This document shows positions 1-64,000 of a stretch of DNA of 64,000 nucleotides, one piece after another. The notes under the pieces are model-generated. The model saw only the letters and a program-made list of their open reading frames with translations. It was not told where the DNA came from and ran no database searches. Position 1 is the stretch's first letter. Every line of letters starts with the position of its first letter. This stretch comes from Pseudomonadota bacterium (GTDB lineage: Bacteria; Pseudomonadota; Gammaproteobacteria; Burkholderiales; Burkholderiaceae_E). The stretch spans positions 1-64,000 of the forward strand of contig CAUJHG010000036.1 in NCBI GenBank assembly GCA_963204785.1, given 5' to 3'. The translations under genes were made by a program, and so were the position numbers.

Positions 1-1494
1 GACCACGTACTCGACGAAGCGCGCGGGGTCGGCGGAGTCGCGGAACAGCTCCCACGACAGTGCCCCCTGCGCGAGCCTGCGCCGCCGGGTCTCGCGCATC
101 ACCTCGCGGAACTCGTCGGCGCGCGCCGGGTCGATCCGGTACTCGATCGTCACCAGTACGGGGCCGTCGTCCTGCGACACCGGCCAGGCCGCCTGCGGCG
201 GCGCGGACTGCCGTGACGGCGGCGCGAGGTCCTCGTGCGCAGTCTCGCCGAGCAGGCGCCTGCGCGTCAGCCACAGCACCGTCGTCCCGGTCAGCGCCGA
301 CAGCAGCAGCGCGACCGGCACCGAGCTCAGCGAGGCCACCTGCCCCCACAGCGCGGCGCCGAAGGCGCTTCCGCCCATCAGCGCCATCTGGTACATCGAC
401 ATCCCGCGCGCGCGCACCCAGTTGGGCAGCGACATCTGCGCCGAGACGCTCAGCGTGTTGGCCACCGTCAGCCAGGAGACTCCGCAGACGAGCATCATCG
501 GCGCCGCCACCCAGACGTTCGGCGAGAAGCCGACCAGCACCATCGTCGTCGCCTGTACGAGGCTGCCCCAGCGCACCAGCTGGTCGTTGCTGTGCCTGCG
601 CCGCCAGTGCGGCAGGAAGAGCGCCGAGGTGATCGCCCCCGCCCCCATGCAGGCCAGCAGCGCCGTGTAGGTCCCGGCGCCACCCTCGGGCATGCGCCGC
701 GCGATCAGCGGCAGCATCGCCAGCAGCGCGGTGGACTGCGCGAAGAACATCGCGATCCGGAAGAGCACGATGCGCATCCGGGCCGACTGCCGCACGTACT
801 GCACGCCCACGCGCATCGCCCCCAGGAAGCGCTCGCCGGGCAGCGCGCTCGCCCGGGGTTCGCGCTTCCAGCGCGAGATCACGAACACCGCCACCAGCGA
901 GAGCACCGCGTTGAGCAGGAAGACGAAGATGGTCCCCGCTCCGGCGATCAGCATCCCCGCGACGACCGGCCCGATGATCCGCGACGCGTTCATCGCCACC
1001 CCGTTGAGCGCGAGCGCCGCCGGCATCTGCGGCCGGGGAACGAGCTCGGGGATGATCGCCGAGTAGACCGGCCAGCGCATCGCGAGGCCCACGCCGTTGA
1101 CGAAGGTGAGCACCAGCAGCAGCGGCGCGCTGACCAGCCCGGTGGCCAGCGCCAGGCACAGCAGCGTTGCGTTGGCCGCGATCCACAACTGCGTGACCAT
1201 CAGGTAGCGGCGCCGGTCGACGATGTCGGCCATCGCCCCGCTGGGCAGCCCGAGCAGGAACACCGGCAGGGTGGATGCCGACTGCACCAGCGCCACCATC
1301 GCCGGCGAGGTGGTCAGCGAGGTCATCAGCCAGGCCGCCGCCACGTCGTTCATCCACATGCAGGTGTTGGCGATCAGCCAGACCGACCAGAGCATGCGGA
1401 AGACCGGCAGCGCGAAGGGTGCGAACGCCGAGGTGTTCGGGATCGCGGGTTCCCAGCCTGGCGAGGAACCGGAAGGCGGCGGGGCGTCGGTCAT
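1..1494 (-). CDS. MFS exporter, EntS/MFS_3 type (3' end cut off by window edge)
   Basis: This is read on the minus strand from an ATG at 1494 and stays open through base 1 (498 codons), so it is missing from the ORF track. The translation begins MTDAPPPSGS and shows repeated hydrophobic segments typical of a 12-TM major facilitator, with the MFS loop signature DIVDRRRYLMV after TM2-3. After about residue 420 the hydrophobic part ends and a soluble tail with DDGPVLVTIEYRID and a run of basic residues follows, which resembles the small antibiotic-monooxygenase-like (ABM) tail found on many MFS_3 (PF05977) proteins. Family knowledge suggests efflux of a siderophore-like or drug-like compound; the substrate cannot be read from sequence. 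It lies 65 nt downstream of the acyl-CoA ligase on the same strand and may be cotranscribed. Confidence 0.85.
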   Translation of the reverse strand, partial: MTDAPPPSGSSPGWEPAIPNTSAFAPFALPVFRMLWSVWLIANTCMWMNDVAAAWLMTSLTTSPAMVALVQSASTLPVFLLGLPSGAMADIVDRRRYLMVTQLWIAANATLLCLALATGLVSAPLLLVLTFVNGVGLAMRWPVYSAIIPELVPRPQMPAALALNGVAMNASRIIGPVVAGMLIAGAGTIFVFLLNAVLSLVAVFVISRWKREPRASALPGERFLGAMRVGVQYVRQSARMRIVLFRIAMFFAQSTALLAMLPLIARRMPEGGAGTYTALLACMGAGAITSALFLPHWRRRHSNDQLVRWGSLVQATTMVLVGFSPNVWVAAPMMLVCGVSWLTVANTLSVSAQMSLPNWVRARGMSMYQMALMGGSAFGAALWGQVASLSSVPVALLLSALTGTTVLWLTRRRLLGETAHEDLAPPSRQSAPPQAAWPVSQDDGPVLVTIEYRIDPARADEFREVMRETRRRRLAQGALSWELFRDSADPARFVEYVV

Positions 1495-1559
1495 GTGCGG
1501 TTCATCGGGGTTGCCGGCGCAGCCGGCACCGGCGGACGGGGGCGGAAGGGTGCAGGGGC

Positions 1560-3233
1560 TCAGCCGCTGAGCCTGTCCCTGAGCACCCTCTTGAGCAGCT
1601 TGCCGTTGGCGTTGCGCGGCAGCGGCTTGTCGGTGAGCGTGACCGACTCGGGGACCTTGTAGTCGGCCAGGTGCTTGGCGCACCAGGCGCGCAGCGTCTG
1701 CTCGGTGATCCCCGGGTCGCTGACGCACGCGAACGCGTGCACCCGCTCGCCGAGCACCGGGCAGGGCCGACCCACCACGGCGGCCTCGAGCACGCCGGGG
1801 TAGGCCATCAGCAGGTTCTCGACCTCGACGCTGTAGATCTTGAAGCCGCCGCGGTTGAGCATGTCCTTCTTGCGGTCGAACACGCGCACGAAGCCATCGG
1901 GATCGACCGACCCCAGGTCGCCCGAGTGCCACCAGCCCGCGGTGAACTCGCTGGCGGTCGCCTCGGGGTTGTCCCAGTAGCCGCGCACCACCATCGGGCC
2001 GCCGATCCACAACTCGCCGACTTCGCCGGGCGGCAGCCCGACTCCGTCGTCGTCGACGACGATCACGTCGGCGCAGGGCAGCGCGAAGCCCACGCTGTCG
2101 CCGTGCTCGCGCGTCAAGCGCGCAGGCATCAGCGTCACCGGCGAGGTGGTCTCGGTCGCGCCGTAGGCGTTCATCAGCTCCAGCCCCGGCAGCTTGCGCG
2201 CGAGCGCGTCGATCGTGGCCACCGGCATCGGGGCGCCCCCGTAGCCGCCAACGCGCCAGGTGGAGAGATCGGCCTGTCCGAAGTCGGGGTGCAGCAGGCA
2301 CAGGTTGTACATGGCCGGCACCAGGACGGTGGCGGTGGCGCGCTCGCGCTCGACCAGCCGCAGGAAGTCGCCTGCCTTGAACGCCGCCATCAGCAGGTTG
2401 GCGCCGCCCACGAAGACCGTGGCCGCGATGTTGGCGATCAGCCCGGTGACGTGGCTCGCCGGCACTGCGAGGATCGAGCGGCTGTCGGCCTCGGTCTTCA
2501 TGCACAGCACGAAGTGCAGCACCGAGTGCGCAATCCCCAGGTGCGTGAGCATCGCACCCTTGGGGCGGCCAGTGGTGCCCGAGGTGTAGAGGATCACTGC
2601 GCAGTCCTCCTCGCGGACCTGCTCGGCCTCCCGCCGGCAGGCCTCGCCCAGCAGCGACTCGTAGGCCACTGCGGGCGGCGCGGCGGGCGGGCTGGCGCCG
2701 GGTTCCGCGGGCGCCGCAGCCGAATGCGAGGATGCGGGTGCGCCCTGGTTCACCGGCAGCCGCACCCACAAGGCCAGCGTCGGCAAGGTCGCCGGATCGG
2801 GCAGGCGCTCCTCGAGGTCGGCGTCGTACAGCACCGCTCTTGCGCCGCAATGGCCGAAGATGTACTCGAGCCCCGGACGTTGCTCGCGGATGCTCACGGG
2901 CACCGTGATCGCCCCGAGGCGCTGCGTCGCGTACAGCGCCACGACGAACTCCGGCCGGTTCGACAGCAGCAGCGCGACGCGGTCGCCTGCGCGCACGCCC
3001 GCGGCCTGCAGCCCGGCCGCCAGCCGCCCGACGATCGCATCGAACTCCCGGTAGGACCAGCGCTGCCCCTCGAACACCACGGCGTCCGCGTCCGGGCGTT
3101 CGCGCACCGGCCCCTCGAGCATCGCGTGGAAGCTGCCGGGACGCTGCGCGAAGCAGCGCACGATCCGGTCACCGAAATGCGCCTCGTGGCGCAACGCGGG
3201 CAGGCGGCAGTCCGCCCAGACGTCCTGGCTCAT
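1560..3233 (-). CDS. AMP-forming acyl-CoA synthetase (class I adenylate-forming)
   Basis: The protein of 557 residues activates a carboxylic acid to acyl-AMP and then acyl-CoA. The P-loop-like motif ILYTSGTTGRPKGAML, the A5-type NAYGATETT, the A7 motif WWHSGDLGSVDPDGF and the C-terminal catalytic lysine region PRNANGKLLKR are all present. A low-complexity Ala/Pro/Ser insert (about residues 170-195) precedes the core motif. I chose the ATG at 3233 (MSQDVWAD) because the ORF-track extension to 3380 runs into the upstream gene. The upstream ligase stops 14 nt before this start, so the two ligases form a tandem operon. Chain-length preference is unknown; long- or medium-chain or aromatic acids are all possible. 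Confidence 0.9.
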   Translation of the reverse strand: MSQDVWADCRLPALRHEAHFGDRIVRCFAQRPGSFHAMLEGPVRERPDADAVVFEGQRWSYREFDAIVGRLAAGLQAAGVRAGDRVALLLSNRPEFVVALYATQRLGAITVPVSIREQRPGLEYIFGHCGARAVLYDADLEERLPDPATLPTLALWVRLPVNQGAPASSHSAAAPAEPGASPPAAPPAVAYESLLGEACRREAEQVREEDCAVILYTSGTTGRPKGAMLTHLGIAHSVLHFVLCMKTEADSRSILAVPASHVTGLIANIAATVFVGGANLLMAAFKAGDFLRLVERERATATVLVPAMYNLCLLHPDFGQADLSTWRVGGYGGAPMPVATIDALARKLPGLELMNAYGATETTSPVTLMPARLTREHGDSVGFALPCADVIVVDDDGVGLPPGEVGELWIGGPMVVRGYWDNPEATASEFTAGWWHSGDLGSVDPDGFVRVFDRKKDMLNRGGFKIYSVEVENLLMAYPGVLEAAVVGRPCPVLGERVHAFACVSDPGITEQTLRAWCAKHLADYKVPESVTLTDKPLPRNANGKLLKRVLRDRLSG

Positions 3234-3247
3234 CGCAACCTCGTCGT

Positions 3248-4795
3248 TCAGGACCTGCGCGCGCCGTAGCGCTCGACCAGCAGGAATTTCTGGACCTTGC
3301 CGGTGGGCGTGCGCGGCAGCGGTTCGCGCTGGACGAACACCTGCTTGGGCGTCTTGAAGCCGGCCAGTCGGCTGCGGCACTCGGCGATCACCGCGTCCTC
3401 GTCGACCGTCGCACCCGGCGCGGCCACGACCACCGCAGCGACGCGCTCGCCCCAGAAATCGTCGGGAAGCCCGATCACCGCGGCGTCGGCCACCCCCTCG
3501 CAGCCGAGCACCGCGCTCTCGACCTCGGCGGAGTGCACGTTCTGTCCGCCGGTGATGATCATGTCCTTCTTGCGTCCCCGGATGAACAGGTAGCCCTCGA
3601 GGTCGATGCTGCCGAGGTCACCGGTGTGGATCCAGCCGTCGCGGAAGGTCTCGGCGGACTTCTCCGGGTTGTCCCAGTAGGCGGTCACGCTGTTGGGGCT
3701 GCGGCCGATCACCTCGCCCACTTCGCCGGGCGCAACCGGACGGCCTGCCTCGTCGACCACGCGCACCTCGGCGAAGAGGATCGCCCGTCCCACGGAGTCG
3801 GGCCGGCGCGCCCGGTCCTCCGGGGTGCTCACCACCAGCGCACCGGTCTCCTGCATCCCGTAGTACTCGTAGAGATTCGGGCAGATGCGCTCGATGGTCT
3901 CGTTGCGGATCTTCTCGGGCAGCGCCGAGCCGACGAAGGTGGTGCCGCGCAGCGAGGACAGATCGGTGGACGCGAGGCGATCGCTGGCGAGCAGCATCGC
4001 CGCCATCGTCGCCACCAGGTTGACGATCGTCACCCGCTCGGTCTCGATCAGCCGCAGCGCCTCGGTCGGCTCGAAGTTCGCGATCACGTTGCGCGCGCCG
4101 TACATCACGGTGCCCAGCGCCCATCCGAAGCCGACGCGCCCGAACATCGGGAACACCGTGAGCGCGACGTCCTGCTCGGTCAGCCCGTGCGCGTGGAACA
4201 TCGGGAACATGGTGCTCATGTTGTACTGCGTCATCACGTAGGACTTCGGCAGCCCCGTGGTCCCGGAGGTCAGGTTGAAGTAGAAGGGATCGCCCTCGTC
4301 GATCTGCGCCTCGGGCTCCTCGTCCGAAGCGCGAGCGAGCACCTCCTCGTAGGCAAAGCCATGCTCCGGCTCGCTCTCGCCGACCACGATGGTGCGCGCG
4401 ACGTCCGGCAGGCCAGCGCGCAGCGCGGCAGCGGCCGCGTCGTGTCCATCCTCGATCACCAGGCCCCTGGCTCCCATGCTCGACGCCAGTTCGACCATTT
4501 CGGCCGGTGCCAGCCGGTAGTTCAGCGGCAGCCCGACGATGCCGGTCTTGGCCAGGGCGAAGTAGATCTCGACGACCTCGACCCGGTTGGTGCTCAGGAA
4601 GGCAAGCACGTCGCCCTTGCGCAGCCCCATTGCCAGCAGGCCGTTGGCGAGCCGGTTGACCCGCTGGTTGACCTGCCTGAAGGTGAAGCGACGGCCGGTG
4701 CCGGCGCAGTAGAAGGCTTCCCGGTCCTGGAAGCGCGTCGCAGCAGTCACCAGGACGTTGCCGACGAGCATGCCGCTCAAGCCGCGTACAGCCAT
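3248..4795 (-). CDS. AMP-forming acyl-CoA synthetase, first gene of a tandem pair
   Basis: The 515-residue protein carries the adenylate-forming hallmarks: NLTSGTTGLPKSYVMT (phosphate-binding loop), YYGMQETGAL, DGWIHTGDLGSIDLEGY and the C-terminal PRTPTGKVQKFLL lysine motif. The start at 4795 (MAVRGLSGML) is preferred over 4867 because GGAGAG lies 7 nt upstream of it on the minus strand. It is the first gene of a rightward-to-left operon with a second ligase and probably the MFS exporter, and is divergent from the ketopantoate reductase. It is a different subfamily from its neighbour, so the pair is not a recent duplication. The substrate is not identifiable. Confidence 0.9.
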   Translation of the reverse strand: MAVRGLSGMLVGNVLVTAATRFQDREAFYCAGTGRRFTFRQVNQRVNRLANGLLAMGLRKGDVLAFLSTNRVEVVEIYFALAKTGIVGLPLNYRLAPAEMVELASSMGARGLVIEDGHDAAAAALRAGLPDVARTIVVGESEPEHGFAYEEVLARASDEEPEAQIDEGDPFYFNLTSGTTGLPKSYVMTQYNMSTMFPMFHAHGLTEQDVALTVFPMFGRVGFGWALGTVMYGARNVIANFEPTEALRLIETERVTIVNLVATMAAMLLASDRLASTDLSSLRGTTFVGSALPEKIRNETIERICPNLYEYYGMQETGALVVSTPEDRARRPDSVGRAILFAEVRVVDEAGRPVAPGEVGEVIGRSPNSVTAYWDNPEKSAETFRDGWIHTGDLGSIDLEGYLFIRGRKKDMIITGGQNVHSAEVESAVLGCEGVADAAVIGLPDDFWGERVAAVVVAAPGATVDEDAVIAECRSRLAGFKTPKQVFVQREPLPRTPTGKVQKFLLVERYGARRS

Positions 4796-5029
4796 TGGGT
4801 GTCTCTCCACAAGTGCAGGGGCCGCCGCCGGGCCGTTGCGCCCGAGGGCGCGCCGGCCTCGCAGCACGCGGCCCGGGGGTCATCCGTACCGTGATGTTAC
4901 AGACACTTGCGCGCCTGCCGACGATCACGTACAGGGCCCCGCGAAGCGCATCCCCGGAACCGGCGAGCTTGCGGCAAGCGGCAGAATGCGGACACTTCCG
5001 CCCAGCGCCCCTCCCCAGCGAACGCCGCG

Positions 5030-6034
5030 ATGACCCGACCAGGCACCGTCTTGCCCGCCGCGCAGCCGCGGCCCGCCCCCACCTCGCCGCCCGGACCCTG
5101 GCCGCGGGTGGCGGTGTTCGGCGCCGGCGCGGTCGGCTGCTTCCACGGAGCGAAGTTCGCGCAGGCTGGCGCACCGGTGGTGCTGATCGGGCGCGCATCG
5201 CACGTGCAGGCGATCCGCGCCGACGGCCTGCTCTTCGAGAGCGCCGGCGAGCAGCGACGCATCGCGCTGGAAGCCAGCACCGATCCGCATGCGCTCGCCG
5301 ACGCGGACCTCGTGCTGCTTTGCGTGAAGTCGCGCGACACTCCGACAGCGGCAGCGACGCTGGCCAGGGAGATGAAGCCTGGCGCGCTGCTGGTGAGCCT
5401 GCAGAACGGCGTCGAGAACGTGCCGCTGATCCGTGCGGCCGGAGGGCTCGATCCGCTCGCCGCGGTCGTCTACGTCGCGGTGTCGATGTCCGGTCCGGGG
5501 CACCTGCGCCACGCGGGACGCGGCGATCTGGTGCTCGGCGAGTTCGGCGCGCCGCCACCCGGAGCCATGCGACAGCCCGATCGGGTCCGAACGGTGGCCG
5601 GACTCTTCGAGCGCGCCGGAGTTCCCTGCCCGGTCTCGCAGGACGTGCGCACCGACCTCTGGGCGAAGCTGGTCATGAACTGCGCGATGAACCCGGTTTC
5701 GGCGCTCGGCCGCACACGCTACGGGCGGATGATCGACGACGCGGCCACCCGCGATCTGCTCGGGGCGGTGGTGCAGGAATGCGTCGCGGTTGCGTACGCC
5801 GAGGGCGTCGCACTGCCCGCGGCCGAGGAACTCCTGCAGGCGGTGCTCGCCCTGGGGAACGCCATGCGCGAAGCGAGTTCGTCGACTGCGCAGGACCTGG
5901 CGGCAGGGCGCCCGACCGAGATGGACGCCCTCAACGGCTACGTGGCACGGCGCGCCCGGGCGCTCGGGATCGCGGCGCCGGTCAACCGGACGCTGTACAC
6001 GCTGGTCAGGTTGCTGGAGGCCGGCGCCGCCTGA
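5030..6034 (+). CDS. panE: 2-dehydropantoate 2-reductase family protein (ApbA/PanE)
   Basis: The family reduces ketopantoate to pantoate with NADPH in pantothenate and CoA synthesis. The N-terminal Rossmann loop VFGAGAVGCFHG (GxGxxG about residues 31-36) is followed by the central LVSLQNGVEN motif. The helical C-terminal domain has DLWAKLVMNCAMNPVSAL, holding the catalytic Lys and the Asn, and RPTEMDALNG. I took the ATG at 5030 (MTRPGTV) because the 41-residue extension to 4907 is Arg/Ala-rich and unlike the family. Even so about 25 N-terminal residues precede the Rossmann strand. Many Burkholderiales carry several paralogues of this family, some acting on other 2-oxo acids, so the pantothenate role is a family-level inference. 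Confidence 0.85.
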   Translation: MTRPGTVLPAAQPRPAPTSPPGPWPRVAVFGAGAVGCFHGAKFAQAGAPVVLIGRASHVQAIRADGLLFESAGEQRRIALEASTDPHALADADLVLLCVKSRDTPTAAATLAREMKPGALLVSLQNGVENVPLIRAAGGLDPLAAVVYVAVSMSGPGHLRHAGRGDLVLGEFGAPPPGAMRQPDRVRTVAGLFERAGVPCPVSQDVRTDLWAKLVMNCAMNPVSALGRTRYGRMIDDAATRDLLGAVVQECVAVAYAEGVALPAAEELLQAVLALGNAMREASSSTAQDLAAGRPTEMDALNGYVARRARALGIAAPVNRTLYTLVRLLEAGAA

Positions 6035-6139
6035 GCGGCCGCGACGAGGGTCGCGGGCCCGCCTGCGGCGGCTCTTCGCACGGATGCCATTGCGGGGCGC
6101 CCCTTCCGGGGGCACCTGCGCAAGGGCCCGGGCATGCGC

Positions 6140-6655
6140 TCAGCGCTTCTTGTTCGCGCCGGAGATCGATGCCTCCGCCTTCTCCGCGAACTGCCGGGTG
6201 GCGCTGTTGACCTGATCGTAGGCAGTGGACGCCGCAGCGAGCGCCTGGCGCACGAAGGCGATCATCCCCTCGGATCCGGCAGGTGCATTCTTCGCCAGTT
6301 CCTCGATCGCAGCCGTGAGCTGCGCGTTGCTCTCGGCGACCTGCTTCTCGACGATCGCGCTCAGGTCGGAGCCGGCTTCCTTGGTGATGGCCATCACCGC
6401 CCTGGCGTAGGCAGTGAACTTCTCGGGCGACGGCCTGGTGTAGCTGGTGACCAGCTCGGTCAGGGTCTTGGCGTCCTTCGCGGCCAGCAGCGCACGGATC
6501 TGCTCGGCGGACTGCTCCAGTGAGCTCTTGGCGGTTTCCATGTTCAGCGCCGCGAGCTTCTGGAAACCCTCCAGAGTCTTGGTGGCCGCCGCGCTGCTCA
6601 TGCGGAAGGCCTCGGTCTGCATCTTCATCAGGTCATCGGGATTGGTCTTGACCAT
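6140..6655 (-). CDS. Phasin family protein (PHA granule-associated)
   Basis: The 171-residue, helix-rich, Ala/Lys/Glu-rich protein without signal peptide matches the Phasin_2 family, which coats polyhydroxyalkanoate granules and limits their coalescence. Recognisable segments are FEGFQKL-like TLEGFQKLAALN near residue 35, followed by SSLEQSAEQIRALLAAKD. Two in-frame ATGs are 6 nt apart (6661 and 6655). The AGGAG element abuts the first but is spaced 7 nt from the second, so 6655 (MVKTNPDD) is the likely start. It is divergent from the alcohol dehydrogenase; the shared intergenic region carries two palindromic operators around a good promoter. No PHA synthase lies in the window. Confidence 0.92.
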   Translation of the reverse strand: MVKTNPDDLMKMQTEAFRMSSAAATKTLEGFQKLAALNMETAKSSLEQSAEQIRALLAAKDAKTLTELVTSYTRPSPEKFTAYARAVMAITKEAGSDLSAIVEKQVAESNAQLTAAIEELAKNAPAGSEGMIAFVRQALAAASTAYDQVNSATRQFAEKAEASISGANKKR

Positions 6656-6721
6656 GGTCATGCTCCTGGGATCGGGTGGCCGAATCGCAGTGCCGAAGTC
6701 GGGCCGTGGAAACGAACGGAT

Positions 6722-6738
6722 TTGCTGCACTGCACAAT
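6722..6738. promoter_or_regulatory. PhaR-like operator 1 at the phasin transcription start
   Basis: The site TTGCTGCACTGCACAAT shares the ten-base core TGCACTGCAC with operator 2. The two sites together define a palindrome TTGTGCA-N-TGCACAA. The site overlaps the predicted +1 of the phasin promoter, the usual place for repression. PhaR regulators in PHA-accumulating bacteria are known to bind TGC-rich palindromes at phasin promoters and to be released when PHA granules form. Assignment to PhaR is inference because no phaR gene is in the window. Confidence 0.6.
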
Positions 6739-6742
6739 AATC

Positions 6743-6771
6743 ATTTTCGAACCACCGGATCCGTATGTCAA
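6743..6771 (-). promoter_or_regulatory. Sigma70-type promoter of the phasin gene
   Basis: On the minus strand a perfect -35 TTGACA (6771-6766) is separated by 17 nt from GAAAAT (6748-6743, 4/6 to consensus), predicting a start of transcription near 6735. The leader to the phasin ATG would be about 80 nt. Both elements sit between the two palindromic operators described separately. Seen directly; activity is inferred. Confidence 0.65.
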
Positions 6772-6774
6772 GTA

Positions 6775-6792
6775 TTTTGTGCACTGCACCAT
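6775..6792. promoter_or_regulatory. PhaR-like operator 2 upstream of the phasin -35
   Basis: The site TTTTGTGCACTGCACCAT repeats the TGCACTGCAC core of operator 1, 54 bp away (about five helical turns, so on the same DNA face). It lies just upstream of the phasin -35 box and 50-67 nt ahead of the divergent alcohol dehydrogenase start, so it could also act on that gene. Confidence 0.6.
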
Positions 6793-6841
6793 CCGCACGC
6801 GCGCTACCATCCCGACGGAGGTGACAACCCAGGAGGCAGCG

Positions 6842-7921
6842 ATGCTCAGCTACGAAGTCGTCGAACACGGAAAGCCGCTGCAGGCTAAGCTGCGCGAGAC
6901 GCCGGTGCCGCAGGGCACGGAGGTGCTGGTCCGGATCACCCGCTCCGGGGTCTGCCACTCCGACCTGCACCTGCAGGAAGGCTTCTTCGATCTCGGCGGC
7001 GGCAGGCGCGCCAACCTGAGCGACCGCGGCATCGCGCCGCCCTTCACGGTCGGCCACGAGCCCTATGGGGTGGTCGCGGCGCTCGGCCCGCAGGCAAGGG
7101 GGGTGAAGGTCGGCGACAGGCGGCTGGTCTACCCCTGGATCGGCTGCGGGAAGTGCGCCGTCTGCGCCGCCGGCGACGATCACTACTGCCTGAGCCCGCG
7201 AACGATCGGCGTCGCGCGTCCGGGCGCCTACGCAACCCACGTCCTCGTCCCGGACGCCCGCTACCTGGTGGACGCCGACGGGATCGACGAGAGCTGGGCC
7301 GCCACCCTGGCCTGCTCGGGGCTGACCGCCTGGAGCGCGATCGCCAAGCTTCCGGCGCTGGCGCCGCGCGACTGGGTCGCGGTGCTCGGCTGCGGGGGGC
7401 TGGGCATGGCAGCGATCGCGATGCTGCGCGCCCGCGGAGTGAGCAACGTGGTCGCCTGCGACGTCGACGAGGCGAAGCTCGCGCGGGCGCGCGAGCAGGG
7501 CGCGGCAGCGGTGGTCGACTCGCGCGCGCCGGATGCGCTCGCGCGGCTGCAGGCGGTCGCCGGCAACGCGGTGGCCGGCGCGCTCGACTTCGTCGGCATG
7601 CCCGCCACGGCCCAGCTGGGCATCGGTGCGCTCGCCAAGGGCGGGCACTACGTGCTGTGCGGCCTGTTCGGCGGCGAGATCGCCCTGCCCCTGCCGCCGA
7701 TCGCGCAGCGCGCGATCGCGGTGCGCGGCTCCTACGTGGGCAACCTGCGCGAGCTGCGTGAAGTGGTCGAGCTGGCCCGCTCCGGCAGGCTGGCGCCCTC
7801 GCCGGTGCAGCTGCGCCCGGCAGCGCAGGTCAACGAGTGCCTGGACGACCTGCGCGAGGGGCGCGTGATCGGGCGCCTGGTGCTCGACTTCGAGCACGCC
7901 GACCCGGACCGCCCTGGCTGA
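6842..7921 (+). CDS. Zinc-dependent alcohol dehydrogenase (MDR superfamily)
   Basis: The 359-residue enzyme oxidises alcohols with NAD(P). Visible ligands are catalytic-zinc C38 in GVCHSD and H72-E73 in GHEP. The structural-zinc cysteines are C102, C105, C108 and C116 in GCGKCAVCAAGDDHYC. The nucleotide fold shows VLGCGGLGMAAI. The start at 6842 is fixed by AGGAGG seven nt upstream; the ORF-track extension to 6722 crosses the operators. The neighbours are a phasin (divergent), a lipoprotein and an acyl-CoA ligase downstream in the same direction. An alcohol-to-acid-to-CoA route is conceivable, but the aldehyde step is not encoded here. Confidence 0.92.
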   Translation: MLSYEVVEHGKPLQAKLRETPVPQGTEVLVRITRSGVCHSDLHLQEGFFDLGGGRRANLSDRGIAPPFTVGHEPYGVVAALGPQARGVKVGDRRLVYPWIGCGKCAVCAAGDDHYCLSPRTIGVARPGAYATHVLVPDARYLVDADGIDESWAATLACSGLTAWSAIAKLPALAPRDWVAVLGCGGLGMAAIAMLRARGVSNVVACDVDEAKLARAREQGAAAVVDSRAPDALARLQAVAGNAVAGALDFVGMPATAQLGIGALAKGGHYVLCGLFGGEIALPLPPIAQRAIAVRGSYVGNLRELREVVELARSGRLAPSPVQLRPAAQVNECLDDLREGRVIGRLVLDFEHADPDRPG

Positions 7922-7933
7922 GGAGCAGGAACG

Positions 7934-8206
7934 ATGCGATTCCCACCTTCTCCCTGCGCCACGCGCGCGCTCCGGCGAGTGCTCGCGCTGGCGGCGTGCG
8001 CACTGGTCGCCGGCTGCGCCCACCTGCCCGACGGCTCGACCGATCCGGACTTCGCGCTCTGCGAACAGGCGCGCATGCACGTGCGCCGCGGCGACCTGGC
8101 GGCGGCCGAGGCCGCGGTCGACCGGATGCGCGACCTGCGCAATGCCTACGATTGCCGCAACGACGTCCTGGAAACCGAGATGGGCCGGTTCCCGCGGAGC
8201 ACCTGA
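7934..8206 (+). CDS. Small predicted outer-membrane lipoprotein
   Basis: This 90-residue protein has a basic N-terminus, a short hydrophobic stretch and the lipobox LVAGC with the acylated cysteine at residue 28. The mature part is about 62 residues and contains a TPR-like helix pair (RRGDLAAAEAAVDRM). GAGGAG precedes the ATG. It sits 12 nt after the dehydrogenase and 27 nt before the acyl-CoA ligase, so probably in the same operon. The function is unknown; I recognise no named family. Confidence 0.75.
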   Translation: MRFPPSPCATRALRRVLALAACALVAGCAHLPDGSTDPDFALCEQARMHVRRGDLAAAEAAVDRMRDLRNAYDCRNDVLETEMGRFPRST

Positions 8207-8233
8207 GCCCCGCGCCCGGAAATGGAGCAGAAC

Positions 8234-9868
8234 ATGCAGGCACAGACCGTCCACGACGCCTTCCAGGCCTCGGCCGCCCGATGGCCCGATCAGCCGATGA
8301 TGATCGTGCCGCGCGCACCGGCGCGCGCCTACCTGCCCGATGGGCTCACGCTGAGCTACCGCGAGGCCGCCGAGCGCGTGGAGTCGTTGCGCGCGCTGTA
8401 TTCGGCGGCAGGCTACGGGCTGGGTCACCGCGTCGCGATGCTGCTCGAGAACCGGCCGGACCACTTCCTGCACTTCCTCGCGCTCAATGCGCTGGGCGCC
8501 TCGATCGTCCCCGTGAACCCGGACTACCGGCCCGACGAGGTGCTCTACCTGCTGGACCACTCCGAAGCGCAGCTCGTGGTGTCGATCCCCTCACGGGTCG
8601 ATGACCTGCGTGCAGCGGCGGGCCAGGCGGCGCACCGGCCGCCGGTGGTTCCGGTCGAGCCGCTGCCCGGGGCGCTGCCGGCCCCGCGCTCGCCGGCGGT
8701 CGCCGGCACGCCCGGCCGCGACACCGAGGCCGCGCTGCTCTACACCTCCGGAACCACTGCGCGGCCCAAGGGCTGCATGCTGAGCAACGACTACCACTTC
8801 GCGGTCGGCGAAACCTATCTGGGCTACGGCGACCTGGCCAGCATCCGCGAAGCGCAGGAACGCACCTACAACCCGCTGCCGCTGTTCCACATGAACGCCG
8901 GCATCTTCTCGTTCATGGGAATGATGCTCTCGGGCAACGCAGTGGTGATGCCCGACCGCTTCCATCCGGGCAGCTTCTGGAGCGAGCTCGTCGAGACCGG
9001 CGCCACGATCTTCCACTACCTGGGCGTGATCCCCCCGATCCTGCTGAACCAGCCGCCAGGGCCCGACGAGCGCCGCCACCGGATCCGGTTCGCAGTCGGG
9101 GCAGGCGTCGAGCCGCAGCTGCACCAGGCCTTCGAGGAGCGCTTCGGCTTCCCGCTGCTGGAGCTGTGGGGGATGACCGAGACCGGAGGCGGCTTCATCG
9201 CGGCCAGCGAGCCGCGCCACATCGACACCCGCGCCTTCGGCCGCCCGGACCGCGACGTGCTCGCCCGCGTCGTCGACGACCAGGATCGCGAAGTGCCTCC
9301 GGGCACCGAAGGCGAGCTCACGGTGCGGCGCAGGGGCCCGAACCCGCGTCGCGGCTTCTTCTCCGGCTACCTGAAGAATCCGCAGGCCACCGACGAGGCC
9401 TGGCGCGGCGGCTGGTTCCACACCGGCGACGTGGTCCGCCAGGACGAGAGCGGGATGCTCTACTTCGTCGACCGGAAGAAGAACATCATCCGGCGCTCGG
9501 GGGAGAACATCGCCGCGGCCGAGGTGGAGGCGGTGATCCAGGCGCACGAACGCGTGGCGCAGGTGGCGGTGATCGCGGTGCCCGATCCGATGCGCGACGA
9601 GGAGGTGATGGCCTGCGTGGTGCCGATGCCCGGCGCGGCGCCAGGACCGGCGCTGGCGCGCGAGATCTTCGACTGGTGCATGGCGCGGATCGCCTACTAC
9701 AAGGCGCCGGGCTGGGTCGTCTTCCTCGACGCGCTGCCCACCACCGGCACGCAGAAGGTGCAGAAGGGCAATCTCTTCCCCGAGGGCGAAGACCCCACCG
9801 CCCGCCCCGGCGCCTGCGACCTGCGCGCGCTGAAGAAGCGCGACGCGGTCACGGCTCCACGACGTTGA
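8234..9868 (+). CDS. AMP-forming acyl-CoA ligase
   Basis: This protein has the adenylate-forming motifs LLYTSGTTARPKGCML, LWGMTETGG, GWFHTGDVVRQDESGM and the hinge RKKNIIRRSGENIAAAEVE. The C-terminal lysine lies in TGTQKVQKGNLF. The ORF track starts at 8222, but GGAG within ATGGAGCAGAACATG is spaced 6 nt from the second ATG at 8234, which I prefer (544 residues); 8222 cannot be excluded. It ends in a convergent 20-nt overlap with the metallohydrolase gene on the other strand. The substrate is unknown; the neighbouring alkyl-sulfatase-like and alcohol dehydrogenase genes make a fatty acid plausible. Confidence 0.9.
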   Translation: MQAQTVHDAFQASAARWPDQPMMIVPRAPARAYLPDGLTLSYREAAERVESLRALYSAAGYGLGHRVAMLLENRPDHFLHFLALNALGASIVPVNPDYRPDEVLYLLDHSEAQLVVSIPSRVDDLRAAAGQAAHRPPVVPVEPLPGALPAPRSPAVAGTPGRDTEAALLYTSGTTARPKGCMLSNDYHFAVGETYLGYGDLASIREAQERTYNPLPLFHMNAGIFSFMGMMLSGNAVVMPDRFHPGSFWSELVETGATIFHYLGVIPPILLNQPPGPDERRHRIRFAVGAGVEPQLHQAFEERFGFPLLELWGMTETGGGFIAASEPRHIDTRAFGRPDRDVLARVVDDQDREVPPGTEGELTVRRRGPNPRRGFFSGYLKNPQATDEAWRGGWFHTGDVVRQDESGMLYFVDRKKNIIRRSGENIAAAEVEAVIQAHERVAQVAVIAVPDPMRDEEVMACVVPMPGAAPGPALAREIFDWCMARIAYYKAPGWVVFLDALPTTGTQKVQKGNLFPEGEDPTARPGACDLRALKKRDAVTAPRR

Positions 9869-11744
9869 AGCCGGGGTCGAACTCCTCGAGCACCTGCACG
9901 AAGGCGTCGAATCGCTCGCGCGCGCCCTCGATCGCGAGCATCCCCTCGGCGAGCGCCTGCGCCAGGCTCGTGCCCTCGTGCAGCATGCGCACGAGCGTCG
10001 CGTGGTCCAGCCGCACGGTCGCGTCCGCGCGCGCGCCGTGGCTGCCCTTCGAGTGGTTCAGCACCCCGTTGACCAGGGTCAGCCGCCACTGCTCGCCGCG
10101 ATCGGGGATCACCCAGTCGAAGCGCGCCTCGAGGTCCTGCGCCCGGATACCGTCGACCCGGATCGCGAGGTAGTCGAAGAACATCTCCATCGGCAGCACC
10201 GACACCACGTTCGCGTTGAGCGCGGCGGCGCCGCCGCTGCCCATCCTGCGCACCCCTTCGCGCAGCTCGCGCGCGCCCAGCAGGTAGGCGTTGCGCCAGG
10301 TCGCGGACTCGGTCTGGTAGCCGAGCTGCTCCATCGCGTCCGCGGCCAGTTCGCGCGCCTCGCGGTGGTCGGGCTGCGCGAACACCAGGTGATCGAGCAC
10401 CTGGACCACCCACCGGTATTCGCCGCGCTCGAAGTCCCTGCGGGCCCGCGCCAGGATCGCGTCGGCCCCGCCCATGTACTCCACGTACCTGATCCCCGCC
10501 GGCTGCGGCGGCAGCGGACTCAGCGAGGCCGGGTTGCCGTCGTACCAACCGAGATAGCGCTGGTAGATCGCCTTCACGTTGTGCCCGACCGCGCCGTAGT
10601 AGCCGCGCGCGTGCCAGCGCTTCGACAGCCCGGTGGGCATGAACAGCGTCTCGGCGATCTCGCGTGGCGTGAGCCCCCGCGACATCAGCCGAAGCGTCTG
10701 GTCGTGCAGGAAGCGGTAGAGATCGCGCTGCTCGGAGACGTAGCGCTCGATGCGCTCGCGCCCCCAGACCGGCCAGTGGTGCTGTGCGAACACCACGTCG
10801 GAGTGCGGAACGAACTCCTCGAGCGCCTCGTTCAGGTACTTCGACCAGGCCAGCGCGTCGCGGGCCTGCGCCCCGCGCAGCGGGCACAGGTTGTGCATGT
10901 TGTGCGTGGCGTTCTCCGCGAGGTTCAGCGCGCGCATCTGCGGGAAGAAGAAGTGCATCTCCGCCGGCGCCTCGCTCTCGGGCGTGAGCTGGAAGACGAT
11001 CTCGACCCCGTCGATGACGTGGCGCTCGCGCGGCGCGTCGATCGTGCGCGTCGGCGGGACCAGCGAGGTGGTGCCGCGCCCGATGCCCTTGCCCAGGCCC
11101 GAGTCGACGTGCGACTTCACGCCCGCGGCCAGGGTGTTGCCGAACTGGAACTGCGCGCGCCTGCGCATCGGCACGCCGGCCAGCACGTTCTCCGACACCG
11201 CGGCCTGCATGAATCCGCAGGGCGCGATCACCTCGACCTCGCCGGCAGCGACCTGCTGCTCGCTGGTCACTCCGAGCACGCCGCCGTAGTGGTCGGTGTG
11301 GCTGTGGCTGTAGATCACCGCGACCACCGGCCGGCGCGGCCGGTGCGCGTAGTAGAGCTCGAGCGCCGTCCGCGCGGACTCGACGAAGGTCAGCGGGTCG
11401 ATCACGATCAGCCCGGTGTCGCCCTCGATGAAGGTGACGTTCGCGATGTCCAGCCCGCGCACCTGCCAGATCCGGCCGCAGACCTGGAACAGCCCGTGCA
11501 GGCGGTTCAGCCGGGCCTGCCGCCACAGGCTCGGGTTGACGCTTGCCGGCGCGCGCTCCTCCTCGAGGAAGGCGTAGGGTTCCATCGACCACACCGGCCG
11601 GCCGCTGGCGTTCAGCACGGTCCCGCCCGGAATCGTTCCGGCGAAGCCCCGCATCGCGTCGGCGAAGTCCTCGGTGTCGGTGAAGTCGAGCGCGGCGAGG
11701 ACCTCCTCGTTGAGCCGCTGCGTGATCGGGCTGGCGTCGTGCAT
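9849..11744 (-). CDS. Alkyl sulfatase-like MBL-fold metallohydrolase (SdsA1/BDS1 family)
   Basis: The 631-residue protein has the full class III alkyl sulfatase layout. An N-terminal metallo-beta-lactamase domain carries the zinc motif YSHSHTDHYGG (HxHxDH). It is followed by ENATHNMHNL and FAQHHWPVWG, the dimerisation domain with WYDGNP and TWRNAYLLGARELREG, and a C-terminal SCP2-like lipid-binding domain. The family cleaves primary or secondary alkyl sulfates to alcohol and sulfate. No signal peptide is seen, unlike secreted SdsA1, so it is probably cytoplasmic. GGAGG lies 6 nt before the ATG at 11744; the 1642-residue ORF-track version is an artefact of upstream antisense sequence. Confidence 0.9.
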   Translation of the reverse strand: MHDASPITQRLNEEVLAALDFTDTEDFADAMRGFAGTIPGGTVLNASGRPVWSMEPYAFLEEERAPASVNPSLWRQARLNRLHGLFQVCGRIWQVRGLDIANVTFIEGDTGLIVIDPLTFVESARTALELYYAHRPRRPVVAVIYSHSHTDHYGGVLGVTSEQQVAAGEVEVIAPCGFMQAAVSENVLAGVPMRRRAQFQFGNTLAAGVKSHVDSGLGKGIGRGTTSLVPPTRTIDAPRERHVIDGVEIVFQLTPESEAPAEMHFFFPQMRALNLAENATHNMHNLCPLRGAQARDALAWSKYLNEALEEFVPHSDVVFAQHHWPVWGRERIERYVSEQRDLYRFLHDQTLRLMSRGLTPREIAETLFMPTGLSKRWHARGYYGAVGHNVKAIYQRYLGWYDGNPASLSPLPPQPAGIRYVEYMGGADAILARARRDFERGEYRWVVQVLDHLVFAQPDHREARELAADAMEQLGYQTESATWRNAYLLGARELREGVRRMGSGGAAALNANVVSVLPMEMFFDYLAIRVDGIRAQDLEARFDWVIPDRGEQWRLTLVNGVLNHSKGSHGARADATVRLDHATLVRMLHEGTSLAQALAEGMLAIEGARERFDAFVQVLEEFDPGFNVVEP

Positions 11745-11921
11745 CCTGGCCTCCGGGGGAACGTGAAGGGACGGCGCGCGGCGCGCGCGGCCGGCCGATT
11801 CTGGCACGGCGGCCCTGCCGGGAGCAGCCCGCGTGCAGCGGGCTACGATCACTGGTTCCGATTCCCGCACGCCTGGTGTACCTTGCCGCGCAAGCCACGG
11901 ACACCGCGCGAAGGAAAGCCC

Positions 11922-13436
11922 ATGCCCCGCCGTTTCGTCATCGCCTCGATGCTGCACGAGACCAACACCTTCTCGCCGCTGTCCACGCCGCTGACCTCCT
12001 TCGGGCCCGGCGGTCCGCTGCGCGGCGCCCAGGCGGTGGCCGAACTGGCCGACACCAACTACGCGATCGGGGGTTTCATCGGCGTGGCGCGCGCCGCAGG
12101 CGCGGAGTTCTCGGTGCCGCTGGCAGCGCACGCGAATCCGTCCGGGCTGGTCACGCGGCAGGCCTACGAGACCATGGCCGCGGCCATCCTCGACGAGATC
12201 CGCAAGGGCTGCGACGCGGTGATGCTCGACCTGCACGGGGCGATGGTCTGCGAGCACCTGGACGACGGCGAGGGCGAACTGCTCGCGCGGATCCGCGCAC
12301 TTGCGCCTGGCCTGCCGGTGGCGGTGGCGCTCGACTTCCACGCGCAGATCACCCGGAGGATGGCCGTCAACGCGACCGTGATCACGGGCTACCGCACCTA
12401 CCCGCACGTCGACATGCGGCTGACCGGGGAGCGCGCCGGCCGGACCCTGCTGCGCGCGCTGGCCGGCGAGGTCAGACCAGTGATCACCTGGGGGCGCAGG
12501 CCGATCCTGAGCAGCACCCTGTCGCACACGCCGTCGCGCAACCCGATGAAGGACGTCATGGACCGCGCGATTGCGGCCGAGGCCGCCGGCCAGGTGCTCA
12601 ACGCCTCGGTGTTCGGCGGCTTCCCGCAGGCGGACATCCCGCACCTGGGGCTGTCGGTGGTGCTGGTCCGCGACGCGCTGCGCGAGGGCGCGGCCGAAAC
12701 CGCGGCCGCGCTGCGCGAGAGCCTGCTCGACCAGGCCTGGGAGCGGCGCGCCGACTTCATGTACCGGGGCGAGCCGCTGGCCGAGTCGATCGCAAGGGCG
12801 CGCGCGATGACCGAGGGTCCGGTGATCCTGGTCGACCACGGCGACAACACCGCATCCGGCGGAACCCAGGACGTGATGAGCGTGCTCGAGGAGGTGGTGC
12901 GGCAGGGGCTCGAGGACGTCGTCGCAGGGCCCTTCTGCGACCCGCAGGCGGTGGCGAGGATGATCGAGTCGGGCATCGGCGCCCGCGTGCACCTGGAGGT
13001 CGGCGGCCGCGTCGACATGCCGGCGCTGAACCTGCAAGGGCGCCCGATGGCGCTCTCGGGCACGGTGCGCGCGATCACCGACGGGGAGTTCGTCGTCACC
13101 GGCCCGATGGCCACCGGCGCACGCATCCGGATGGGCCGCACCGCGGTCCTGGACACCGGGCGCGTGCAGGTGGTGGTCTCCGAGGGCCGCGTCGAGCCGC
13201 ACGACCTGGGCGTGTTCACCCACTGCGGAATCGACCCCCGGCGCAAGCGCTACGTGCTGATCAAGTCGCGCCAGCACTTCCGCGCCGGCTTCGAGCCGAT
13301 CGCGCGCCACATCGTCGAGTGCCAGGGGCTGGGCGTCACCGCATCGGACATCGCGCTCTTCGACTACCGACGGCGGCCCAGGCCGCTGTATCCGTTCGAG
13401 ATGGACACGCGGCCGACCGATTCGCCGCCGCTCTGA
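11922..13436 (+). CDS. M81 family metallopeptidase (MlrC/microcystinase C-like)
   Basis: The 504-residue protein begins MPRRFVIASMLHETNTFSPL, the hallmark N-terminus of the MlrC family. It shows the metal-site motifs VMLDLHGAM, ALDFHAQIT and VDHGDNTASGGTQD, then the C-terminal MlrC domain with HCGIDP and VLIKSRQHFRAGFEPIA. MlrC degrades linearised microcystin, but most family members in soil and water proteobacteria occur near ABC or amidohydrolase genes and have unknown peptide or cyclic-amide substrates. GAAGGAAA lies ahead of the ATG. The 1152-residue ORF-track version includes an antisense shadow of the sulfatase. Confidence 0.9.
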   Translation: MPRRFVIASMLHETNTFSPLSTPLTSFGPGGPLRGAQAVAELADTNYAIGGFIGVARAAGAEFSVPLAAHANPSGLVTRQAYETMAAAILDEIRKGCDAVMLDLHGAMVCEHLDDGEGELLARIRALAPGLPVAVALDFHAQITRRMAVNATVITGYRTYPHVDMRLTGERAGRTLLRALAGEVRPVITWGRRPILSSTLSHTPSRNPMKDVMDRAIAAEAAGQVLNASVFGGFPQADIPHLGLSVVLVRDALREGAAETAAALRESLLDQAWERRADFMYRGEPLAESIARARAMTEGPVILVDHGDNTASGGTQDVMSVLEEVVRQGLEDVVAGPFCDPQAVARMIESGIGARVHLEVGGRVDMPALNLQGRPMALSGTVRAITDGEFVVTGPMATGARIRMGRTAVLDTGRVQVVVSEGRVEPHDLGVFTHCGIDPRRKRYVLIKSRQHFRAGFEPIARHIVECQGLGVTASDIALFDYRRRPRPLYPFEMDTRPTDSPPL

Positions 13437-13444
13437 GCGCCCGT

Positions 13445-13473
13445 ACGCCGCGGGCGTCTCGCGCACGCGGCGT
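13445..13473 (+). terminator. Possible hairpin after the M81 peptidase gene
   Basis: Arms ACGCCGCG and CGCGGCGT pair over 8 bp around a 13-nt loop just downstream of the stop codon. There is no T-tract, so this is a weak call. Confidence 0.3.
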
Positions 13474-13540
13474 CTGCGGGAATCGCTGCAGCCCTGCCTC
13501 GGGCCGGGATCGGGCCGGAAGATGAGGGCCCGCCTCCGGA

Positions 13541-14914
13541 TCAGGAACCGACGCCGCGCCGCTGGAGACCGGCAAAGATCAGCGTGAAGGCGGCAAGCGC
13601 CCCACCCACGATCGCGAAGCTGATTCCCGAGTGCCCGGTCATCTCGCGCAGCCAGCCGATCAGCGTGGCGCCGAGCACCACCCCGAGCAGGCGGGTGACG
13701 TTGACCAGACTGCCGGCAACGCCGCGCTCCTCGACCGGCAGCATCGAGGTGGTCGCGTCCATGTAGGCCACCGTGAACAGGCCCTGGCCGAAGCCGCAGA
13801 TGAACATCCCCAGGGCAAGCAGCATCGGCACGGGCGGACCTGCGAGCAGCGCCGCAGTGAGCAGCAGCCCGGCGGCCGACCCGCCGAGGCCGACGACCAT
13901 CGCAGACCGGACCGGCCAACGGTGCGCCAGGCGCCCCAGGACCAGGCTGCCGACCACCGACCCTCCCGGGTAGGTCGACAGCAGCAGACCGGCGGTGGCG
14001 ATCGACACTCCTGCCTCCTGCGTGAACACGTAGGGCAGCAGCAGCAGGTTCGCGAATCCCGCCAGGCTCACTGCCACCGACCCCGCCTGCAGGGCCGAGA
14101 AGGGCAGCGATCGGAAGGGGGCGATCCGCAGCACCGGATGCGCCGCACGGTTCTCGTGGCGGACGAACCAGACCGTGCCGGCCGCGCCCGCCGCGAGCAG
14201 CGCGAGCCCGGTCGCAGCGCCGGCATCGGGCCGGGTGAGTTCGGCCAGCGCGAGCGCCAGGCAGGCCATCACTGCCGGCAGCCCGGCCGCGCCTGCCCAG
14301 TCGAAGCCGGAGTCGCCCTGCGCCGATGCCGACTGCGCCCCCGGGGCCCGCGGCAGCGGCGTGTGCGGCGCCAGTGGCAGCAGCGCCAGCGCGGCCAGCG
14401 CCAGAGGCACGCGGAACCAGTACACCGAAGGCCAGTCGAAGACATCCAGCAGCAGGCCCCCGAGCCACGGGCCCACCGCCATCCCCAGGCTGCTCGCGGC
14501 CGCGTAGGCTGCGAGCACCCGCCCCTTCGCCTCGGGAACGAACATCAGCGTGACCAGCGCGGGCGCGCAGGACAGGGTGATCCCGACCGCGGCGCCCTGT
14601 GCGGCCCGCATCGCCACCATGATCGGGTAGTCGGGCGCGAGGGCCACCGCTGCATGCGTGAGCGCGCTCGCGATCAGGCCGAAGGCGAAGATCCGCCGAT
14701 GGCCCAGGCGGTCGCCGAGGTGGCCGAAGACCAGCGCGAACGCCGACTGCGCGACCACGAAGGGAATCACCACCCACTGGATGTCGCGCAAAGGCAGCGA
14801 GAAGGCCCGGGTGATCACCGGGAAGGCGGTGTTCACCGTCGTGTCGAGCGGACCGACCAGCATGCCCAGGCAGACGATCGCCAGCCCCAGACGGGCGCGC
14901 TCAGCCGAGGGCAT
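13541..14914 (-). CDS. MFS transporter, 14-TM DHA2 drug-efflux type
   Basis: The 457-residue protein has an MFS N-terminus (LGMLVGPLDTTVNTAFPVI), the loop motif GHLGDRLGHRRIF between TM2 and TM3, and motif C-like GMAVGPWLGG in TM5. About 14 hydrophobic spans place it in the EmrB/QacA-like DHA2 group, proton antiporters exporting drugs or small organics. I prefer the ATG at 14914 (MPSAERARLG); the extension to 14992 adds a polar, non-conserved tail. It is transcribed towards the M81 peptidase gene and away from the CoA-transferase. Confidence 0.88.
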   Translation of the reverse strand: MPSAERARLGLAIVCLGMLVGPLDTTVNTAFPVITRAFSLPLRDIQWVVIPFVVAQSAFALVFGHLGDRLGHRRIFAFGLIASALTHAAVALAPDYPIMVAMRAAQGAAVGITLSCAPALVTLMFVPEAKGRVLAAYAAASSLGMAVGPWLGGLLLDVFDWPSVYWFRVPLALAALALLPLAPHTPLPRAPGAQSASAQGDSGFDWAGAAGLPAVMACLALALAELTRPDAGAATGLALLAAGAAGTVWFVRHENRAAHPVLRIAPFRSLPFSALQAGSVAVSLAGFANLLLLPYVFTQEAGVSIATAGLLLSTYPGGSVVGSLVLGRLAHRWPVRSAMVVGLGGSAAGLLLTAALLAGPPVPMLLALGMFICGFGQGLFTVAYMDATTSMLPVEERGVAGSLVNVTRLLGVVLGATLIGWLREMTGHSGISFAIVGGALAAFTLIFAGLQRRGVGS

Positions 14915-15152
14915 CGGCGTCCTGGTTCGCGCAGTGCTTGGGCATGCCGCGCATCCTAGCGCCGCGGCGGATCGCCCGTCGTCGAGCGACATCGACCGGA
15001 TTCCGGACGGCGCGATTCTGCACGCTCCCCCCGTTTATCTTTGCGCCGAACTTCATCAGACTGCCAGCCGCACGCACAACACCGACGGATCACGGCCGGC
15101 GCCGACTGCAGCACGATCCGCCTGCGGCGGCGCCAGGCCACGAGGACCATGC

Positions 15153-16364
15153 ATGGATGAGGCACAGCGGCCCTTCGAAGGCCTGAGAGTGATCGACTGC
15201 GCAAGCTTCATCGCGGCGCCCGCGGCCGCAACCATCCTCGGGGATCTGGGCGCCGACGTCGTCAAGGTCGAGCCGCTCGGCGGCGACCCCTACCGCGACC
15301 TGTTCCGGCCCTCGGGATTCGGCCCCGATGGCCGCAACTACGGCTGGGAACTCGACGCCCGCAACAAGCGCAGCCTGGCGATCGACCTGAAGAATCCACA
15401 GGGAAGGCAGGTCCTGCACCGGCTCGTCGGCAACGCCGACGTGTTCCTGACCAACCTGCCGTTGCCGGCGCGCGATCGGCTGGGAATCGATGCCGGGACG
15501 CTTCGCGCGCTCAACCCGCGCCTGGTCTACGCATCGCTCACCGCCTACGGCGAGGCTGGCGCCGAAGCGCACAAGACCGGCTTCGACTCCACTGCGTACT
15601 GGGCGCGCTCCGGACTGATGGACCTCGTCAAGGCCGAACACCGGGCGCCGCCGGCCCGCTCCGCGGCGGGAATGGGCGACCATCCGAGCGCGATGACCCT
15701 GTACGCCGGCATCGTCACCGCGCTGTTCCGGCGCGAGCGCACCGGGCAGGGAAGCCTCGTGCGCTCCTCGCTTGCTGCCAATGGGGTGTGGGCCAACGCC
15801 TGCCTGCTGCAGGCCAGGCTGTTCAATGCGCCGGTGCAGCCGCGCGCGCCGCGCGAGGAGTGCCCGAACGCGATGACCAACCCCTACCGCTGCCGCGACG
15901 GTCGATGGCTGAACCTGGTCTCGCTGAACGAGGCGAAGGAGTTCCGAGGCCTGATCGAGGCGCTCGGCTGCCCCGAACTGGCCACCGACCCGCGCTTCGC
16001 GACGCCCGATGCCCGCCGCAGCAGCAGCCGCGAACTGATCGCGATCCTCGACGAACGCTTCGCGCTGCGTGACGCTGCCGACTGGCGCGCCTCGCTCGAC
16101 GCCGCGGGCGTGACCTTCAGCGAGGTCAGCACGCTCGACGACGTGATCCGGGATCCGCAACTGCAGGCAGTGGGGGCGCTGGTGCCTTTCGAAGGCGCCC
16201 CGGGGCTGACCGTCGCGAGCCCGTTCACCATCGACGGAGTTCCGAAGGCCGGTCCGCGACCTGCCCCGGAACTGGGCCAGCACACGGTCGAAGTGCTGCG
16301 CCAGGCCGGCTACCCGGACGAGGAGATCCGCCGGCTCGAGGCCGCGAAGGTGGTGGCAGGCTGA
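15153..16364 (+). CDS. Class III CoA-transferase (CaiB/BaiF family)
   Basis: The 403-residue protein shows the family signature at its N-terminus (FEGLRVIDCASFIAAPAAATILGDLGADVVKVEPLGGDPYRD), quoted here only to locate it at residues 7-50. The catalytic aspartate lies in GMGDHPSAM. These enzymes move CoA between carboxylic acids. The chosen ATG at 15153 follows a GAGG site; the ORF-track extension to 14658 is antisense to the MFS gene. It stands alone between a divergent transporter and a convergent folE. Its donor and acceptor acids are unknown. Confidence 0.9.
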   Translation: MDEAQRPFEGLRVIDCASFIAAPAAATILGDLGADVVKVEPLGGDPYRDLFRPSGFGPDGRNYGWELDARNKRSLAIDLKNPQGRQVLHRLVGNADVFLTNLPLPARDRLGIDAGTLRALNPRLVYASLTAYGEAGAEAHKTGFDSTAYWARSGLMDLVKAEHRAPPARSAAGMGDHPSAMTLYAGIVTALFRRERTGQGSLVRSSLAANGVWANACLLQARLFNAPVQPRAPREECPNAMTNPYRCRDGRWLNLVSLNEAKEFRGLIEALGCPELATDPRFATPDARRSSSRELIAILDERFALRDAADWRASLDAAGVTFSEVSTLDDVIRDPQLQAVGALVPFEGAPGLTVASPFTIDGVPKAGPRPAPELGQHTVEVLRQAGYPDEEIRRLEAAKVVAG

Positions 16365-16370
16365 CGCGGC

Positions 16371-16387
16371 CCCGCTGCGCGAGCGGG
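16371..16387. terminator. Short hairpin between the CoA-transferase and folE 3' ends
   Basis: CCCGCT and AGCGGG form a 6-bp GC stem around a 5-nt loop in the 30-nt convergent gap. It could serve both directions; no T-tract is present. Confidence 0.35.
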
Positions 16388-16394
16388 CGCCGGA

Positions 16395-17102
16395 TCAGCG
16401 CACTGCGGTCGCCTGCGCGAACTCCCTGCGCAACTGCTCGCTGTCGGCGAAGCACCCGGCGAAGGCCTGCGTGAACACGCGTTCGTCGCCGCGCCGGTCC
16501 TCGCCGAGCAGCAGGCACAACTGTTCGGCGTCGATCACGCAGGCGGCGCCGCGCGCCCGGCCGTGCCGAACCATCGCGTCGGCGATGTCGCGCGTCATCC
16601 ACTCCTGGTAGGTGAAGCGCTGCCCGATCGCGTCGACCATCCGCGCGATGCGTCCGAAGCCGTGGAGTCGCCCTCCGGGGATGTAGGCCACGTGCGCGAC
16701 GCCGCGAAACGGCACCAGGTGGTGCGGGCACACGCCGTGCACCGCGATGCCCCGGATCACCACCATGTCCTCGCGCTCGTCGGCGAAGCCTTCGCCGAGG
16801 GCATCGGCAGGGTCGATGGTGTAGCCGCCCAGCAGGCGACGCTCCCAGAGCTCGCGCACCCGTCGCGCCGTCCTGCCGGTGTGGATCGTATCCGGCGCGA
16901 TTCCGCAGGCCCGCAGCAGGCTCTCGACCGCAGCCTCGAAGGCTGCCGGATCGAAGTCGCCGACGCGCGCAATGCCGATGCTGCCCGCGGCAGGCGACGG
17001 CGCCTGGCCGTGCGCGCAGGTCGGCGGCGGCCCGGCCCGTGTGGACGGCGACGGCTTCGCCCGGTTCACTCCCGACTCACTTCCTGCCGGAGACGCGGGC
17101 AA
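16395..17102 (-). CDS. folE: GTP cyclohydrolase I (type IA)
   Basis: This enzyme converts GTP to 7,8-dihydroneopterin triphosphate, the first step to folate or tetrahydrobiopterin. The core motif VHGVCPHHLVPFRGVAHVAY holds the zinc cysteine and two histidines, and the second zinc cysteine is in GAACVIDAEQ. The 235 residues include about 42 Pro/Ala-rich N-terminal residues before the conserved region, so the real start may be internal. The annotated start overlaps the end of the upstream methyltransferase gene by 26 nt, implying translational coupling. The first part of the reading frame may therefore simply reflect that overlap. Confidence 0.88.
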   Translation of the reverse strand: MPASPAGSESGVNRAKPSPSTRAGPPPTCAHGQAPSPAAGSIGIARVGDFDPAAFEAAVESLLRACGIAPDTIHTGRTARRVRELWERRLLGGYTIDPADALGEGFADEREDMVVIRGIAVHGVCPHHLVPFRGVAHVAYIPGGRLHGFGRIARMVDAIGQRFTYQEWMTRDIADAMVRHGRARGAACVIDAEQLCLLLGEDRRGDERVFTQAFAGCFADSEQLRREFAQATAVR

Positions 17103-18081
17103 GGATTCCGGGGATGAACTCGTCGACGCGCACCTCCCGAAAACCGGCAGCCTCGAAGTAGCCGATGCACTCGGCGCGCGTGTGCGCCACGCCGGTGCTG
17201 CCCAGCAGCACCTCGTTCAGGCCCCAGAGGGCGGCGTCGACCGGTCCGTTGCCGTCGTCGTCGAGCATCTCGCCCACCAGGTGCATCTCGCCACCGGGAA
17301 GCAGCGCGGCGTGGGCCTTGCCGATCACCGCCTGGATCACATCCGGTCCGTACTGCGGCAGGTTGCTCGCCATCACCGCAGCGTCGCAGCCCTCGGGGAA
17401 GGGATCGCGGGTGAAGTCGCAGGCCTGGGCCCGCACCCGGTCGCCCACGCCGTGCTGCTCGATGAACTCGCGCGTGACCACCACGACCGGCGGAAGGTCG
17501 CAGACGACTGCCTCGAGACCGGGCCAGGTCTGGGCGGAGACGATCGAATAGGCGCCCGAGCCCCCGCCGATGTCCATCAGCCTGCGCCGTGCGGAGAGGT
17601 CCACGCTGCGCACGAAACGGCGCGCGGCACCGAAGCCGATGCTCGAGGTCGCGCGGTGGTAGTCGCGGGCGCGCTCCACGGTCATGCTCTCGTACATGGG
17701 GCTCAGCAGCCGCGGGGACTCCTCGCTTCGCATCAGGCCGGTGAGCCTGCCCCAGTCGGCCCAGTCGGGTCGGTTGAACAGCAGCCAGTCGCCCGCGTAG
17801 CTGCCCTCGCCCTCGACCAGGAAGCGCCCGACGTCGGGCGCGTTGGCATAGCGGCCGTTGTCGTGCCGCAGCAGGCCCAGCGCTGCGCACATCGTCATCA
17901 GCCGCTGCGCATGGATCGGCTGGATTCCCGCGTAGCCGGCGAAGCCCTCGACCGTGTCGTGCCCTGCCGCAACCGCGGTGAACAGCTTCAGGTCGATCGC
18001 CGCGAACAGGCTCGCCGAGCCGATGAAGGCCCGCGCGAGCCCCTGCAGGCGCACCGTGTCCAGCCTGGCTTCGCTCTTCAT
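17077..18081 (-). CDS. SAM-dependent O-methyltransferase (family 2 / HIOMT-like)
   Basis: The 334-residue protein has the two-part layout of plant-type and bacterial secondary-metabolite O-methyltransferases. An N-terminal winged-helix dimerisation domain contains LTAVAAGHDT-like FTAVAAGHDTVEGFA. A Rossmann methyltransferase domain follows with motif I LMDIGGGSGAYSI, DLPPVVVVTREF and the later GGEMHLVGEML. GGAGAGAGG precedes the ATG. Substrate unknown. It is the upstream partner of folE in a two-gene unit, which is an unusual pairing and hints at a pterin-linked or aromatic substrate. Confidence 0.87.
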   Translation of the reverse strand: MKSEARLDTVRLQGLARAFIGSASLFAAIDLKLFTAVAAGHDTVEGFAGYAGIQPIHAQRLMTMCAALGLLRHDNGRYANAPDVGRFLVEGEGSYAGDWLLFNRPDWADWGRLTGLMRSEESPRLLSPMYESMTVERARDYHRATSSIGFGAARRFVRSVDLSARRRLMDIGGGSGAYSIVSAQTWPGLEAVVCDLPPVVVVTREFIEQHGVGDRVRAQACDFTRDPFPEGCDAAVMASNLPQYGPDVIQAVIGKAHAALLPGGEMHLVGEMLDDDGNGPVDAALWGLNEVLLGSTGVAHTRAECIGYFEAAGFREVRVDEFIPGILARVSGRK

Positions 18082-18150
18082 TGCCTCTCTCCTGCAGACG
18101 GGGCGCGGGCCCGGTCGTGCCCGCGCCGACGAGGATCGTTCAGAAGACGT

Positions 18151-19311
18151 TCAGAAGACCTCGAAGAGGCCGGCCGCCCCCATGCCGCCGCCGATGCACA
18201 TCGAGACGACGACGTTCTTCGCGCCGCGGCGCTTGCCTTCCATCAGCACGTGGCCGGTCAGGCGCGCGCCGGTCATGCCGAAGGGGTGGCCGATCGCGAT
18301 CGAGCCGCCGTTGACGTTGTACTTGTCGGGGTCGATCCCGAGCTTGTCGCGCGAGTACAGGCACTGGCTGGCGAAGGCCTCGTTGAGCTCCCAGAGGTCG
18401 ATGTCGTCGATCTTCAGACCGTGGCGCTCGAGCAGGCGCGGGATCGCGAACACCGGGCCGATGCCCATCTCGTCAGGTTCGCAGCCGGCGACCGCCCAGC
18501 CCTTGAAGGCGCCCAGCGGCTGCAGGCCGCGGCGTTCGGCCTCCCTGGCCTCCATGATCACCACCGCAGCGGCGCCGTCGGAGAGCTGGCTGGCGTTGCC
18601 GGCGGTGATGTACTTGCCCGGCCCCTTGACCGGCTGCAGCTTGGCCAGCCCCTCGAGGGTGGTGTCGGGGCGGTTGCACTCGTCGCGGTCGACCGTGACG
18701 TCGACCAGCGACTCGGCCTTGGTCTCCTTGTCGACGACCTTCATCTTCGTGCGCACCGGGATGATCTCGTCCTTGAACTTGCCCGCCTGCTGCGCCGCCG
18801 CCATCCGCTGCTGCGACTGCAGCGAGTACTGGTCCTGGTACTCGCGGCTGATCTTGTAGCGCTCGGCGACGATGTCGGCGGTGTCGATCATCGGCATCCA
18901 GTAGGCCGGGTACATCTCGGAGATGCGCGGCTCCGGGCCGCCGCCGCCGCCGCCCTGGAAGGTGATGGAGTCCACGCCGCCGCCCACGACGACCTGCGCG
19001 CCCTCGTGCACGACGTAGTGCGCCGCGTGCGCGATCGCGTTCAGCCCGGACGAGCAGGCGCGGTGCAGCGTCATCCCCGAGGTGGTGATCGGCAGGCCGG
19101 CCATCAGCGCCGCGCCGCGCGCGACGTTCCCCGAGGCGGCGACGCAGCCGGCGATGACGTCCTCGATCTCCGCCGGTGCGGCTCCGGAACGCTTGACCGC
19201 CTGTTCGACCGCGGCGGCCAGAAGCGCCATGTTCGAGGTGTTGTTGAAGCCGCCACGCGCCGCCTTGGCAAGGCCGGTGCGCGCGTAAGAGACGATGACT
19301 GCCTGTCGCAT
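18151..19311 (-). CDS. Acetyl-CoA C-acyltransferase (thiolase)
   Basis: The 386-residue thiolase has the nucleophilic cysteine in [13 protein letters not shown], the histidine in [17 protein letters not shown] and the second cysteine in [12 protein letters not shown]. It cleaves 3-oxoacyl-CoA to acetyl-CoA plus a shortened acyl-CoA, or runs in reverse. The ATG at 19311 has GAGGAG seven nt upstream; the ORF-track start at 19470 crosses the divergent acnD promoter region. It sits between the OMT-folE pair (same strand, 69 nt downstream) and divergent acnD. The acetoacetyl-CoA versus long-chain preference is undetermined. Confidence 0.92.
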
Positions 19312-19435
19312 GCTGATCTCCTCGGGTGCTGTTTGGTTCGTCGTTGCGTGCACGATCCCGACCACGACGGGTCGGGGCGCACTGCCAAGGGCATTATGCA
19401 CGGCGCAACGGGACGATCGGCTAAAATCGGGCGCC

Positions 19436-22030
19436 ATGAACACCCAATACCGCACCCGCCTGCCCGGCACCGACCTCGACCACTTCGACGCCCGCGCGGC
19501 TGTCGACGCGATCCAGCCCGGCGCCTACGACAAACTCCCCTACACCTCGCGCGTGCTCGCCGAGAACCTGGTCCGACGCTGCGACCCGGCCACGCTGACC
19601 GAGTCGCTGAAGCAGCTGATCGAGCGCCGGCGCGATCTCGACTTCCCCTGGTTCCCCGCGCGCGTGGTCTGCCACGACATCCTCGGCCAGACCGCCCTCG
19701 TCGACCTCGCCGGCCTGCGCGACGCGATCGCCGACCAGGGCGGCGACCCGTCCAAGGTCAACCCGGTGGTGCCGGTGCAGCTGATCGTCGATCACTCGCT
19801 GGCGGTGGAGTGCGGCGGCTTCGACCCCGACGCCTTCGCGAAGAACCGCGCGATCGAGGATCGCCGCAACGAGGATCGCTTCCATTTCATCGACTGGACG
19901 AAGAAGGCCTTCGAGAACGTCGACGTGATCCCCCCCGGCAACGGCATCATGCACCAGATCAACCTGGAGAAGATGTCGCCGGTGATCCAGGTCCGCGAGG
20001 GCGTCGCCTTCCCCGACACCTGCGTGGGCACCGACAGCCATACGCCGCACGTCGACTCGCTCGGGGTGATTGCCATCGGCGTCGGCGGCCTCGAGGCCGA
20101 GAGCGTGATGCTGGGCCGTGCGTCCTGGATGCGCCTGCCCGACATCGTCGCGGTCGAGCTCAGCGGCAGGCCGCAGCCCGGCATCACCGCGACCGACGTC
20201 GTGCTCGCGCTCACCGAGTTCCTGCGCAAGGAGAAGGTGGTCGGCGCCTACCTCGAGTTCCGCGGCGAAGGCGCGGCCGCGCTGACGCTCGGCGACCGGG
20301 CAACGATCTCCAACATGGCGCCCGAGTACGGCGCCACCGCGGCGATGTTCTTCATCGACCGGCAGACCATCGACTACCTGAAGCTCACCGGCCGCGACGA
20401 CGAGCAGGTCCGTCTGGTCGAGCTCTACGCGAAGCACACGGGCCTGTGGGCCGACGCGCTCGAGAGCGCCGAGTACGAGCGTACGCTGCGCTTCGACCTC
20501 TCCACCGTGGTGCGCAACGTCGCCGGGCCGTCCAACCCCCATGCGCGCGTTTCCACTACCGATCTCTCCGCCCGGGGAATCGCCGGCAGCTGGGAAGAGG
20601 TGCCGGGCCAGATGCCCGACGGCGCGGTGATCATCGCAGCGATCACCAGCTGCACCAACACCAGCAACCCGCGCAACGTGATCGCCGCGGGCCTGCTCGC
20701 GCGCAATGCGGTGCGCTGCGGCCTGGCGCGCAAGCCCTGGGTGAAGACCTCGCTGGCCCCCGGCTCGCGCGTGGTCGCCGAGTACCTGAAGGAGGCCGGC
20801 CTCGCCGCCGACCTCGAGAAGCTCGGCTTCGGCGTCGTCGCCTTCGCATGCACCACCTGCAACGGCATGTCCGGCGCGCTCGACCCCGTGATCCAGAAGG
20901 AGATCATCGACCGCGATCTCTACGCGGTGGCAGTGCTCTCGGGCAACCGCAACTTCGACGGGCGCATCCACCCGTACGCGAAGCAGGCCTTCCTGGCTTC
21001 GCCGCCGCTGGTGGTGGCCTACGCGATCGCGGGCACGGTGCGCTTCGACATCGAGAAGGACGTGCTCGGCGTGGTCGACGGCAGGGAAATCCGCCTGAAG
21101 GACCTCTGGCCGAGCGACGAGGAGATCGATGCGGTCGTGAAGGCCTCGGTCCGCCCGGAGATGTTCCGCAAGGTCTACGCGCCGATGTTCGCGCCGCGGC
21201 AGAGCGGCCGCGAGAAGGTGAGCCCCCTGTACGAGTGGCGCCCGCAGAGCACCTACATCCGTCGTCCGCCCTACTGGGAAGGCGCGCTGGCCGGCGAGCG
21301 CACGCTGAAAGGGCTGCGCCCGCTCGCGGTGCTGGGCGACAACATCACCACCGATCACCTGTCACCGTCCAACGCCATCATGATGGACAGCGCAGCGGGC
21401 GAGTACCTGGCGAAGATGGGCCTGCCCGAGGAGGACTTCAACTCCTACGCCACGCACCGGGGCGACCACCTCACCGCCCAGCGCGCCACCTTCGCCAATC
21501 CCACGCTGATCAACGAGATGGCAGTGGTCGATGGCAAGGTGAAGAAGGGTTCGCTGGCGCGCGTCGAGCCCGAGGGCAAGGTGATGCGGATGTGGGAAGC
21601 CATCGAAACCTACATGAACCGCAGGCAGCCGCTGATCATCGTCGCCGGCGCCGACTACGGCCAGGGTTCGTCGCGCGACTGGGCCGCCAAGGGCGTACGC
21701 CTGGCGGGCGTCGAGGCCATCGTCGCCGAAGGCTTCGAGCGCATCCACCGCACCAACCTGATCGGCATGGGCGTGCTGCCGCTCGAATTCGAGCCGGGCG
21801 CCAACCGCAAGACGCTCGGCATCGACGGCACCGAAACCTACGACGTCATCGGCGAGCGCACGCCGCGCGCGAAGCTCATGCTGGTGATCCATCGCAGCAG
21901 CGGCGAAAGGCTCGAGGTTCCGGTCGTCTGCCGCCTCGACACTGCGGAGGAAGTCTCGATCTACGAGGCCGGCGGCGTGCTGCAGCGCTTCGCGCAGGAT
22001 TTCCTCGCCTCCGAATCCAAGGCTGCCTGA
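19436..22030 (+). CDS. acnD: Fe/S-dependent 2-methylisocitrate dehydratase AcnD
   Basis: The 864-residue protein is an aconitase-family enzyme that dehydrates 2-methylcitrate in the propionate methylcitrate cycle and works together with PrpF. The [4Fe-4S] cysteines are visible in [11 protein letters not shown] and in [11 protein letters not shown]. The substrate-loop motif [13 protein letters not shown] and the C-terminal swivel domain with [16 protein letters not shown] are present. The start is taken at 19436 ([11 protein letters not shown]), eight codons from the conserved region; the extension to 19295 lies in the divergent thiolase leader. prpF follows after 8 nt. Neither prpB, prpC nor a PrpR regulator is within the window. 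Confidence 0.94.
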
Positions 22031-22038
22031 GGAACACC

Positions 22039-23229
22039 ATGGCCCACGTTGCGCAGATCAAGATCCCCGCCACCTACCTTCGTGGCGGCACCAGCAAGGG
22101 CGTCTTCTTCCGGGTGCAGGATCTTCCCGAGAGCGCCCGCGTGCCCGGCGAGGCGCGCGATCGTCTCCTGATGCGCGTGATCGGCAGCCCCGATCCCTAC
22201 GGCAAGCAGATCGACGGAATGGGCGGCGCCACCTCGAGCACCAGCAAGACCGTGCTCGTCGACCGCAGCAGCCGACCCGATCACGACGTCGACTACCTGT
22301 TCGGCCAGGTCTCGATCGATTCCGCCTTCGTCGACTGGAGCGGCAACTGCGGGAACCTGTCCGCGGCGGTCGGCCCCTTCGCGATCGCCGGCGGCCTCGT
22401 CGACCCGGCGCGGGTGCCCAGGGACGGCGTGTGCATCGTGCGCATCTGGCAGGCCAACATCGGCAAGACCATCGTCGCGCACGTGCCGATCGTCGACGGC
22501 CAGGTCCAGGAGACCGGCGACTTCGAACTCGACGGGGTCACCTTCCCCGCCGCCGAGGTGCAGCTGGAGTTCATGGATCCGGCCGCCGAGGAGGAAGGTG
22601 CGGGCGGCGCGATGTTCCCCACCGGAAACCTGGTCGACGATCTCGAGGTCCCCGGAGTCGGCACGCTGAAGGCGACCATGATCAACGCCGGGATCCCGAC
22701 CATCTTCGTGAACGCGGAGGCGATCGGCTACACCGGCACCGAACTGCAGGAAGCGATCAACGGCGATCCCGCGGCGCTCGCGATGTTCGAGACCATCCGC
22801 GCGCACGGCGCGGTGCGCATGGGCCTGATCAAGGACATCTCCGAGGCAGCCAGGCGCCAGCACACGCCGAAGGTTGCTTTCGTCGCGAAGCCGGCCGACT
22901 ACCTCGCCTCGAGCGGCAAGCAGGTTTCCGCCGTCGACATCGACCTGCTGGTGCGCGCGCTCTCGATGGGCAAGCTGCACCACGCGATGATGGGCACTGC
23001 CGCAGTGGCGATCGGGACCGCGGCCGCGATCCCCGGCACGCTGGTCAACCTCGCCGCAGGCGGCGGCATGCGCAACGCGGTGCGCTTCGGCCATCCGTCG
23101 GGAACCCTGCGCGTGGGCGCCGAGGCCCGGCAGGAGAACGGCGAGTGGGTCGTCAGCAAGGCGATCATGAGCCGCAGCGCGCGCGTGCTGATGGAAGGCG
23201 CGGTGCGGGTCCCGGGAGACGCGTTCTGA
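22039..23229 (+). CDS. prpF: 2-methylaconitate cis-trans isomerase PrpF
   Basis: The 396-residue protein has the PrpF hallmarks TYLRGGTSKGVFFR at the N-terminus, DGMGGATSSTSKT, WSGNCGNLSAAVGPFAI (conserved cysteine) and MTGHHAM-like KLHHAMMGTAAVAIG. It isomerises the 2-methylaconitate made by AcnD into the isomer used by aconitase, completing the dehydration of 2-methylcitrate. The fold is a diaminopimelate-epimerase duplication. The 8-nt gap to acnD makes cotranscription near certain. Confidence 0.95.
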   Translation: MAHVAQIKIPATYLRGGTSKGVFFRVQDLPESARVPGEARDRLLMRVIGSPDPYGKQIDGMGGATSSTSKTVLVDRSSRPDHDVDYLFGQVSIDSAFVDWSGNCGNLSAAVGPFAIAGGLVDPARVPRDGVCIVRIWQANIGKTIVAHVPIVDGQVQETGDFELDGVTFPAAEVQLEFMDPAAEEEGAGGAMFPTGNLVDDLEVPGVGTLKATMINAGIPTIFVNAEAIGYTGTELQEAINGDPAALAMFETIRAHGAVRMGLIKDISEAARRQHTPKVAFVAKPADYLASSGKQVSAVDIDLLVRALSMGKLHHAMMGTAAVAIGTAAAIPGTLVNLAAGGGMRNAVRFGHPSGTLRVGAEARQENGEWVVSKAIMSRSARVLMEGAVRVPGDAF

Positions 23230-23237
23230 TCCCTTCC

Positions 23238-23270
23238 GTCGGAAGGCCCGCATCGCCGGGTCTTCCGGAC
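23238..23270. terminator. Hairpin between prpF and the MgtC/DUF4010 gene
   Basis: GTCGGAAGGCCCG pairs with CGGGTCTTCCGGAC (one bulged C, one G-T) around a 6-nt loop in the convergent gap. It is well placed to end both transcripts. Confidence 0.5.
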
Positions 23271-23290
23271 GCCGGACCCGGGGCGCAGCC

Positions 23291-24586
23291 CTAACCGGGG
23301 ATCCAGCCCTCCATCGCGGTGGCGATCCACCGGCCCGCGACCATCCAGACCAGCATCCCGGCGACTCCGCTGCCGGCGACCATCGACATCGCGATGTTGA
23401 CCTGTCGCGTGAGCTGCCGGTTGCGCGCGCGCAGGATGAAGGGCTGGTTCACCACCACGCTCGCCAGCGACGCCAGCAGCACCCCGATCGAGCCCTGCCA
23501 CGGATCCACCGTGTGCTGCGCGATCATCGCCGCGCTCGACGCGACCGCACTGGCGCTCGAGAGCAGGCCCCCGACGAAGCTCACTGCGTAGAACGCTGCC
23601 TCGCCGAGGAAGCTGAGCGTGAGCGAGCTGGCCACCGTGAGCGCAAGGAACAGCAGGCCGTACTTCAGGGCGACGGTGAGCGAGAAGGGCAGCTCGAGCA
23701 CGTCGGAGGTCTGCTCGCTGGTGTCGGAGAGGTCGATCCGGCGATCCAGGCGCAGCAGCACCAGACAGCACAGCAGCATCGGGCCGAATGCGCCGATGCA
23801 GTGGAACAGCGCCCGGGGCGCGAGGATCGCCAGCAGCACGATGTTGCGCGCGAGCATCGCGCTGGTGGCGAGGATGACGCCCCGGTAGGCGCCGTGGATC
23901 GTCTCGGGGCTGCCGCCGGCCGCGCGCGAGGCGAGCTCGCTCACCGTGACGCTGCTGTTCACCAGCCCGCCCAGGAAGCCTGCGAAGTCGGCGCCACGAC
24001 TGCCGTAGACCTTCCACAGGATGTAGTTGACGAAACCGATCCCCGCGATCAGCAGCACCGTCGCCCACGCCGCCCTCGGTTCGACCAGCGACATCGGCCC
24101 GACGCTGCCTTCCGGGAGCGCCGGGTAGATCACGATCGCGAGCACCGCGAGGACGATCGCCGAGCGGATCTCGGCCTCGGTCAGGCCGCGGGTGAAGCCG
24201 GAGAGCGGGCGCTTCCAGGCGAGCAGCGCGGTCGTCGAGACGATCACTGCCGCCGGGGTGAGCCGATGCCCGAGCCCGCACAGGATCCCGGCCAGGCAGG
24301 TGAGCATCATCGCGGCCGAGGTGGTCAGCTCGGCGCCCTCCCGATCCAGCAGGGTGCGCAGGTTCAGCAGCACGATCAGCAGCGCGGTGAGCCCGAGCGA
24401 TGCGAGCGCGAAGGCCTCCCCGATGAGCCCGCCCAGCGTCCCCGCCAGGCCTACGAAGGCGAAGGTGCGCAGCCCCGCCTCCTTTGCGCTGTGCTCGCGC
24501 TCGAGCCCGATCAGCAGACCCAGCGAGAGTCCGAGGGACAGGCGCAACAGGGTTTCGACGTAGGAGAGATCGACGCTGGCGTGCAT
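23291..24586 (-). CDS. MgtC/SapB-like integral membrane protein with DUF4010
   Basis: The 431-residue protein starts with an MgtC-like four-helix segment (GLLIGLEREHSAKEAGLRTFA, characteristic REH...R motif) and continues with the DUF4010 region of about eight further hydrophobic spans. Family members are membrane proteins of unclear transport or regulatory role; MgtC itself regulates magnesium stress and ATP synthase. The ATG directly follows the stop codon of a truncated SDR reading frame (TGAATG), so translation is probably coupled to that remnant. Confidence 0.85.
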   Translation of the reverse strand: MHASVDLSYVETLLRLSLGLSLGLLIGLEREHSAKEAGLRTFAFVGLAGTLGGLIGEAFALASLGLTALLIVLLNLRTLLDREGAELTTSAAMMLTCLAGILCGLGHRLTPAAVIVSTTALLAWKRPLSGFTRGLTEAEIRSAIVLAVLAIVIYPALPEGSVGPMSLVEPRAAWATVLLIAGIGFVNYILWKVYGSRGADFAGFLGGLVNSSVTVSELASRAAGGSPETIHGAYRGVILATSAMLARNIVLLAILAPRALFHCIGAFGPMLLCCLVLLRLDRRIDLSDTSEQTSDVLELPFSLTVALKYGLLFLALTVASSLTLSFLGEAAFYAVSFVGGLLSSASAVASSAAMIAQHTVDPWQGSIGVLLASLASVVVNQPFILRARNRQLTRQVNIAMSMVAGSGVAGMLVWMVAGRWIATAMEGWIPG

Positions 24587-24793
24587 TCAGGTGGTCCGGG
24601 TGGTGGGTTCGCTGCGCGGACCGAGGGTCGGCGCCCCGGCCAGGCAGATCTCGCGCGTCTCCTGCAACCCCTGCCCGGAGAGGTCGCAACCTGCGACGTG
24701 CGCCCCGGCTGCGCTGAGCTGCCGCGCCAGCGCGCGGCCGATCCCGCTGCTCATTGCGGTGACGACTGCCACCTGGCCTGCCCGGATCTCCAT
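24587..24793 (-). pseudogene. Truncated short-chain dehydrogenase/reductase remnant
   Basis: A 68-codon frame begins MEIRAGQVAVVTAMSSGIGRALAR with GGAGG ahead of its ATG. This is the cofactor-binding start of an SDR, but the first glycine of TGxxxGxG is Ala and homology ends near residue 50 (LQETREICLAGA). SDRs need about 250 residues, so the catalytic Ser-Tyr-Lys part is gone. The stop abuts the ATG of the MgtC/DUF4010 gene, which suggests a deletion fused the SDR leader to that gene. Confidence 0.7.
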
Positions 24794-24905
24794 TGCCGTC
24801 CTCCAGTGTCCAGTGCGAATCCCGATCGCATGATAGCGATGCCGGCCCCGCCGCATCGGAACACCGGCCGGTTCCGGGAGTCGACAGACCGGGACCTGCG
24901 CCGCT

Positions 24906-26129
24906 ATGGTGAGCCCTTCGACGATCCTTACGAGCCCCATCCCCATGTCCTGCGTCACCCGTTCCGACTTCTCCCCCGTCCATGCCGTGATGCGCGAAGC
25001 GGTCGATGCCGACCTTCTTTCGGGCGTCTCCTCGGCAGTGCTGCATGGGCGCGAGCTCGTCGACCTGCACTGCGAGGGCATGGCCGACCGCGAAGCCGGC
25101 GTGCCGCTGCGGGCCGATCACCTGTTCCGCATCTTCTCCAACACCAAGCTGGTCACGTCCTGCGCAGTGATGATGCTGTGGGAGGAAGGGCGGATCGACC
25201 TGGACGACGCGATCGAATCCTTCATTCCGCAACTGGGCGAGCGCCGCGTGCTGCGGCCCGGGGCCACCCGGATCGACGACACCGAGCCGGCGCGCTCGTC
25301 GATCACGATCCGGCAGCTGCTCAGCCACAGCTCCGGGCTGAGCTACGGCCTGCTCGACCCCGGAACCACGATGTTCAAGGCCTACAACGAGCGCAAGGTG
25401 CTGTCGCCTTCGACCACGCTCGCGCAGATGGTCGATCAGCTCGCGCAGTTGCCGCTGTCCTTCCATCCCGGCACGAACTGGGAGTACTCGATCGCCACCG
25501 ACGTGCTGTCGCGGCTGATCGAGGTGGTGAGCGGACAGGGCTTCGACCGGTTCATCCAGTCCCGCATCCTGGCGCCGCTGGGAATGAGGGACACCGGCTT
25601 CGTGGTCCCGGAGGACCAGCAGGATCGTCTGGTTGCCTACTACGCCGGCGCCAGCCTGACCCGGCCGATGGAACCCGGCCTCACCCGCACCGACGACGCG
25701 CCCTGGCCCGGCGCCTATCGCAGGCCGGTTGCGCGGCTCTCGGGGGGCGGCGGGCTGGTGTCGAGCCTGCCGGACATGATCACGCTGATCCGCAGCCTGA
25801 TCCCGGGCGGTCCGATGCTGCTGCAGCCCGAGACGGTCGGGCTGATGATGAGCAACCAGCTCCCCGACGGCGTCAACATCCGCTTCCCCACGGTCGGCGA
25901 GGCAAAGGGAAAGGTCTTCGGCCTGGGCGGCGCGGTGACCGTGGACACCTCGTCGATCGATCCGCCCGATTCGATCGGCGAATTCCAGTGGGGCGGGATC
26001 GCCGGAACGCACTGGTGGATCAACCCGCAGCGCAACATCGCCGGCATCGTGATGGCGCAGCGCCAGATGGCCTTCTGGCACCCCTTCTCGTTCGCGATCA
26101 AGCGCGCGGTGTACCAGGTGATGCGCTAA
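24906..26129 (+). CDS. Serine hydrolase, class C beta-lactamase/esterase family
   Basis: The 407-residue protein belongs to the PF00144 family of esterases, D-aminopeptidases and carboxypeptidases. The nucleophile motif SNTK (SxxK) lies near residue 78 and the YxN-equivalent is WEYSIATDV, as in EstB-type esterases. LSHSSGLSYG and the C-terminal FQWGGIAGTHWWINP complete the fold signatures. There is no signal peptide, arguing for a cytoplasmic esterase rather than a beta-lactamase. The start is uncertain: 24906 or the ATG at 24945 (MSCVTRSDF), neither with a strong ribosome site. Convergent with the lipoprotein gene (4-nt overlap). Confidence 0.88.
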   Translation: MVSPSTILTSPIPMSCVTRSDFSPVHAVMREAVDADLLSGVSSAVLHGRELVDLHCEGMADREAGVPLRADHLFRIFSNTKLVTSCAVMMLWEEGRIDLDDAIESFIPQLGERRVLRPGATRIDDTEPARSSITIRQLLSHSSGLSYGLLDPGTTMFKAYNERKVLSPSTTLAQMVDQLAQLPLSFHPGTNWEYSIATDVLSRLIEVVSGQGFDRFIQSRILAPLGMRDTGFVVPEDQQDRLVAYYAGASLTRPMEPGLTRTDDAPWPGAYRRPVARLSGGGGLVSSLPDMITLIRSLIPGGPMLLQPETVGLMMSNQLPDGVNIRFPTVGEAKGKVFGLGGAVTVDTSSIDPPDSIGEFQWGGIAGTHWWINPQRNIAGIVMAQRQMAFWHPFSFAIKRAVYQVMR

Positions 26130-27133
26130 CGGTTGCCTGTCTCGCTGGCGAGCACCTCGCGCAGCAGCGCGGCGAGATCCTGGTGGAAGAGCGCGACGCG
26201 CGCCTCGAGCAGATCGAGCATCGCGTCGCGCAGGTGCAGATCGGCCAGGGTGTAGTCGCCGCCCTGCCCGGTGAGCAGCGCGAGCCGGCGCGTCGCGCCG
26301 TCCGCACCGGAGGCATCGAGCAGTCCGGCGCTGCGCCACTGCGAGACCAGCACCTGCCGGTGCGTCGGCCCGTCCGGGACGTCGCCGACCGGCTGTCCGA
26401 GGTGATTCCAGACGCTCGGCGGCAGTGCCCCGCCCGAGATGTCGCCGCTCCAGACCGCCGCGAGCGGATTGCGCGGGTGAGCCAGGGACGCAGGTGCAGG
26501 TTCGGACAGGGTGGACAGTCCGATCCCGCTCTCGGCGCCGCCGCCCAGGATCTGCGCGATGTCGGCCGCTCGCCCATGCCCGGCCAGCGACAGCGCGCCG
26601 CCGGCGAGCGCGGTCACCGCGCCCACGACGATCCCGCCGAGGGCGAGCCGTCGAAGCCTGGAGTCCTCGCGGTGCTGCAGACGATCGCGCAGCTGATCGG
26701 TGCGTTCGCCCTCGCAGTCGAGCTCGGCGAGCACCGCCGACACCTCGAGGCTCGCCAGCGAGATCCGCTCCAGCACCTTCTGCCGGGCGGCGAGCCGGTG
26801 CAGCAGGATGCGCTCGTCGTCGCCCGCGCCCGCGAGCTCGTGCAGCCGGGCCAGCTCCGGCAGCGCGCCGATCGCCTCCGCAGTGCGGATCGACTTCGGC
26901 GAGAAGCGCAGCCCGGCCACCGCCGCGGCTTCGGTTGGCGACGCGTGCGCACGCGCCTCCTGGCTGTCTCCGCGCTCGCGAGCCTGCTGCGGCACAGGCC
27001 AGGACACGCTGGCGCAGGAAGAGACCGCTTCGCGCGCCGCGCGGATCGTGCGCGCGGATCCGCTCTCGGGGCGCTCGAGCGCCGCGCATCCGCCGAGCAG
27101 CAGCGCAAGGACCGCGAGCGCCGTCCTGCGCAC
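26126..27133 (-). CDS. Predicted lipoprotein of unknown function
   Basis: A GTG at 27133, five nt after the stop of the upstream thioesterase gene, gives a 335-residue protein. Its N-terminus VRRTALAVLALLLGGCAAL is a clean lipoprotein signal (lipobox LLGGC, cysteine 16). The mature part is Ala/Leu/Glu-rich and helical, with one internal hydrophobic segment LALGGIVVGAVTALAGGALS near the middle that may be a membrane anchor. The ORF-track start at 27232 lies inside the neighbouring gene. No family recognised. It is operonic with the thioesterase and overlaps the end of the convergent serine hydrolase gene by 4 nt. Confidence 0.7.
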   Translation of the reverse strand: MRRTALAVLALLLGGCAALERPESGSARTIRAAREAVSSCASVSWPVPQQARERGDSQEARAHASPTEAAAVAGLRFSPKSIRTAEAIGALPELARLHELAGAGDDERILLHRLAARQKVLERISLASLEVSAVLAELDCEGERTDQLRDRLQHREDSRLRRLALGGIVVGAVTALAGGALSLAGHGRAADIAQILGGGAESGIGLSTLSEPAPASLAHPRNPLAAVWSGDISGGALPPSVWNHLGQPVGDVPDGPTHRQVLVSQWRSAGLLDASGADGATRRLALLTGQGGDYTLADLHLRDAMLDLLEARVALFHQDLAALLREVLASETGNR

Positions 27134-27137
27134 GGAC

Positions 27138-27959
27138 TCAGGCGTTGCGGTCGCGCACGGCCAGGCTCTGCGTGGCCCGCCCGACGAAGCCGCTCGCATC
27201 GTAGAGCGCGGATTCCGCCAGGCCCCCGCCATCCGGCCCCAGACAGGTGCGCGCCTCCAGGCATACCCACTCGCCCACCGGCCGGCGCAGCAGGTTGATC
27301 GTGAGGTCGGAGTTGACGAACAGGTAGCGCCGGTAGTCGAGCACCGCGCTCACGCCGTTGCCCGAATCGGCGGCAACCGCGATCCGCTGGTAGGGGCTGG
27401 GCGTCTCCCCCTCGACCAGGGGATGCCGCATGCGGAACCACACGGCACAGGGACCATTCCAGAAATGTCCTTGCGCCAATCGTGTCTCCACCAGATCGGC
27501 ATATCCCAGTTGCTGACCTGCGAAAGGGAAGTTCCCCGGCGGTGAAGCCTCGGGCGTTCGGGGCGCCATCGGCAGAGGATGTCCCGGAAGCTCGACCGGC
27601 AACTCGATCGGGGTCTCGCGCTGCGCGAGCGCGGTGAAGCGCGCCACCTCCTTGTCGCCTGCGAGCAGGTGCGCCGAGAAGTGGCCTGCGTTGCGGCCGA
27701 CGTAATCGGTCATCACCTCGACGGACAGCCTGCCGATCGGCACCGGACGCAGCAGGTTCGCCGTGAGCCGCGCCACGTGCGTGAGCCCGTGGCCGTGCGC
27801 CGAGCGCTCGATCGCACGGCACGCCAGGGCGATCGGCGGCCCGGCGTGCTGGTGGGCGGGATCCCACGGGCCGCGCGTGAGCGCGCTCGCGCGGAACGCC
27901 TGGGCGTCGAGCGCGGTGTAGGCGCATGAGGGAGGGGTCTGGGGTCGGCTCTGGATCAT
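27138..27959 (-). CDS. Acyl-CoA thioesterase family protein (TesB-like, double hotdog)
   Basis: The 273-residue protein resembles the 4HBT_3/TesB-like group. The first hotdog shows RGPWDPAHQHAGPPIALACRAIE and VARLTANLLRPVPIGRLSVE. The second shows LVEGETPSPYQRIAVAADSGNGVSAVLD with the conserved Asp, then INLLRRPVGEWVCLEARTCL. The family hydrolyses acyl-CoA to free acid and CoA. It is the first gene of a two-gene unit with the lipoprotein. The natural substrate is unknown. Confidence 0.85.
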   Translation of the reverse strand: MIQSRPQTPPSCAYTALDAQAFRASALTRGPWDPAHQHAGPPIALACRAIERSAHGHGLTHVARLTANLLRPVPIGRLSVEVMTDYVGRNAGHFSAHLLAGDKEVARFTALAQRETPIELPVELPGHPLPMAPRTPEASPPGNFPFAGQQLGYADLVETRLAQGHFWNGPCAVWFRMRHPLVEGETPSPYQRIAVAADSGNGVSAVLDYRRYLFVNSDLTINLLRRPVGEWVCLEARTCLGPDGGGLAESALYDASGFVGRATQSLAVRDRNA

Positions 27960-28015
27960 GTCTCGAAGCAGGCGATGCCGTCCGGCCGGAATTCCTGACC
28001 TGCGGCGGCGGGGAG

Positions 28016-28036
28016 GGCGAAAGGCGAAAGGCGAAA
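28016..28036. repeat. Three tandem copies of GGCGAAA
   Basis: Three perfect 7-bp units lie in the 271-bp gap upstream of the MORN gene. The gap otherwise shows no ORF or RNA that I can support. Confidence 0.8.
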
Positions 28037-28230
28037 GGGAGGATTGTTTCGGTGTCGGCCCGGAGCGTCAATCCGGACGTCGACGCTTCGACACTCCCCT
28101 TTGGCGGCTCGCCGTCCGCTTCGACGAAGGTCGGTCCGCGCTCGCCTCGGCAGCGAATCGATGCGCGGGTGGTGTCGTCGTCCGAAATCTGCGACGATGA
28201 TCCCACGCCATCGTTCAGCACGGAGACGTC

Positions 28231-29019
28231 ATGGCAGCACGCAGCCGTCCGTCCTTCGGTGCCTGGCTCTGGGCGCTCTGGCTGAGCGCACCGCTGGTCG
28301 CACAGGCACAGGGCTCCACCTGCCAGGAGATCAATCTCCCGCGCGCCGATCACACCGGGCCTGGCACCGTGGTCACCTGGGACTGCGCCCGCTTCGAGGG
28401 CGAATTCGCCAAGGGCAAGCTGCGCAAAGGCAGGATCAGCTACCGCGACGGAGAAGTCCTCGAAGGAACCTTTGGCGACCACGACCGGCTCGAAGGCCAG
28501 GGCAGCCGCAGATTCCGCGACGGAACGATCCAGGAGGGGAACTTCGTGCGCGGGGGCCTGGTGGGCGAGGCGCGGATCACGATGCCCGACGGAAGGCGCT
28601 TCCAGGGCGATACCCTCCACGGGCGGCCCAACGGACACGGCACGCTCACCCATCCCGACGGCAGCGTCGATCGGGGTTTCTTCACGCCCGACGGACAGCC
28701 GATCGGCTTCATCGTGCGCACGATGCCCGACGGCAGCCGGCTTGCGGGGGAGTTCCGCGCAGGCAAGCCCTTCGGTGACGTGGTCACTGCCCGGCCCGAC
28801 GGAAGCGGGGAGATCCGCAGCCACGCCTGGGGAGGCGGGCCTGCGGCGCCGGCGTCCGCGCCGGGATCGGCAGGAAGCCCCCAGACCGGTGCAGGCAGCG
28901 CCACGACCGCCGATGCACCGCTCCCGTCCCCCAGCCCCCAGCCCGCGACGACGCCCACCCAGACCATCGACGAGGTCCAGCGGGCGGTGCGCGGGCTGCG
29001 CGGACTCTTCGGCCGCTGA
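28231..29019 (+). CDS. Secreted MORN-repeat protein
   Basis: The 262-residue protein has a Sec signal peptide (about residues 1-26, cleavage after AQA). It then has a series of MORN-like repeats of the form DG-x-x-x-G-x-F, e.g. YRDGEVLEGTFG, RDGTIQEGNFV, MPDGRRFQGDT, HPDGSVDRGFF and MPDGSRLAGEF. The C-terminal 60 residues are a Pro/Ala/Ser linker ending in a helix, TIDEVQRAVRGLRGLFGR. MORN repeats usually bind lipids or proteins. It is the first gene of a tight cluster: the next gene starts 8 nt later. The function is unknown. Confidence 0.85.
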   Translation: MAARSRPSFGAWLWALWLSAPLVAQAQGSTCQEINLPRADHTGPGTVVTWDCARFEGEFAKGKLRKGRISYRDGEVLEGTFGDHDRLEGQGSRRFRDGTIQEGNFVRGGLVGEARITMPDGRRFQGDTLHGRPNGHGTLTHPDGSVDRGFFTPDGQPIGFIVRTMPDGSRLAGEFRAGKPFGDVVTARPDGSGEIRSHAWGGGPAAPASAPGSAGSPQTGAGSATTADAPLPSPSPQPATTPTQTIDEVQRAVRGLRGLFGR

Positions 29020-29027
29020 GGTATCCG

Positions 29028-29714
29028 ATGCGACGACTCCTGACCGCTCTGCTGCTCGCGTTCGCCGGCACCGGCGCAATGGCCCAGGGCCAGGCCTGCG
29101 GCTGCGAGGACGTGCGCGACCTGCGCAACCGGATCTGCGAGGCACGGGCGGCGATCGCCGAATACGATCGTCAGATCGAACGCATCCAGCGCTACGAGAA
29201 GGACGTGCTGCGCAAGCCGCTGCAGTACACGCCGCAGCTGTACGAGGAGCGGATGCAGCCGTGCGTGCAGGAGGCGATCAACTCGGTGAGCGACTCTGGC
29301 GCACGCAAGGGGACCGCAAGGACGAACAACGCCTGCAACATCGTGTTCGACCAGCAGCCCCCCACCCGCTGCATTGCGGAATCGCTCGGCGCGCACGAAC
29401 GATTCCACCAGCTGGAGTGCATGGAGAGACGGCGCGTGCGCGACGAGCAGTCGCTCTTCGCACCCTTCCTCTCGATGTTCGAGGACACCCGCGCCGGCCA
29501 GTCGATGATCTCGATCGCGCTCGAGGAGAAGGTCGCGTATCGGCGCGAGATCGACCACAACCTCGACCAGCTGCGCAGGCTCGCCTCCTCGTGTCCCCGC
29601 TCGCTGTTCGAGATCGAGCGTCGCGGCAGGCGCGAGTTCACGATCGACTACTGCGCGCCTGCGCGCCCCCGTCCCAAGCCGGAGGAATCCGCCTGCCCGC
29701 AGCCGCGGGGCTAG
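29028..29714 (+). CDS. Secreted protein with HExxH motif, putative zinc peptidase (novel)
   Basis: The 228-residue protein starts with a signal peptide (residues 1-20, GAMAQG). A coiled helical stretch follows, then AHERFHQ at residues 122-128, which fits HExxH. About 40 residues on comes EEKVAYRREI (166-175), matching the position and form of the third-ligand Glu helix of several gluzincin-like families. Ten cysteines suggest disulfides in the periplasm. I do not recognise the family; peptidase activity is inferred from two motifs. It lies between the MORN gene (8-nt gap) and the carboxypeptidase gene (1-nt gap), so all are likely one transcript. Confidence 0.75.
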   Translation: MRRLLTALLLAFAGTGAMAQGQACGCEDVRDLRNRICEARAAIAEYDRQIERIQRYEKDVLRKPLQYTPQLYEERMQPCVQEAINSVSDSGARKGTARTNNACNIVFDQQPPTRCIAESLGAHERFHQLECMERRRVRDEQSLFAPFLSMFEDTRAGQSMISIALEEKVAYRREIDHNLDQLRRLASSCPRSLFEIERRGRREFTIDYCAPARPRPKPEESACPQPRG

Positions 29715-29715
29715 C

Positions 29716-30588
29716 ATGGCAATGCTCGACCGGCGCGCGCTGCGCGCGGGCTCGCTTGGCGCAGTGCTGGCGATGGTCGCGCCATCGGCCGGCCAGGCCA
29801 GCCCGCCTGCGGCTGCGGCCGGCGTGCGCGCGCACGCGGCTGCGCCCGAACGGATTGCGGCGTACGCGCTGCAGGTGCGCGGCAGGCTGGTCGAAGCGTG
29901 GCACGGCGACGCGCCGCGACAACCGGCGAGCCTGGCGAAGCTGGCACTGGCGCTCGCCGTGGCCGCGCAGGACGGTGGAAGGATCGATCCCGAGCGCGTC
30001 GTCAGCGTCAGCCCGCGCGCCGCGGCAATGCCCGCGGCGCGCCTGGGCCTGCGCGCCGGCGAGCGCGTCCGCGCCGCCGACCTGCTGCGCGCGCTGCTCG
30101 TGGCGTCGTCGAACGACGCCTGCATCGCGCTGGCCGAGCAGTTCCCCGGAGGCGTGGCCGGGGCCGTCGCGGCGATGAACCGGCTGGCGGCTTCGCTGGA
30201 CATGCGCTCGACGCGGTTCGCCGACCCCTGCGGCTTCGACCACCCCTCGCAGTCCACCACTGCGCGCGACCTGCTGCGCCTGGCCGACGCATCGCTCGCC
30301 CACCCCGACGTCGCGGCCGCCGCGGCCGAGCGCTCGGTCACGGTGCGCACCCTCGACGCAGGGCGGGCGATCAGCGCGAACAGCTCCAATGCGCTGCTCC
30401 TGCGCCAGGGCTCGGTCAACGGACTGAAGACCGGCCGGACCCGCGGCGCCGGCGCCTGCCTGATCCTGAGCGCGCAGGAGGCGGACGCACGGGTGGTGAT
30501 CGTGCTGCTGGGGGCGCAGGACCGCTGGGAGAGCGCCGAGCGCCTGCTCGAGCGCGGTCTGCACCTGGCGTTCGCCGGGCCGCGCTGA
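29716..30588 (+). CDS. D-alanyl-D-alanine carboxypeptidase-like serine hydrolase (S11)
   Basis: The 290-residue protein has all three penicillin-binding-protein motifs: SLAK at 72-75, SSN at 131-133 and KTG at 238-240. A hydrophobic, Arg-led N-terminal signal precedes them. Class S11 enzymes trim the terminal D-Ala from peptidoglycan stem peptides. It ends soon after the catalytic domain and lacks the C-terminal beta domain and amphipathic anchor of DacA, closer to the PbpG type in length. The start is 1 nt after the HExxH gene stop, so it is translationally coupled in the four-gene envelope cluster. Confidence 0.88.
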   Translation: MAMLDRRALRAGSLGAVLAMVAPSAGQASPPAAAAGVRAHAAAPERIAAYALQVRGRLVEAWHGDAPRQPASLAKLALALAVAAQDGGRIDPERVVSVSPRAAAMPAARLGLRAGERVRAADLLRALLVASSNDACIALAEQFPGGVAGAVAAMNRLAASLDMRSTRFADPCGFDHPSQSTTARDLLRLADASLAHPDVAAAAAERSVTVRTLDAGRAISANSSNALLLRQGSVNGLKTGRTRGAGACLILSAQEADARVVIVLLGAQDRWESAERLLERGLHLAFAGPR

Positions 30589-30597
30589 GCCGCCGGC

Positions 30598-31944
30598 ATG
30601 CGGCGCAGCGCCTGGTGGCTCGTGCTGCTGGCCCTGACGGTGCACGTGCAGACGCTCTGGGGACCGCTCCAGTTCGACGACCACGCAACCCTTGCGGTCG
30701 ATCCCGGCGCGCGATCGATCCCGGCCTGGTGGTCGGGCCTCGCGACGCACGTCAGGCCGCTCACCAAGCTGAGTTTCGCGCTGAGCGCGAGCGCCGGCAG
30801 GCTGATCGGCTCGGAAGCGTTCGCGCACCACCTGGGCAACCTGCTCGTGCACGCGCTCGCGGTCGTCGCGCTGGACCAGATGCTGCGGGCACTGCTGCGC
30901 AGCTGCGTCCCCGGGCTGACGCGCGAGGCGGCAGCACGGGCGGCGTTCGGCGCGGCGGCCCTGTACGCGGTGCACCCGATCGTCACCGAGGCGGTGGCCT
31001 ATCTGAGCGGCCGGTCGATGGCGCTGGGCAGCCTGTTCGTCTTCGCCGGGCTGGACGGCTGGATCCGGGGTCGGCGAGCGCTGGCAGTGGGACTGCTCGC
31101 CGCGGCCGTGCTCGCCAGGGAGACCATGGTCGCCGCGGCGCTCCTCGTGCCGCTCTGGGAGTGGGCGCGCCTGGATCGGCCGGGTCCTGCGTTCTCGGCG
31201 GCACGCCTGCGCACACTGGGCCCGGCGGCGGCCACTGCCGCAGCCCTGCTTGCGCTGGCCGGCGCGTGGCTGGCCTGCACGGACCGCTACGCGGCGCTCC
31301 TCGGCCTGTCGCTGCGGATCGGCGCCGACCGGCTGGGCGCGCCGAGCTTTCTCGTGGCCCTGCGCCACTTCGCGGAACTGATCGTGCTCGCGCGCTATCC
31401 GAACATCGATCCGGACGTGGCCATGACCCTTCCGACGGCTGCGCGGCTCGCCGGCATGGCGCTGCTGGCGAGCCTCGGACTGGCCGCCTGGCGATCGCGG
31501 CGCACCCGTCCGGAGCTGCTGATCGCCCTGCTCTGGGCGTGCGTCTTCATCGCACCGCTGTACGCGGTCCAGTTGCGACACGACGCGATCGCGGAGCGTC
31601 ACTTCCTCCCCGCACTGGCGGCAGCCGCGCTGCTCGCCGGCACGACCGCCGCGCGGGCCGGCCGCACCGGAACCGGCCTGCTCGTCGGCGCCGCGCTGCT
31701 GTGCACGGCCGTGACGCTGACGCGAAACGCCGACTACCGCAGCGAGATCGCCCTCTGGGAGGCGACCGCGCGCGGATCGCCGAACAAGGTCCGCGTCCTG
31801 AACAACCTGGGCGCCGCCTACCTCGACGCGCAGCGCTGGCCGCAGGCCGAGGCGGTGCTGCGCCGGGCGCTTGCGCTGGACCCCGGGCACGCGCTCGCCG
31901 CGGAGAACCTCCTGCAGGCGCGCACGCGCCAGGGACCGCGCTAG
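30598..31944 (+). CDS. Polytopic membrane protein with C-terminal TPR (TMTC/GT-C-like)
   Basis: The 448-residue protein has about ten hydrophobic spans, an early acidic motif LQFDDHATL after TM1 (the position of the GT-C catalytic Asp) and PLTKLSFAL plus ALYAVHPIVTEAVAYLSGR. That last motif is characteristic of the bacterial TMTC-like family. A TPR-type ending follows (NNLGAAYLDAQRWPQAEAVLRRALALDPGHALA). By analogy it could transfer a sugar from a lipid carrier, but this is inference. It starts 9 nt after the carboxypeptidase and closes the cluster; it converges with the flavin oxidoreductase. Confidence 0.8.
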   Translation: MRRSAWWLVLLALTVHVQTLWGPLQFDDHATLAVDPGARSIPAWWSGLATHVRPLTKLSFALSASAGRLIGSEAFAHHLGNLLVHALAVVALDQMLRALLRSCVPGLTREAAARAAFGAAALYAVHPIVTEAVAYLSGRSMALGSLFVFAGLDGWIRGRRALAVGLLAAAVLARETMVAAALLVPLWEWARLDRPGPAFSAARLRTLGPAAATAAALLALAGAWLACTDRYAALLGLSLRIGADRLGAPSFLVALRHFAELIVLARYPNIDPDVAMTLPTAARLAGMALLASLGLAAWRSRRTRPELLIALLWACVFIAPLYAVQLRHDAIAERHFLPALAAAALLAGTTAARAGRTGTGLLVGAALLCTAVTLTRNADYRSEIALWEATARGSPNKVRVLNNLGAAYLDAQRWPQAEAVLRRALALDPGHALAAENLLQARTRQGPR

Positions 31945-31961
31945 CTAGCCCGGCGCCCCGG

Positions 31962-33044
31962 TCAGTCGGCGACGAAGTTCTTCCATCCGGTGGCCATGTA
32001 CTCGACGAAGGCCGGGCCCAGGCCTTGCTGGCGCAGGTACTCGCGCGTCACCGGCCGCGGCACCGAGCGGAAGTCCGGATCGGCGAGCGCGCGCTTCGGG
32101 AAGTCCTGGTGCAGGATCGCGCCGCGGCCGATCAGCACGAAGTCGGCGCCGTGCTCGAGGCACCTGCGCGCGGTGGCTGCATCCATGATCTTGCCCGCCA
32201 CGCCCAGCGGCGTGGCGCCGCGCTCCAGGCCGGTGAACAGGTCGATCAGCGGCCTGCCCTGGTAGACCGGATCCACCGGCTCCTTGAAGCAGTCCCACAG
32301 CGACATGTCGAGGTAGTCGATCTTCCCGGAGGTCATCAGCTGCTGCGCGAAGCCGAGCACGTCGCCGATGTCCATGTCGAAGCGCTCCGGAGACAGCCGC
32401 ACGCCGACCTGGAAGTCCTTGCCGGCGCGCGCGCGGATGCCGTCGATGATCTCCCAGAACACCCGGCTGCGGTTCTCCAGCGAACCTCCGTAGCGATCGC
32501 CGCGCTGGTTGTGCACGGGGTCGAGGAATTCGCACAGCAGGTAGCCGTGGGCGCCGTGCAGCTCGACTCCATCGAAGCCGGCGCGCTCGGCGCGCAGTGA
32601 TGCGAGCACGAAATCCTCCACGAGCTGCTCGACCTCGCCGGTGCTCAGCGCGCGCGCGCCGCTCTCGGCATCGTCCCACGGGGCCACCCGCGGCAGCCCG
32701 CTCAGCCTGGTCTCGGCGCGCACCCCCGAGTGCTGGAGCTGGATCGAGCTGAGGCTGCCCTGCGCGCGGATGCCGCTGGCCAGCCGCTCCAGCCCCGGAA
32801 GGTGCTTGTCCGACCAGCTGCCGAGCTGGCCGGGGAAGCCCTGTCCGCCGGGCTGCACGTGCGAGGCGCAGGTCATCGTCAGGCCGAAGCCGCCGGCAGC
32901 GCGCAGCACGAGCCACTGGTACTCGTCGTCGCCGAGCGTGCCGTCGGCGTTGCTCTGGAAGTTCGTGAGCGGCGCGAGCATGAAGCGGTTCTTCATCGCC
33001 GGTCCGCGCGGCAGGGCGAGGGGATCTGAAAGCAGCCTGTTCAT
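31962..33044 (-). CDS. NADH:flavin oxidoreductase, Old Yellow Enzyme family
   Basis: The 360-residue FMN TIM barrel shows NRFMLAPLTNF near the start, IQLQHSG, then HGAHGYLLCEFLDPVHNQR with DRYGGSLENRSR (the OYE fingerprint). Late come VLIGRGAILH and a C-terminal tail. Such enzymes reduce activated double bonds, e.g. enones or 2,4-dienoyl-CoA; the length of 360 fits classical OYEs, not the larger FadH type. The ATG at 33044 (MNRLLSDPL) is chosen because the track extension to 33359 is antisense to the receptor gene and Arg/Pro-rich. Confidence 0.9.
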   Translation of the reverse strand: MNRLLSDPLALPRGPAMKNRFMLAPLTNFQSNADGTLGDDEYQWLVLRAAGGFGLTMTCASHVQPGGQGFPGQLGSWSDKHLPGLERLASGIRAQGSLSSIQLQHSGVRAETRLSGLPRVAPWDDAESGARALSTGEVEQLVEDFVLASLRAERAGFDGVELHGAHGYLLCEFLDPVHNQRGDRYGGSLENRSRVFWEIIDGIRARAGKDFQVGVRLSPERFDMDIGDVLGFAQQLMTSGKIDYLDMSLWDCFKEPVDPVYQGRPLIDLFTGLERGATPLGVAGKIMDAATARRCLEHGADFVLIGRGAILHQDFPKRALADPDFRSVPRPVTREYLRQQGLGPAFVEYMATGWKNFVAD

Positions 33045-33255
33045 CGGTCGATCGCATCCTGGGTGGTCGGTGGGATGGGGGAATCTACCGCGTTCCGGCC
33101 CGCCAGGCCGGGGCGGGCGGCGGCGCGCCAGTCCATTCCTGCTCCGGACGGCGCGCGCATGGGTGGCCAGCGCTATGCTGTGCGGCTTTCGCACGTGGCC
33201 GCACCGGGAAGTCGCCCGCCGGCCCGTCCCCTTGTGACGACCCATGGAGAAGAAG

Positions 33256-34464
33256 ATGACCGCACTCTCGAGACGCAGCTTCGGGATCTCGATGCTCGGC
33301 GCGCTCGCCGCCCCGGCAGTGTTCGCACAGAAGAAGTACGGCCCCGGCGCCAGCGACAAGGAGATCCTGCTCGGCCAGACCCAGCCCTACTCCGGAGGCG
33401 CATCGAGCTACGGCACCATCGGTCGCGCGGAATCCGCCTACTTCGACATGGTCAACGCCAACGGCGGAATCAACGGGCGCAAGGTGCGCCTGATCAGCCT
33501 GGACGACGGCTACTCGCCGCCCAAGACCGTCGAGATGATCCGCCGGCTGGTGGAGCAGGACGAGGTGATGGCGATCTTCGGGCTGCTCGGCACCCCGGGC
33601 AACTCTTCGGTGGCCCGCTACCTGAACCAGAAGCGGGTGCCGCAGCTGCTGATCTCGAGCGGCGCGAGCAAATGGCTGGACACCAAGACCTACCCGATGA
33701 CCATGACCGCGCTGCCCACCTACGACGCGGAGGCCTCGATCTACGCGAAGTACGCGCTGAAGCAGAATCCGAACGCGCGCATCGGCGTGCTCTACCAGAA
33801 CGACGACCTCGGTCGCGACTACCTGAAGGGCCTGCACCAGGGCCTGGGCGCGGCCGCGAGCAAGCACATCGCCGCCGAAGTCTCCTACGAAGTCACCGAC
33901 CCGACGGTCAACGCCCAGATCCTGCAGCTGCAGTCCTCGGGGGCGGACGTGCTGATCGTGGCCGCGGTGCCGAAGTTCGCGGCGCAGGCGGTGCGCCGGA
34001 TGGGCGAGATCGGCTGGAAGCCGCTGCTGGTGCTGACCAACGTCGCCAACTCGATCGGCACGGTGATCGAGCCCGCGGGGCCGCAGTACGCGGTCGGCGC
34101 GATCAGCGCGGCCTACATGAAGGATCCGACCGACCCGAGCTGGGCGAAGGACGAAGGCATGCTGCGCTGGCACGCCTTCATGGACAAGTACTACCCGAGC
34201 GGCAACAAGAGCGACGTCTACAACGTCACCGGCTACTACATCGCCAGCTTCATGCACCGTCTGCTCGAGCGCTGCGGCGACGAGCTGACCCGCGAGAACC
34301 TGATGCGCATGGCCGAGAGCGTCAAGGACTGGCAGTTCGACTCGCTGGTGCCCGGAATCCGGATCAGCACCTCGCCCACCGACCATGGCACGATCGAGCA
34401 GATGCAGCTGATGCGCTACGACGGCAAGCGCTGGGTGCTGTTCGGCGAGCTGATGCAGTCCTGA
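33256..34464 (+). CDS. ABC transporter substrate-binding protein (LivK/ANF-type receptor)
   Basis: The mature protein is a two-lobe periplasmic receptor of the Leu/Ile/Val family (EILLGQTQPYSGGASSYGTIG and GINGRKVRLISLDDGY). It begins with SRRSFGISMLGALAAPAVFAQ, a signal with a twin-arginine motif. The GGAG inside ATGGAGAAGAAGATG is spaced 6 nt from the ATG at 33256, so I prefer that over 33244. It stands alone; no permease or ATPase gene adjoins, so it must share a transporter encoded elsewhere. In Burkholderiales such orphan receptors often take aromatic or organic acids; ligand unknown. Confidence 0.88.
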   Translation: MTALSRRSFGISMLGALAAPAVFAQKKYGPGASDKEILLGQTQPYSGGASSYGTIGRAESAYFDMVNANGGINGRKVRLISLDDGYSPPKTVEMIRRLVEQDEVMAIFGLLGTPGNSSVARYLNQKRVPQLLISSGASKWLDTKTYPMTMTALPTYDAEASIYAKYALKQNPNARIGVLYQNDDLGRDYLKGLHQGLGAAASKHIAAEVSYEVTDPTVNAQILQLQSSGADVLIVAAVPKFAAQAVRRMGEIGWKPLLVLTNVANSIGTVIEPAGPQYAVGAISAAYMKDPTDPSWAKDEGMLRWHAFMDKYYPSGNKSDVYNVTGYYIASFMHRLLERCGDELTRENLMRMAESVKDWQFDSLVPGIRISTSPTDHGTIEQMQLMRYDGKRWVLFGELMQS

Positions 34465-34475
34465 GCCTGCAGGCT

Positions 34476-34547
34476 GCGCCCGCCGCGGCGGGCGCGCCCC
34501 TGGGCGATCGGCCCCTGCGGGGCAGGGGCGTCCGGGGGCACCCCCGG
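34476..34547. terminator. Three consecutive GC-rich hairpins in a convergent gap
   Basis: GCGCCCGCCG/CGGCGGGCGC (34476-34495) is a perfect 20-bp palindrome, GCCCCTG/CAGGGGC (34511-34529) has a 5-nt loop, and CCGGGGG/CCCCCGG (34532-34547) has a 2-nt loop. They fill the 90-bp gap between the converging receptor genes and probably end both transcripts without T-tracts. Confidence 0.5.
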
Positions 34548-34554
34548 GGTCGGC

Positions 34555-35568
34555 TCACTTGGGCAGCATGTCCAGCGACTCGAGCACCTTGCGCTCGTCG
34601 ACCCACATCCGCTGGGCCAGTGCGTACCAGTCCTCGCCGCTCAGGTAGGCATTCTCGAGGTCGAAGGTCTCGAGATAGCCGCGATACTTCGGGTCGTCCA
34701 GCGCACCCTTGAAGGCGTCGTGGAGGGTCTTCACGACCTTCGGGTCCATGCCCTTGGGCCCCACCAGCCCGATCGGGCTGCGCGCGACGTGATTGATTCC
34801 GACCTCGAGCGCGGTAGGCACGTTGGGCAGGCGCGGCATGCGCTTGGCAGTGAATGCCAGCAGCACCCTGCCCTTGCCCTGCTTCTCCACCTGGGCCCAT
34901 CCGCCGTCGAGGACCGCGTTGATGTGGCCGCCGACGAAGGCTTGCAGCACCTCGGCGCCGCCCTTGAACGGAACGTGGTTGAGGTCGGCGCCGGTCTTCT
35001 GCACCATGCGCATCGTCGCCGCGTGGCCGGTGCTCGCGGCGCCGCTGGTGCCCACGTTGATCTTGCCCGGGTTGGCCTTCGCGTAGGCGATGAAGTCCTC
35101 GTAGGTCTTCCAGGGCGAGGTCTCCGGCACCACCAGCGCGAAGGTGTAGCCGGAGAAGCCCATGATGTAGGTGAGGTCCTTGAGCGGATCGTAGGGGACC
35201 TTCTGCATGTGCGGCACCTTGAACAGCGTCGCGGGGGCGACTGCGATCTGGTAGCCGTCGGGGTTCTTCGACTGCGCGACGATCCCGGAGGCCATCGTGC
35301 CGGCCGCGCCGGGCCGGTTCTCGACCACCACGGGCTGCCCGAGCGCCTTCTCGACCGGGACCGCGAGCGCGCGCAGGATCGCGTCGGTGGCGCTGCCTGG
35401 TGGAAAGGGAACGAGCACCGACACCGGTTTGGTCGGATAGGCGGCCTGCGCGAAGGCAGCGCCGGCGGGGACAGCCCCGATGGCGGCTGTGGCGGCTGCG
35501 CCGCGCAGCAGTTCGCGGCGCGCGGGGCTGTGCGCCGCGGTGCGGCGCAAGGAGGTCGGGCGGGTCAT
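34555..35568 (-). CDS. Bug/TctC family tripartite tricarboxylate receptor
   Basis: The 337-residue periplasmic receptor begins with a signal holding ARRELLRGAA (twin-arginine-like) and cleaves near AFAQA. It then shows the Bug family opening YPTKPVSVLVPFPPGSATDAILR, VVVENRPGAAG and GKINVGTSG. These receptors bind organic acids and related carboxylates for TctAB transporters; the membrane partners are not in the window, as is typical of the many orphan bug genes in Burkholderiales. It lies upstream of a gap of 110 nt behind the acyl-CoA ligase on the same strand going the same way. Confidence 0.9.
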   Translation of the reverse strand: MTRPTSLRRTAAHSPARRELLRGAAATAAIGAVPAGAAFAQAAYPTKPVSVLVPFPPGSATDAILRALAVPVEKALGQPVVVENRPGAAGTMASGIVAQSKNPDGYQIAVAPATLFKVPHMQKVPYDPLKDLTYIMGFSGYTFALVVPETSPWKTYEDFIAYAKANPGKINVGTSGAASTGHAATMRMVQKTGADLNHVPFKGGAEVLQAFVGGHINAVLDGGWAQVEKQGKGRVLLAFTAKRMPRLPNVPTALEVGINHVARSPIGLVGPKGMDPKVVKTLHDAFKGALDDPKYRGYLETFDLENAYLSGEDWYALAQRMWVDERKVLESLDMLPK

Positions 35569-35701
35569 CGGAAGCTCCTTGTGAGGATCGGGTTCGTGTC
35601 GCGCCCGGATTCTAGTCCAGCGGCAGCGGCGCGGACACTGCGGCCTGTCCGGGATCAGGCGCTGGCCTGCGCGCGCCGCCCGGGCCTGCCCTGCGCCCGC
35701 A

Positions 35702-37276
35702 TCAGATCCTGCGCTGCGCCTGCTGCCAGTAGGCCTCGCGCAGCAGTCGCTTCTGCAGCTTGCCGGTCTCGGTGCGCGGCATGTCCTGGCGGAAGTCGAA
35801 GCTGCGCGGCACCTTGTAGCCCGCGAGCGTGGCCCGGCAGTGACGCTCCAGCGCCCCGGCCAGCGCCGCGTCGGCCTGCACCCCCGGCGCAGGCTGCACC
35901 ACTGCCTTGACCTCCTCGCCGAACTCCGGGTGCGGCACGCCGATCACCGCGACGTCCTGCACCTGCGGGTGCGACGCGAGCACCGCCTCGATCTCGGCCG
36001 GATAGATGTTCACGCCCCCGGAGATGATCATGTCGATCTTGCGGTCGGTCAGGTAGAGGTAACCCTCGGCATCCATCCAGCCGACGTCTCCGGTCGTGAA
36101 CAGCCCGGCCCCCTGGTGCGCCGCGGCGGTCTTCTCCGGATCGTTGTGGTAGGCGACGTCGATCCCGCGGCGGCTGCGCATGTAGATCGTGCCCTGCTCG
36201 CCGGGCGCCGCCTCGCTGCCGTCGTCGCGCAGGATGATCGCGTCGGTCTGGAAGGTCGCGCGGCCCACGGACGCGGGGCGCTCGAGCCACTCCGCCGAGG
36301 AGATCCCGGTGACCACCGAGCCCTCGGTCGAGCCGTAGTACTCGTGGATGCACGGCCCCCACCAGTCGATCATCTCGCGCTTGACCTGGGGCGGGCATGG
36401 CGCGGCGCCGTGCCAGACCCGCACCAGCGAGCTGCCGTCGAAGCGCGAGCGGACCTCCGGCGGCAGCCGCAGCATGCGGATGAACTGCGTCGGCACCATG
36501 TGGACGTTGGTGACCCGGTGCGCATCGATCAGCTCGAGCGTGCGCTGCGCGTCGAAGCGCTCGGTCATCACCACCGAGAGGCCGGTCAGCATCGGGTAGA
36601 AGGACCAGCCGAACTGCGCGGAGTGGTAGTAGGGCCCGCACAGCAGCGTCACGCCGTCGGCCGGCAGTTCGAGGCTCGCTGCCAGGCCCTCGGCCATCAT
36701 CTGCAGCGCCTCGGCCGGCTGCATCTGCGCGCCCGGGCGCACCACGCCCTTGGGCCGCCCGGTGGTGCCCGAGGTGTAGAACATCGGCCCGCCCTGCAGC
36801 TGCCCGGCCGGATCGGAATCGTCGGTCTGCGAACCGACCAGCGCCTCGAAGTCCTGGAAGCCGGCCGGCGTCGTCGCGCCGGGGCCGATCGACGCGCAGA
36901 CCTTCAGGCGGCTCGCCGCGGCAGGAACCCGTTCGAGCGCCTGCGCAGCAACTGCGGCGAAACGGGTGTCGGTGAACAGGCCGAGCGCGCCGGAATCGGC
37001 GAGCACGTGGGCGAGCTCGTCGACCGTGAAGTGCCAGTTGACCGGCACGTAGCTGATCCCGGCGTGCGACGCGGCCGCCGTGAGCTCGTACACCGCGCGG
37101 CTGTTGCCGGCGAACAGTGCGATCCGGTCGCCAGGCGCCAGCCCGGCGGCGCGCAGCGCGCGCACCAGGCGGTTGGCGCGCGATTCGAGCTCGGCCCAGC
37201 TCAAGCTGCCGTGTTCGTCGATCAGCGCCGGCGCGTCGCCGCGCCGGCGGGCGATCGGGGCGATCGTCAGGGTCAT
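35702..37276 (-). CDS. AMP-forming acyl-CoA synthetase
   Basis: The 524-residue ligase shows MFYTSGTTGRPKGVVRPGA, EYYGSTEGSVV, LFTTGDVGWMDAEGYLYLTDRKIDMI and the C-terminal PRTETGKLQKRLL lysine motif. It is the fourth AMP-forming ligase in the window. The gene ends 123 nt after... upstream of the Bug receptor start and begins 40 nt downstream of the nitronate monooxygenase stop on the same strand, so it may share the PadR-controlled promoter. Its closest recognisable style is the short/medium-chain or bile-acid-type ligases, but the substrate is not determinable. Confidence 0.9.
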   Translation of the reverse strand: MTLTIAPIARRRGDAPALIDEHGSLSWAELESRANRLVRALRAAGLAPGDRIALFAGNSRAVYELTAAASHAGISYVPVNWHFTVDELAHVLADSGALGLFTDTRFAAVAAQALERVPAAASRLKVCASIGPGATTPAGFQDFEALVGSQTDDSDPAGQLQGGPMFYTSGTTGRPKGVVRPGAQMQPAEALQMMAEGLAASLELPADGVTLLCGPYYHSAQFGWSFYPMLTGLSVVMTERFDAQRTLELIDAHRVTNVHMVPTQFIRMLRLPPEVRSRFDGSSLVRVWHGAAPCPPQVKREMIDWWGPCIHEYYGSTEGSVVTGISSAEWLERPASVGRATFQTDAIILRDDGSEAAPGEQGTIYMRSRRGIDVAYHNDPEKTAAAHQGAGLFTTGDVGWMDAEGYLYLTDRKIDMIISGGVNIYPAEIEAVLASHPQVQDVAVIGVPHPEFGEEVKAVVQPAPGVQADAALAGALERHCRATLAGYKVPRSFDFRQDMPRTETGKLQKRLLREAYWQQAQRRI

Positions 37277-37316
37277 CGGGGCTCCCAGTCCAGTGGCGTC
37301 GGCCAGTATGCCCTGC

Positions 37317-38285
37317 TCAGGCGGCCCGCGCGAACAGCTCCGCGCGCGCTGCCTCGTATTCTGCGGCGAAGCGGTCGATCAGCTCGGCGGCGCCGACCAC
37401 CTCGCTCAGCACGCCGATCCCCTGGCCGCAACCCCAGATGTCCTTCCAGGCCTTCGGCTTCTGGCGATCCGAACCGAAGTCCATCTTGCTCGGGTCGCTG
37501 GTGGGCAGGTTGTCCGGATCGAGCCCCGCCGCGACCAGCGAGGGCTTCAGGTAGTTGCCATGCACGCCGGTGATCAGGTTCGTGTGGACGATGTCGCCCG
37601 CCCCGCACTCGGTGATCATCTTCTTGTAGCCCTCGACCGCGTTGGCCTCCTTCGTCGCGATGAAGGCCGAACCGATGTAGGCCATGTCGGCGCCCATCGC
37701 CAGCGCCGCGAGGATCGAACGTCCGGACGCGATCGCGCCGGACAGCAGCAACGGCCCGTCGAACCAGGTGCGGATCTCCTGGATCAGCGCCAGCGGCGAC
37801 TGGAAGCCCGCGTGGCCGCCCGCGCCTGCGGCCACCGCGATCAGTCCGTCCGCGCCCTTCTCGATCGCCTTCTTCGCGAAGGTGTTGTCGATCACGTCGT
37901 GCAGGACGATCCCGCCGTAGCTGTGGATCGCGTCGTTGACCTCGCGGCGCGCGCCCAGCGAGGTGATCACGATCGGCACCTTGTGGCGCACGCAGGCCTC
38001 GAGGTCGTGGTCGAGACGGTCGTTGGACCTGTGCACGATCTGGTTCACCGCGTAAGGCGCCGAGGGACGATCCGGGTTCGCCCTGTCGTGCTCGGCCAGC
38101 TCGGTCTCGATGCGGGTCAGCCACTGCTCGAGCGCTTCCGCGGGGCGGGCGTTCAGCGCCGGAAAGGAGCCGACGATCCCGGCCTTGCACTGCGCGATGA
38201 CCAGGTCGGGGTTGGAGATGATGAACAGCGGCGAGGCCACCACCGGCAGGCGCAGGCGCTCGGTCAGGATCGGAGGCAGGGACAT
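37317..38285 (-). CDS. Nitronate monooxygenase (2-nitropropane dioxygenase family)
   Basis: The 322-residue FMN barrel has the class I signature VVASPLFIISNPDLVIAQ, the phosphate-binding and catalytic-histidine motif AAGAGGHAGFQSP and AAIASGRSILAALAMGADMAYIGSAFIAT. It oxidises alkyl nitronates such as propionate 3-nitronate, a respiratory toxin. The ATG at 38285 (MSLPPILTER) is chosen over 38348, which lies inside the operator region. It is divergent from a PadR regulator with two shared palindromic sites and is likely cotranscribed with the acyl-CoA ligase. Confidence 0.92.
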   Translation of the reverse strand: MSLPPILTERLRLPVVASPLFIISNPDLVIAQCKAGIVGSFPALNARPAEALEQWLTRIETELAEHDRANPDRPSAPYAVNQIVHRSNDRLDHDLEACVRHKVPIVITSLGARREVNDAIHSYGGIVLHDVIDNTFAKKAIEKGADGLIAVAAGAGGHAGFQSPLALIQEIRTWFDGPLLLSGAIASGRSILAALAMGADMAYIGSAFIATKEANAVEGYKKMITECGAGDIVHTNLITGVHGNYLKPSLVAAGLDPDNLPTSDPSKMDFGSDRQKPKAWKDIWGCGQGIGVLSEVVGAAELIDRFAAEYEAARAELFARAA

Positions 38286-38343
38286 GGGGTTCGGCTCCCG
38301 GGAATGAACAGGCCGGACGGTGCACCCGTGCGGCGGGTTTGAA

Positions 38344-38357
38344 TGCAACTGGTTGCA
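38344..38357. promoter_or_regulatory. Palindromic operator A in the nitronate monooxygenase/padR gap
   Basis: TGCAACTGGTTGCA is an inverted repeat of TGCAAC with a 2-nt centre. It overlaps the predicted transcription start of the monooxygenase gene and the -35 of the regulator promoter. Together with operator B it is the probable binding site of the adjacent PadR protein. Confidence 0.65.
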
Positions 38358-38359
38358 AA

Positions 38360-38388
38360 ACTCTATCGAAGCGGATCAGAATGTGCAA
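38360..38388 (-). promoter_or_regulatory. Sigma70-type promoter of the nitronate monooxygenase gene
   Basis: On the minus strand TTGCAC (38388-38383) is followed by a 17-nt spacer and TAGAGT (38365-38360). On the opposite strand TTGCAA (38353-38358) and CAGAAT (38377-38382) with 18-nt spacing could drive the regulator, so the two promoters overlap face to face. Confidence 0.55.
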
Positions 38389-38397
38389 CCTGTTGCA
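38384..38397. promoter_or_regulatory. Palindromic operator B in the nitronate monooxygenase/padR gap
   Basis: TGCAACCTGTTGCA has the same arms as operator A, 40 bp apart centre to centre. It overlaps the -35 of the monooxygenase promoter and the predicted start of the regulator transcript. Confidence 0.65.
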
Positions 38398-38470
38398 ATT
38401 CCATCCAGTGCGACGGCGCCGGTGCCGCGAGGCCGGCGCGGCCGCCCGCCCGTTCCGCCTGGCCTCGCCC

Positions 38471-39010
38471 ATGTCCCTGCCCCACGCGATCCTCACCGCC
38501 CTGACCGAACGCCCCAGCACCGGAGCGGGGCTGGCGCGCCGCTTCGACCGCTCGTTCGGCCACTTCTGGCAGGCGACCCACCAGCAGATCTACCGCGAGC
38601 TCGGTCGCCTCGAACAGGCCGGCTGGATCGCGTCGGAGGCGGTCGAGCAGGGTCCGGGCAGGCAGCGCGCCTGGCGGGTGCTGCCCGCGGGACGGCGCGA
38701 GCTGCGCCGCTGGGTCGCCTCGGACCTCGGCCCGCGCGTGATCCGCGACGCTTTCGTCGTGCGCCTGCGCGCCGAGGCCGCGCTCGGCGGCAACGGGCTG
38801 GAGAAGCAGATCGTGCGAAAGCTCGACGAGGAGCGCGCGATGCTCCAGCACTACCGCGAGATCGAGGTGCGCGACTTCTCCGGGACCGGGCACACGCGCG
38901 AGCGCAGGCTCCAGCACCTCATCCTGAAGTCGGGCATCCGGATGGCGACCCAGCGCATCGAGCTCTACGAGGAGGCGCTCGGGATCCTGCGCGAACCGCC
39001 CGAGCGCTGA
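38471..39010 (+). CDS. PadR family transcriptional regulator
   Basis: The 179-residue protein has the PadR winged helix (MSLPHAILTALTERPSTGAGLARRFDRSFGHFWQATHQQIYRELGRLEQAGWI, residues 1-53). A helical Vir-type C-terminal dimerisation domain ends in RIELYEEALGILREPPER. PadR proteins usually repress detoxification or phenolic-acid genes and release DNA on binding a ligand. The ATG at 38471 was chosen because the extension to 38339 covers the operators. The divergent nitronate monooxygenase is the likely target, alongside autoregulation. Confidence 0.9.
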   Translation: MSLPHAILTALTERPSTGAGLARRFDRSFGHFWQATHQQIYRELGRLEQAGWIASEAVEQGPGRQRAWRVLPAGRRELRRWVASDLGPRVIRDAFVVRLRAEAALGGNGLEKQIVRKLDEERAMLQHYREIEVRDFSGTGHTRERRLQHLILKSGIRMATQRIELYEEALGILREPPER

Positions 39011-39135
39011 GCGCAGCCCGGCGGCGGCCCGCGCGGGCCGCCTCGGCACTGCAGGAGCTCCGGTTCAGGATCGGTTCATCGGTGCGCCGGCACGATGGCG
39101 GGCATCGACGACTGCCGATCCGGATCGACCCGAAG

Positions 39136-39288
39136 ATGGATGCCCTTCAGATCGCCCTGACAATCCTCGCCGCGTGCGTGGTCCTGCTGTTCCTCGCTCC
39201 GCCGCCGCTCGCTGCCGACGGAGCCGACGTCGCCGACGACGCCGACCACGCCCGGCACACCGGAGCGCCGACATGCGCCACCCGCTGA
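39136..39288 (+). CDS. Possible small membrane protein upstream of cytochrome b561
   Basis: A 50-codon frame (MDALQIALTILAACVVLLFLAPP) has one clear hydrophobic helix or signal, then a short Asp/Ala-rich tail. It overlaps the b561 start by 16 nt, suggesting translational coupling. A GGATC-type weak ribosome site precedes it. No family is recognised; it could also be a chance frame. Confidence 0.4.
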   Translation: MDALQIALTILAACVVLLFLAPPPLAADGADVADDADHARHTGAPTCATR

Positions 39289-39866
39289 TCGTCAGAATCC
39301 TGCACCTCGCGCTGATCGCGGGAATCGCCGTCCAGCTGTTCACCAGCGAATTCATGAAGACGCCGCGTCCCGGCCGCGTCCTCACCGACTGGCAGCTGGG
39401 CAACTTCGTGGTCCACGACCGCGCCGGCCTGATCCTTCTGGGCGTGGTCGCCGCGTTCGCGTTGCGCTGCGTCGCGATGCGCCGGCGCGGCGGCCTGTCG
39501 GTGTTCGTTCCGTGGGCCCGCGCTCAGGGGCGCGCTGCGCTCGCGCAGGAAGGCGCGGCGCTGCTGCGCAGCCCGCGCGAAGCCTCGCAGAGGCTTTTCC
39601 AGACGGCACGCACGGTGCAGGGGCTGGGGCTCGCGCTGCTGGTCTTCCTCGGTGCCTCCGGCTGGACGATGCACGGCCCGCTCGGCCGCGGCGAGCGGCT
39701 CGTCGGGGCGATGCACCTTCTGAAGGAAGCCCACGAGTTCGCCGGCGACCTGCTGTGGTTCTGGCTCGCACTGCACCTGGCGCTCGCGCTGCCGCCGCTC
39801 CTGCTCGGGCGGCGCCACGCGGTGCTCGACATCTTCCGCTTCGGGTCCGGAGCCTGCGGAGACTGA
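39273..39866 (+). CDS. Cytochrome b561-like membrane protein
   Basis: The 197-residue protein has four hydrophobic spans with histidines in the positions expected for haem b: VRILHLALI, VVHDRAGLI, HLLKEAHEFAGDLLW and ALHLALALPP. Such proteins are diheme b-type electron carriers of the Ni/Fe-hydrogenase/b561 superfamily in the cytoplasmic membrane. The ATG at 39273 (MRHPLIVR) is chosen over 39174, which adds a poly-Arg stretch. The electron donor and acceptor are unknown. Confidence 0.8.
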   Translation: MRHPLIVRILHLALIAGIAVQLFTSEFMKTPRPGRVLTDWQLGNFVVHDRAGLILLGVVAAFALRCVAMRRRGGLSVFVPWARAQGRAALAQEGAALLRSPREASQRLFQTARTVQGLGLALLVFLGASGWTMHGPLGRGERLVGAMHLLKEAHEFAGDLLWFWLALHLALALPPLLLGRRHAVLDIFRFGSGACGD

Positions 39867-39946
39867 AGATCGCCGCGCCGCGCCCGAAGCCCACGACGCG
39901 CCCGCTGCGTGGCGCGTCGACTCCGATCGCGCCTGCATTGGCCCCC

Positions 39947-40360
39947 TCAGGGCAGCAGCGCCTCACCCTCGATCTCGACCTTGGCCGCCGGATCGATCAG
40001 CGCGGACACCTGCACCAGGGTCATCGCCGGAAAGTGCCTGCCGAGGGTCTCGCCCCAGGCCTTGCCGATCGCGGCGCCGGCGCTGTGGAACTCGCCGATG
40101 TCGGTGACGTAGGCGCGCAGCATGACCAGGTGCTCGGGACGCCCGCCGGCGGCCGCGAGCACGCTCACCAGGTTGGCCAGCGCCTGCGCCCACTGCGCGC
40201 CCGCGTCGGCATCCGGCGCCACCGACGGTGCGCCCGGGCGCCTGCCGATCTGGCCGGCGATGCGCACCTGCGTCGCGCCGCGGGCGACGGTCGCGTGGGA
40301 GAAGCCCCTGGGCCGCTCCCAGCCTTCGGGCAGGACGGTGCGGTAGTCGATGTCGCTCAT
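39947..40360 (-). CDS. RidA/YjgF family protein
   Basis: The 137-residue protein fits the RidA superfamily, whose archetype hydrolyses reactive enamine and imine intermediates. The N-terminal GFSHATVARGATQVRIAGQIGRRP and C-terminal LVQVSALIDPAAKVEIEGEALLP are characteristic. The Arg expected near residue 105 of canonical RidA is not obvious (VSALIDP), so it may belong to a Rid subfamily without deaminase activity. GGAGG lies 7 nt before the ATG at 40360. It is followed 3' by a convergent b561 gene. Confidence 0.88.
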   Translation of the reverse strand: MSDIDYRTVLPEGWERPRGFSHATVARGATQVRIAGQIGRRPGAPSVAPDADAGAQWAQALANLVSVLAAAGGRPEHLVMLRAYVTDIGEFHSAGAAIGKAWGETLGRHFPAMTLVQVSALIDPAAKVEIEGEALLP

Positions 40361-40451
40361 GTGCGGCCTCCACCGTGGACGATCCGCTAGCCTAGCGCAG
40401 GCCGCCGCTCGCGACAGCATCGGCCGCGCGCGGCGAGGTCCGATCCGGGCT

Positions 40452-40775
40452 TCAGCGCTTCGGCTGGAAGAACTCCGCCGGCGTCATCAGCCGGTTCTCC
40501 TGCGCCTCGAGCGCGCCCAGGCTCGCGCTCTCGACCGTGTAGGCCAGCCACTGCGGGTCGGTCCACAGCGCAGCGCGCCGCCGTTCGCGGTCGGCGGCGT
40601 TCTCGTAGGCCCAGATGTGGATGTACTGGTTGACGTTGCCGGTCTCGGTGACCAGGTAGGCGAAGGGCTCGCCCAGGTGGCGCGCCTGCGGCTCCAGTCC
40701 CTTCTCGCGGTACAGCGCGAGGTGCCGCTTGATCATGCCGGGCTTGCAGGTGTAGGTGCGCACGTCGAAGAGCAT
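40452..40775 (-). CDS. NIPSNAP family protein
   Basis: The 107-residue ferredoxin-like alpha/beta barrel protein shows FDVRTYTCKPGMIKRHLALY, LVTETGNVNQYIHIWAYENAADRERRRAALW and a C-terminal LMTPAEFFQPKR. The biochemical role of the family is unclear. Two ATGs 6 nt apart (40781, 40775) follow AGGAG; the spacing favours the second. It lies 91 nt upstream of the RidA gene on the same strand and is divergent from the MFS gene. Confidence 0.85.
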   Translation of the reverse strand: MLFDVRTYTCKPGMIKRHLALYREKGLEPQARHLGEPFAYLVTETGNVNQYIHIWAYENAADRERRRAALWTDPQWLAYTVESASLGALEAQENRLMTPAEFFQPKR

Positions 40776-40873
40776 CGTCATCTCCTGGTGGGATCGGGGG
40801 GAAAGCAGGCCGGTCTTCCGAAACCGGCGGCACGCACGATGCCAGAGCCGGCCGATCCAGTACAGTGCGTGCG

Positions 40874-42139
40874 ATGAAAAGCGCTCCTGCAAGCCCGGAC
40901 CTCGTCGATTCCCGCCAGGCGGCCTGGCGCCTGCTCTACACGCTGGGGCTGGTCGTGCTCGGCAACAGCAGCATGTACGTGGTCTCGGTGGTGCTGCCGG
41001 CGGTGCAGGCCGAGTTCGGGATCGGGCGCGGCGACGCCTCGCTGCCCTACACGCTGATGATGATCAGCCTCGGGCTGGGCGGCCTGCTCACCGGGCGCCT
41101 GGCCGACCGCCACGGCCTGATGCCGGTGCTCTGGGTGGGTGCGATCGCCACCTGCGCGGGCTTCGTGCTGGCCGCGATGTCCGGGAGCATCTGGGCCTTC
41201 GGCCTCGCGCACGGCCTGCTCGGCTTCATCGGCGCATCCTCCACCTTCGCGCCGCTGATGGCCGACACCGCGCTGTGGTGGAACCGGCGCCGAGGCATCG
41301 CGGTGGCGATCTGCGCCTGCGGCAACTACATCGCCGGCGCGCTGTGGCCGCCGATCGTCCAGCACGGCATCGCCACCCTTGGCTGGCGCGACACCTACCT
41401 GATCCTCGGCGTCGTCTGCGGCGTCGGGATGTTCGCGCTGTCGCTGCGGATGCGCCAGCGCCCGCCGCTGGCGGTGCCAGCGGCCGCGGGCGCCGGCGCG
41501 ACGGCCGAGGCGCTCGACCGCAGCCGCCCCTTCGGCCTGCGTCCCGGGCAGGCGCAGGCGCTGCTGTTCGTCGCCGGGGTGGCCTGCTGCGTGGCGATGT
41601 CGATGCCCCAGGTGCACATCGTCGCCTACTGCACCGACCTGGGCTTCGGCCCGGCGCGCGGAGCGGAGATGCTCTCGCTGATGCTGGCCTGCGGGATCGT
41701 CAGCCGCCTGGTCTCGGGGGTGATCTGCGACCGGATCGGCGGGATCCGCACCCTGCTGCTGGGTTCGGCGCTGCAGGGCGTGGCCCTGCTGATGTTCCTG
41801 CCCTTCGACGGGCTGGTGTCGCTCTACCTGGTGTCGGCGATGTTCGGGCTGTTCCAGGGAGGCATCGTGCCCGCCTACGCGATCATCGTGCGCGAGCACT
41901 TCGCGCCGCAGGAGGTGGGCGCGCGGGTGGGATCGGTGGTGCTCGCCACGCTGATCGGGATGGCCCTGGGCGGCTGGCTGTCGGGCTGGATCTTCGACCT
42001 GACCGGCAGCTACGACGCGGCCTTCCTCAACGGCATCGGCTGGAACCTGCTGAACCTCTCGATCGCAGGCTGGCTGACCCTGCGCACCCGGCGCCTCCAG
42101 GACGCTGGCGGCAGGCAGCCTGCAGCCGCAGGCTCCTGA
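40874..42139 (+). CDS. MFS transporter, OxlT/monocarboxylate-like
   Basis: The 421-residue 12-TM protein has the MFS loop GRLADRHGLMPVLW and, at the half repeat, GVICDRIGGIRTLL. PAYAIIVREHF and the WNRRRGIAVAI motif (R-G-x-A) are typical of the OFA and monocarboxylate-porter branch. It likely imports an organic anion. The ATG at 40874 is preferred to the GTG at 40865. It stands alone, divergent from the NIPSNAP gene and convergent with the phosphotransferase across a strong hairpin. Confidence 0.88.
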   Translation: MKSAPASPDLVDSRQAAWRLLYTLGLVVLGNSSMYVVSVVLPAVQAEFGIGRGDASLPYTLMMISLGLGGLLTGRLADRHGLMPVLWVGAIATCAGFVLAAMSGSIWAFGLAHGLLGFIGASSTFAPLMADTALWWNRRRGIAVAICACGNYIAGALWPPIVQHGIATLGWRDTYLILGVVCGVGMFALSLRMRQRPPLAVPAAAGAGATAEALDRSRPFGLRPGQAQALLFVAGVACCVAMSMPQVHIVAYCTDLGFGPARGAEMLSLMLACGIVSRLVSGVICDRIGGIRTLLLGSALQGVALLMFLPFDGLVSLYLVSAMFGLFQGGIVPAYAIIVREHFAPQEVGARVGSVVLATLIGMALGGWLSGWIFDLTGSYDAAFLNGIGWNLLNLSIAGWLTLRTRRLQDAGGRQPAAAGS

Positions 42140-42177
42140 GCGGCGCGGCCGGCGCCGGCGCGCTGCCGGCGACCGCC

Positions 42178-42211
42178 GGTTGCCGGGCGCCGCCGTCGGC
42201 GCTCGGCAACC
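42178..42211. terminator. Strong bidirectional hairpin between MFS and phosphotransferase genes
   Basis: GGTTGCCGGGCGCC pairs with GGCGCTCGGCAACC over 14 bp (one G-T pair) around the loop GCCGTC, in a 78-nt convergent gap. Confidence 0.6.
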
Positions 42212-42217
42212 CGGCAG

Positions 42218-43279
42218 TCAGCGGTCGAGGATCTCGCAGGCCTTCGCGGCCAGGTGCTTCGTGTTGGAGTTGTCGACCGAGCCCGGCGCGTTGCCGATGC
42301 CGATCAGGTTGCGCTTGAACACGCCCTGCCCGATCGAGGCCAGCCGGAACATCGAGAAGGCGAGGTAGACGTCGAAATCCGGGATCGAGGCGCGCCCGGT
42401 GCGCCGGCAGTACGCGGCCACGTACTCCTGCTCGGTCGGAATTCCCGCCGCCTGCAGATCCTCGATCCCCTCGAGCGTTCCCCAGCTCTCGGAGCGCGAG
42501 TGGTACAGGATGCAGCCGTAGGCGATGTCGGCCAGCGGATGTCCCAGCGTGGACAGCTCCCAGTCGAGCACGGCGACGATGCGCGGCTCGGTGGGGTGGA
42601 ACATCACGTTCTCCAGCCGGTAGTCGCCGTGGGCGATGCTCACCTCGTCGCTGTCCGGGATGCGCCGGGGCAGCTCCTCGATCAGCCGCTCCATCGCCGC
42701 AATCTGCTCGGTCTGCGCGCCGCGGTACTGCCTGATCCAGCGGTCGATCTGGCGCTGGAAGTAGTTGCCCGGGCGGCCGTAGTCGCCCAGGCCGATCGCG
42801 CCGTAGTCCACCTGGTGCAGGCGCGCGAGGGTGGCGTTCAGGTCGTCGTAGATCGCCCTGCGTTCGGCCGGCGACATCCCGGGCAGCCGGGCGTCGCGGA
42901 AGATCCGGCCCTCGAGGAAGTCCATCACGTAGAACGCGGTGCCGATCACCGAGGCGTCCCCGCAGTACGCGCGCATCCTGGGCACCGGAAAGCCGATCGA
43001 GCCCAGCGCGGACATCGCCCGGTATTCGCGATCCACCTGGTGGGCGCTGGGCAGCAGCTGGCCCGGCGGCTTCTTGCGCAGCACCCAGCGGCGCTGGCCG
43101 GCGCTGATCAGGTAGGTCGGGTTCGAGGCGCCCCGGGTGAACTGGCTCAGCTCCAGGCGCTCGGCGGGGTCCTCGACGTTCGCGCGGAACCACCGGTCCA
43201 GCGCGGCCTCGTCCAGCAGCTGGTTGGCGCGCACTGCGCCGATCGACGGCTTGCCCGGATCGGGGATCGGATCAGTCAT
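42218..43279 (-). CDS. Phosphotransferase family protein (APH/ACAD10-like)
   Basis: The 353-residue protein has the aminoglycoside-phosphotransferase fold with the catalytic loop HGDYRLENVMFH and the metal-binding VLDWELSTLGHPLADIAYG. TRGASNPTYLIS and WVLRKKPPG form the nucleotide-binding lobe. The subgroup is linked to acyl-CoA dehydrogenases (ACAD10/11 in animals phosphorylate 4-hydroxyacyl-CoA); a role in hydroxy-acid catabolism is inference from that. It is 50 nt downstream of the E2 gene on the same strand. Confidence 0.88.
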   Translation of the reverse strand: MTDPIPDPGKPSIGAVRANQLLDEAALDRWFRANVEDPAERLELSQFTRGASNPTYLISAGQRRWVLRKKPPGQLLPSAHQVDREYRAMSALGSIGFPVPRMRAYCGDASVIGTAFYVMDFLEGRIFRDARLPGMSPAERRAIYDDLNATLARLHQVDYGAIGLGDYGRPGNYFQRQIDRWIRQYRGAQTEQIAAMERLIEELPRRIPDSDEVSIAHGDYRLENVMFHPTEPRIVAVLDWELSTLGHPLADIAYGCILYHSRSESWGTLEGIEDLQAAGIPTEQEYVAAYCRRTGRASIPDFDVYLAFSMFRLASIGQGVFKRNLIGIGNAPGSVDNSNTKHLAAKACEILDR

Positions 43280-43329
43280 GTTCGTTCGCTTCTCGGGTCG
43301 GGTGGCGATGCCGACCGATTCTACGAGGC

Positions 43330-44622
43330 TCAATCGACGAACAGGGTCGCCGGGCACTCCAGAAACGCGCGCACCGACTGCACGAAGCGCGCAGCGTCCA
43401 TCCCGTCGATCACCCGGTGATCGAAGGACGAGGACAGGTTCATCGTCCGGCAGGCGCTCACCACGCCCGCACGGATCGCCGGCCGCTCGACGATCCGGTT
43501 GACCCCGACGATCGCGACCTCCGGGCGGTTGATCACCGGCGTGGACACGACCCCGCCCAGCGCGCCCAGGCTTGTGATCGTGATCGTCGAGCCCGACAGC
43601 TCGTCGCGTCCCGCCTTGCCGCTGCGGGCGAGCGCGGCCAGCCTCGCGATCTCCGTCGCGCTCGACCAGAGGTCGTGCTCCTGGGCGTCGCGCAGCACCG
43701 GGACCAGCAGGCCGGCGTCGGTGTGGGTCGCGATCCCCGCGTGGACCGCCGAGTGCAGCGCGACCACCCCGGCCTCGTCGTCGAAGCGCGCGTTGACCTT
43801 CGGGTGCTCCCGCACCGCCCGAACGACCGCGCGCAGCACGAAAGGCAGCAGCGTCAGCCTGCCGCGGGTCTGGGCGTGGCGCGCGTTGAGCTCGGCGCGC
43901 AGCGTCTCGAGCGCGGTCACGTCGACCTCCTCGACGTAGCTGAAGTGCGGGATCCGCCGCCACGACTCCTGCATGGCCTGCGCGATCCTGCGCCGCAGCC
44001 CGATCACCGGCAGTTCGCGCACCCGGGCTGCGGCGGCCGCGAACGCCAGGAGATCCTCGTGCCTGACGCGCCCGTCGGGGCCGCTGCCGGGCACCTGGCG
44101 CAGGTCCACGCCGAGCTCGCGCGCGTGCCGTCGCACGGAGGGCGAGGCCAGCGGCCTGCCGCTGCCATCCTCCCCGGGGCGCTGCGCCCGGGCCTGCTGC
44201 GCCGCGGCCGGCACGCCGACGCCGGTCCGGTTCGTCGCCGTGCCGCGGCCCGTGCCCTGCCCGCCGACCGCGTGGAGCGCGCGCACCTCCCGCCTGGCTT
44301 CCCCCGCCTGCGCTCCCGCTCGGATTTCCGCCGCCGCCCGCGGCGGCACGCCCGTCGGCTCCTCGGCCTGCCGTGACGGCGCCGAGGTCTCGATCGCGGC
44401 GAGCTCGCTTCCCACCGCGAGCGTGTCGCCGACCTCTCCGCCCAGGCGCACCACGGCGCCGGCCACCGGCGACGGGATCTCGACGTTCGCCTTCTCGGTC
44501 ATCACGACGGCAAGCGACTGGTCCTCGGCGACGGCATCGCCCACCGCGACCCGCCACTCGACGAGCTCGACTTCGGCGACGCCTTCGCCGATGTCGGGCA
44601 CCCTGATCGCGTGCAGCGCCAT
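43330..44622 (-). CDS. 2-oxoacid dehydrogenase E2 (dihydrolipoamide acyltransferase)
   Basis: The 430-residue protein has one lipoyl domain with the modified lysine in VMTEKANVEIPSP, then an Ala/Gly/Arg-rich linker. The E1/E3-binding domain SPSVRRHARELGVDLRQVPGSGPDGRVRHEDLL and the CAT domain with catalytic FDHRVIDGMDAARFVQ follow. It carries the acyl group from E1 to CoA. Gene order E1alpha-E1beta-E2 points to a branched-chain (BkdB-like) or acetoin-type complex. The start is 3 nt after the E1beta stop. No lpd (E3) gene is in the window. Confidence 0.92.
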   Translation of the reverse strand: MALHAIRVPDIGEGVAEVELVEWRVAVGDAVAEDQSLAVVMTEKANVEIPSPVAGAVVRLGGEVGDTLAVGSELAAIETSAPSRQAEEPTGVPPRAAAEIRAGAQAGEARREVRALHAVGGQGTGRGTATNRTGVGVPAAAQQARAQRPGEDGSGRPLASPSVRRHARELGVDLRQVPGSGPDGRVRHEDLLAFAAAAARVRELPVIGLRRRIAQAMQESWRRIPHFSYVEEVDVTALETLRAELNARHAQTRGRLTLLPFVLRAVVRAVREHPKVNARFDDEAGVVALHSAVHAGIATHTDAGLLVPVLRDAQEHDLWSSATEIARLAALARSGKAGRDELSGSTITITSLGALGGVVSTPVINRPEVAIVGVNRIVERPAIRAGVVSACRTMNLSSSFDHRVIDGMDAARFVQSVRAFLECPATLFVD

Positions 44623-44625
44623 CGC

Positions 44626-48035
<3,410 letters not shown>

Positions 48036-48071
48036 CTACCGGCAGGCCCGCCCCGGACCGGCGCGCCGGGC

Positions 48072-48749
48072 TCAATCCTCGAAACCGCGGAACACCGCCG
48101 CCTCGTCGACCGACTTGCGCCGCGAGACCACCGCGTTGGCGGGGAAGGACTCATCGGGCCAGCCCATCGCGACGCAGATCTGGATCACCTGGTCGTCCGG
48201 AATGCCCGCCTCGGCGCGCACGACCGGCGACTGCATGATCCCCTGGCTGTTGATCACGCAGCCCAGTCCGCGCGACCAGGCCGCGTTGACCAGCGCGTTG
48301 ACCACGCCGCCGCAGTCGAAGGGGGCGATGTCGCTGCCGTGGATCGAGCGGTCGTAGGTGACCACGATCGAGACCGGCGCGTCGAACTGCCGGAACCCGC
48401 GCAGCACCCAGTCCTGCCGCTTCTCCTTGTCGTGGCGCTCGATGCCCATCGCGGCAAAGAGCTGCTTGGCGATCTCGATCTGCCGCTCGCGGTGCGCGCC
48501 TTCGTAGCCGGGCCCCATGCGGAACTCGCGCGAGTCCGGCACGCCCGCCAGGTTGCGCTCGACGGTGCCCTTGCGGATGCGGTCCAGGACCTCGCCGGCG
48601 ACCACGTAGAAGTTCCAGGGCTGGGTGTTCAGCGAGGTGGGCGCGCGCATCGCGAGCTCGAGCACCTCGCGCACCAGGGCCCTGGGCACCGGCTTTGGCA
48701 GGAAGCCCCGGATGCTTCGGCGGCTGCGGATCACCTCGTCGAATTCCAT
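48072..48749 (-). CDS. Nitroreductase family protein
   Basis: The 225-residue FMN protein shows the family opening VIRSRRSIRGFLPKPVPRALVREVLELAMRAPTSLNTQPWNFYVV, where the RRSIR and PTSLNTQPW segments bind FMN. FDCGGVVNALVNAAWSRGLGCVI and ICVAMGWPDE near the C-terminus are also typical. These enzymes reduce nitroaromatics, quinones or dehalogenate. The ATG at 48749 (MEFDEVIRS) is taken over 48872 because the extension is Arg/Pro-rich. Divergent from the Liv operon, in the same orientation as the SDR. Confidence 0.9.
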   Translation of the reverse strand: MEFDEVIRSRRSIRGFLPKPVPRALVREVLELAMRAPTSLNTQPWNFYVVAGEVLDRIRKGTVERNLAGVPDSREFRMGPGYEGAHRERQIEIAKQLFAAMGIERHDKEKRQDWVLRGFRQFDAPVSIVVTYDRSIHGSDIAPFDCGGVVNALVNAAWSRGLGCVINSQGIMQSPVVRAEAGIPDDQVIQICVAMGWPDESFPANAVVSRRKSVDEAAVFRGFED

Positions 48750-49084
48750 CGTCCTGCCCTCGTCTTCGTCTGTGTGGTGCGTCGACCGAGGGGCCCATCG
48801 ACCCGGCGCGCGCGAACTGCGCGGCGCCCCCCGGCGGGCCGATACTAGCGCACCGCTTCGCCACGGATGCATCGACCCCCTGCGCTCGGCGGCCGCGGCG
48901 TGCTACTTTCTGCGCGTTTCGACCGATGCGCGCCGATTGCGGCCCGCGGCGACCGGTGCCACCGGCGTCGCGGGGGCTACGGGGCGACAGCTTCGGACGG
49001 ACCCGCTTCACCGATGGACGAACACTCCGGACCCGTTGCGCAAGACCGCAGGACACGCAGCGTGCCCGCCGACGAGGAGACGAC
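48750..49084. other. Intergenic gap between nitroreductase and Liv operon
   Basis: This 335-bp divergent gap must contain both promoters. I see no conserved ORF, no clear -35/-10 pair and no RNA gene; only the GAGGAG ribosome site of the receptor gene at its right end is clear. Confidence 0.6.
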
Positions 49085-50251
49085 ATGGACACGAACAAGC
49101 GCAGGACCACGATCTCGATCGCCGCAATCGCAGCCGCCTCGGCGCTCGCGGTGGGCGTCGCGCACGCCCAGCCGAAGGACCCGAAGAGCTACAAGATCGG
49201 CGCGATCTTCGCGATGAGCGGCGGCGGCAGCTTCTACGGCACCGTGATGAGCCAGGGCATGAAGCTGGCGATCGAGGAGATCAACGCCAAGGGCGGCGTC
49301 AACGGCATCCCGCTCGAGGCGGTGATCGAGGACCACAAGTCCGGCAACGCCCAGGAGGCGGTGTCGGCGATGAACCGGATGATCACCCTCCACGACGTGA
49401 AGATGGTGATGACCTCGTACAGCGCGCCCACGCAGGCGGTTGCGCCGCTGGCCGACCAGCACCACATCCTGCTGCTCAACGGCGGCGGAGTGTCCAACAA
49501 CCTGGTGGGCGTGTCGAAGTACATGTTCCACAACCGCTCGCTGGCCGCCGACCTCGGCCTGGTCGCCGCCTCGTACCTGAACTCGGAGGGCGCGAAGAAG
49601 CTCGCCGCGCTGCAGTGGAAGAACGACGCGGGCGACAGCGTCACCAGCGCGGTGAACCCCTACTGGCAGGGCAAGGGCGGCTCGGTCGTGGCGGTGGAAT
49701 CCGTGCCGCAGGGCGCCACCAACATGGACACGCAGATCGCCAAGCTGCGCTCGGCCAACCCGGACGCGATCGGCATCTGGATGTGGGCGCCCGAGGTCGG
49801 GCTCGCGGTCAAGCGGATCCGCGAGTTCGGGATGAAGCAGCCGGTGATCGGCGTCGAGTTCACGCAGAACGACGCGAAGATCGCCGGACCGGCCGCCGAC
49901 GGCTATCTCTACATCAACGACTACTTCGAGCCCTCGGCCGACCAGCCGTGGTCGAAGTCCTTCGCCGAGGCCTACGAGAAGAAGTACGGCGCCAAGCCCG
50001 AGTTCTACGCGGCGAACTACTACGAGGGCGTCTACATGCTCGCCGAGCTGCTCAAGCGCGCCCGCGCCAAGGGCGGCGACTACATGGACGCCGAGGTGTT
50101 CAAGAAGGCGCTGTACGAGAACCCGAAGTTCGACAGCGTCTACGGCGGCCAGATGAGCTTCAAGCCCAACGGCGTGGCGCAAAAGCGCGTCGGGCTGTTC
50201 AAGGTGGTCGACGGCAAGGGCGTCTTCCAGAAGTTCGTCGAGGTTCGCTGA
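49085..50251 (+). CDS. Branched-chain amino acid-type ABC substrate-binding protein
   Basis: The 388-residue receptor has a Sec signal (IAAIAAASALAVGVAHAQ) and the two-lobe ANF/LivK fold: YKIGAIFAMSGGGSFYGTVMSQGMKLAIEEINAKGGVNG, then SYSAPTQAVAPLADQHHI. GAGGAG precedes the ATG. It is the first gene of a complete operon (receptor, LivH, LivM-LivG fusion, LivF). Members of this family in Burkholderiales also take amides, aromatics and urea, so the ligand is not certain. Confidence 0.92.
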   Translation: MDTNKRRTTISIAAIAAASALAVGVAHAQPKDPKSYKIGAIFAMSGGGSFYGTVMSQGMKLAIEEINAKGGVNGIPLEAVIEDHKSGNAQEAVSAMNRMITLHDVKMVMTSYSAPTQAVAPLADQHHILLLNGGGVSNNLVGVSKYMFHNRSLAADLGLVAASYLNSEGAKKLAALQWKNDAGDSVTSAVNPYWQGKGGSVVAVESVPQGATNMDTQIAKLRSANPDAIGIWMWAPEVGLAVKRIREFGMKQPVIGVEFTQNDAKIAGPAADGYLYINDYFEPSADQPWSKSFAEAYEKKYGAKPEFYAANYYEGVYMLAELLKRARAKGGDYMDAEVFKKALYENPKFDSVYGGQMSFKPNGVAQKRVGLFKVVDGKGVFQKFVEVR

Positions 50252-50280
50252 TCGCCTGACCGGCGACGCTCGAGGCTGCC

Positions 50281-51144
50281 GTGGACCTTCTCGCACAACT
50301 GATCGCCAACGGCCTGGTCAACGGCAGCCACTACGCGCTGCTGGCGCTGGGCTTCGGGCTGATCTTCGGCACCACCCGGGTCACCCACTTCGCGTTCGGC
50401 CCGGTCTACGCGGTGTCGGCCTACGGCTGCTGGTTCGCCGCCGACACCCTCGGCGCGCCCCTGTGGCTCGCCGGGGTCGCGGGCGTGCTGACCGGCGCGC
50501 TGGTCGGGGTGCTGTCCTACCTGCTGGTCTACCGGCCCTTCGAGCGCAAGGGCAGCCCCTCGTTCGTGCTCCTGATCGCATCGCTGGGGCTGTTCATCGT
50601 CCTGGAGAACGCGATCGGCGTGGTGTTCGGCACGGACACCAAGGTGGTGCCCTCGCCGCCCTCGGGGATCTTCCTCTGGGGGCCACTGGTGGTCACCGGC
50701 GTCCAGCTCGCGCAGCTCGCGGCCCTGCCGATCGTCGGCCTGGCGCTGTGGCTGTACCTGACGCGCACCCGGATGGGCAAGGCGGTGCTCGCGATGACCG
50801 ACAACCCCGAGATGGCGCGCGTGATCGGCATCGACACGCTGCGGGTGTCGATCCTCGCCTTCGCGATCGGCTCGGCGATCGCCGCGGTGCCCGCCGGGCT
50901 GATCCTGGTCAAGGACGGCGCCACCGCGCACATGGGCTTCCTCGCGGTGTTCATGGCCTTCGTCGCGGTGGTGGTCGGCGGCGTCGGCTCGCTGCGCGGC
51001 GCGGTGATCGGCGGGCTGGTGCTGGGCCTGGTCGAGAGCACCGGGATGGTGCGCATCCCCACCGAGTGGCAGAGCTCGGTGGCCTTCGTCGTGCTCTTCG
51101 TCGTGCTGCTGTTCCGGCCCCGCGGCCTGTTCGGCGGGCGCTAG
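50281..51144 (+). CDS. livH: Branched-chain amino acid ABC transporter permease LivH
   Basis: A GTG start gives 287 residues with about eight hydrophobic spans. The LivH signature NGLVNGSHYALLALGFGLIFGTTRVTHFAFG lies at the N-terminus and ARVIGIDTLRVSILAFAIGSAIAAVPAG contains the EAA-like loop for ATPase contact. It partners the LivM half of the next gene to form the membrane channel. It starts 29 nt after the receptor gene. Confidence 0.93.
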   Translation: MDLLAQLIANGLVNGSHYALLALGFGLIFGTTRVTHFAFGPVYAVSAYGCWFAADTLGAPLWLAGVAGVLTGALVGVLSYLLVYRPFERKGSPSFVLLIASLGLFIVLENAIGVVFGTDTKVVPSPPSGIFLWGPLVVTGVQLAQLAALPIVGLALWLYLTRTRMGKAVLAMTDNPEMARVIGIDTLRVSILAFAIGSAIAAVPAGLILVKDGATAHMGFLAVFMAFVAVVVGGVGSLRGAVIGGLVLGLVESTGMVRIPTEWQSSVAFVVLFVVLLFRPRGLFGGR

Positions 51145-51163
51145 CCCAGGGGGGCCCGAGGAC

Positions 51164-52834
51164 ATGGACTATCTGCTGCACGTGCTGGTCATGGTCGCGA
51201 TCTACGCGATCCTGGTGAGCTCCTTCAACCTGCTGATCGGCTACGCAGGGCTGTTCGCGCTGTCGCACGCCGCCTTCTTCGGCGTGGGCGCCTATGCCAC
51301 TGCGGTGCTCGCGGCCACCCACGGCCTGCCCTTCCCGGTGCCGCTGCTGGCGGGGATCGCGATCACGGCGGCGCTTGGCGTCGTGGTCGCGCTGCCGGCG
51401 CTGCGCATCGGCGGCGACTATCTCGTCATCGTCACGCTCGCGCTGCAGGTCATCGTGACCACGATCCTGCTGAACTGGACCGGGATGACCGGCGGCACCG
51501 ACGGGATCCGCGCGATCCCGCGCCTGAGCGTGTTCGGCACGCCGCTGGACACCCCGGGCAGGTTCCTGCCGATGGCCGCGCTCGTGGCCGCGATCTGCTA
51601 CCTGATCGCCTGGCGGCTGGGCGCCTCGCCCTTCGGCCGGGCGCTCAAGGCGATGCGCGAGAACGAGGCGGCGGTGCAGGCCGTGGGCAAGAACGTGGTC
51701 GCGATGAAGCTCACCGTGTTCGCAATCGCCGCCGCGCTCGCGTCGGTCGCCGGCTGGCTCTACGCGCACTACGTCACCTTCGTCTCGGCGGACACCTTCA
51801 CGGTCGAGCTCACGATCTACCTGCTGACCATGGTGATCGTCGGCGGCACCGGCAACCTCGCGGGTTCGCTGGTCGGCGCGCTGGTGCTGACGCTGCTGCC
51901 CGAGGCGCTGAAGTTCATCGACATGCCCTCCGACATCGCCGACAAGATCCGGCTGATGATGTACGGCGTGCTGCTGATCGTGATGCTGCGGCTGCGCCCG
52001 CAGGGGCTGCTGCCGGAGTCGGCGTCCGCGCACAGCTACGACGCACCTCCCGAGCGCCCTCCGGTGGCCGCCGCAGTGGCCGGGGCGGCGCTCGAAGGGA
52101 CGGGGCTGTCGAAGCGATTCGGCGGGATCGTCGCGGTCTCGAGCTTCGACATCACGATCGAGCCGGGACGGATCACCGGCCTGATCGGCCCCAATGGCGC
52201 CGGCAAGACCACTGCGTTCAACCTGCTCACCGGTTTCCTGCAGCCCAACGGCGGCGAAGTGCGCTACCGGGGCCGCTCGCTGCGAGGGCTCAAGCCGCAC
52301 CAGATCGTGTCCGCCGGCGTGGCCCGCTCCTTCCAGGACCTCAAGCTCTTCACCGGGCTCACGGTGCTCGAGAACGTGCTGGTCGCGCTTCCCCGCCAGC
52401 GCGGCGACCTGCTGCGCTACGTGTACTTCGCGCCCTGGGTGGTGCGGCGCGAGGAGCGCGAGAACCTCGCGAAGGCAATGTCGATCCTCGAGTTCGTCGG
52501 CCTGGCCGAGCGCGCCGGCGAGCTCGCCTCGGACCTCTCCTACGCCGAGGAGAAGCTGCTGGTGGTGGCGCGCCTGCTGGCCACCGGCGCCGAAGCGCTG
52601 CTGTTCGACGAGCCGCTCTCGGGGCTTGCGCCCAATGCGCTCGCCAGGGTGATGCCGATCTTCAGGCGGCTGGCGCAGTCGGGCCGCACGCTGTGCATCA
52701 TCGAGCACAACCTGGACGTGATCCGCGAGCTGTGCGACACCGTCGTGTTCCTCGACGAAGGACGCAAGATGGCCCAGGGCACGCCGGAGCAGCTGATACA
52801 CGACCCCGAACTCTCGGAGCGCTACTTCAGATGA
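51164..52834 (+). CDS. Fused LivM permease and LivG ATPase
   Basis: The 556-residue protein joins two normally separate subunits. Residues 1 to about 300 form the LivM permease (FNLLIGYAGLFALSHAAFFGVGAYATAV and the EAA-like ALKAMRENEAAVQAVGKN). A linker of about 20 residues follows. Residues 310-556 form the LivG ATPase with Walker A GPNGAGKTT, Q-loop, the variant signature LSYAEEKLL and Walker B LLFDEP. Such fusions are known in Burkholderiales. The stop overlaps the LivF start as ATGA, so translation is coupled. Confidence 0.92.
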   Translation: MDYLLHVLVMVAIYAILVSSFNLLIGYAGLFALSHAAFFGVGAYATAVLAATHGLPFPVPLLAGIAITAALGVVVALPALRIGGDYLVIVTLALQVIVTTILLNWTGMTGGTDGIRAIPRLSVFGTPLDTPGRFLPMAALVAAICYLIAWRLGASPFGRALKAMRENEAAVQAVGKNVVAMKLTVFAIAAALASVAGWLYAHYVTFVSADTFTVELTIYLLTMVIVGGTGNLAGSLVGALVLTLLPEALKFIDMPSDIADKIRLMMYGVLLIVMLRLRPQGLLPESASAHSYDAPPERPPVAAAVAGAALEGTGLSKRFGGIVAVSSFDITIEPGRITGLIGPNGAGKTTAFNLLTGFLQPNGGEVRYRGRSLRGLKPHQIVSAGVARSFQDLKLFTGLTVLENVLVALPRQRGDLLRYVYFAPWVVRREERENLAKAMSILEFVGLAERAGELASDLSYAEEKLLVVARLLATGAEALLFDEPLSGLAPNALARVMPIFRRLAQSGRTLCIIEHNLDVIRELCDTVVFLDEGRKMAQGTPEQLIHDPELSERYFR

Positions 52835-53538
52835 GCGTGTCGCTGAGCGTCGCCGGCCTGGTGGCAGGCTACGGCAAGAAACGGGTGGTCGACGGGATCG
52901 ACCTCACGGTGGACAAGGGGTCCATCCTGCTGCTGCTCGGCCACAACGGGGCAGGCAAGACCACCTTCGTGCGCGCGCTGTTCGGCCTGATGAAACCCGA
53001 GGCAGGCACGGTGCGCCTGGGCGAGCAGGAGATCACCGGACGCTCGCCGGCGCGCAACGTCGCCGACGGCTTCGCCTTCGTCCCGCAGGGGCACGGCGTC
53101 TTCCGCACCCTCAGCGTGGCGGACAACCTCGAGCTCGGCGGCTTCGCGGTGCACGACCGCAGCCTGCTGCCCGAGCGCCGCGAGCGGATCTTCGCGATGT
53201 TCCCGATCCTCGCGGAGCGGCGCGCCCAGCTCGCCGGCACCATGTCCGGCGGCCAGCAGCAGATGCTCGCGATCGGCATCGCCCTGATGCACGCCCCGCG
53301 CTTCCTGGTGCTCGACGAGCCCTCGATCGGCCTGGCGCCGAACCTGGTCGACAAGGTGATGCAGAGCGTGGCGCAGATCAACCGCGAGATGGGCACCACG
53401 ATCCTGATCGTCGAGCAGAACGTCAAGGCCAGCCTGCCCATCGCACACCACGCGGTGGTCTTCAAGACCGGGCGCAAGATCTACGACGGCGCCCCCGAGC
53501 CCCTGTCCGACCACCAGCGGCTGATGGAGCTGTTCTGA
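52831..53538 (+). CDS. livF: Branched-chain amino acid ABC transporter ATPase LivF
   Basis: The 235-residue ATPase has Walker A GHNGAGKTT, the FVPQGHGVFRTLSV Q-loop region, the signature MSGGQQQML and Walker B FLVLDEPSIGLAP, all characteristic of LivF. It dimerises with the LivG half of the fusion to power the transporter. The ATG overlaps the upstream TGA by four bases. Its own last codons carry GGAG placed 5 nt before a CTG that overlaps its stop, the only plausible start of dgkA. Confidence 0.93.
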   Translation: MSVSLSVAGLVAGYGKKRVVDGIDLTVDKGSILLLLGHNGAGKTTFVRALFGLMKPEAGTVRLGEQEITGRSPARNVADGFAFVPQGHGVFRTLSVADNLELGGFAVHDRSLLPERRERIFAMFPILAERRAQLAGTMSGGQQQMLAIGIALMHAPRFLVLDEPSIGLAPNLVDKVMQSVAQINREMGTTILIVEQNVKASLPIAHHAVVFKTGRKIYDGAPEPLSDHQRLMELF

Positions 53539-54014
53539 GCCCGGCGCGCCCGCCCGGCGACGGCGGCAACGGGGACGGGAACGCGCTCGCCGCGCCCACC
53601 GCCGCGCGACCTGAACCGACACCCGATGCGCAGTGGCTGCGCCACCGCGAGCGCAACGGGCTGCACAGGCTCTGGTGGGCCCTCGGCTACTCGCTCGCAG
53701 GCCTGCGCACCGCCTGGACGAGCTCCCCCGCGTTCCGGCAGGAGAGCTGCATCGCCGCGGTGCTGACGCCCGCAGCCTTCTGGGTCGGACGCGACTGGAC
53801 GCAGACCGCAGTCCTGTGCGCGGTGCTCGGGCTGGTGCTGATCGTCGAGCTGCTCAATTCGGCGATCGAGGCCACGGTCGACCGCATCTCGCTCGAGAGC
53901 CACCCGCTCGCCAAGGGCGCCAAGGACATGGGAAGCGCCGCGGTGCTGGTCGCGCTGCTGCTGTGCGCACTCGTGTGGGCGCTGGCGCTGGCCGCCCGCC
54001 TGGGCGGCAGCTGA
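53535..54014 (+). CDS. dgkA: Diacylglycerol kinase DgkA (non-canonical start)
   Basis: The family phosphorylates diacylglycerol in the inner membrane, recycling lipid from osmoregulated glucan synthesis. The full domain reads GLHRLWWALGYSLAGLRTAW, then FRQESCIAAVL, the catalytic VELLNSAIEATVDRI and LAKGAKDMGSAAVL, with three membrane helices. The ORF track starts only at GTG 53760, which cuts off the first helix. Upstream in frame there is no ATG, GTG or TTG. CTG at 53535 overlaps the livF stop (CTGA) with GGAG 5 nt upstream and would give 159 residues with a 35-residue Pro/Ala extension. A start-region sequencing error is the alternative. Confidence 0.75.
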   Translation: MSPARPPGDGGNGDGNALAAPTAARPEPTPDAQWLRHRERNGLHRLWWALGYSLAGLRTAWTSSPAFRQESCIAAVLTPAAFWVGRDWTQTAVLCAVLGLVLIVELLNSAIEATVDRISLESHPLAKGAKDMGSAAVLVALLLCALVWALALAARLGGS

Positions 54015-54044
54015 AGACCCTGGAGCGCGCGCCGCGCGCGGGAA

Positions 54045-54067
54045 AAGATATACTTCAGATGCATCTT
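54045..54067. promoter_or_regulatory. NsrR-like nitric-oxide operator upstream of the DUF2249 gene
   Basis: Two inverted 11-bp halves are separated by one base: AAGATATACTT and, on the other strand, AAGATGCATCT. They match the known NsrR half-site AAGATGYATTT at 9/11 and 10/11. A -10-like TATACT lies inside the left half. DUF2249 genes are established members of predicted NO-stress regulons, so the match and the target agree. The nsrR gene itself is not in the window. Confidence 0.65.
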
Positions 54068-54097
54068 ATAGCCGAACCCAACGGAGAACAGGCAGCC

Positions 54098-54403
54098 ATG
54101 CGAGAGATCATCCGCTCACGAACAAGCGATTCTGCAACCATCGTCGCAGCGCTCCCGCGCATCATCGACTTCCGCACCACCGCCCCCGAGGAGCAGAACG
54201 ACCTCCTCTTCTCGGCCTTCAACGCCCTGCCCCAGGGCGCCGCGCTGGAGCTGGTCAGCAACCAGGATCCCGCCCCGGTGTACCGCCGGTTCAAGGGGCA
54301 CTTCCACGGCGCGTTCACCTGGGACACCCTCGAAGAGGGCCCGCAGACCTGGCGCGCGCGCATCGGCAAGGCGCCCGGGAACTGCTGCGGAAGCTGCGGC
54401 TGA
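54098..54403 (+). CDS. DUF2249 domain-containing protein
   Basis: The 101-residue protein has the DUF2249 core RIIDFRTTAPEEQNDLLFSAFNALPQGAALELVSNQDPAPVYRRF, then a histidine-rich KGHFHGAFTW and a Cys-rich end GNCCGSCG. The family is linked to nitric-oxide and anaerobic stress regulation; biochemical role unknown. The ORF-track start and even the ATG at 54059 lie in the NsrR-like operator, so the ATG at 54098 (MREIIRSRT) is chosen. Confidence 0.8.
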   Translation: MREIIRSRTSDSATIVAALPRIIDFRTTAPEEQNDLLFSAFNALPQGAALELVSNQDPAPVYRRFKGHFHGAFTWDTLEEGPQTWRARIGKAPGNCCGSCG

Positions 54404-54831
54404 CAGCAGGGCGCGGGCTCGCGCTCCGACAACCGGGCTTTCGCCCCTCCTGGCCTGCCCGCAGAACGTCGGGCGACTGGCGGTGGGCGCGCCCGACGGA
54501 CTGCTGGTCGCGGATCTCCTCCGACTGCCGCGCTGGTGCCGATGGTGCTTTCCGCTGCAGCGGCGCTCGTGCACGCCTGACGGCTCTTCCGGCGGGAGCT
54601 ACGCAGCGCCCGACGCGCACTGAGGGCCGACGGCCAGGACATCGCCAGTTGTCTGCTGCTGACTGTCGCAGCGGTGATCCGGGTGTTCGGGCCGCTCGTC
54701 CAGCCCATGTTCCAGGTGCAGAGCACCTGTACTCGGGAGCGCTGTGGTCGACGGCGTTCGCGGCGCACATCGATTTGCGCCGCCACCATCGAGGCCGGCA
54801 ACCTGGGCGACGGCAAGCAGCGAGGCCAACC
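54404..54831. other. Degenerate 428-bp stretch ending in a toxin remnant
   Basis: No intact gene is seen. Its last ~80 bp (from about 54750) translate, with one frame change, as AAHIDLR and IEAGNLGDGK. That resembles the middle of HigB/RelE-type addiction-module killer proteins (typically ARI..R..RLEAGNLGDxK). The stretch before it (LRADGQDIASCLLLTVAAVIRVFGPL in one frame) is not recognised. Confidence 0.5.
54750..54831 (+). pseudogene. Remnant of a HigB/RelE-like toxin gene
   Basis: The fragment IEAGNLGDGK directly before the antitoxin ATG matches the conserved centre of TIGR02683-type killer proteins; the preceding AAHIDLR is in a shifted frame. The N-terminal half and everything after GDGK are gone, consistent with decay of the toxin while the antitoxin survived. 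Confidence 0.5.
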
Positions 54832-55206
54832 ATGAACCATCCGCGTGATTCGAGTTTCAGCGACTACCTGGCCGAAGCACTCAAAGACCCCGTCGAGGCC
54901 GCTGCGTACATCGAAGCCGCGCTCGAACTGGATGACCCGGCCGCGCTGCTGGTGGCCATGCGCCACGTTGCGCAGGCGCACGGCATGGCGGCGGTGACGC
55001 GCCGCGCCGGCATGGGGGAGAAATCCCTGTTCCGTGCGCTGAGCCCCACAGGCAATCCGACACTGACGACGGTTCACAAGGCGCTGCACGCGATGGGGCT
55101 GCGTCTGAGCGTGCAGCCGCTCGACGAGTCCGAGGTCGCGTGTCGATTTCGCCGGCGCCTGCCTCGACGGGGGAAAAACCCGCATCGACATCGGCTGGCG
55201 CGATGA
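54832..55206 (+). CDS. Orphan HigA-like antitoxin (addiction module antidote)
   Basis: The protein has the TIGR02684 pattern: FSDYLAEALKDPVEAAAYIEAALELDDPAALLVAMRHVAQAHGMAAVTRRAGMGEKSLFRALSPTGNPTLTTVHKALHAMGLRLSVQPL, whose second half is the helix-turn-helix. Residues after about 104 (CRFRRRLPRRGKN) are unlike the family and probably follow a lost stop codon, giving 124 residues. GAGG precedes the ATG. The partner toxin that should lie upstream is reduced to a fragment. Confidence 0.75.
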   Translation: MNHPRDSSFSDYLAEALKDPVEAAAYIEAALELDDPAALLVAMRHVAQAHGMAAVTRRAGMGEKSLFRALSPTGNPTLTTVHKALHAMGLRLSVQPLDESEVACRFRRRLPRRGKNPHRHRLAR

Positions 55207-55247
55207 TTTTGGAAATCAATCCCCGACAATCTCGAGCCCGCAGGCGA

Positions 55248-55673
55248 TCATGGCAACGGCTCCCACGGATTGACGATGGTCACTCCAGTCGGCTCGAAAT
55301 CAGCCGCGTTGCGCGTGACCACCGCCATGCCATGTACCAGCGCCGTCGCTGCGATGAGCGCGTCACGCTCGTCGCGCCTGTCAGGCACATGCAGTCGAGC
55401 GCAGCGTTGCGCCACAGCGGTATCGACTGGCAATGTGCGCCCGGAGAACTCGGGCAATACGCGCCGCTCCAGCCACGAGCGCAGCATCGCCCCCTGGGTG
55501 GCATCCTTGCGTTCGATCGACAGGACGCCAAGCTCCAGCTCCATGATGGTGATGGCCGATACAAAGAGATCCGCGGCATCAACGCTTTCGGTCCATGCCC
55601 TCACATTCGCATCGGCCTTGCCAAGCCGTACCTTGCGCAGCTCGGACAGCACGTTGGTATCCAGCACGTACAT
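55248..55673 (-). CDS. VapC-type PIN-domain toxin
   Basis: The 141-residue protein has the PIN opening MYVLDTNVLSELRK (first acidic residue Asp), ITIMELELGVL with Glu, and DERDALIAATALVHGMAVVTRNAADFE with the later acidic residues. PIN toxins are Mg-dependent RNases that cleave tRNA or rRNA when free of antitoxin. The ATG at 55673 shares one base with the antitoxin stop (TGATG); a GTG three nt upstream is the alternative. It is the FitB-like subgroup by length and ending NPWEPLP. Confidence 0.9.
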   Translation of the reverse strand: MYVLDTNVLSELRKVRLGKADANVRAWTESVDAADLFVSAITIMELELGVLSIERKDATQGAMLRSWLERRVLPEFSGRTLPVDTAVAQRCARLHVPDRRDERDALIAATALVHGMAVVTRNAADFEPTGVTIVNPWEPLP

Positions 55674-55927
55674 CACGAGAGATCAGCCGGCTGGGCTCCA
55701 ATGGTCACACGCGGCGGCTCGAACTCGATGTCCGCAACGCCTGGCATCGCCAGCGCATCGGCAATGTTGCGCCGCTGCTTCGTCAGCCGCTGATAATCCT
55801 CGAAGCTCAACAGCACGTGCGCAGGCTTGCCCCGATCCGTGATGAACACCGGGCCGTTCCTGGTGGCCTTCTTTGCTCGACTCACATCCTGGTTCAGCTC
55901 TCGACTGGATAGGGTCGTGATGGTCAT
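55673..55927 (-). CDS. Phd/YefM-family antitoxin (VapB partner)
   Basis: The 84-residue protein shows the Phd N-terminal DNA-binding fold MTITTLSSRELNQDVSRAKKATRNGPVFITDRGKPAHVLLSFEDYQRL, with a C-terminal toxin-binding tail (VADIEFEPPRVTIGAQPADLS). It neutralises the downstream VapC and autoregulates the operon. GGAGG lies 7 nt before the ATG at 55927, and a 40-bp inverted repeat lies immediately upstream. Confidence 0.9.
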   Translation of the reverse strand: MTITTLSSRELNQDVSRAKKATRNGPVFITDRGKPAHVLLSFEDYQRLTKQRRNIADALAMPGVADIEFEPPRVTIGAQPADLS

Positions 55928-55941
55928 GGAGTGCCTCCGGC

Positions 55942-55981
55942 GACAAAGTTAATGTAGTCATGTTACTACATTGACTTTGTC
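55942..55981. promoter_or_regulatory. Operator/inverted repeat of the VapBC operon
   Basis: GACAAAGTTAATGTAGT and ACTACATTGACTTTGTC are 17-bp arms (one mismatch) around a 6-nt centre, 14 nt upstream of the antitoxin ATG. It is strikingly AT-rich compared with the surroundings and is a likely site for antitoxin autorepression. Confidence 0.75.
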
Positions 55982-56252
55982 AGACAAGCTCCTTGCCAAG
56001 GGCCCTTCGGCGGTTCGTGTGGAACGCGACTCCTGCAATGTCCGGATCATGTCCGGTTCGTTCGCAGATGGAACGCAGAAGCACCGACCGGAACGCGCTT
56101 CAGGTGGCGCTGACGACGCACAGCTCCGAGCAGGGCTTCGGCGTCGCGGTCAGTCGGCGCCTGAAGGTCGGGTCGGTCGGCTGCAAGCGCGTTCCCAAGC
56201 TGGCCGGCGTGGGCCTGGAGCCCTACCGGGCGAACGCACTGGAGGCCATCCC
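55982..56252. other. Gap between TA operon and tRNA gene
   Basis: About 270 bp (part of a 325-bp gene-free stretch from 55928) without a supportable gene. The track ORFs here end in ESNPAPTDYESA or SRTRHQRIMSPL, the tell-tale translation of a tRNA gene. No integrase or attachment repeat was recognised. Confidence 0.6.
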
Positions 56253-56330
<78 letters not shown>

Positions 56331-56424
56331 GTCGCCTTCGCGAGGTGGCGCCGAGTATACCGGCGGCGCTCCGCAACCCGCGCCGGTGAAACGCCGCCGG
56401 CGGCGATTCGCGCTACATTGGGCC

Positions 56425-57426
56425 ATGAACAAGCAAATCGTCCTCGCCAAGCGTCCCGTCGGCTGGCCCGACGCATCCTGTTTCCGCCTCGAGCAGTGTC
56501 CGGAGCCCGCCTGCGGGCCGCAGGACGTGGTCGTCGAGGCGGTCTGGCTGTCGCTCGATCCCTATCTGCGCGGCCGGATGAACGAAGGGCCGTCCTACGC
56601 CCCGGGCTTCGCGCTGGACCAGCCGATGGTCTCGCGCGTGGTGGGCCGGGTGCTCGAGTCGAAGAACGCGCGCTTTCGCACGGGCGACTGGGTCTGGGGC
56701 TTCCTGCCCTGGGCGCTGCGCTGCGGGGTGGCGCGCGGCGAGGGGCTCACCGTGGTCGATCCCGCGCTGGGCCGACCCAGTCTGGCGATCTCTGCGCTCG
56801 GCATGCCCGGGCTCACCGCGTGGATCGGCGCCATCGAGCTCGGCAGGCCCGTGCCCGGCGACACGGTCTTCATTTCGTCGGCCGCGGGCACCGTGGGCCA
56901 GCTCGCCGGCCAGTTCGCCAGGCGCGCGGGCGCGCGGGTCATCGGCTCCGCGGGCAGTGACGACAAGGTGGCCTATGTGCTCGAGCGCTGCGGCTTCGAC
57001 GCGGCCTTCAACTACAAGACGCGCGACACCGACGAGGCGCTGGCCGAGCTGTGTCCGGGCGGCATCGACGTCTACTTCGACAACGTGGGCGGCAGCACGC
57101 TGGAGGCCGCGCTGCGTCACGCGAACGTGATGGCGCGCTTCCCGGTGTGCGGGATGATCTCGGCCTACAACGAGACCGAGGACCGGGGCATCCGCGGCCT
57201 GCAGGCGGTGCTCAACAAGCGCATCCAGATGACCGGTTTCATCATCTACGACCACCTGCACAAGCTGCCGGGCTACCTCGCGCGGGTCGCGCCCTGGGTT
57301 CGCAACGGCGAGATCCACTTCCACGAGGACGTCGTCCAGGGGCTCGAGCAGGCGCCGGCGGCACTCATCGGGATGATGAAGGGCGAGGCGATCGGCAAGC
57401 GGCTGGTGCAGGTGGCGCCGGAATAG
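56425..57426 (+). CDS. NADP-dependent oxidoreductase (CurA/PTGR-type MDR)
   Basis: The 333-residue zinc-free MDR enzyme shows VWLSLDPYLRGRMNEGPSY, the PGLTAWIGAIELGRPVPGDTVFISSAAGTVGQLAGQFARRAGARVIGSAGSDDK nucleotide fold (GxxGxxxG-like), and DVYFDNVGGSTLEAAL. These are hallmarks of the leukotriene B4 12-hydroxydehydrogenase/CurA group that reduces alpha,beta-unsaturated ketones. The ATG at 56425 (MNKQIVLAKR) is chosen over 56386. It stands alone next to the tRNA gene. Confidence 0.92.
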   Translation: MNKQIVLAKRPVGWPDASCFRLEQCPEPACGPQDVVVEAVWLSLDPYLRGRMNEGPSYAPGFALDQPMVSRVVGRVLESKNARFRTGDWVWGFLPWALRCGVARGEGLTVVDPALGRPSLAISALGMPGLTAWIGAIELGRPVPGDTVFISSAAGTVGQLAGQFARRAGARVIGSAGSDDKVAYVLERCGFDAAFNYKTRDTDEALAELCPGGIDVYFDNVGGSTLEAALRHANVMARFPVCGMISAYNETEDRGIRGLQAVLNKRIQMTGFIIYDHLHKLPGYLARVAPWVRNGEIHFHEDVVQGLEQAPAALIGMMKGEAIGKRLVQVAPE

Positions 57427-57448
57427 CCTGCAGTTCCCGGGGGCTCCC

Positions 57449-57663
57449 TTGCCTGCCCTGCCCCTCGGCATCTACCAGCGCCTGATCCGGGAGGGCGAGT
57501 GGGAGGAGCTGCAGCGCCTGGCGCACGAGGGACGTGCCTGGATCGACGTTCCGGACGAGGCTGAACGCAGGCAGCTGCTGGCCGACGAGTTCGCTGCGCG
57601 CGTGCCCGAACTGCTGGACGCGGTGGCTGGCGGCACCGGGCCGGAGGCCGAGGCGGAGCGACG
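57449..57663 (+). pseudogene. N-terminal fragment of the DUF3427-type helicase
   Basis: The frame LPLGIYQRLIREGEWEELQRLAHEGRAWIDVPDEAERRQLLADEFAARVPELLDAVAG has the form of the N-terminus of PLD/DEAD/DUF3427 helicases. It then runs out of frame at the join to TRIRILTTTYMGAT, where the helicase frame begins. By comparison with the family's usual ~1000-residue length, about 130-150 residues (first part of the PLD domain) have been deleted here. Confidence 0.6.
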
Positions 57664-57696
57664 CGCACCAGGATCCGCATCCTCACCACCACCTAC

Positions 57697-60108
57697 ATGG
57701 GGGCGACCGAGCGTCGCGCGGTGGACGCACTGGCCGGCCTGCCCGGTGTGGAGGTTCGCGTCTCGCTGGACGGCCGCCGGGAGCGTCTGCACGCAAAGGC
57801 CTGGCTGTTCGGACGCGCGAACGGCTTCGGCACCGCCTTCGTGGGCAGCACCAACCTCTCGAAGTCAGCGCTGATCGACGGGATCGAGTGGACGCTGAAG
57901 ATATCGCAGGCCCGCGAGCCCGCGCTCTTCGAATCGGCACGCGCCAGTTTCGAGGCGCACTGGGAGGATCCCGAGTTCCAGGCCTATGACCCGCGCAACC
58001 CCGCGCACGGCGACGCGCTGGACCGTGCGCTGGCCGAGCAGCGCACGGGTGCCGCGGGTGCGATGCCGGCGGTGCGGACCTGGTTCGACCTGCAGCCCAG
58101 GCCCTTCCAGCAGGCGATGCTCGATCGCCTGGAGCACGAACGCGCGCAGGGACGCACCCGCAACCTGCTGGTCGCGGCGACGGGCACCGGCAAGACCGTG
58201 GTGTCGGCCTTCGACTACCAGCGACTGTGCGCGCAGCAGCGAGGCCGTCCTCGGCTGCTGTTCGTCGCGCATCAGCGGCGCATCCTCGAACAGGCCCGCG
58301 ATACCTTCCGGCAGGTGCTGCGCGACGGCAGCTTCGGCGAGATCCTCGACGGGCAGACCCGGCCCGCCAGTCACGACCACCTGTTCGCGATGATCCAGAC
58401 CCTCGCCTCGCGGAGATTCGTACACAAGCTGGGCGCCGACTTCTGGTCGATGGTGATCGTCGATGAGGCGCATCACGTGCCGGCGCCCACCTTCGACGCG
58501 CTGCTGAGCGAGGTGCGCCCGAGACTGCTGCTCGGGCTCACGGCCACCCCGGAGCGGGCGGACGGGCAAACGCTGAACGCCTGGTTCGATGCCCGCCCCG
58601 ACGGTTCGCCCGCCTGCTCGCTTCGCCTGTGGGAGGCGCTCGAGCAGCAGCTGCTCTGCCCTTTCGAGTATTTCGCCAGCAGTGACGGGCTGGACCTGCG
58701 CGGCGTGGACTGGGGTCGCGCCGGCGAGCTGCAGCAGCTCGACCGGATCGTAGGCTCCAGCCAGGTCCGTGCACGCAGCGTTCTCCAGGCGCTCGAGCGC
58801 TACGTCGACGATCTCGGCTCCATGAAGGCGCTCGCCTTCTGCGTGAGCGTGGAGCACGCGCGCTTCATGGCCGACTTCCTCTGCTCGAGGGGGCTGACCG
58901 CGCAGGCGCTCTGCGGCGAGGACCCGCAGGAGGTGCGCGCCACGGCGATCCGCCGGCTGGAGGCCGGCGAACTGCGCGTGCTGTGCACGGTCAACCTGTT
59001 CAACGAGGGCGTGGACATCCCCTCGGTGAACACGCTGCTGCTGCTGAGGCCGACGCAAAGCCCGGTGGTCTTCCAGCAGCAGATCGGCAGGGGCCTGCGC
59101 CTGCACCCGGACAAGTCGAGCTGCCTGGTGCTGGATTTCATCGGTCAGGTCGACGCGAGCTATCGCTTCGACCTCCTCTATCGCGGCCTCACCGGCATGG
59201 GGCGACGTCAGCTCCAGGGCGCGGTCGAGCACGGCTTCGGACTGCTGCCCGCGGGCTGCCACCTGCAGCTGGACCGCGTGGCCCGGGAGAGGGTGCTGAG
59301 CAACCTGCGGCAGGCGCTGCAGATGGGCACCCTGCGCCTGCAGCGCGAGCTGGCGGCATGGGCGGCCGGCCGCGAAGGGCCTCTGGTGCTCGGTGACTTC
59401 CTCTCGAGCCAGATGATCGAGCCGCGCGAGCTCTACGACGCGCGCCGCTCGTGGACCGCGCTCGAGCGCGCGGTCCGGCTGCCGGCTCCGCCACCCGGCC
59501 CGCGCGACGCCGATCTGCTGGCCCGCGTCGGCACGCTGGTCCACGTCGACGATCCCGCGCTGCTCGCCGCGTGGCTCGGCTGGCTCGACGGCGGCGCGGC
59601 CAGCGAGCGGCAGGTGCTGATGCTTGCGCACCAGATGCTGCACGAATCGGCCCCCGTGAGCGTCGACGATTTCCAGGACCTGCTGCGCGCGCACCCGGCA
59701 GTTGCCCAGGAACTGCGCGAGCTGTTCCGGTACCTGTGGGACGCCAGCGATGCCGGCTCGCTGCCCGCAGAAGGCGCCCTGGCCGCCTGGCCGCTGGTGC
59801 TGCATGCGCGCTACGCTCGCCGGCAGCTGCAGGCTGCGGTCGGGCATGCCGACGCCACGCGCCGCCCGCAGAACCGCGCCAACCCGTCGAACGCCTCGGG
59901 GCGCCGTTACCTCGAGAGCCCCGCCAACGGTTGGCGCTTCTTCCTGTTCGTGCGCGAGGATCGCGATGCCGCCTTCGCGTTCGTCGGGAAGGTCGGGCTG
60001 GAATCGTACGAGTACGGTGGCCAGGGGCCGATCGGCATCACCTGGAGACTGGCGCAGCCGCTGAGCCCGGAGCTGTTCCGCCGGTTCAGCGTGCTGCGTG
60101 ACGCGTGA
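57697..60108 (+). CDS. DEAD/DEAH-box superfamily II helicase with PLD-like and DUF3427 domains
   Basis: The 803-residue frame keeps the second half of a phospholipase-D-like domain (RLHAKAWLF...VGSTNLSKSAL, HxK motif). The SF2 helicase core has Walker A AATGTGKTV, DEAH in VIVDEAHHVPA, motif III LTATPERAD and motif VI QQIGRGLRLHPDK, followed by a C-terminal DUF3427 region (FFLFVREDRDAAFAFVG). The family is often found with restriction or DNA-defence loci. The in-frame sequence continues upstream to about 57661, so a start before 57697 may have been lost with the deletion; function is doubtful. Confidence 0.85.
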   Translation: MGATERRAVDALAGLPGVEVRVSLDGRRERLHAKAWLFGRANGFGTAFVGSTNLSKSALIDGIEWTLKISQAREPALFESARASFEAHWEDPEFQAYDPRNPAHGDALDRALAEQRTGAAGAMPAVRTWFDLQPRPFQQAMLDRLEHERAQGRTRNLLVAATGTGKTVVSAFDYQRLCAQQRGRPRLLFVAHQRRILEQARDTFRQVLRDGSFGEILDGQTRPASHDHLFAMIQTLASRRFVHKLGADFWSMVIVDEAHHVPAPTFDALLSEVRPRLLLGLTATPERADGQTLNAWFDARPDGSPACSLRLWEALEQQLLCPFEYFASSDGLDLRGVDWGRAGELQQLDRIVGSSQVRARSVLQALERYVDDLGSMKALAFCVSVEHARFMADFLCSRGLTAQALCGEDPQEVRATAIRRLEAGELRVLCTVNLFNEGVDIPSVNTLLLLRPTQSPVVFQQQIGRGLRLHPDKSSCLVLDFIGQVDASYRFDLLYRGLTGMGRRQLQGAVEHGFGLLPAGCHLQLDRVARERVLSNLRQALQMGTLRLQRELAAWAAGREGPLVLGDFLSSQMIEPRELYDARRSWTALERAVRLPAPPPGPRDADLLARVGTLVHVDDPALLAAWLGWLDGGAASERQVLMLAHQMLHESAPVSVDDFQDLLRAHPAVAQELRELFRYLWDASDAGSLPAEGALAAWPLVLHARYARRQLQAAVGHADATRRPQNRANPSNASGRRYLESPANGWRFFLFVREDRDAAFAFVGKVGLESYEYGGQGPIGITWRLAQPLSPELFRRFSVLRDA

Positions 60109-60157
60109 GCCGGCGCATCGCGCCCCCTGCGACGATCGCCAGCGCCAGGCAGCCCGC

Positions 60158-61348
60158 TCACCCCTTGCGTCCGGGCAGTCCGATCGCCGCCAGCGCCCCC
60201 AGCAGGTTGCCCGCGCCGGCGATCAGCATCGCGGCGCCGTAACCCTGCGTCCGGTCGAAGAGCCAGCCGGCGAGCACCGGCAGGCTGACCGCGGCGACGC
60301 ACCAGGCGATGTAGAGGCGGCCGGCGACCAGGCCGAACACATTGCGGTGCCAGTACTGCGCGATCGCTCCTGCGGTCAGGCCGGAGACGAAGCCGTAGCC
60401 CATGCCGATCATCGACAGCGCGGGCACCGCGACCAGGGGCCCAGGCCACAGGGTGAGCAGCGCGACTCCGGCCAGCGACCACAGGTGCGCGCCGACCGCG
60501 ACCTGCGGCACCGAGAAGCGGTCGACCAGCCAGCCGCCGCCGGTGCGCGCCGCGGCGATCAGTCCGGTGATCAGCGTGGTCGCGCCCAGCGCGAGCGTGG
60601 TGCGCCCGCCGTAGGCCTGGACGATCCCGGCGGCCTGGCTCATCACGGTGAGCCCCGCAGCCGCGGCGAGGAAGAAGACCAGGAAGAGCCGGAAGAAGAT
60701 GCCCCAGCGCGGATCGGCCTGCGCTGCGCCGCCGGCGGCGGAGTCGTGCATCGCGATGCGCGCCAGGTGCAGCAGCGCGGCCGCAGCGAGCGCCGCGAGC
60801 AGCACCGCTGCGGCGAGCCCGCTCAGCGTGGCGCGCAGGCCCCAGCCGGCGATCGCCCAGCCGAAGACCGGTGCGCCGATCATCGCGCCCAGCGGATACA
60901 GCGCGACGATGAAGCCGTTGACCAGTCCGCTCGGCGCCGCAATGGTCTGGTTGACGCCCTGCTGGACCAGGATGAACGCGACGCCCCCGCCCGCGCCGAA
61001 CATCAGGCCGTAGCCGACGAGCAGTCCGGCGAAGCCGCTCGCCGAGGCGGTGATCCACAGGCCGGCAGCGCTGCACGCGCCCGAGGCAAGCACGAGCGTC
61101 ACCGGCGCGAGCCGCCGGTACAGCCAGGGGGCGAGGTTCATCCCGACGGTGAGGCTGATCGTGGCCAGCGCGAACACCAGCGACATCTGCGCGCGGCCGA
61201 TGCCCAGCATCGCCTCCATCGGGCGCAGGAACACGCTGAACGCGTAGATGGTGCCGAAGGGCAGGTTGAGCACCGTCGCGGCGGCGATCGCCGCCGCGGT
61301 GCGCCGTCGCGGTGTCAGGCCCTGCGAAGGCGCGCCGCGCGAAGCCAC
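60158..61348 (-). CDS. MFS transporter, oxalate/formate-antiporter-like
   Basis: The 396-residue 12-TM protein starts at a GTG (61348), four nt after the DUF2788 gene stop. It shows TVLNLPFGTIYAFSVFLRPMEAMLG, LVDRF in the half-repeat loop and the family feature GYGLMFGAGGGVAFILVQQGVNQ, consistent with the OFA/MCT-like branch of anion exchangers. The substrate is unknown. It is probably cotranscribed with the small DUF2788 gene. Confidence 0.88.
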   Translation of the reverse strand: MASRGAPSQGLTPRRRTAAAIAAATVLNLPFGTIYAFSVFLRPMEAMLGIGRAQMSLVFALATISLTVGMNLAPWLYRRLAPVTLVLASGACSAAGLWITASASGFAGLLVGYGLMFGAGGGVAFILVQQGVNQTIAAPSGLVNGFIVALYPLGAMIGAPVFGWAIAGWGLRATLSGLAAAVLLAALAAAALLHLARIAMHDSAAGGAAQADPRWGIFFRLFLVFFLAAAAGLTVMSQAAGIVQAYGGRTTLALGATTLITGLIAAARTGGGWLVDRFSVPQVAVGAHLWSLAGVALLTLWPGPLVAVPALSMIGMGYGFVSGLTAGAIAQYWHRNVFGLVAGRLYIAWCVAAVSLPVLAGWLFDRTQGYGAAMLIAGAGNLLGALAAIGLPGRKG

Positions 61349-61352
61349 CGGA

Positions 61353-61562
61353 TCAGATCCCGAGCATCCACTGGATCAGGCTCTTGGCGATGAAGCCGAG
61401 CATCCCGAACGCGAGCACGAAGAACAGCACGAAGGTGCCCATCTTGCCCGCCTTGGACTGGCGCGCGAGGTTCCAGATGATGAAGAGCATGAAGCCGATG
61501 AACCCGGCCAGCCCGAAGGTGATGCCGAAGTCGGCGACCTGCTCCTCGGTGAATCCGAACAT
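61353..61562 (-). CDS. DUF2788 small membrane protein
   Basis: The 69-residue protein, MFGFTEEQVADFGITFGLAGFIGFMLFIIWNLARQSKAGKMGTFVLFFVLAFGMLGFIAK, has two hydrophobic helices separated by RQSKAGKMG, the DUF2788 pattern. Function is unknown. The ORF-track version to 62180 is an antisense shadow of the zinc peptidase gene. It is the first gene of the pair with the MFS transporter. Confidence 0.85.
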   Translation of the reverse strand: MFGFTEEQVADFGITFGLAGFIGFMLFIIWNLARQSKAGKMGTFVLFFVLAFGMLGFIAKSLIQWMLGI

Positions 61563-61797
61563 GGCGTCGCTCTTCGGGTCAGCCTGCCACGCGCTGGGCG
61601 TACGGGCAGCGGTTGATGTCGTCCATGGCCCCTCTCCCTGCGCGATGATGTCGCGCCGATTGCGCAGCATACCCGGCGACGGCGTCAGGAGCGGGCAGCA
61701 CCGCTCCGCGCACCCATGCCCGCGCCGGGTTAGCATTCGAGGATATGCTTCGGCGGCGCACGGTGGCGTGCCCGCAGGCCCCGGGAGAGGGAAGACG

Positions 61798-62661
61798 ATG
61801 CGCTGGCAGGGCGGACGCGAGAGCTCCAACGTCGAGGATCGGCGCGGCGGCGGGCGGATGGGCGTGCCCATCGGACGTGGCGGGGTGGGGATCGGCACGA
61901 TCGCGATCGCGGTGATCGCGGCCTGGCTGTTCGGGGTCAGTCCGCTGACGGTGCTGAACCTGCTCGGTGGCGACCCCGGCAGCGCCCCGATCGAGCAGAC
62001 GCGAGGGCCCGCGCCGGCGCCACGCGACGAAGGCGGCCGCTTCGCCTCGGTGGTGCTGGCGAGCACCGAGGATGCCTGGCAGGAGATCTTCCGGCAGGCT
62101 GGCGCGCAGTACCAACCGCCCACCCTCGTGCTGTTCAGCGGCCGCACGCCCAGCGCCTGCGGCATGGGCGACGCCGCCACCGGCCCCTTCTACTGTCCGG
62201 GCGACCGCAAGCTCTATGTCGATCTGTCCTTCTTCGAGGTGCTGCACCGGCGCTTCGGGGCGGCCGGCGACGCCGCGCAGGCCTACGTGATCGCGCACGA
62301 GGTCGGCCACCACGTGCAGAACCTGATCGGGACGATGGACAAGGTGCAGGCTGCGCGCGCTCGGGTGAGCCAGGCGCAGTACAACCAGCTCTCGATGCGG
62401 CTGGAACTGCAGGCCGACTGCTTCGCCGGAATCTGGGCGAACCGCTCGCAGCAGAGCCGGCGCTGGCTGGAGCCCGGCGACATCGACGAGGCGATGCAGG
62501 CCGCCGCGGCAGTGGGCGACGACAACATCCAGCGCCGCACCCAGGGCGTCGTCGTCCCCGAGGCATTCACCCACGGCACCTCTGCGCAACGCGTGCAGTG
62601 GTTCACGCGCGGCTACGAGACCGGCAGCGTGCAGGCCTGCGACACCTTCGCGGCGCGCTAG
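61798..62661 (+). CDS. Neutral zinc metallopeptidase, YpfJ family
   Basis: The 287-residue protein begins MRWQGGRESSNVEDRRGGG, the YpfJ-type N-terminus, followed by one membrane helix (IAIAVIAAWLFGVSPL). In the periplasm comes the PF04228 catalytic region with CGMGDAATGPFYCPGDRKLYVDLSFF and the zinc motif VIAHEVGHHVQN. LELQADCFAGIWA supplies the third ligand region. Substrate unknown. GGGAGAGGG precedes the ATG at 61798; the track start at 61312 is too long. Confidence 0.92.
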   Translation: MRWQGGRESSNVEDRRGGGRMGVPIGRGGVGIGTIAIAVIAAWLFGVSPLTVLNLLGGDPGSAPIEQTRGPAPAPRDEGGRFASVVLASTEDAWQEIFRQAGAQYQPPTLVLFSGRTPSACGMGDAATGPFYCPGDRKLYVDLSFFEVLHRRFGAAGDAAQAYVIAHEVGHHVQNLIGTMDKVQAARARVSQAQYNQLSMRLELQADCFAGIWANRSQQSRRWLEPGDIDEAMQAAAAVGDDNIQRRTQGVVVPEAFTHGTSAQRVQWFTRGYETGSVQACDTFAAR

Positions 62662-63839
62662 GCCCGGGAAGCCGGAGGGCCGTCTCCTGCGGGCTCGCGC
62701 TGCAGCAGCGCCAGCCCCGCGCCGATGGCCAGCACCAGCACCGAGGCGCCCAGCCCGGGGCGCAGCGAGCCGGTGAGATCGGCCAGCCAGCCGGTGAGCA
62801 CCGGGCCGAGCACCTGTCCGACGCCGAAGACGATGGTGAACACCGCCATCGCCGAGCCCCAGGCCGGCGACGGCAGCCCCCGCTTGATGAACACCGTGAT
62901 CGACGCCGGCACGCAGAACATGCCGATGCCGAACAGCGCCGCCGAAACCGGCATCCATCCGCCATCCGGAGCGAGCAGCGCAAGCAGCGCGCCGGCGGCG
63001 AGGCATCCGAGCCCTGCGGCCATCGGACGCCCTCCCGGCCATCGATCGAAGGGACCGTGCCACAGGAAGGGCGCTATCAGCGAAGCCAGCCCGAGCAGGC
63101 TCCAGGTGAAGATGACCGCCCCGGTGCCGGCGCCACTCTCGCGCATCAGCGCGATCACGAAGGTCATGTACCCGATGTAGCCAACGGCGAACATCAGGTA
63201 GCCGAGCATCTCGAAGAGGAAGGGGCGGACCTTCCAGCTTGCCTGCCCGGAGGCCACGCCCGGTTCGGCGACCCTGGCAGCCGCCACGATCGCCCCCAGG
63301 GCCATTGCGATGGACAGCGCGCCCATCACCAGCCACACGAGGGGCCAGACCGACCCGCCCCTGGCCTCGAGCAGCAGAGGGATCCCGGCGCCGGTTGCGA
63401 TCATGCCGATTCCGGCCGCACCGATGTAGACCGTGATCGAGGTGGTCGCGAAGGATGGGCGCTGCGGCCACACGTTGGCCGCGAGGGCTCCACCGCAGAT
63501 GAACACGGCCGCGCCGCTGACTCCGGCGATCGCCCGGGCAAGCGAGAGCAGGCCGAGGTCGCGGGTGAGGCCGGTGGCGAGAATGGCCAGCGCCGTGACC
63601 AGGAGCCCCCACTGGAAGATCGGGCGATTGCCCAGCCGCACCACCAGCAGCCTCGTCAGCACCGCGCCGGCCAGGTAGCCGGCCGCGTTCGCGGTGTTCA
63701 GCCAGCCGGCCTGCGCCCAGGACCAGTCGAGGTCGGCGCGCATCGCCGGAAGCACCAGCGCGTACGCGAAACGCGCGAATGCGTTCGCAACGACCGGGCC
63801 GGACGACAGCGCGAGGGCGAGCAGCAGTGCGCGAACCAT
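62658..63839 (-). CDS. YbfB/YjiJ family MFS transporter
   Basis: The 393-residue 12-TM protein has the group's opening SSGPVVANAFARFAYALVLPAMRADLDWSWAQAGWLNTANAAGYLAGA and GALAANVWPQRPSF. These are permeases of unknown substrate. Its stop and that of the convergent zinc-peptidase gene are both read from the same palindromic CTAG (62658-62661), a 4-nt convergent overlap. Confidence 0.9.
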   Translation of the reverse strand: MVRALLLALALSSGPVVANAFARFAYALVLPAMRADLDWSWAQAGWLNTANAAGYLAGAVLTRLLVVRLGNRPIFQWGLLVTALAILATGLTRDLGLLSLARAIAGVSGAAVFICGGALAANVWPQRPSFATTSITVYIGAAGIGMIATGAGIPLLLEARGGSVWPLVWLVMGALSIAMALGAIVAAARVAEPGVASGQASWKVRPFLFEMLGYLMFAVGYIGYMTFVIALMRESGAGTGAVIFTWSLLGLASLIAPFLWHGPFDRWPGGRPMAAGLGCLAAGALLALLAPDGGWMPVSAALFGIGMFCVPASITVFIKRGLPSPAWGSAMAVFTIVFGVGQVLGPVLTGWLADLTGSLRPGLGASVLVLAIGAGLALLQREPAGDGPPASRA

Positions 63840-63909
63840 CCGCGCACTATATCCGCCGGCCGGCGCGCCGCAGGCCCGCCAGCGAGGCGGCCTGCGCTGC
63901 GAGCCCTGG

Positions 63910-64000
63910 TCAGGGCTGCATCACGTAGCTTCCCGGCGCGTCGCACAGGGCCCTGAACCCCGCTTCCGGATTGCCCATCGGCGGCGGGGGGACCGGCGCA
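63910..64000 (-). CDS. Partial ORF entering from the right edge
   Basis: A minus-strand frame runs from the edge to a TGA at 63910 and ends PMGNPEAGFRALCDAPGSYVMQP. It is the C-terminal 29 residues of a possible protein starting beyond the window; no family can be assigned from so little. Confidence 0.35.
   Translation of the reverse strand, partial: APVPPPPMGNPEAGFRALCDAPGSYVMQP

Follow-up and report, generated by a model that had tools for sequence, protein, structure and literature searches.

An undescribed modular envelope cassette of Burkholderiales with a GT-C-like/TPR protein and variable exported clients

Introduction

Why should a secreted MORN-repeat protein, a HExxH protein, a D-Ala-D-Ala carboxypeptidase-type enzyme and a predicted polytopic membrane protein be encoded side by side, and what might they do together? 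The question is raised by a locus in the window, by which we mean the whole stretch of DNA analysed here, 64,000 nucleotides of contig CAUJHG010000036.1 from a bacterium of the Burkholderiaceae_E. A first-pass annotation, made from the letters of the window, had read the four genes as one transcript, had recognised no described system in their combination, and had suggested that they may modify or remodel the cell surface.

Two bodies of work bear on such a locus. TfpO, TfpM and PglS are protein-specific O-glycosyltransferases that are usually encoded close to their target, the C-terminal residue of which is modified in the case of TfpO and TfpM (PMC12645811), and TfpO and TfpW are the pilin accessory glycosyltransferases of P. 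aeruginosa (PMC11841053). Meanwhile, full-length prokaryotic TMTC-like proteins with TPRs have been noted and are uncharacterised (PMC7801869).

Results

A four-gene operon-like unit

The four open reading frames, their coordinates and strands, the intergenic gaps of 8, 1 and 9 nt, and the domain calls were borne out on re-examination (Table 1). All four frames show coding-type GC content by codon position, ranging from 0.84 to 0.91 at the third position and from 0.48 to 0.61 at the second. A rival long minus-strand frame at 28440-30986 was rejected, its codon-position GC of 0.67/0.68/0.83 not being of the coding type. In the window, the cluster is flanked by a divergent thioesterase gene and a convergent old-yellow-enzyme gene. 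Export signals are predicted for three of the products from their N-termini. The MORN assignment is above the cut-off (PF02493, E 2.5e-6).

Table 1. Features of the cluster, in window coordinates
Feature	Coordinates	Strand	Basis
Exported MORN-repeat protein, presumed client (262 aa)	28231..29019	+	PF02493
C-terminal tail of MORN protein, last 14 residues, VQRAVRGLRGLFGR	28975..29016	+	Tail matrix, relatives
Exported cysteine-rich HExxH protein, putative zinc peptidase (228 aa)	29028..29714	+	Without known family
HERFH motif, residues 123-127	29394..29408	+	HExxH signature
Peptidase S11, D-Ala-D-Ala carboxypeptidase type (290 aa)	29716..30588	+	PF00768
Polytopic GT-C-like protein (GT) with C-terminal TPR (448 aa)	30598..31944	+	DD pair, PF07719, weak fold matches
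Asp27-Asp28, candidate catalytic pair in first loop	30676..30681	+	Invariance
TPR region, residues 384-431	31747..31890	+	PF07719

The first-pass annotation had left co-occurrence in other genomes as the test of the cluster, and had proposed a conserved-neighbourhood search for the MORN and HExxH pair. Both were run, and the stated ground for refutation did not hold. The same four genes, MORN-HExxH-S11-GT, recur in identical order and strand in two further genera, on contigs JADCHE010000072 (genome G044) and QEVL01000022 (G057), and the MORN and HExxH pair recurs in these two and in G691, a member of another family of the order (f22), where the arrangement is MORN-HExxH-GT without S11. Proteins of the relatives that carry the block are 31-50% identical to those of the window. 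MORN orthologues occupy the equivalent position in G044 and G057, the G057 gene being split by contig ends so that its tail lies on one contig and its body ends another. All three gene junctions in G044 are 4-bp stop/start overlaps. In keeping with the one-transcript claim, the cluster is an operon-like unit. The flanking genes are unrelated between the three genomes, which argues that the block has been conserved as a whole.

There is a small chance that the genes are co-transcribed neighbours with separate envelope tasks, kept side by side by chance and by lateral transfer of the block. The spread is indeed patchy, with HExxH homologues in 3 of the 74 species of the family (3 of 16 genera, one species per genus), and modules are gained and lost between genomes. 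Chance, however, does not readily account for an order kept in three genera at such sequence divergence and amid unrelated flanks, for the translational overlaps, or for the repeated pairing with unrelated tailed clients described below; because the cluster is conserved across genera, we take it to be more than chance.

S11 and the GT form a wider module with variable clients

Beyond this cluster, the carboxypeptidase and GT-C/TPR genes occur more widely in Burkholderiales as a paired module. The GT and S11 were searched separately in 200 relatives, and a sample of the order was added; S11 lies directly upstream of the GT in 12 of the 200 relatives and in 10 more genomes of the order sample (22 in total). 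Before this pair stands a gene for an exported protein, the client, and across loci these clients fall into four or more unrelated sequence types. Their bodies are MORN, DUF3617 (PF12276), a "WGCGE" family that has no name in Pfam, and one or more further types, with no obvious common sequence and no shared Pfam domain among them. A GT gene beside an exported client, as in client-adjacent protein O-glycosyltransferases, is thus present across genomes.

A client bearing a C-terminal tail was found for 21 of the 22 S11+GT pairs, and also at 7 other GT loci in which no S11 was recognised, in a count that leaves out G344. Loci without a tailed client are G226, which has S11+GT, and G012, G100, G155, G261, G211 and G691. 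The HExxH gene is confined to the MORN version of the cassette. Since G691 lacks S11 and most S11+GT loci lack the HExxH gene, both are modules that may be present or absent, and the first position is taken by an exported client that varies. The earlier picture of a closed four-gene system was therefore given up. In a literature search we found no paper on DUF3617 or on the MORN/HExxH/S11/GT combination, in keeping with the earlier remark that it matches no described system. The cluster is an undescribed, modular envelope cassette.

Unrelated exported proteins end in a common tail

The C-termini of the clients agree, ending in VQRAVRGLRGLFGR in the window, ALEGAKKLKGMFGF in G095, AIDGVKSIRGLFGF in G162 and LKEGAGKLKKFLKF in G141. 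The common part spans about 14 residues and follows a low-complexity linker. In the window, the MORN protein ends ...VRGLRGLFGR-COOH, a cationic, borderline amphipathic tail, and the amphipathic moment is borderline in most copies. A 14-residue matrix trained on eight DUF3617 clients alone was scored against 397 predicted gene tails: seven unrelated clients scored above nearly all of these, and the window MORN tail was outranked by only 2, 1 of which belongs to a true client. The top "background" match of the matrix was in G188, at the only locus of the first set earlier thought to be client-less. There the matrix picked out, unprompted, a 369-aa client with the C-terminus VKEGAEKLKKFLKF, encoded 6 kb upstream in the same orientation. 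As a control, among the best 30 DUF3617 proteins in the relatives, the tail occurs only on the one adjoining a GT and on 0 of the 29 that do not. The tail is also present in the G044 and G057 MORN orthologues and is absent from the MORN protein of G691; no other such tail was found among the ORFs of the window.

We scanned 91 genomes with a DNA pattern for the tail and then searched by family. Every member of the WGCGE family examined carries the tail, mostly without a GT nearby, and some of the genomes concerned are ones in which no such GT was found. The window's own genome encodes a second tailed WGCGE protein outside the window (G000:C51:15058-16308), ending AIDAIRGIFGR. With tailed WGCGE proteins existing without a GT, a strictly GT-specific signal was rejected; the tail may serve more generally, at a membrane face or in docking, and be put to use by GT/S11 cassettes. 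Two other identities were considered. An outer-membrane beta-signal was set aside, many copies ending in Arg, and a sorting signal of the transmembrane type, consisting of motif, transmembrane helix and basic end, is at odds with a tail that has no such helix. None of 10 clients scored above the cut-off against NCBIfam CTERM models.

These results bear on an alternative in which the tail itself is the core: a C-terminal signal that would direct many exported proteins to their location and be read by S11, the TPR or another factor, the cassette being a one-client version comparable to the one-client genomes of GlyGly-CTERM/rhombosortase. The tail is common to unrelated exported families, there is a second tailed protein in the window's genome, and a client and its processor side by side make a known single-client pattern (PMC3237569). 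We nevertheless regard this as quite unlikely: the tail lacks a transmembrane helix, and the GT is missing from most genomes with a tailed WGCGE protein, which argues that it is not the common reader of the tail. Equally improbable in our judgement as the chance assembly above is a new C-terminal tag system of Gram-negatives, in which a TMTC-like GT-C/TPR enzyme, accompanied by S11, would recognise the short, cationic, helix-free tail on unrelated exported proteins and covalently attach a sugar to these proteins or link them to the peptidoglycan sacculus.

The GT-C-like/TPR protein and its pilin-linked relatives

Asp27-Asp28 is invariant in 17 GT homologues, placing an Asp motif in the predicted first extracytoplasmic loop, as in TMTC/PMT-like members of GT-C. 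The window GT has a TPR (PF07719, E 1e-6), and a C-terminal TPR is present in 17 of 17 members. TPR matches are the only ones obtained for the window protein, apart from DUF7471 at E 0.031, with no match to a glycosyltransferase family in the databases; the N-terminal GT profile gave zero matches against PDB sequences. PF02366 was matched by 1 of the 17 members (E 0.0013), and in hhalign comparisons with the GT profile E. coli ArnT scored above three decoy membrane proteins. For a model of the window GT (pLDDT 55), the best Foldseek matches in the PDB were Pmt4 and the OST catalytic subunit, with PglB lower, all at E 7e-3 or worse. The invariant Asp pair and these weak fold matches to Pmt4, OST and PglB suggest a GT-C-like protein. 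An O-antigen-ligase-type O-OTase (PglL/PglS/TfpO) was not supported, Wzy_C_2 matches being weak (best E 0.001) and restricted to 3 of the 17 members.

When 54 GT domains were placed in a tree, the GTs associated with the tail clustered in one group of 18 (15 with the tail, 3 other) with support of 92/98. Of the 33 rows in the other large group, 20 immediately follow a type IV pilin gene, and the longer GT relatives are mostly found in this position. Linkage to a pilin gene is already known for other glycosyltransferases.

The S11 and HExxH proteins

The S11 protein matches PF00768 at E 4.2e-41 across residues 56-268, has complete SLAK, SSN and KTG motifs and lacks a PBP5-type C-terminal domain. 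SxxK, SxN and K[TS]G are retained in 12 of 12 aligned homologues, and D,D-carboxypeptidase activity is predicted from these motifs.

In the HExxH protein, H123, E124, H127, E166 and E167 (the downstream EE), Y171, E174 and ten Cys are invariant among 4 homologues, which come from two families and represent four genera. This pattern would suit a putative zinc enzyme that is exported and carries disulphide bonds. It has no match among Pfam, NCBIfam, PHROG or PDB sequence families, a weak DUF5700 match (E 0.035) falling below the cut-off, and no solved PDB fold matches its model (pLDDT 73, built on 3 sequences). We did not count as homologues the weak matches in G330, in G339 and in G099, the last of which falls within a mutS-like gene, and a plasmid search gave zero HExxH matches.

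Discussion

We tentatively propose, at somewhat under an even chance, that the cassette modifies and places a dedicated exported client at the cell envelope, with the GT-C/TPR protein as the client's own protein glycosyltransferase. The first gene would supply the client, here the MORN protein, which its cationic C-terminal tail may hold at the membrane face or dock. The GT-C enzyme, of TMTC/PMT-like type, would glycosylate the exported client with a polyprenyl-linked sugar as donor, its TPR presumably facing the periplasm and aiding client recognition. S11 would trim or open peptidoglycan, acting on pentapeptides, at the site of client placement, while the HExxH protein may be an accessory that clips, processes or folds the client. 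The proposal is supported by the recurrence of the same four genes in three genera with different flanks and with overlaps in G044, by the tailed clients of unrelated types that precede nearly every S11+GT pair, and by the precedent of TfpO, TfpM and PglS, whose genes usually lie close to that of the protein they modify. It is weakened by the poor GT model and its marginal fold matches, by a tail that is not GT-specific, as the WGCGE family shows, and is missing from the G691 MORN protein, and by a HExxH model without a solved-fold match and a borderline tail moment.

The same genes could instead remodel the envelope without protein glycosylation, the GT-C protein glycosylating a lipid or a polymer of the envelope, S11 trimming peptidoglycan and the tailed proteins binding or scaffolding the modified envelope. 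We place this on the unlikely side, though well short of dismissing it, and for the acceptor alone a lipid or polymer is almost as likely as the exported client. An intact peptidoglycan-type S11 at every aligned S11+GT locus would fit such remodelling, as would the ArnT branch of GT-C, which modifies lipid A and is nearest to the TMTCs (PMC7801869), and the existence of tailed proteins without a GT. The constant partner of the GT, however, is an exported protein rather than lipid or polymer genes, and the longer GT relatives adjoin pilins, a known protein acceptor. Of the first-pass suggestion of surface remodelling, the envelope cassette is thus retained, whereas general remodelling gives way to modification of an exported protein, which is favoured because unrelated clients share the tail and GT relatives adjoin pilins; the first-pass annotation had noted neither.

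If client glycosylation holds, TMTC-like GT-C/TPR proteins, which are common and uncharacterised in bacteria, would be client-dedicated protein glycosyltransferases, one branch of the GT serving pilins and another serving tailed exported proteins. They would also offer bacterial models for TMTC enzymes, in which the acceptor question can be tested on a named neighbour. That unrelated exported proteins should end in one tail is a puzzle of its own, and one that is easy to test.

Comparison with known systems

Like GlyGly-CTERM/rhombosortase and PEP-CTERM/exosortase (PMC3237569), the tail is a short C-terminal element on otherwise unrelated exported proteins; unlike those tripartite signals, it has no transmembrane helix, and a sortase-type protease was not identified. 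The S11 protein shares PF00768 and complete SxxK, SxN and KTG motifs with DacA and DacD, also of family S11, and differs from them in lacking a C-terminal domain or anchor and in being the fixed partner of a GT-C/TPR gene.

With the client-adjacent pilin glycosyltransferases TfpO, TfpM, PglS and TfpW, the cassette has in common a polytopic transferase gene adjoining one exported client. TfpO, TfpM and PglS are of the O-antigen-ligase type, whereas the cassette GT resembles GT-C enzymes and has a DD motif and a TPR; moreover, its clients are not pilins, and S11 and HExxH genes stand alongside. The protein O-mannosyltransferases TMTC1-4 (GT105, PMC7801869) resemble the cassette GT in that a GT-C-like membrane part at the N-terminus precedes the TPRs. 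They have many TPRs, while the cassette protein, a predicted glycosyltransferase, has about one and belongs to a bacterial operon with peptidoglycan and HExxH genes.

Exported proteins with a WGCGE/WGCSE motif form a family in which every member examined carries one kind of C-terminal tail, the short cationic end common to unrelated clients (exported proteins encoded before S11-GT or GT), here mostly [LI][KR]G[LI][FL]GR. The members scanned have no Pfam or NCBIfam match, and GT, the putative GT-C-like glycosyltransferase with C-terminal TPRs, is usually encoded far from the family genes. An AsmA-like exported protein of G074 ends in AVKGLFGK and is possibly a further protein type carrying the tail.

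In G188, a tailed client lies about 6 kb from the S11-GT pair (S11, the carboxypeptidase-type gene directly upstream of GT); the genes in between, among them a RelE/ParE-like toxin-type ORF, give the impression of an insertion that split the two apart. G100 has no client beside GT, and the short frame before GT, ending GGGADDLKKLLKS, looks like the remnant end of a lost tailed client.

Coordinates of tailed proteins, GT-associated loci and pilin-adjoining loci
Feature	Genome	Location
AsmA-like exported protein	G074	L189:805-1530
Tailed client and S11-GT pair	G188	L078:868-8999
Short frame before GT	G100	L085:7000-7053
WGCGE/WGCSE family loci		L205-L221
WGCGE/WGCSE family member	G000 (window's own)	G000:C51:15058-16308 (L210)
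Pilin-adjoining GT-C/TPR loci		L127, L130-L132, L136, L137, L139-L145, L148, L149, L054, L057, L060-L063

Directly behind type IV pilin genes, many Gammaproteobacteria families encode a GT-C/TPR protein of ~600-700 aa. Since only TPR models of Pfam/NCBIfam match the members scanned above cut-off, these proteins appear to form a class of candidate pilin glycosyltransferases that has no name.

Follow-up and report, generated by a model that had tools for sequence, protein, structure and literature searches.

The question raised by this locus is what reads two palindromes in the 185 bp between padR and the gene annotated as nitronate monooxygenase (nmo), and which genes are thereby controlled. 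The predicted elements found in the window, i.e. the whole stretch of 64,000 nucleotides analyzed, are given in Table 1.

Table 1. Predicted elements of the nmo-padR locus, in coordinates of the window.
Element	Position	Strand	Basis and remarks
Operator O1, enzyme-proximal, TGCAACTGGTTGCA	38344..38357	.	exact palindrome; conserved at loci of PadR orthologs with 77% identity and of more distant ones; overlaps predicted nmo start
Operator O2, padR-proximal, TGCAACCTGTTGCA	38384..38397	.	exact palindrome; conserved; half-site supplies nmo -35 hexamer
nmo promoter, -35 TTGCAC	38383..38388	-	TTGCAN-17/18-TA pattern across loci
nmo promoter, -10 TAGAGT, spacer 17 bp	38360..38365	-	cross-locus comparison; predicted start ~38353, inside O1
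Candidate padR-facing promoter, TTGCAA-18-CAGAAT	38353..38382	+	weak, not conserved
padR, PadR / Vir_act_alpha_C regulator (AphA and Rv1176c type), 179 aa	38471..39010	+	start MSLPHAIL conserved
NMO-superfamily flavoprotein, FabK-like, main target	37317..38285	-	Pfam, sequence and fold searches
Acyl-CoA synthetase (AMP-binding), probable second gene of nmo operon	35702..37276	-	domain; 41 bp gap; Quisquiliibacterium order
TctC-type periplasmic binding protein, possible distal gene of nmo unit	34555..35568	-	domain; Quisquiliibacterium (L004) order

Twin palindromes and their conservation

An earlier note on this DNA described twin palindromes with identical arms lying 40 bp apart, and this description is exact at both positions. 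The sequence TGCAACNNGTTGCA occurs at 38344-38357 and 38384-38397, with 40 bp between the centres and 26 bp between the two copies, and these are the only two exact copies in the whole 3.29 Mb genome, for which about 0.06 are expected from base composition. The looser pattern TGCAA-N4-TTGCA matches the same two places only in the whole genome; TGCA-N6-TGCA matches 31, mostly with G+C-rich cores unlike the operator. The sole site with one mismatch elsewhere in the genome (C82:3036) lies within an apparent coding stretch and has no partner site. Since this lone outside site appears to be coding and is unpaired, and the upstream sequence read for the genome's own fadH has no site, a genome-wide regulon was rejected on the basis of exact and one-mismatch sites.

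The earlier note read the arms as operators of the neighboring PadR and proposed a comparison of orthologous gaps, which we carried out and in which the arms were found conserved. Exact copies of the operator number 72 in the nearest 80 PadR-encoding loci of bacterial genomes (660 kb), mostly Streptomyces and hence not 80 independent cases, compared with an average of 0.011 and a maximum of 1 for 179 palindromes with permuted arms. Exact sites with an identified enzyme target lie about 55-240 bp upstream of the enzyme gene; some loci lacking an exact site have forms with one or two changes (TGCAATAAGTTGCA or TGCACTTTGTTGCA), and a few loci end before the enzyme start. Sites are also present in Thauera, Brevundimonas and other Burkholderiales, and the proteobacterial twins are spaced 39-40 bp, a spacing which persists down to 44-48% PadR identity. 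Many PadR loci carry a single site, which indicates that the twin arrangement is not essential. Three of 399 genomes sampled from the order have the twin pattern, each time beside a PadR of the same group. In Quisquiliibacterium, whose PadR and NMO are 77% and 92% identical to those of the window, 26/28 operator positions are identical as against 69/158 in the remaining gap (Fisher p = 5e-7).

The presence of the site follows the regulator also when the enzyme is taken as the starting point. Thirty NMO orthologs were compared in 61 relatives. All three with a close PadR carry the sites; a fourth, whose PadR is diverged, shows an AphA-like site with one mismatch; and the 26 others (59-78% identical, four of them from the same genus), which lack this PadR, have no exact site. 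Loci of PadR homologs thus share the palindrome while NMO orthologs without this PadR lack it, which makes it very probable that the adjacent PadR binds the TGCAAC operator. Seven further PadR relatives were found among 274 genomes of the class, two with paired sites (40 and 37 bp apart), one with a perfect AphA-type palindrome, one with a one-mismatch site and three with none. In distant relatives from the class (L132 2053-2066, L136 1449-1499, L131 2029-2082) the AphA-type palindromes lie beside unrelated genes, in L132 adjoining a FAD oxidoreductase-like gene, which suggests an early origin of the operator within this branch of PadRs.

Two explanations that leave out the PadR have to be weighed against these data. 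That the palindromes arose by chance finds some room in the fact that the pattern with two mismatches is not uncommon in shuffled versions of the window, but the exact palindrome was met in none of 100 dinucleotide shuffles, and together with the genome count and the conservation across PadR loci this makes the probability of chance negligible, and we rejected it. It is also very improbable, if somewhat less so, that the palindromes are sites of another regulator or structural DNA, located near padR by inheritance only: their presence tracks the PadR and not the NMO gene, they follow the PadR to unrelated targets and into another phylum, and AphA, a homologous regulator, has a matching motif.

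The PadR protein and the AphA-type operator

The PadR protein possesses a PadR winged-helix domain and a Vir_act_alpha_C domain, both above the Pfam gathering cut-off. Rv1176c of Mycobacterium tuberculosis is its nearest solved relative both by sequence (PDB 8ioi, 8e-27) and by fold (TM 0.82 for the model). Homology to AphA (1yg2) extends over the full length (E 1.2e-25), and the recognition-helix region SxGxFWxAxHQQxYREL is nearly identical in the two proteins. The ChIP-seq motif of Vibrio cholerae AphA is ATGCAA-N4-TTGCAT (PMC6855506), and its core TGCAA-N4-TTGCA is matched exactly at O1 and O2. What had been taken for a new PadR operator is hence of the AphA type, the motif of which is known (PMC6855506). 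AphA can bind cooperatively at two adjacent paired sites and represses several promoters, while expression of tcpPH is activated by it (PMC6855506). The two regulators are alike in belonging to the PadR family with Vir_act_alpha_C, in the operator TGCAA-N4-TTGCA and in adjacent paired sites. However, AphA is a global quorum-sensing regulator with many degenerate sites, whereas the PadR of the window has two exact sites in its genome, by its own gene and before a metabolic unit. Because both exact sites are located at its own gene, the PadR was rejected as an AphA ortholog with a many-site quorum-sensing regulon.

Promoters

The pattern TTGCAN, 17-18 bp, TA in the direction of the enzyme was found in 72 of 73 distinct orthologous and paralogous promoters (mean 7 and maximum 17 in shuffles), with TATTTT, TACATT, TATAAA, TACAGT and TACAAC among the TA-starting hexamers of other loci. 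The TTGCAN of the nmo -35 is the enzyme-facing half of the distal operator O2. In twin loci O1 begins 1-2 bp past the -10 and would cover the nmo start point. A consensus promoter scan found no promoter, which is due to the departure of this -35 from the consensus. In some Actinomycetota padR-fadH loci (L007, L042, L046, L070) the operator is asymmetric (TGCACTTTGTTGCA or TGCACCTTGTTGCA) and its -35 half is still TTGCA, which would be expected under a double constraint on this half.

The situation on the padR side is different. Nothing consistent with a -10 matching CAGAAT was found in the padR direction in the five other twin-site loci, and a symmetrical padR promoter is thus not conserved among the six compared. 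Of the face-to-face promoters postulated earlier, the enzyme-facing one is thus conserved and the -10 of the other is not. Similarly, the proposed overlap of the operators with the -35 and start of both promoters can be traced in the sequence as geometry; comparison supports it for the nmo promoter and gives no such support for that of padR.

The controlled enzyme

The label "nitronate monooxygenase" derives solely from a match to the Pfam superfamily. Sequence searches place FabK enoyl reductases at the top, followed by characterized class I NMOs, and in fold searches FabK is first with solved NMOs close behind, the margin being small and FabK identity in the fold alignments about 20-25%. The flavoprotein reached the cut-off of no NMO or FabK model in NCBIfam; with the FabK model TIGR03151 it scores 75.6 bits against a cut-off of 453.1. 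The enzyme is accordingly FabK-like only and falls outside TIGR03151. His158 is invariant among the NMO orthologs and aligns with the His region of FabK. Criteria for class I NMOs, an active-site Met, Asn, His, Tyr and Lys and four conserved motifs, have been listed for PsNMO (PMC11510023). FabK and IpdC-type flavoenzymes belong to the NMO superfamily, and the FabK-like IpdC has a CoA thioester as substrate (PMC5380842). Two more NMO-superfamily paralogs, 41-42% identical, are present in the genome (C41:34730-35677 and C69:13483-14427); neither has the operator.

The earlier note suggested that the acyl-CoA ligase may be in the same unit as nmo, which is probably the case: it follows nmo after 41 bp, and the order nmo, acyl-CoA synthetase, TctC-type binding protein is repeated in Quisquiliibacterium. 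A few kb beyond the nmo-acs unit there is an OYE-family FMN reductase (31965-33044, minus strand), near an ABC substrate-binding protein (33244-34461, plus strand) and a TctC protein.

In most related PadR loci fadH takes the place of the NMO gene. FadH is the target in Streptomyces, Thauera, Brevundimonas and one further Burkholderiales genome, and matches E. coli 2,4-dienoyl-CoA reductase (1ps9) over the full length with 964 bits; in Antrihabitans (Actinomycetota) the target is an NMO-type gene. In M. tuberculosis Rv1176c presumably adjoins fadH (Rv1175c). The padR-fadH units of Streptomyces, Thauera and Brevundimonas resemble the unit studied here in having a homologous PadR (48-57%), the same operator and its overlap with -35 and -10, and differ in having FadH as target instead of an NMO-superfamily gene. 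In Streptomyces there is one site and padR is located downstream of fadH in the same direction, so that the divergent arrangement with twin sites does not define the system but is one of its forms. On the strongly supported branches of the PadR tree the "nmo" target label has to change three times or more; as the tree is small and several of its forks are weak, it supports only that the label changed more than once.

Other genes were also observed at such loci. A second twin-site PadR paralog in the genome of one member of the family (G014 C121, L095 2341-2480) has, in place of nmo, a divergent SnoaL-like gene as apparent target, and a SnoaL-related gene lies near the Brevundimonas padR-fadH unit (L037). 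The genome of the window has a fadH ortholog of its own (C67:31223-33238, L137), 57% identical to PadR-linked fadH. The upstream sequence read for it has no TGCAAC site, and this fadH therefore seems to have left the PadR regulon or never to have joined it.

A probable local repressor switch

We consider it probable, at roughly 80%, that the palindromes are PadR operators of a local repressor switch over the flavoprotein/acyl-CoA unit. One PadR dimer would bind each TGCAAC-N2-GTTGCA site. O2 would then cover the -35 of nmo-acs, the half-operator itself being the -35, and O1 the start point, so that bound PadR would block RNA polymerase and repress locally, possibly with cooperation between pairs spaced by 40 bp. 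PadR would be released by an inducer, for which an acyl-CoA or enoyl-type compound processed by the FabK-like flavoprotein and the ligase is the most likely candidate, and padR may also regulate itself.

Since AphA can also activate, the sign of control is inferred from the geometry of operators and promoter, which argues for a repressor rather than an activator. That the PadR activates, or has a dual role as AphA does at tcpPH (PMC6855506), with O2 recruiting polymerase, is quite unlikely, because O2 lies on the -35 and O1 on the start region of a conserved promoter, which is the geometry of a repressor, and because the nmo promoter has a recognizable -10. With repression as the preferred reading, it remains to be said to what the PadR would respond. 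The earlier note proposed detoxification of nitro compounds or propionate-3-nitronate, i.e. a PadR that responds to nitroalkanes or 3-nitropropionate by lifting the repression of a true nitronate monooxygenase. The Pfam NMO domain, the match of the fold to solved NMOs and the invariant, catalytic-type His158 would agree with it, but among solved proteins FabK enoyl-ACP reductases come closest, by sequence and narrowly by fold, no NCBIfam NMO model recognizes the enzyme, elsewhere the gene under homologous PadRs and this operator is fadH, the neighboring gene encodes an acyl-CoA ligase, and FabK-like IpdC uses CoA thioesters (PMC5380842). We consider this role improbable, at about the level of the activator. 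The nearest matches to FabK, the acyl-CoA ligase neighbor and the exchange with fadH make a role in enoyl- or acyl-CoA metabolism more likely for the flavoprotein than nitro detoxification. The switch thus probably serves the metabolism of unsaturated fatty acids, at the level of acyl-CoA.

Conclusions

No relevant publication on PadR together with dienoyl-CoA reductase or nitronate monooxygenase turned up in the literature searched, nor did a description of the padR-fadH units of Streptomyces, Thauera and Brevundimonas. The regulon of this PadR group is apparently undescribed, while its operator type is known from AphA. The PadR and its operator-promoter could be a reusable control cassette, constant across Proteobacteria and Actinomycetota, with the controlled enzyme alternating between non-homologous flavoproteins (FadH and NMO/FabK-like), an idea that is possible and on balance doubtful. 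If it is true, FadH and NMO/FabK-like enzymes would respond to one common enoyl-type signal, and AphA and similar virulence regulators would share ancestry with such switches of lipid metabolism. A PadR group with no regulon apparently described gains a testable operator, promoter layout and target, and the fact that fadH and "NMO" replace each other while repressor and operator stay the same is a concrete clue that some annotated nitronate monooxygenases may be enoyl/acyl-CoA flavoenzymes.
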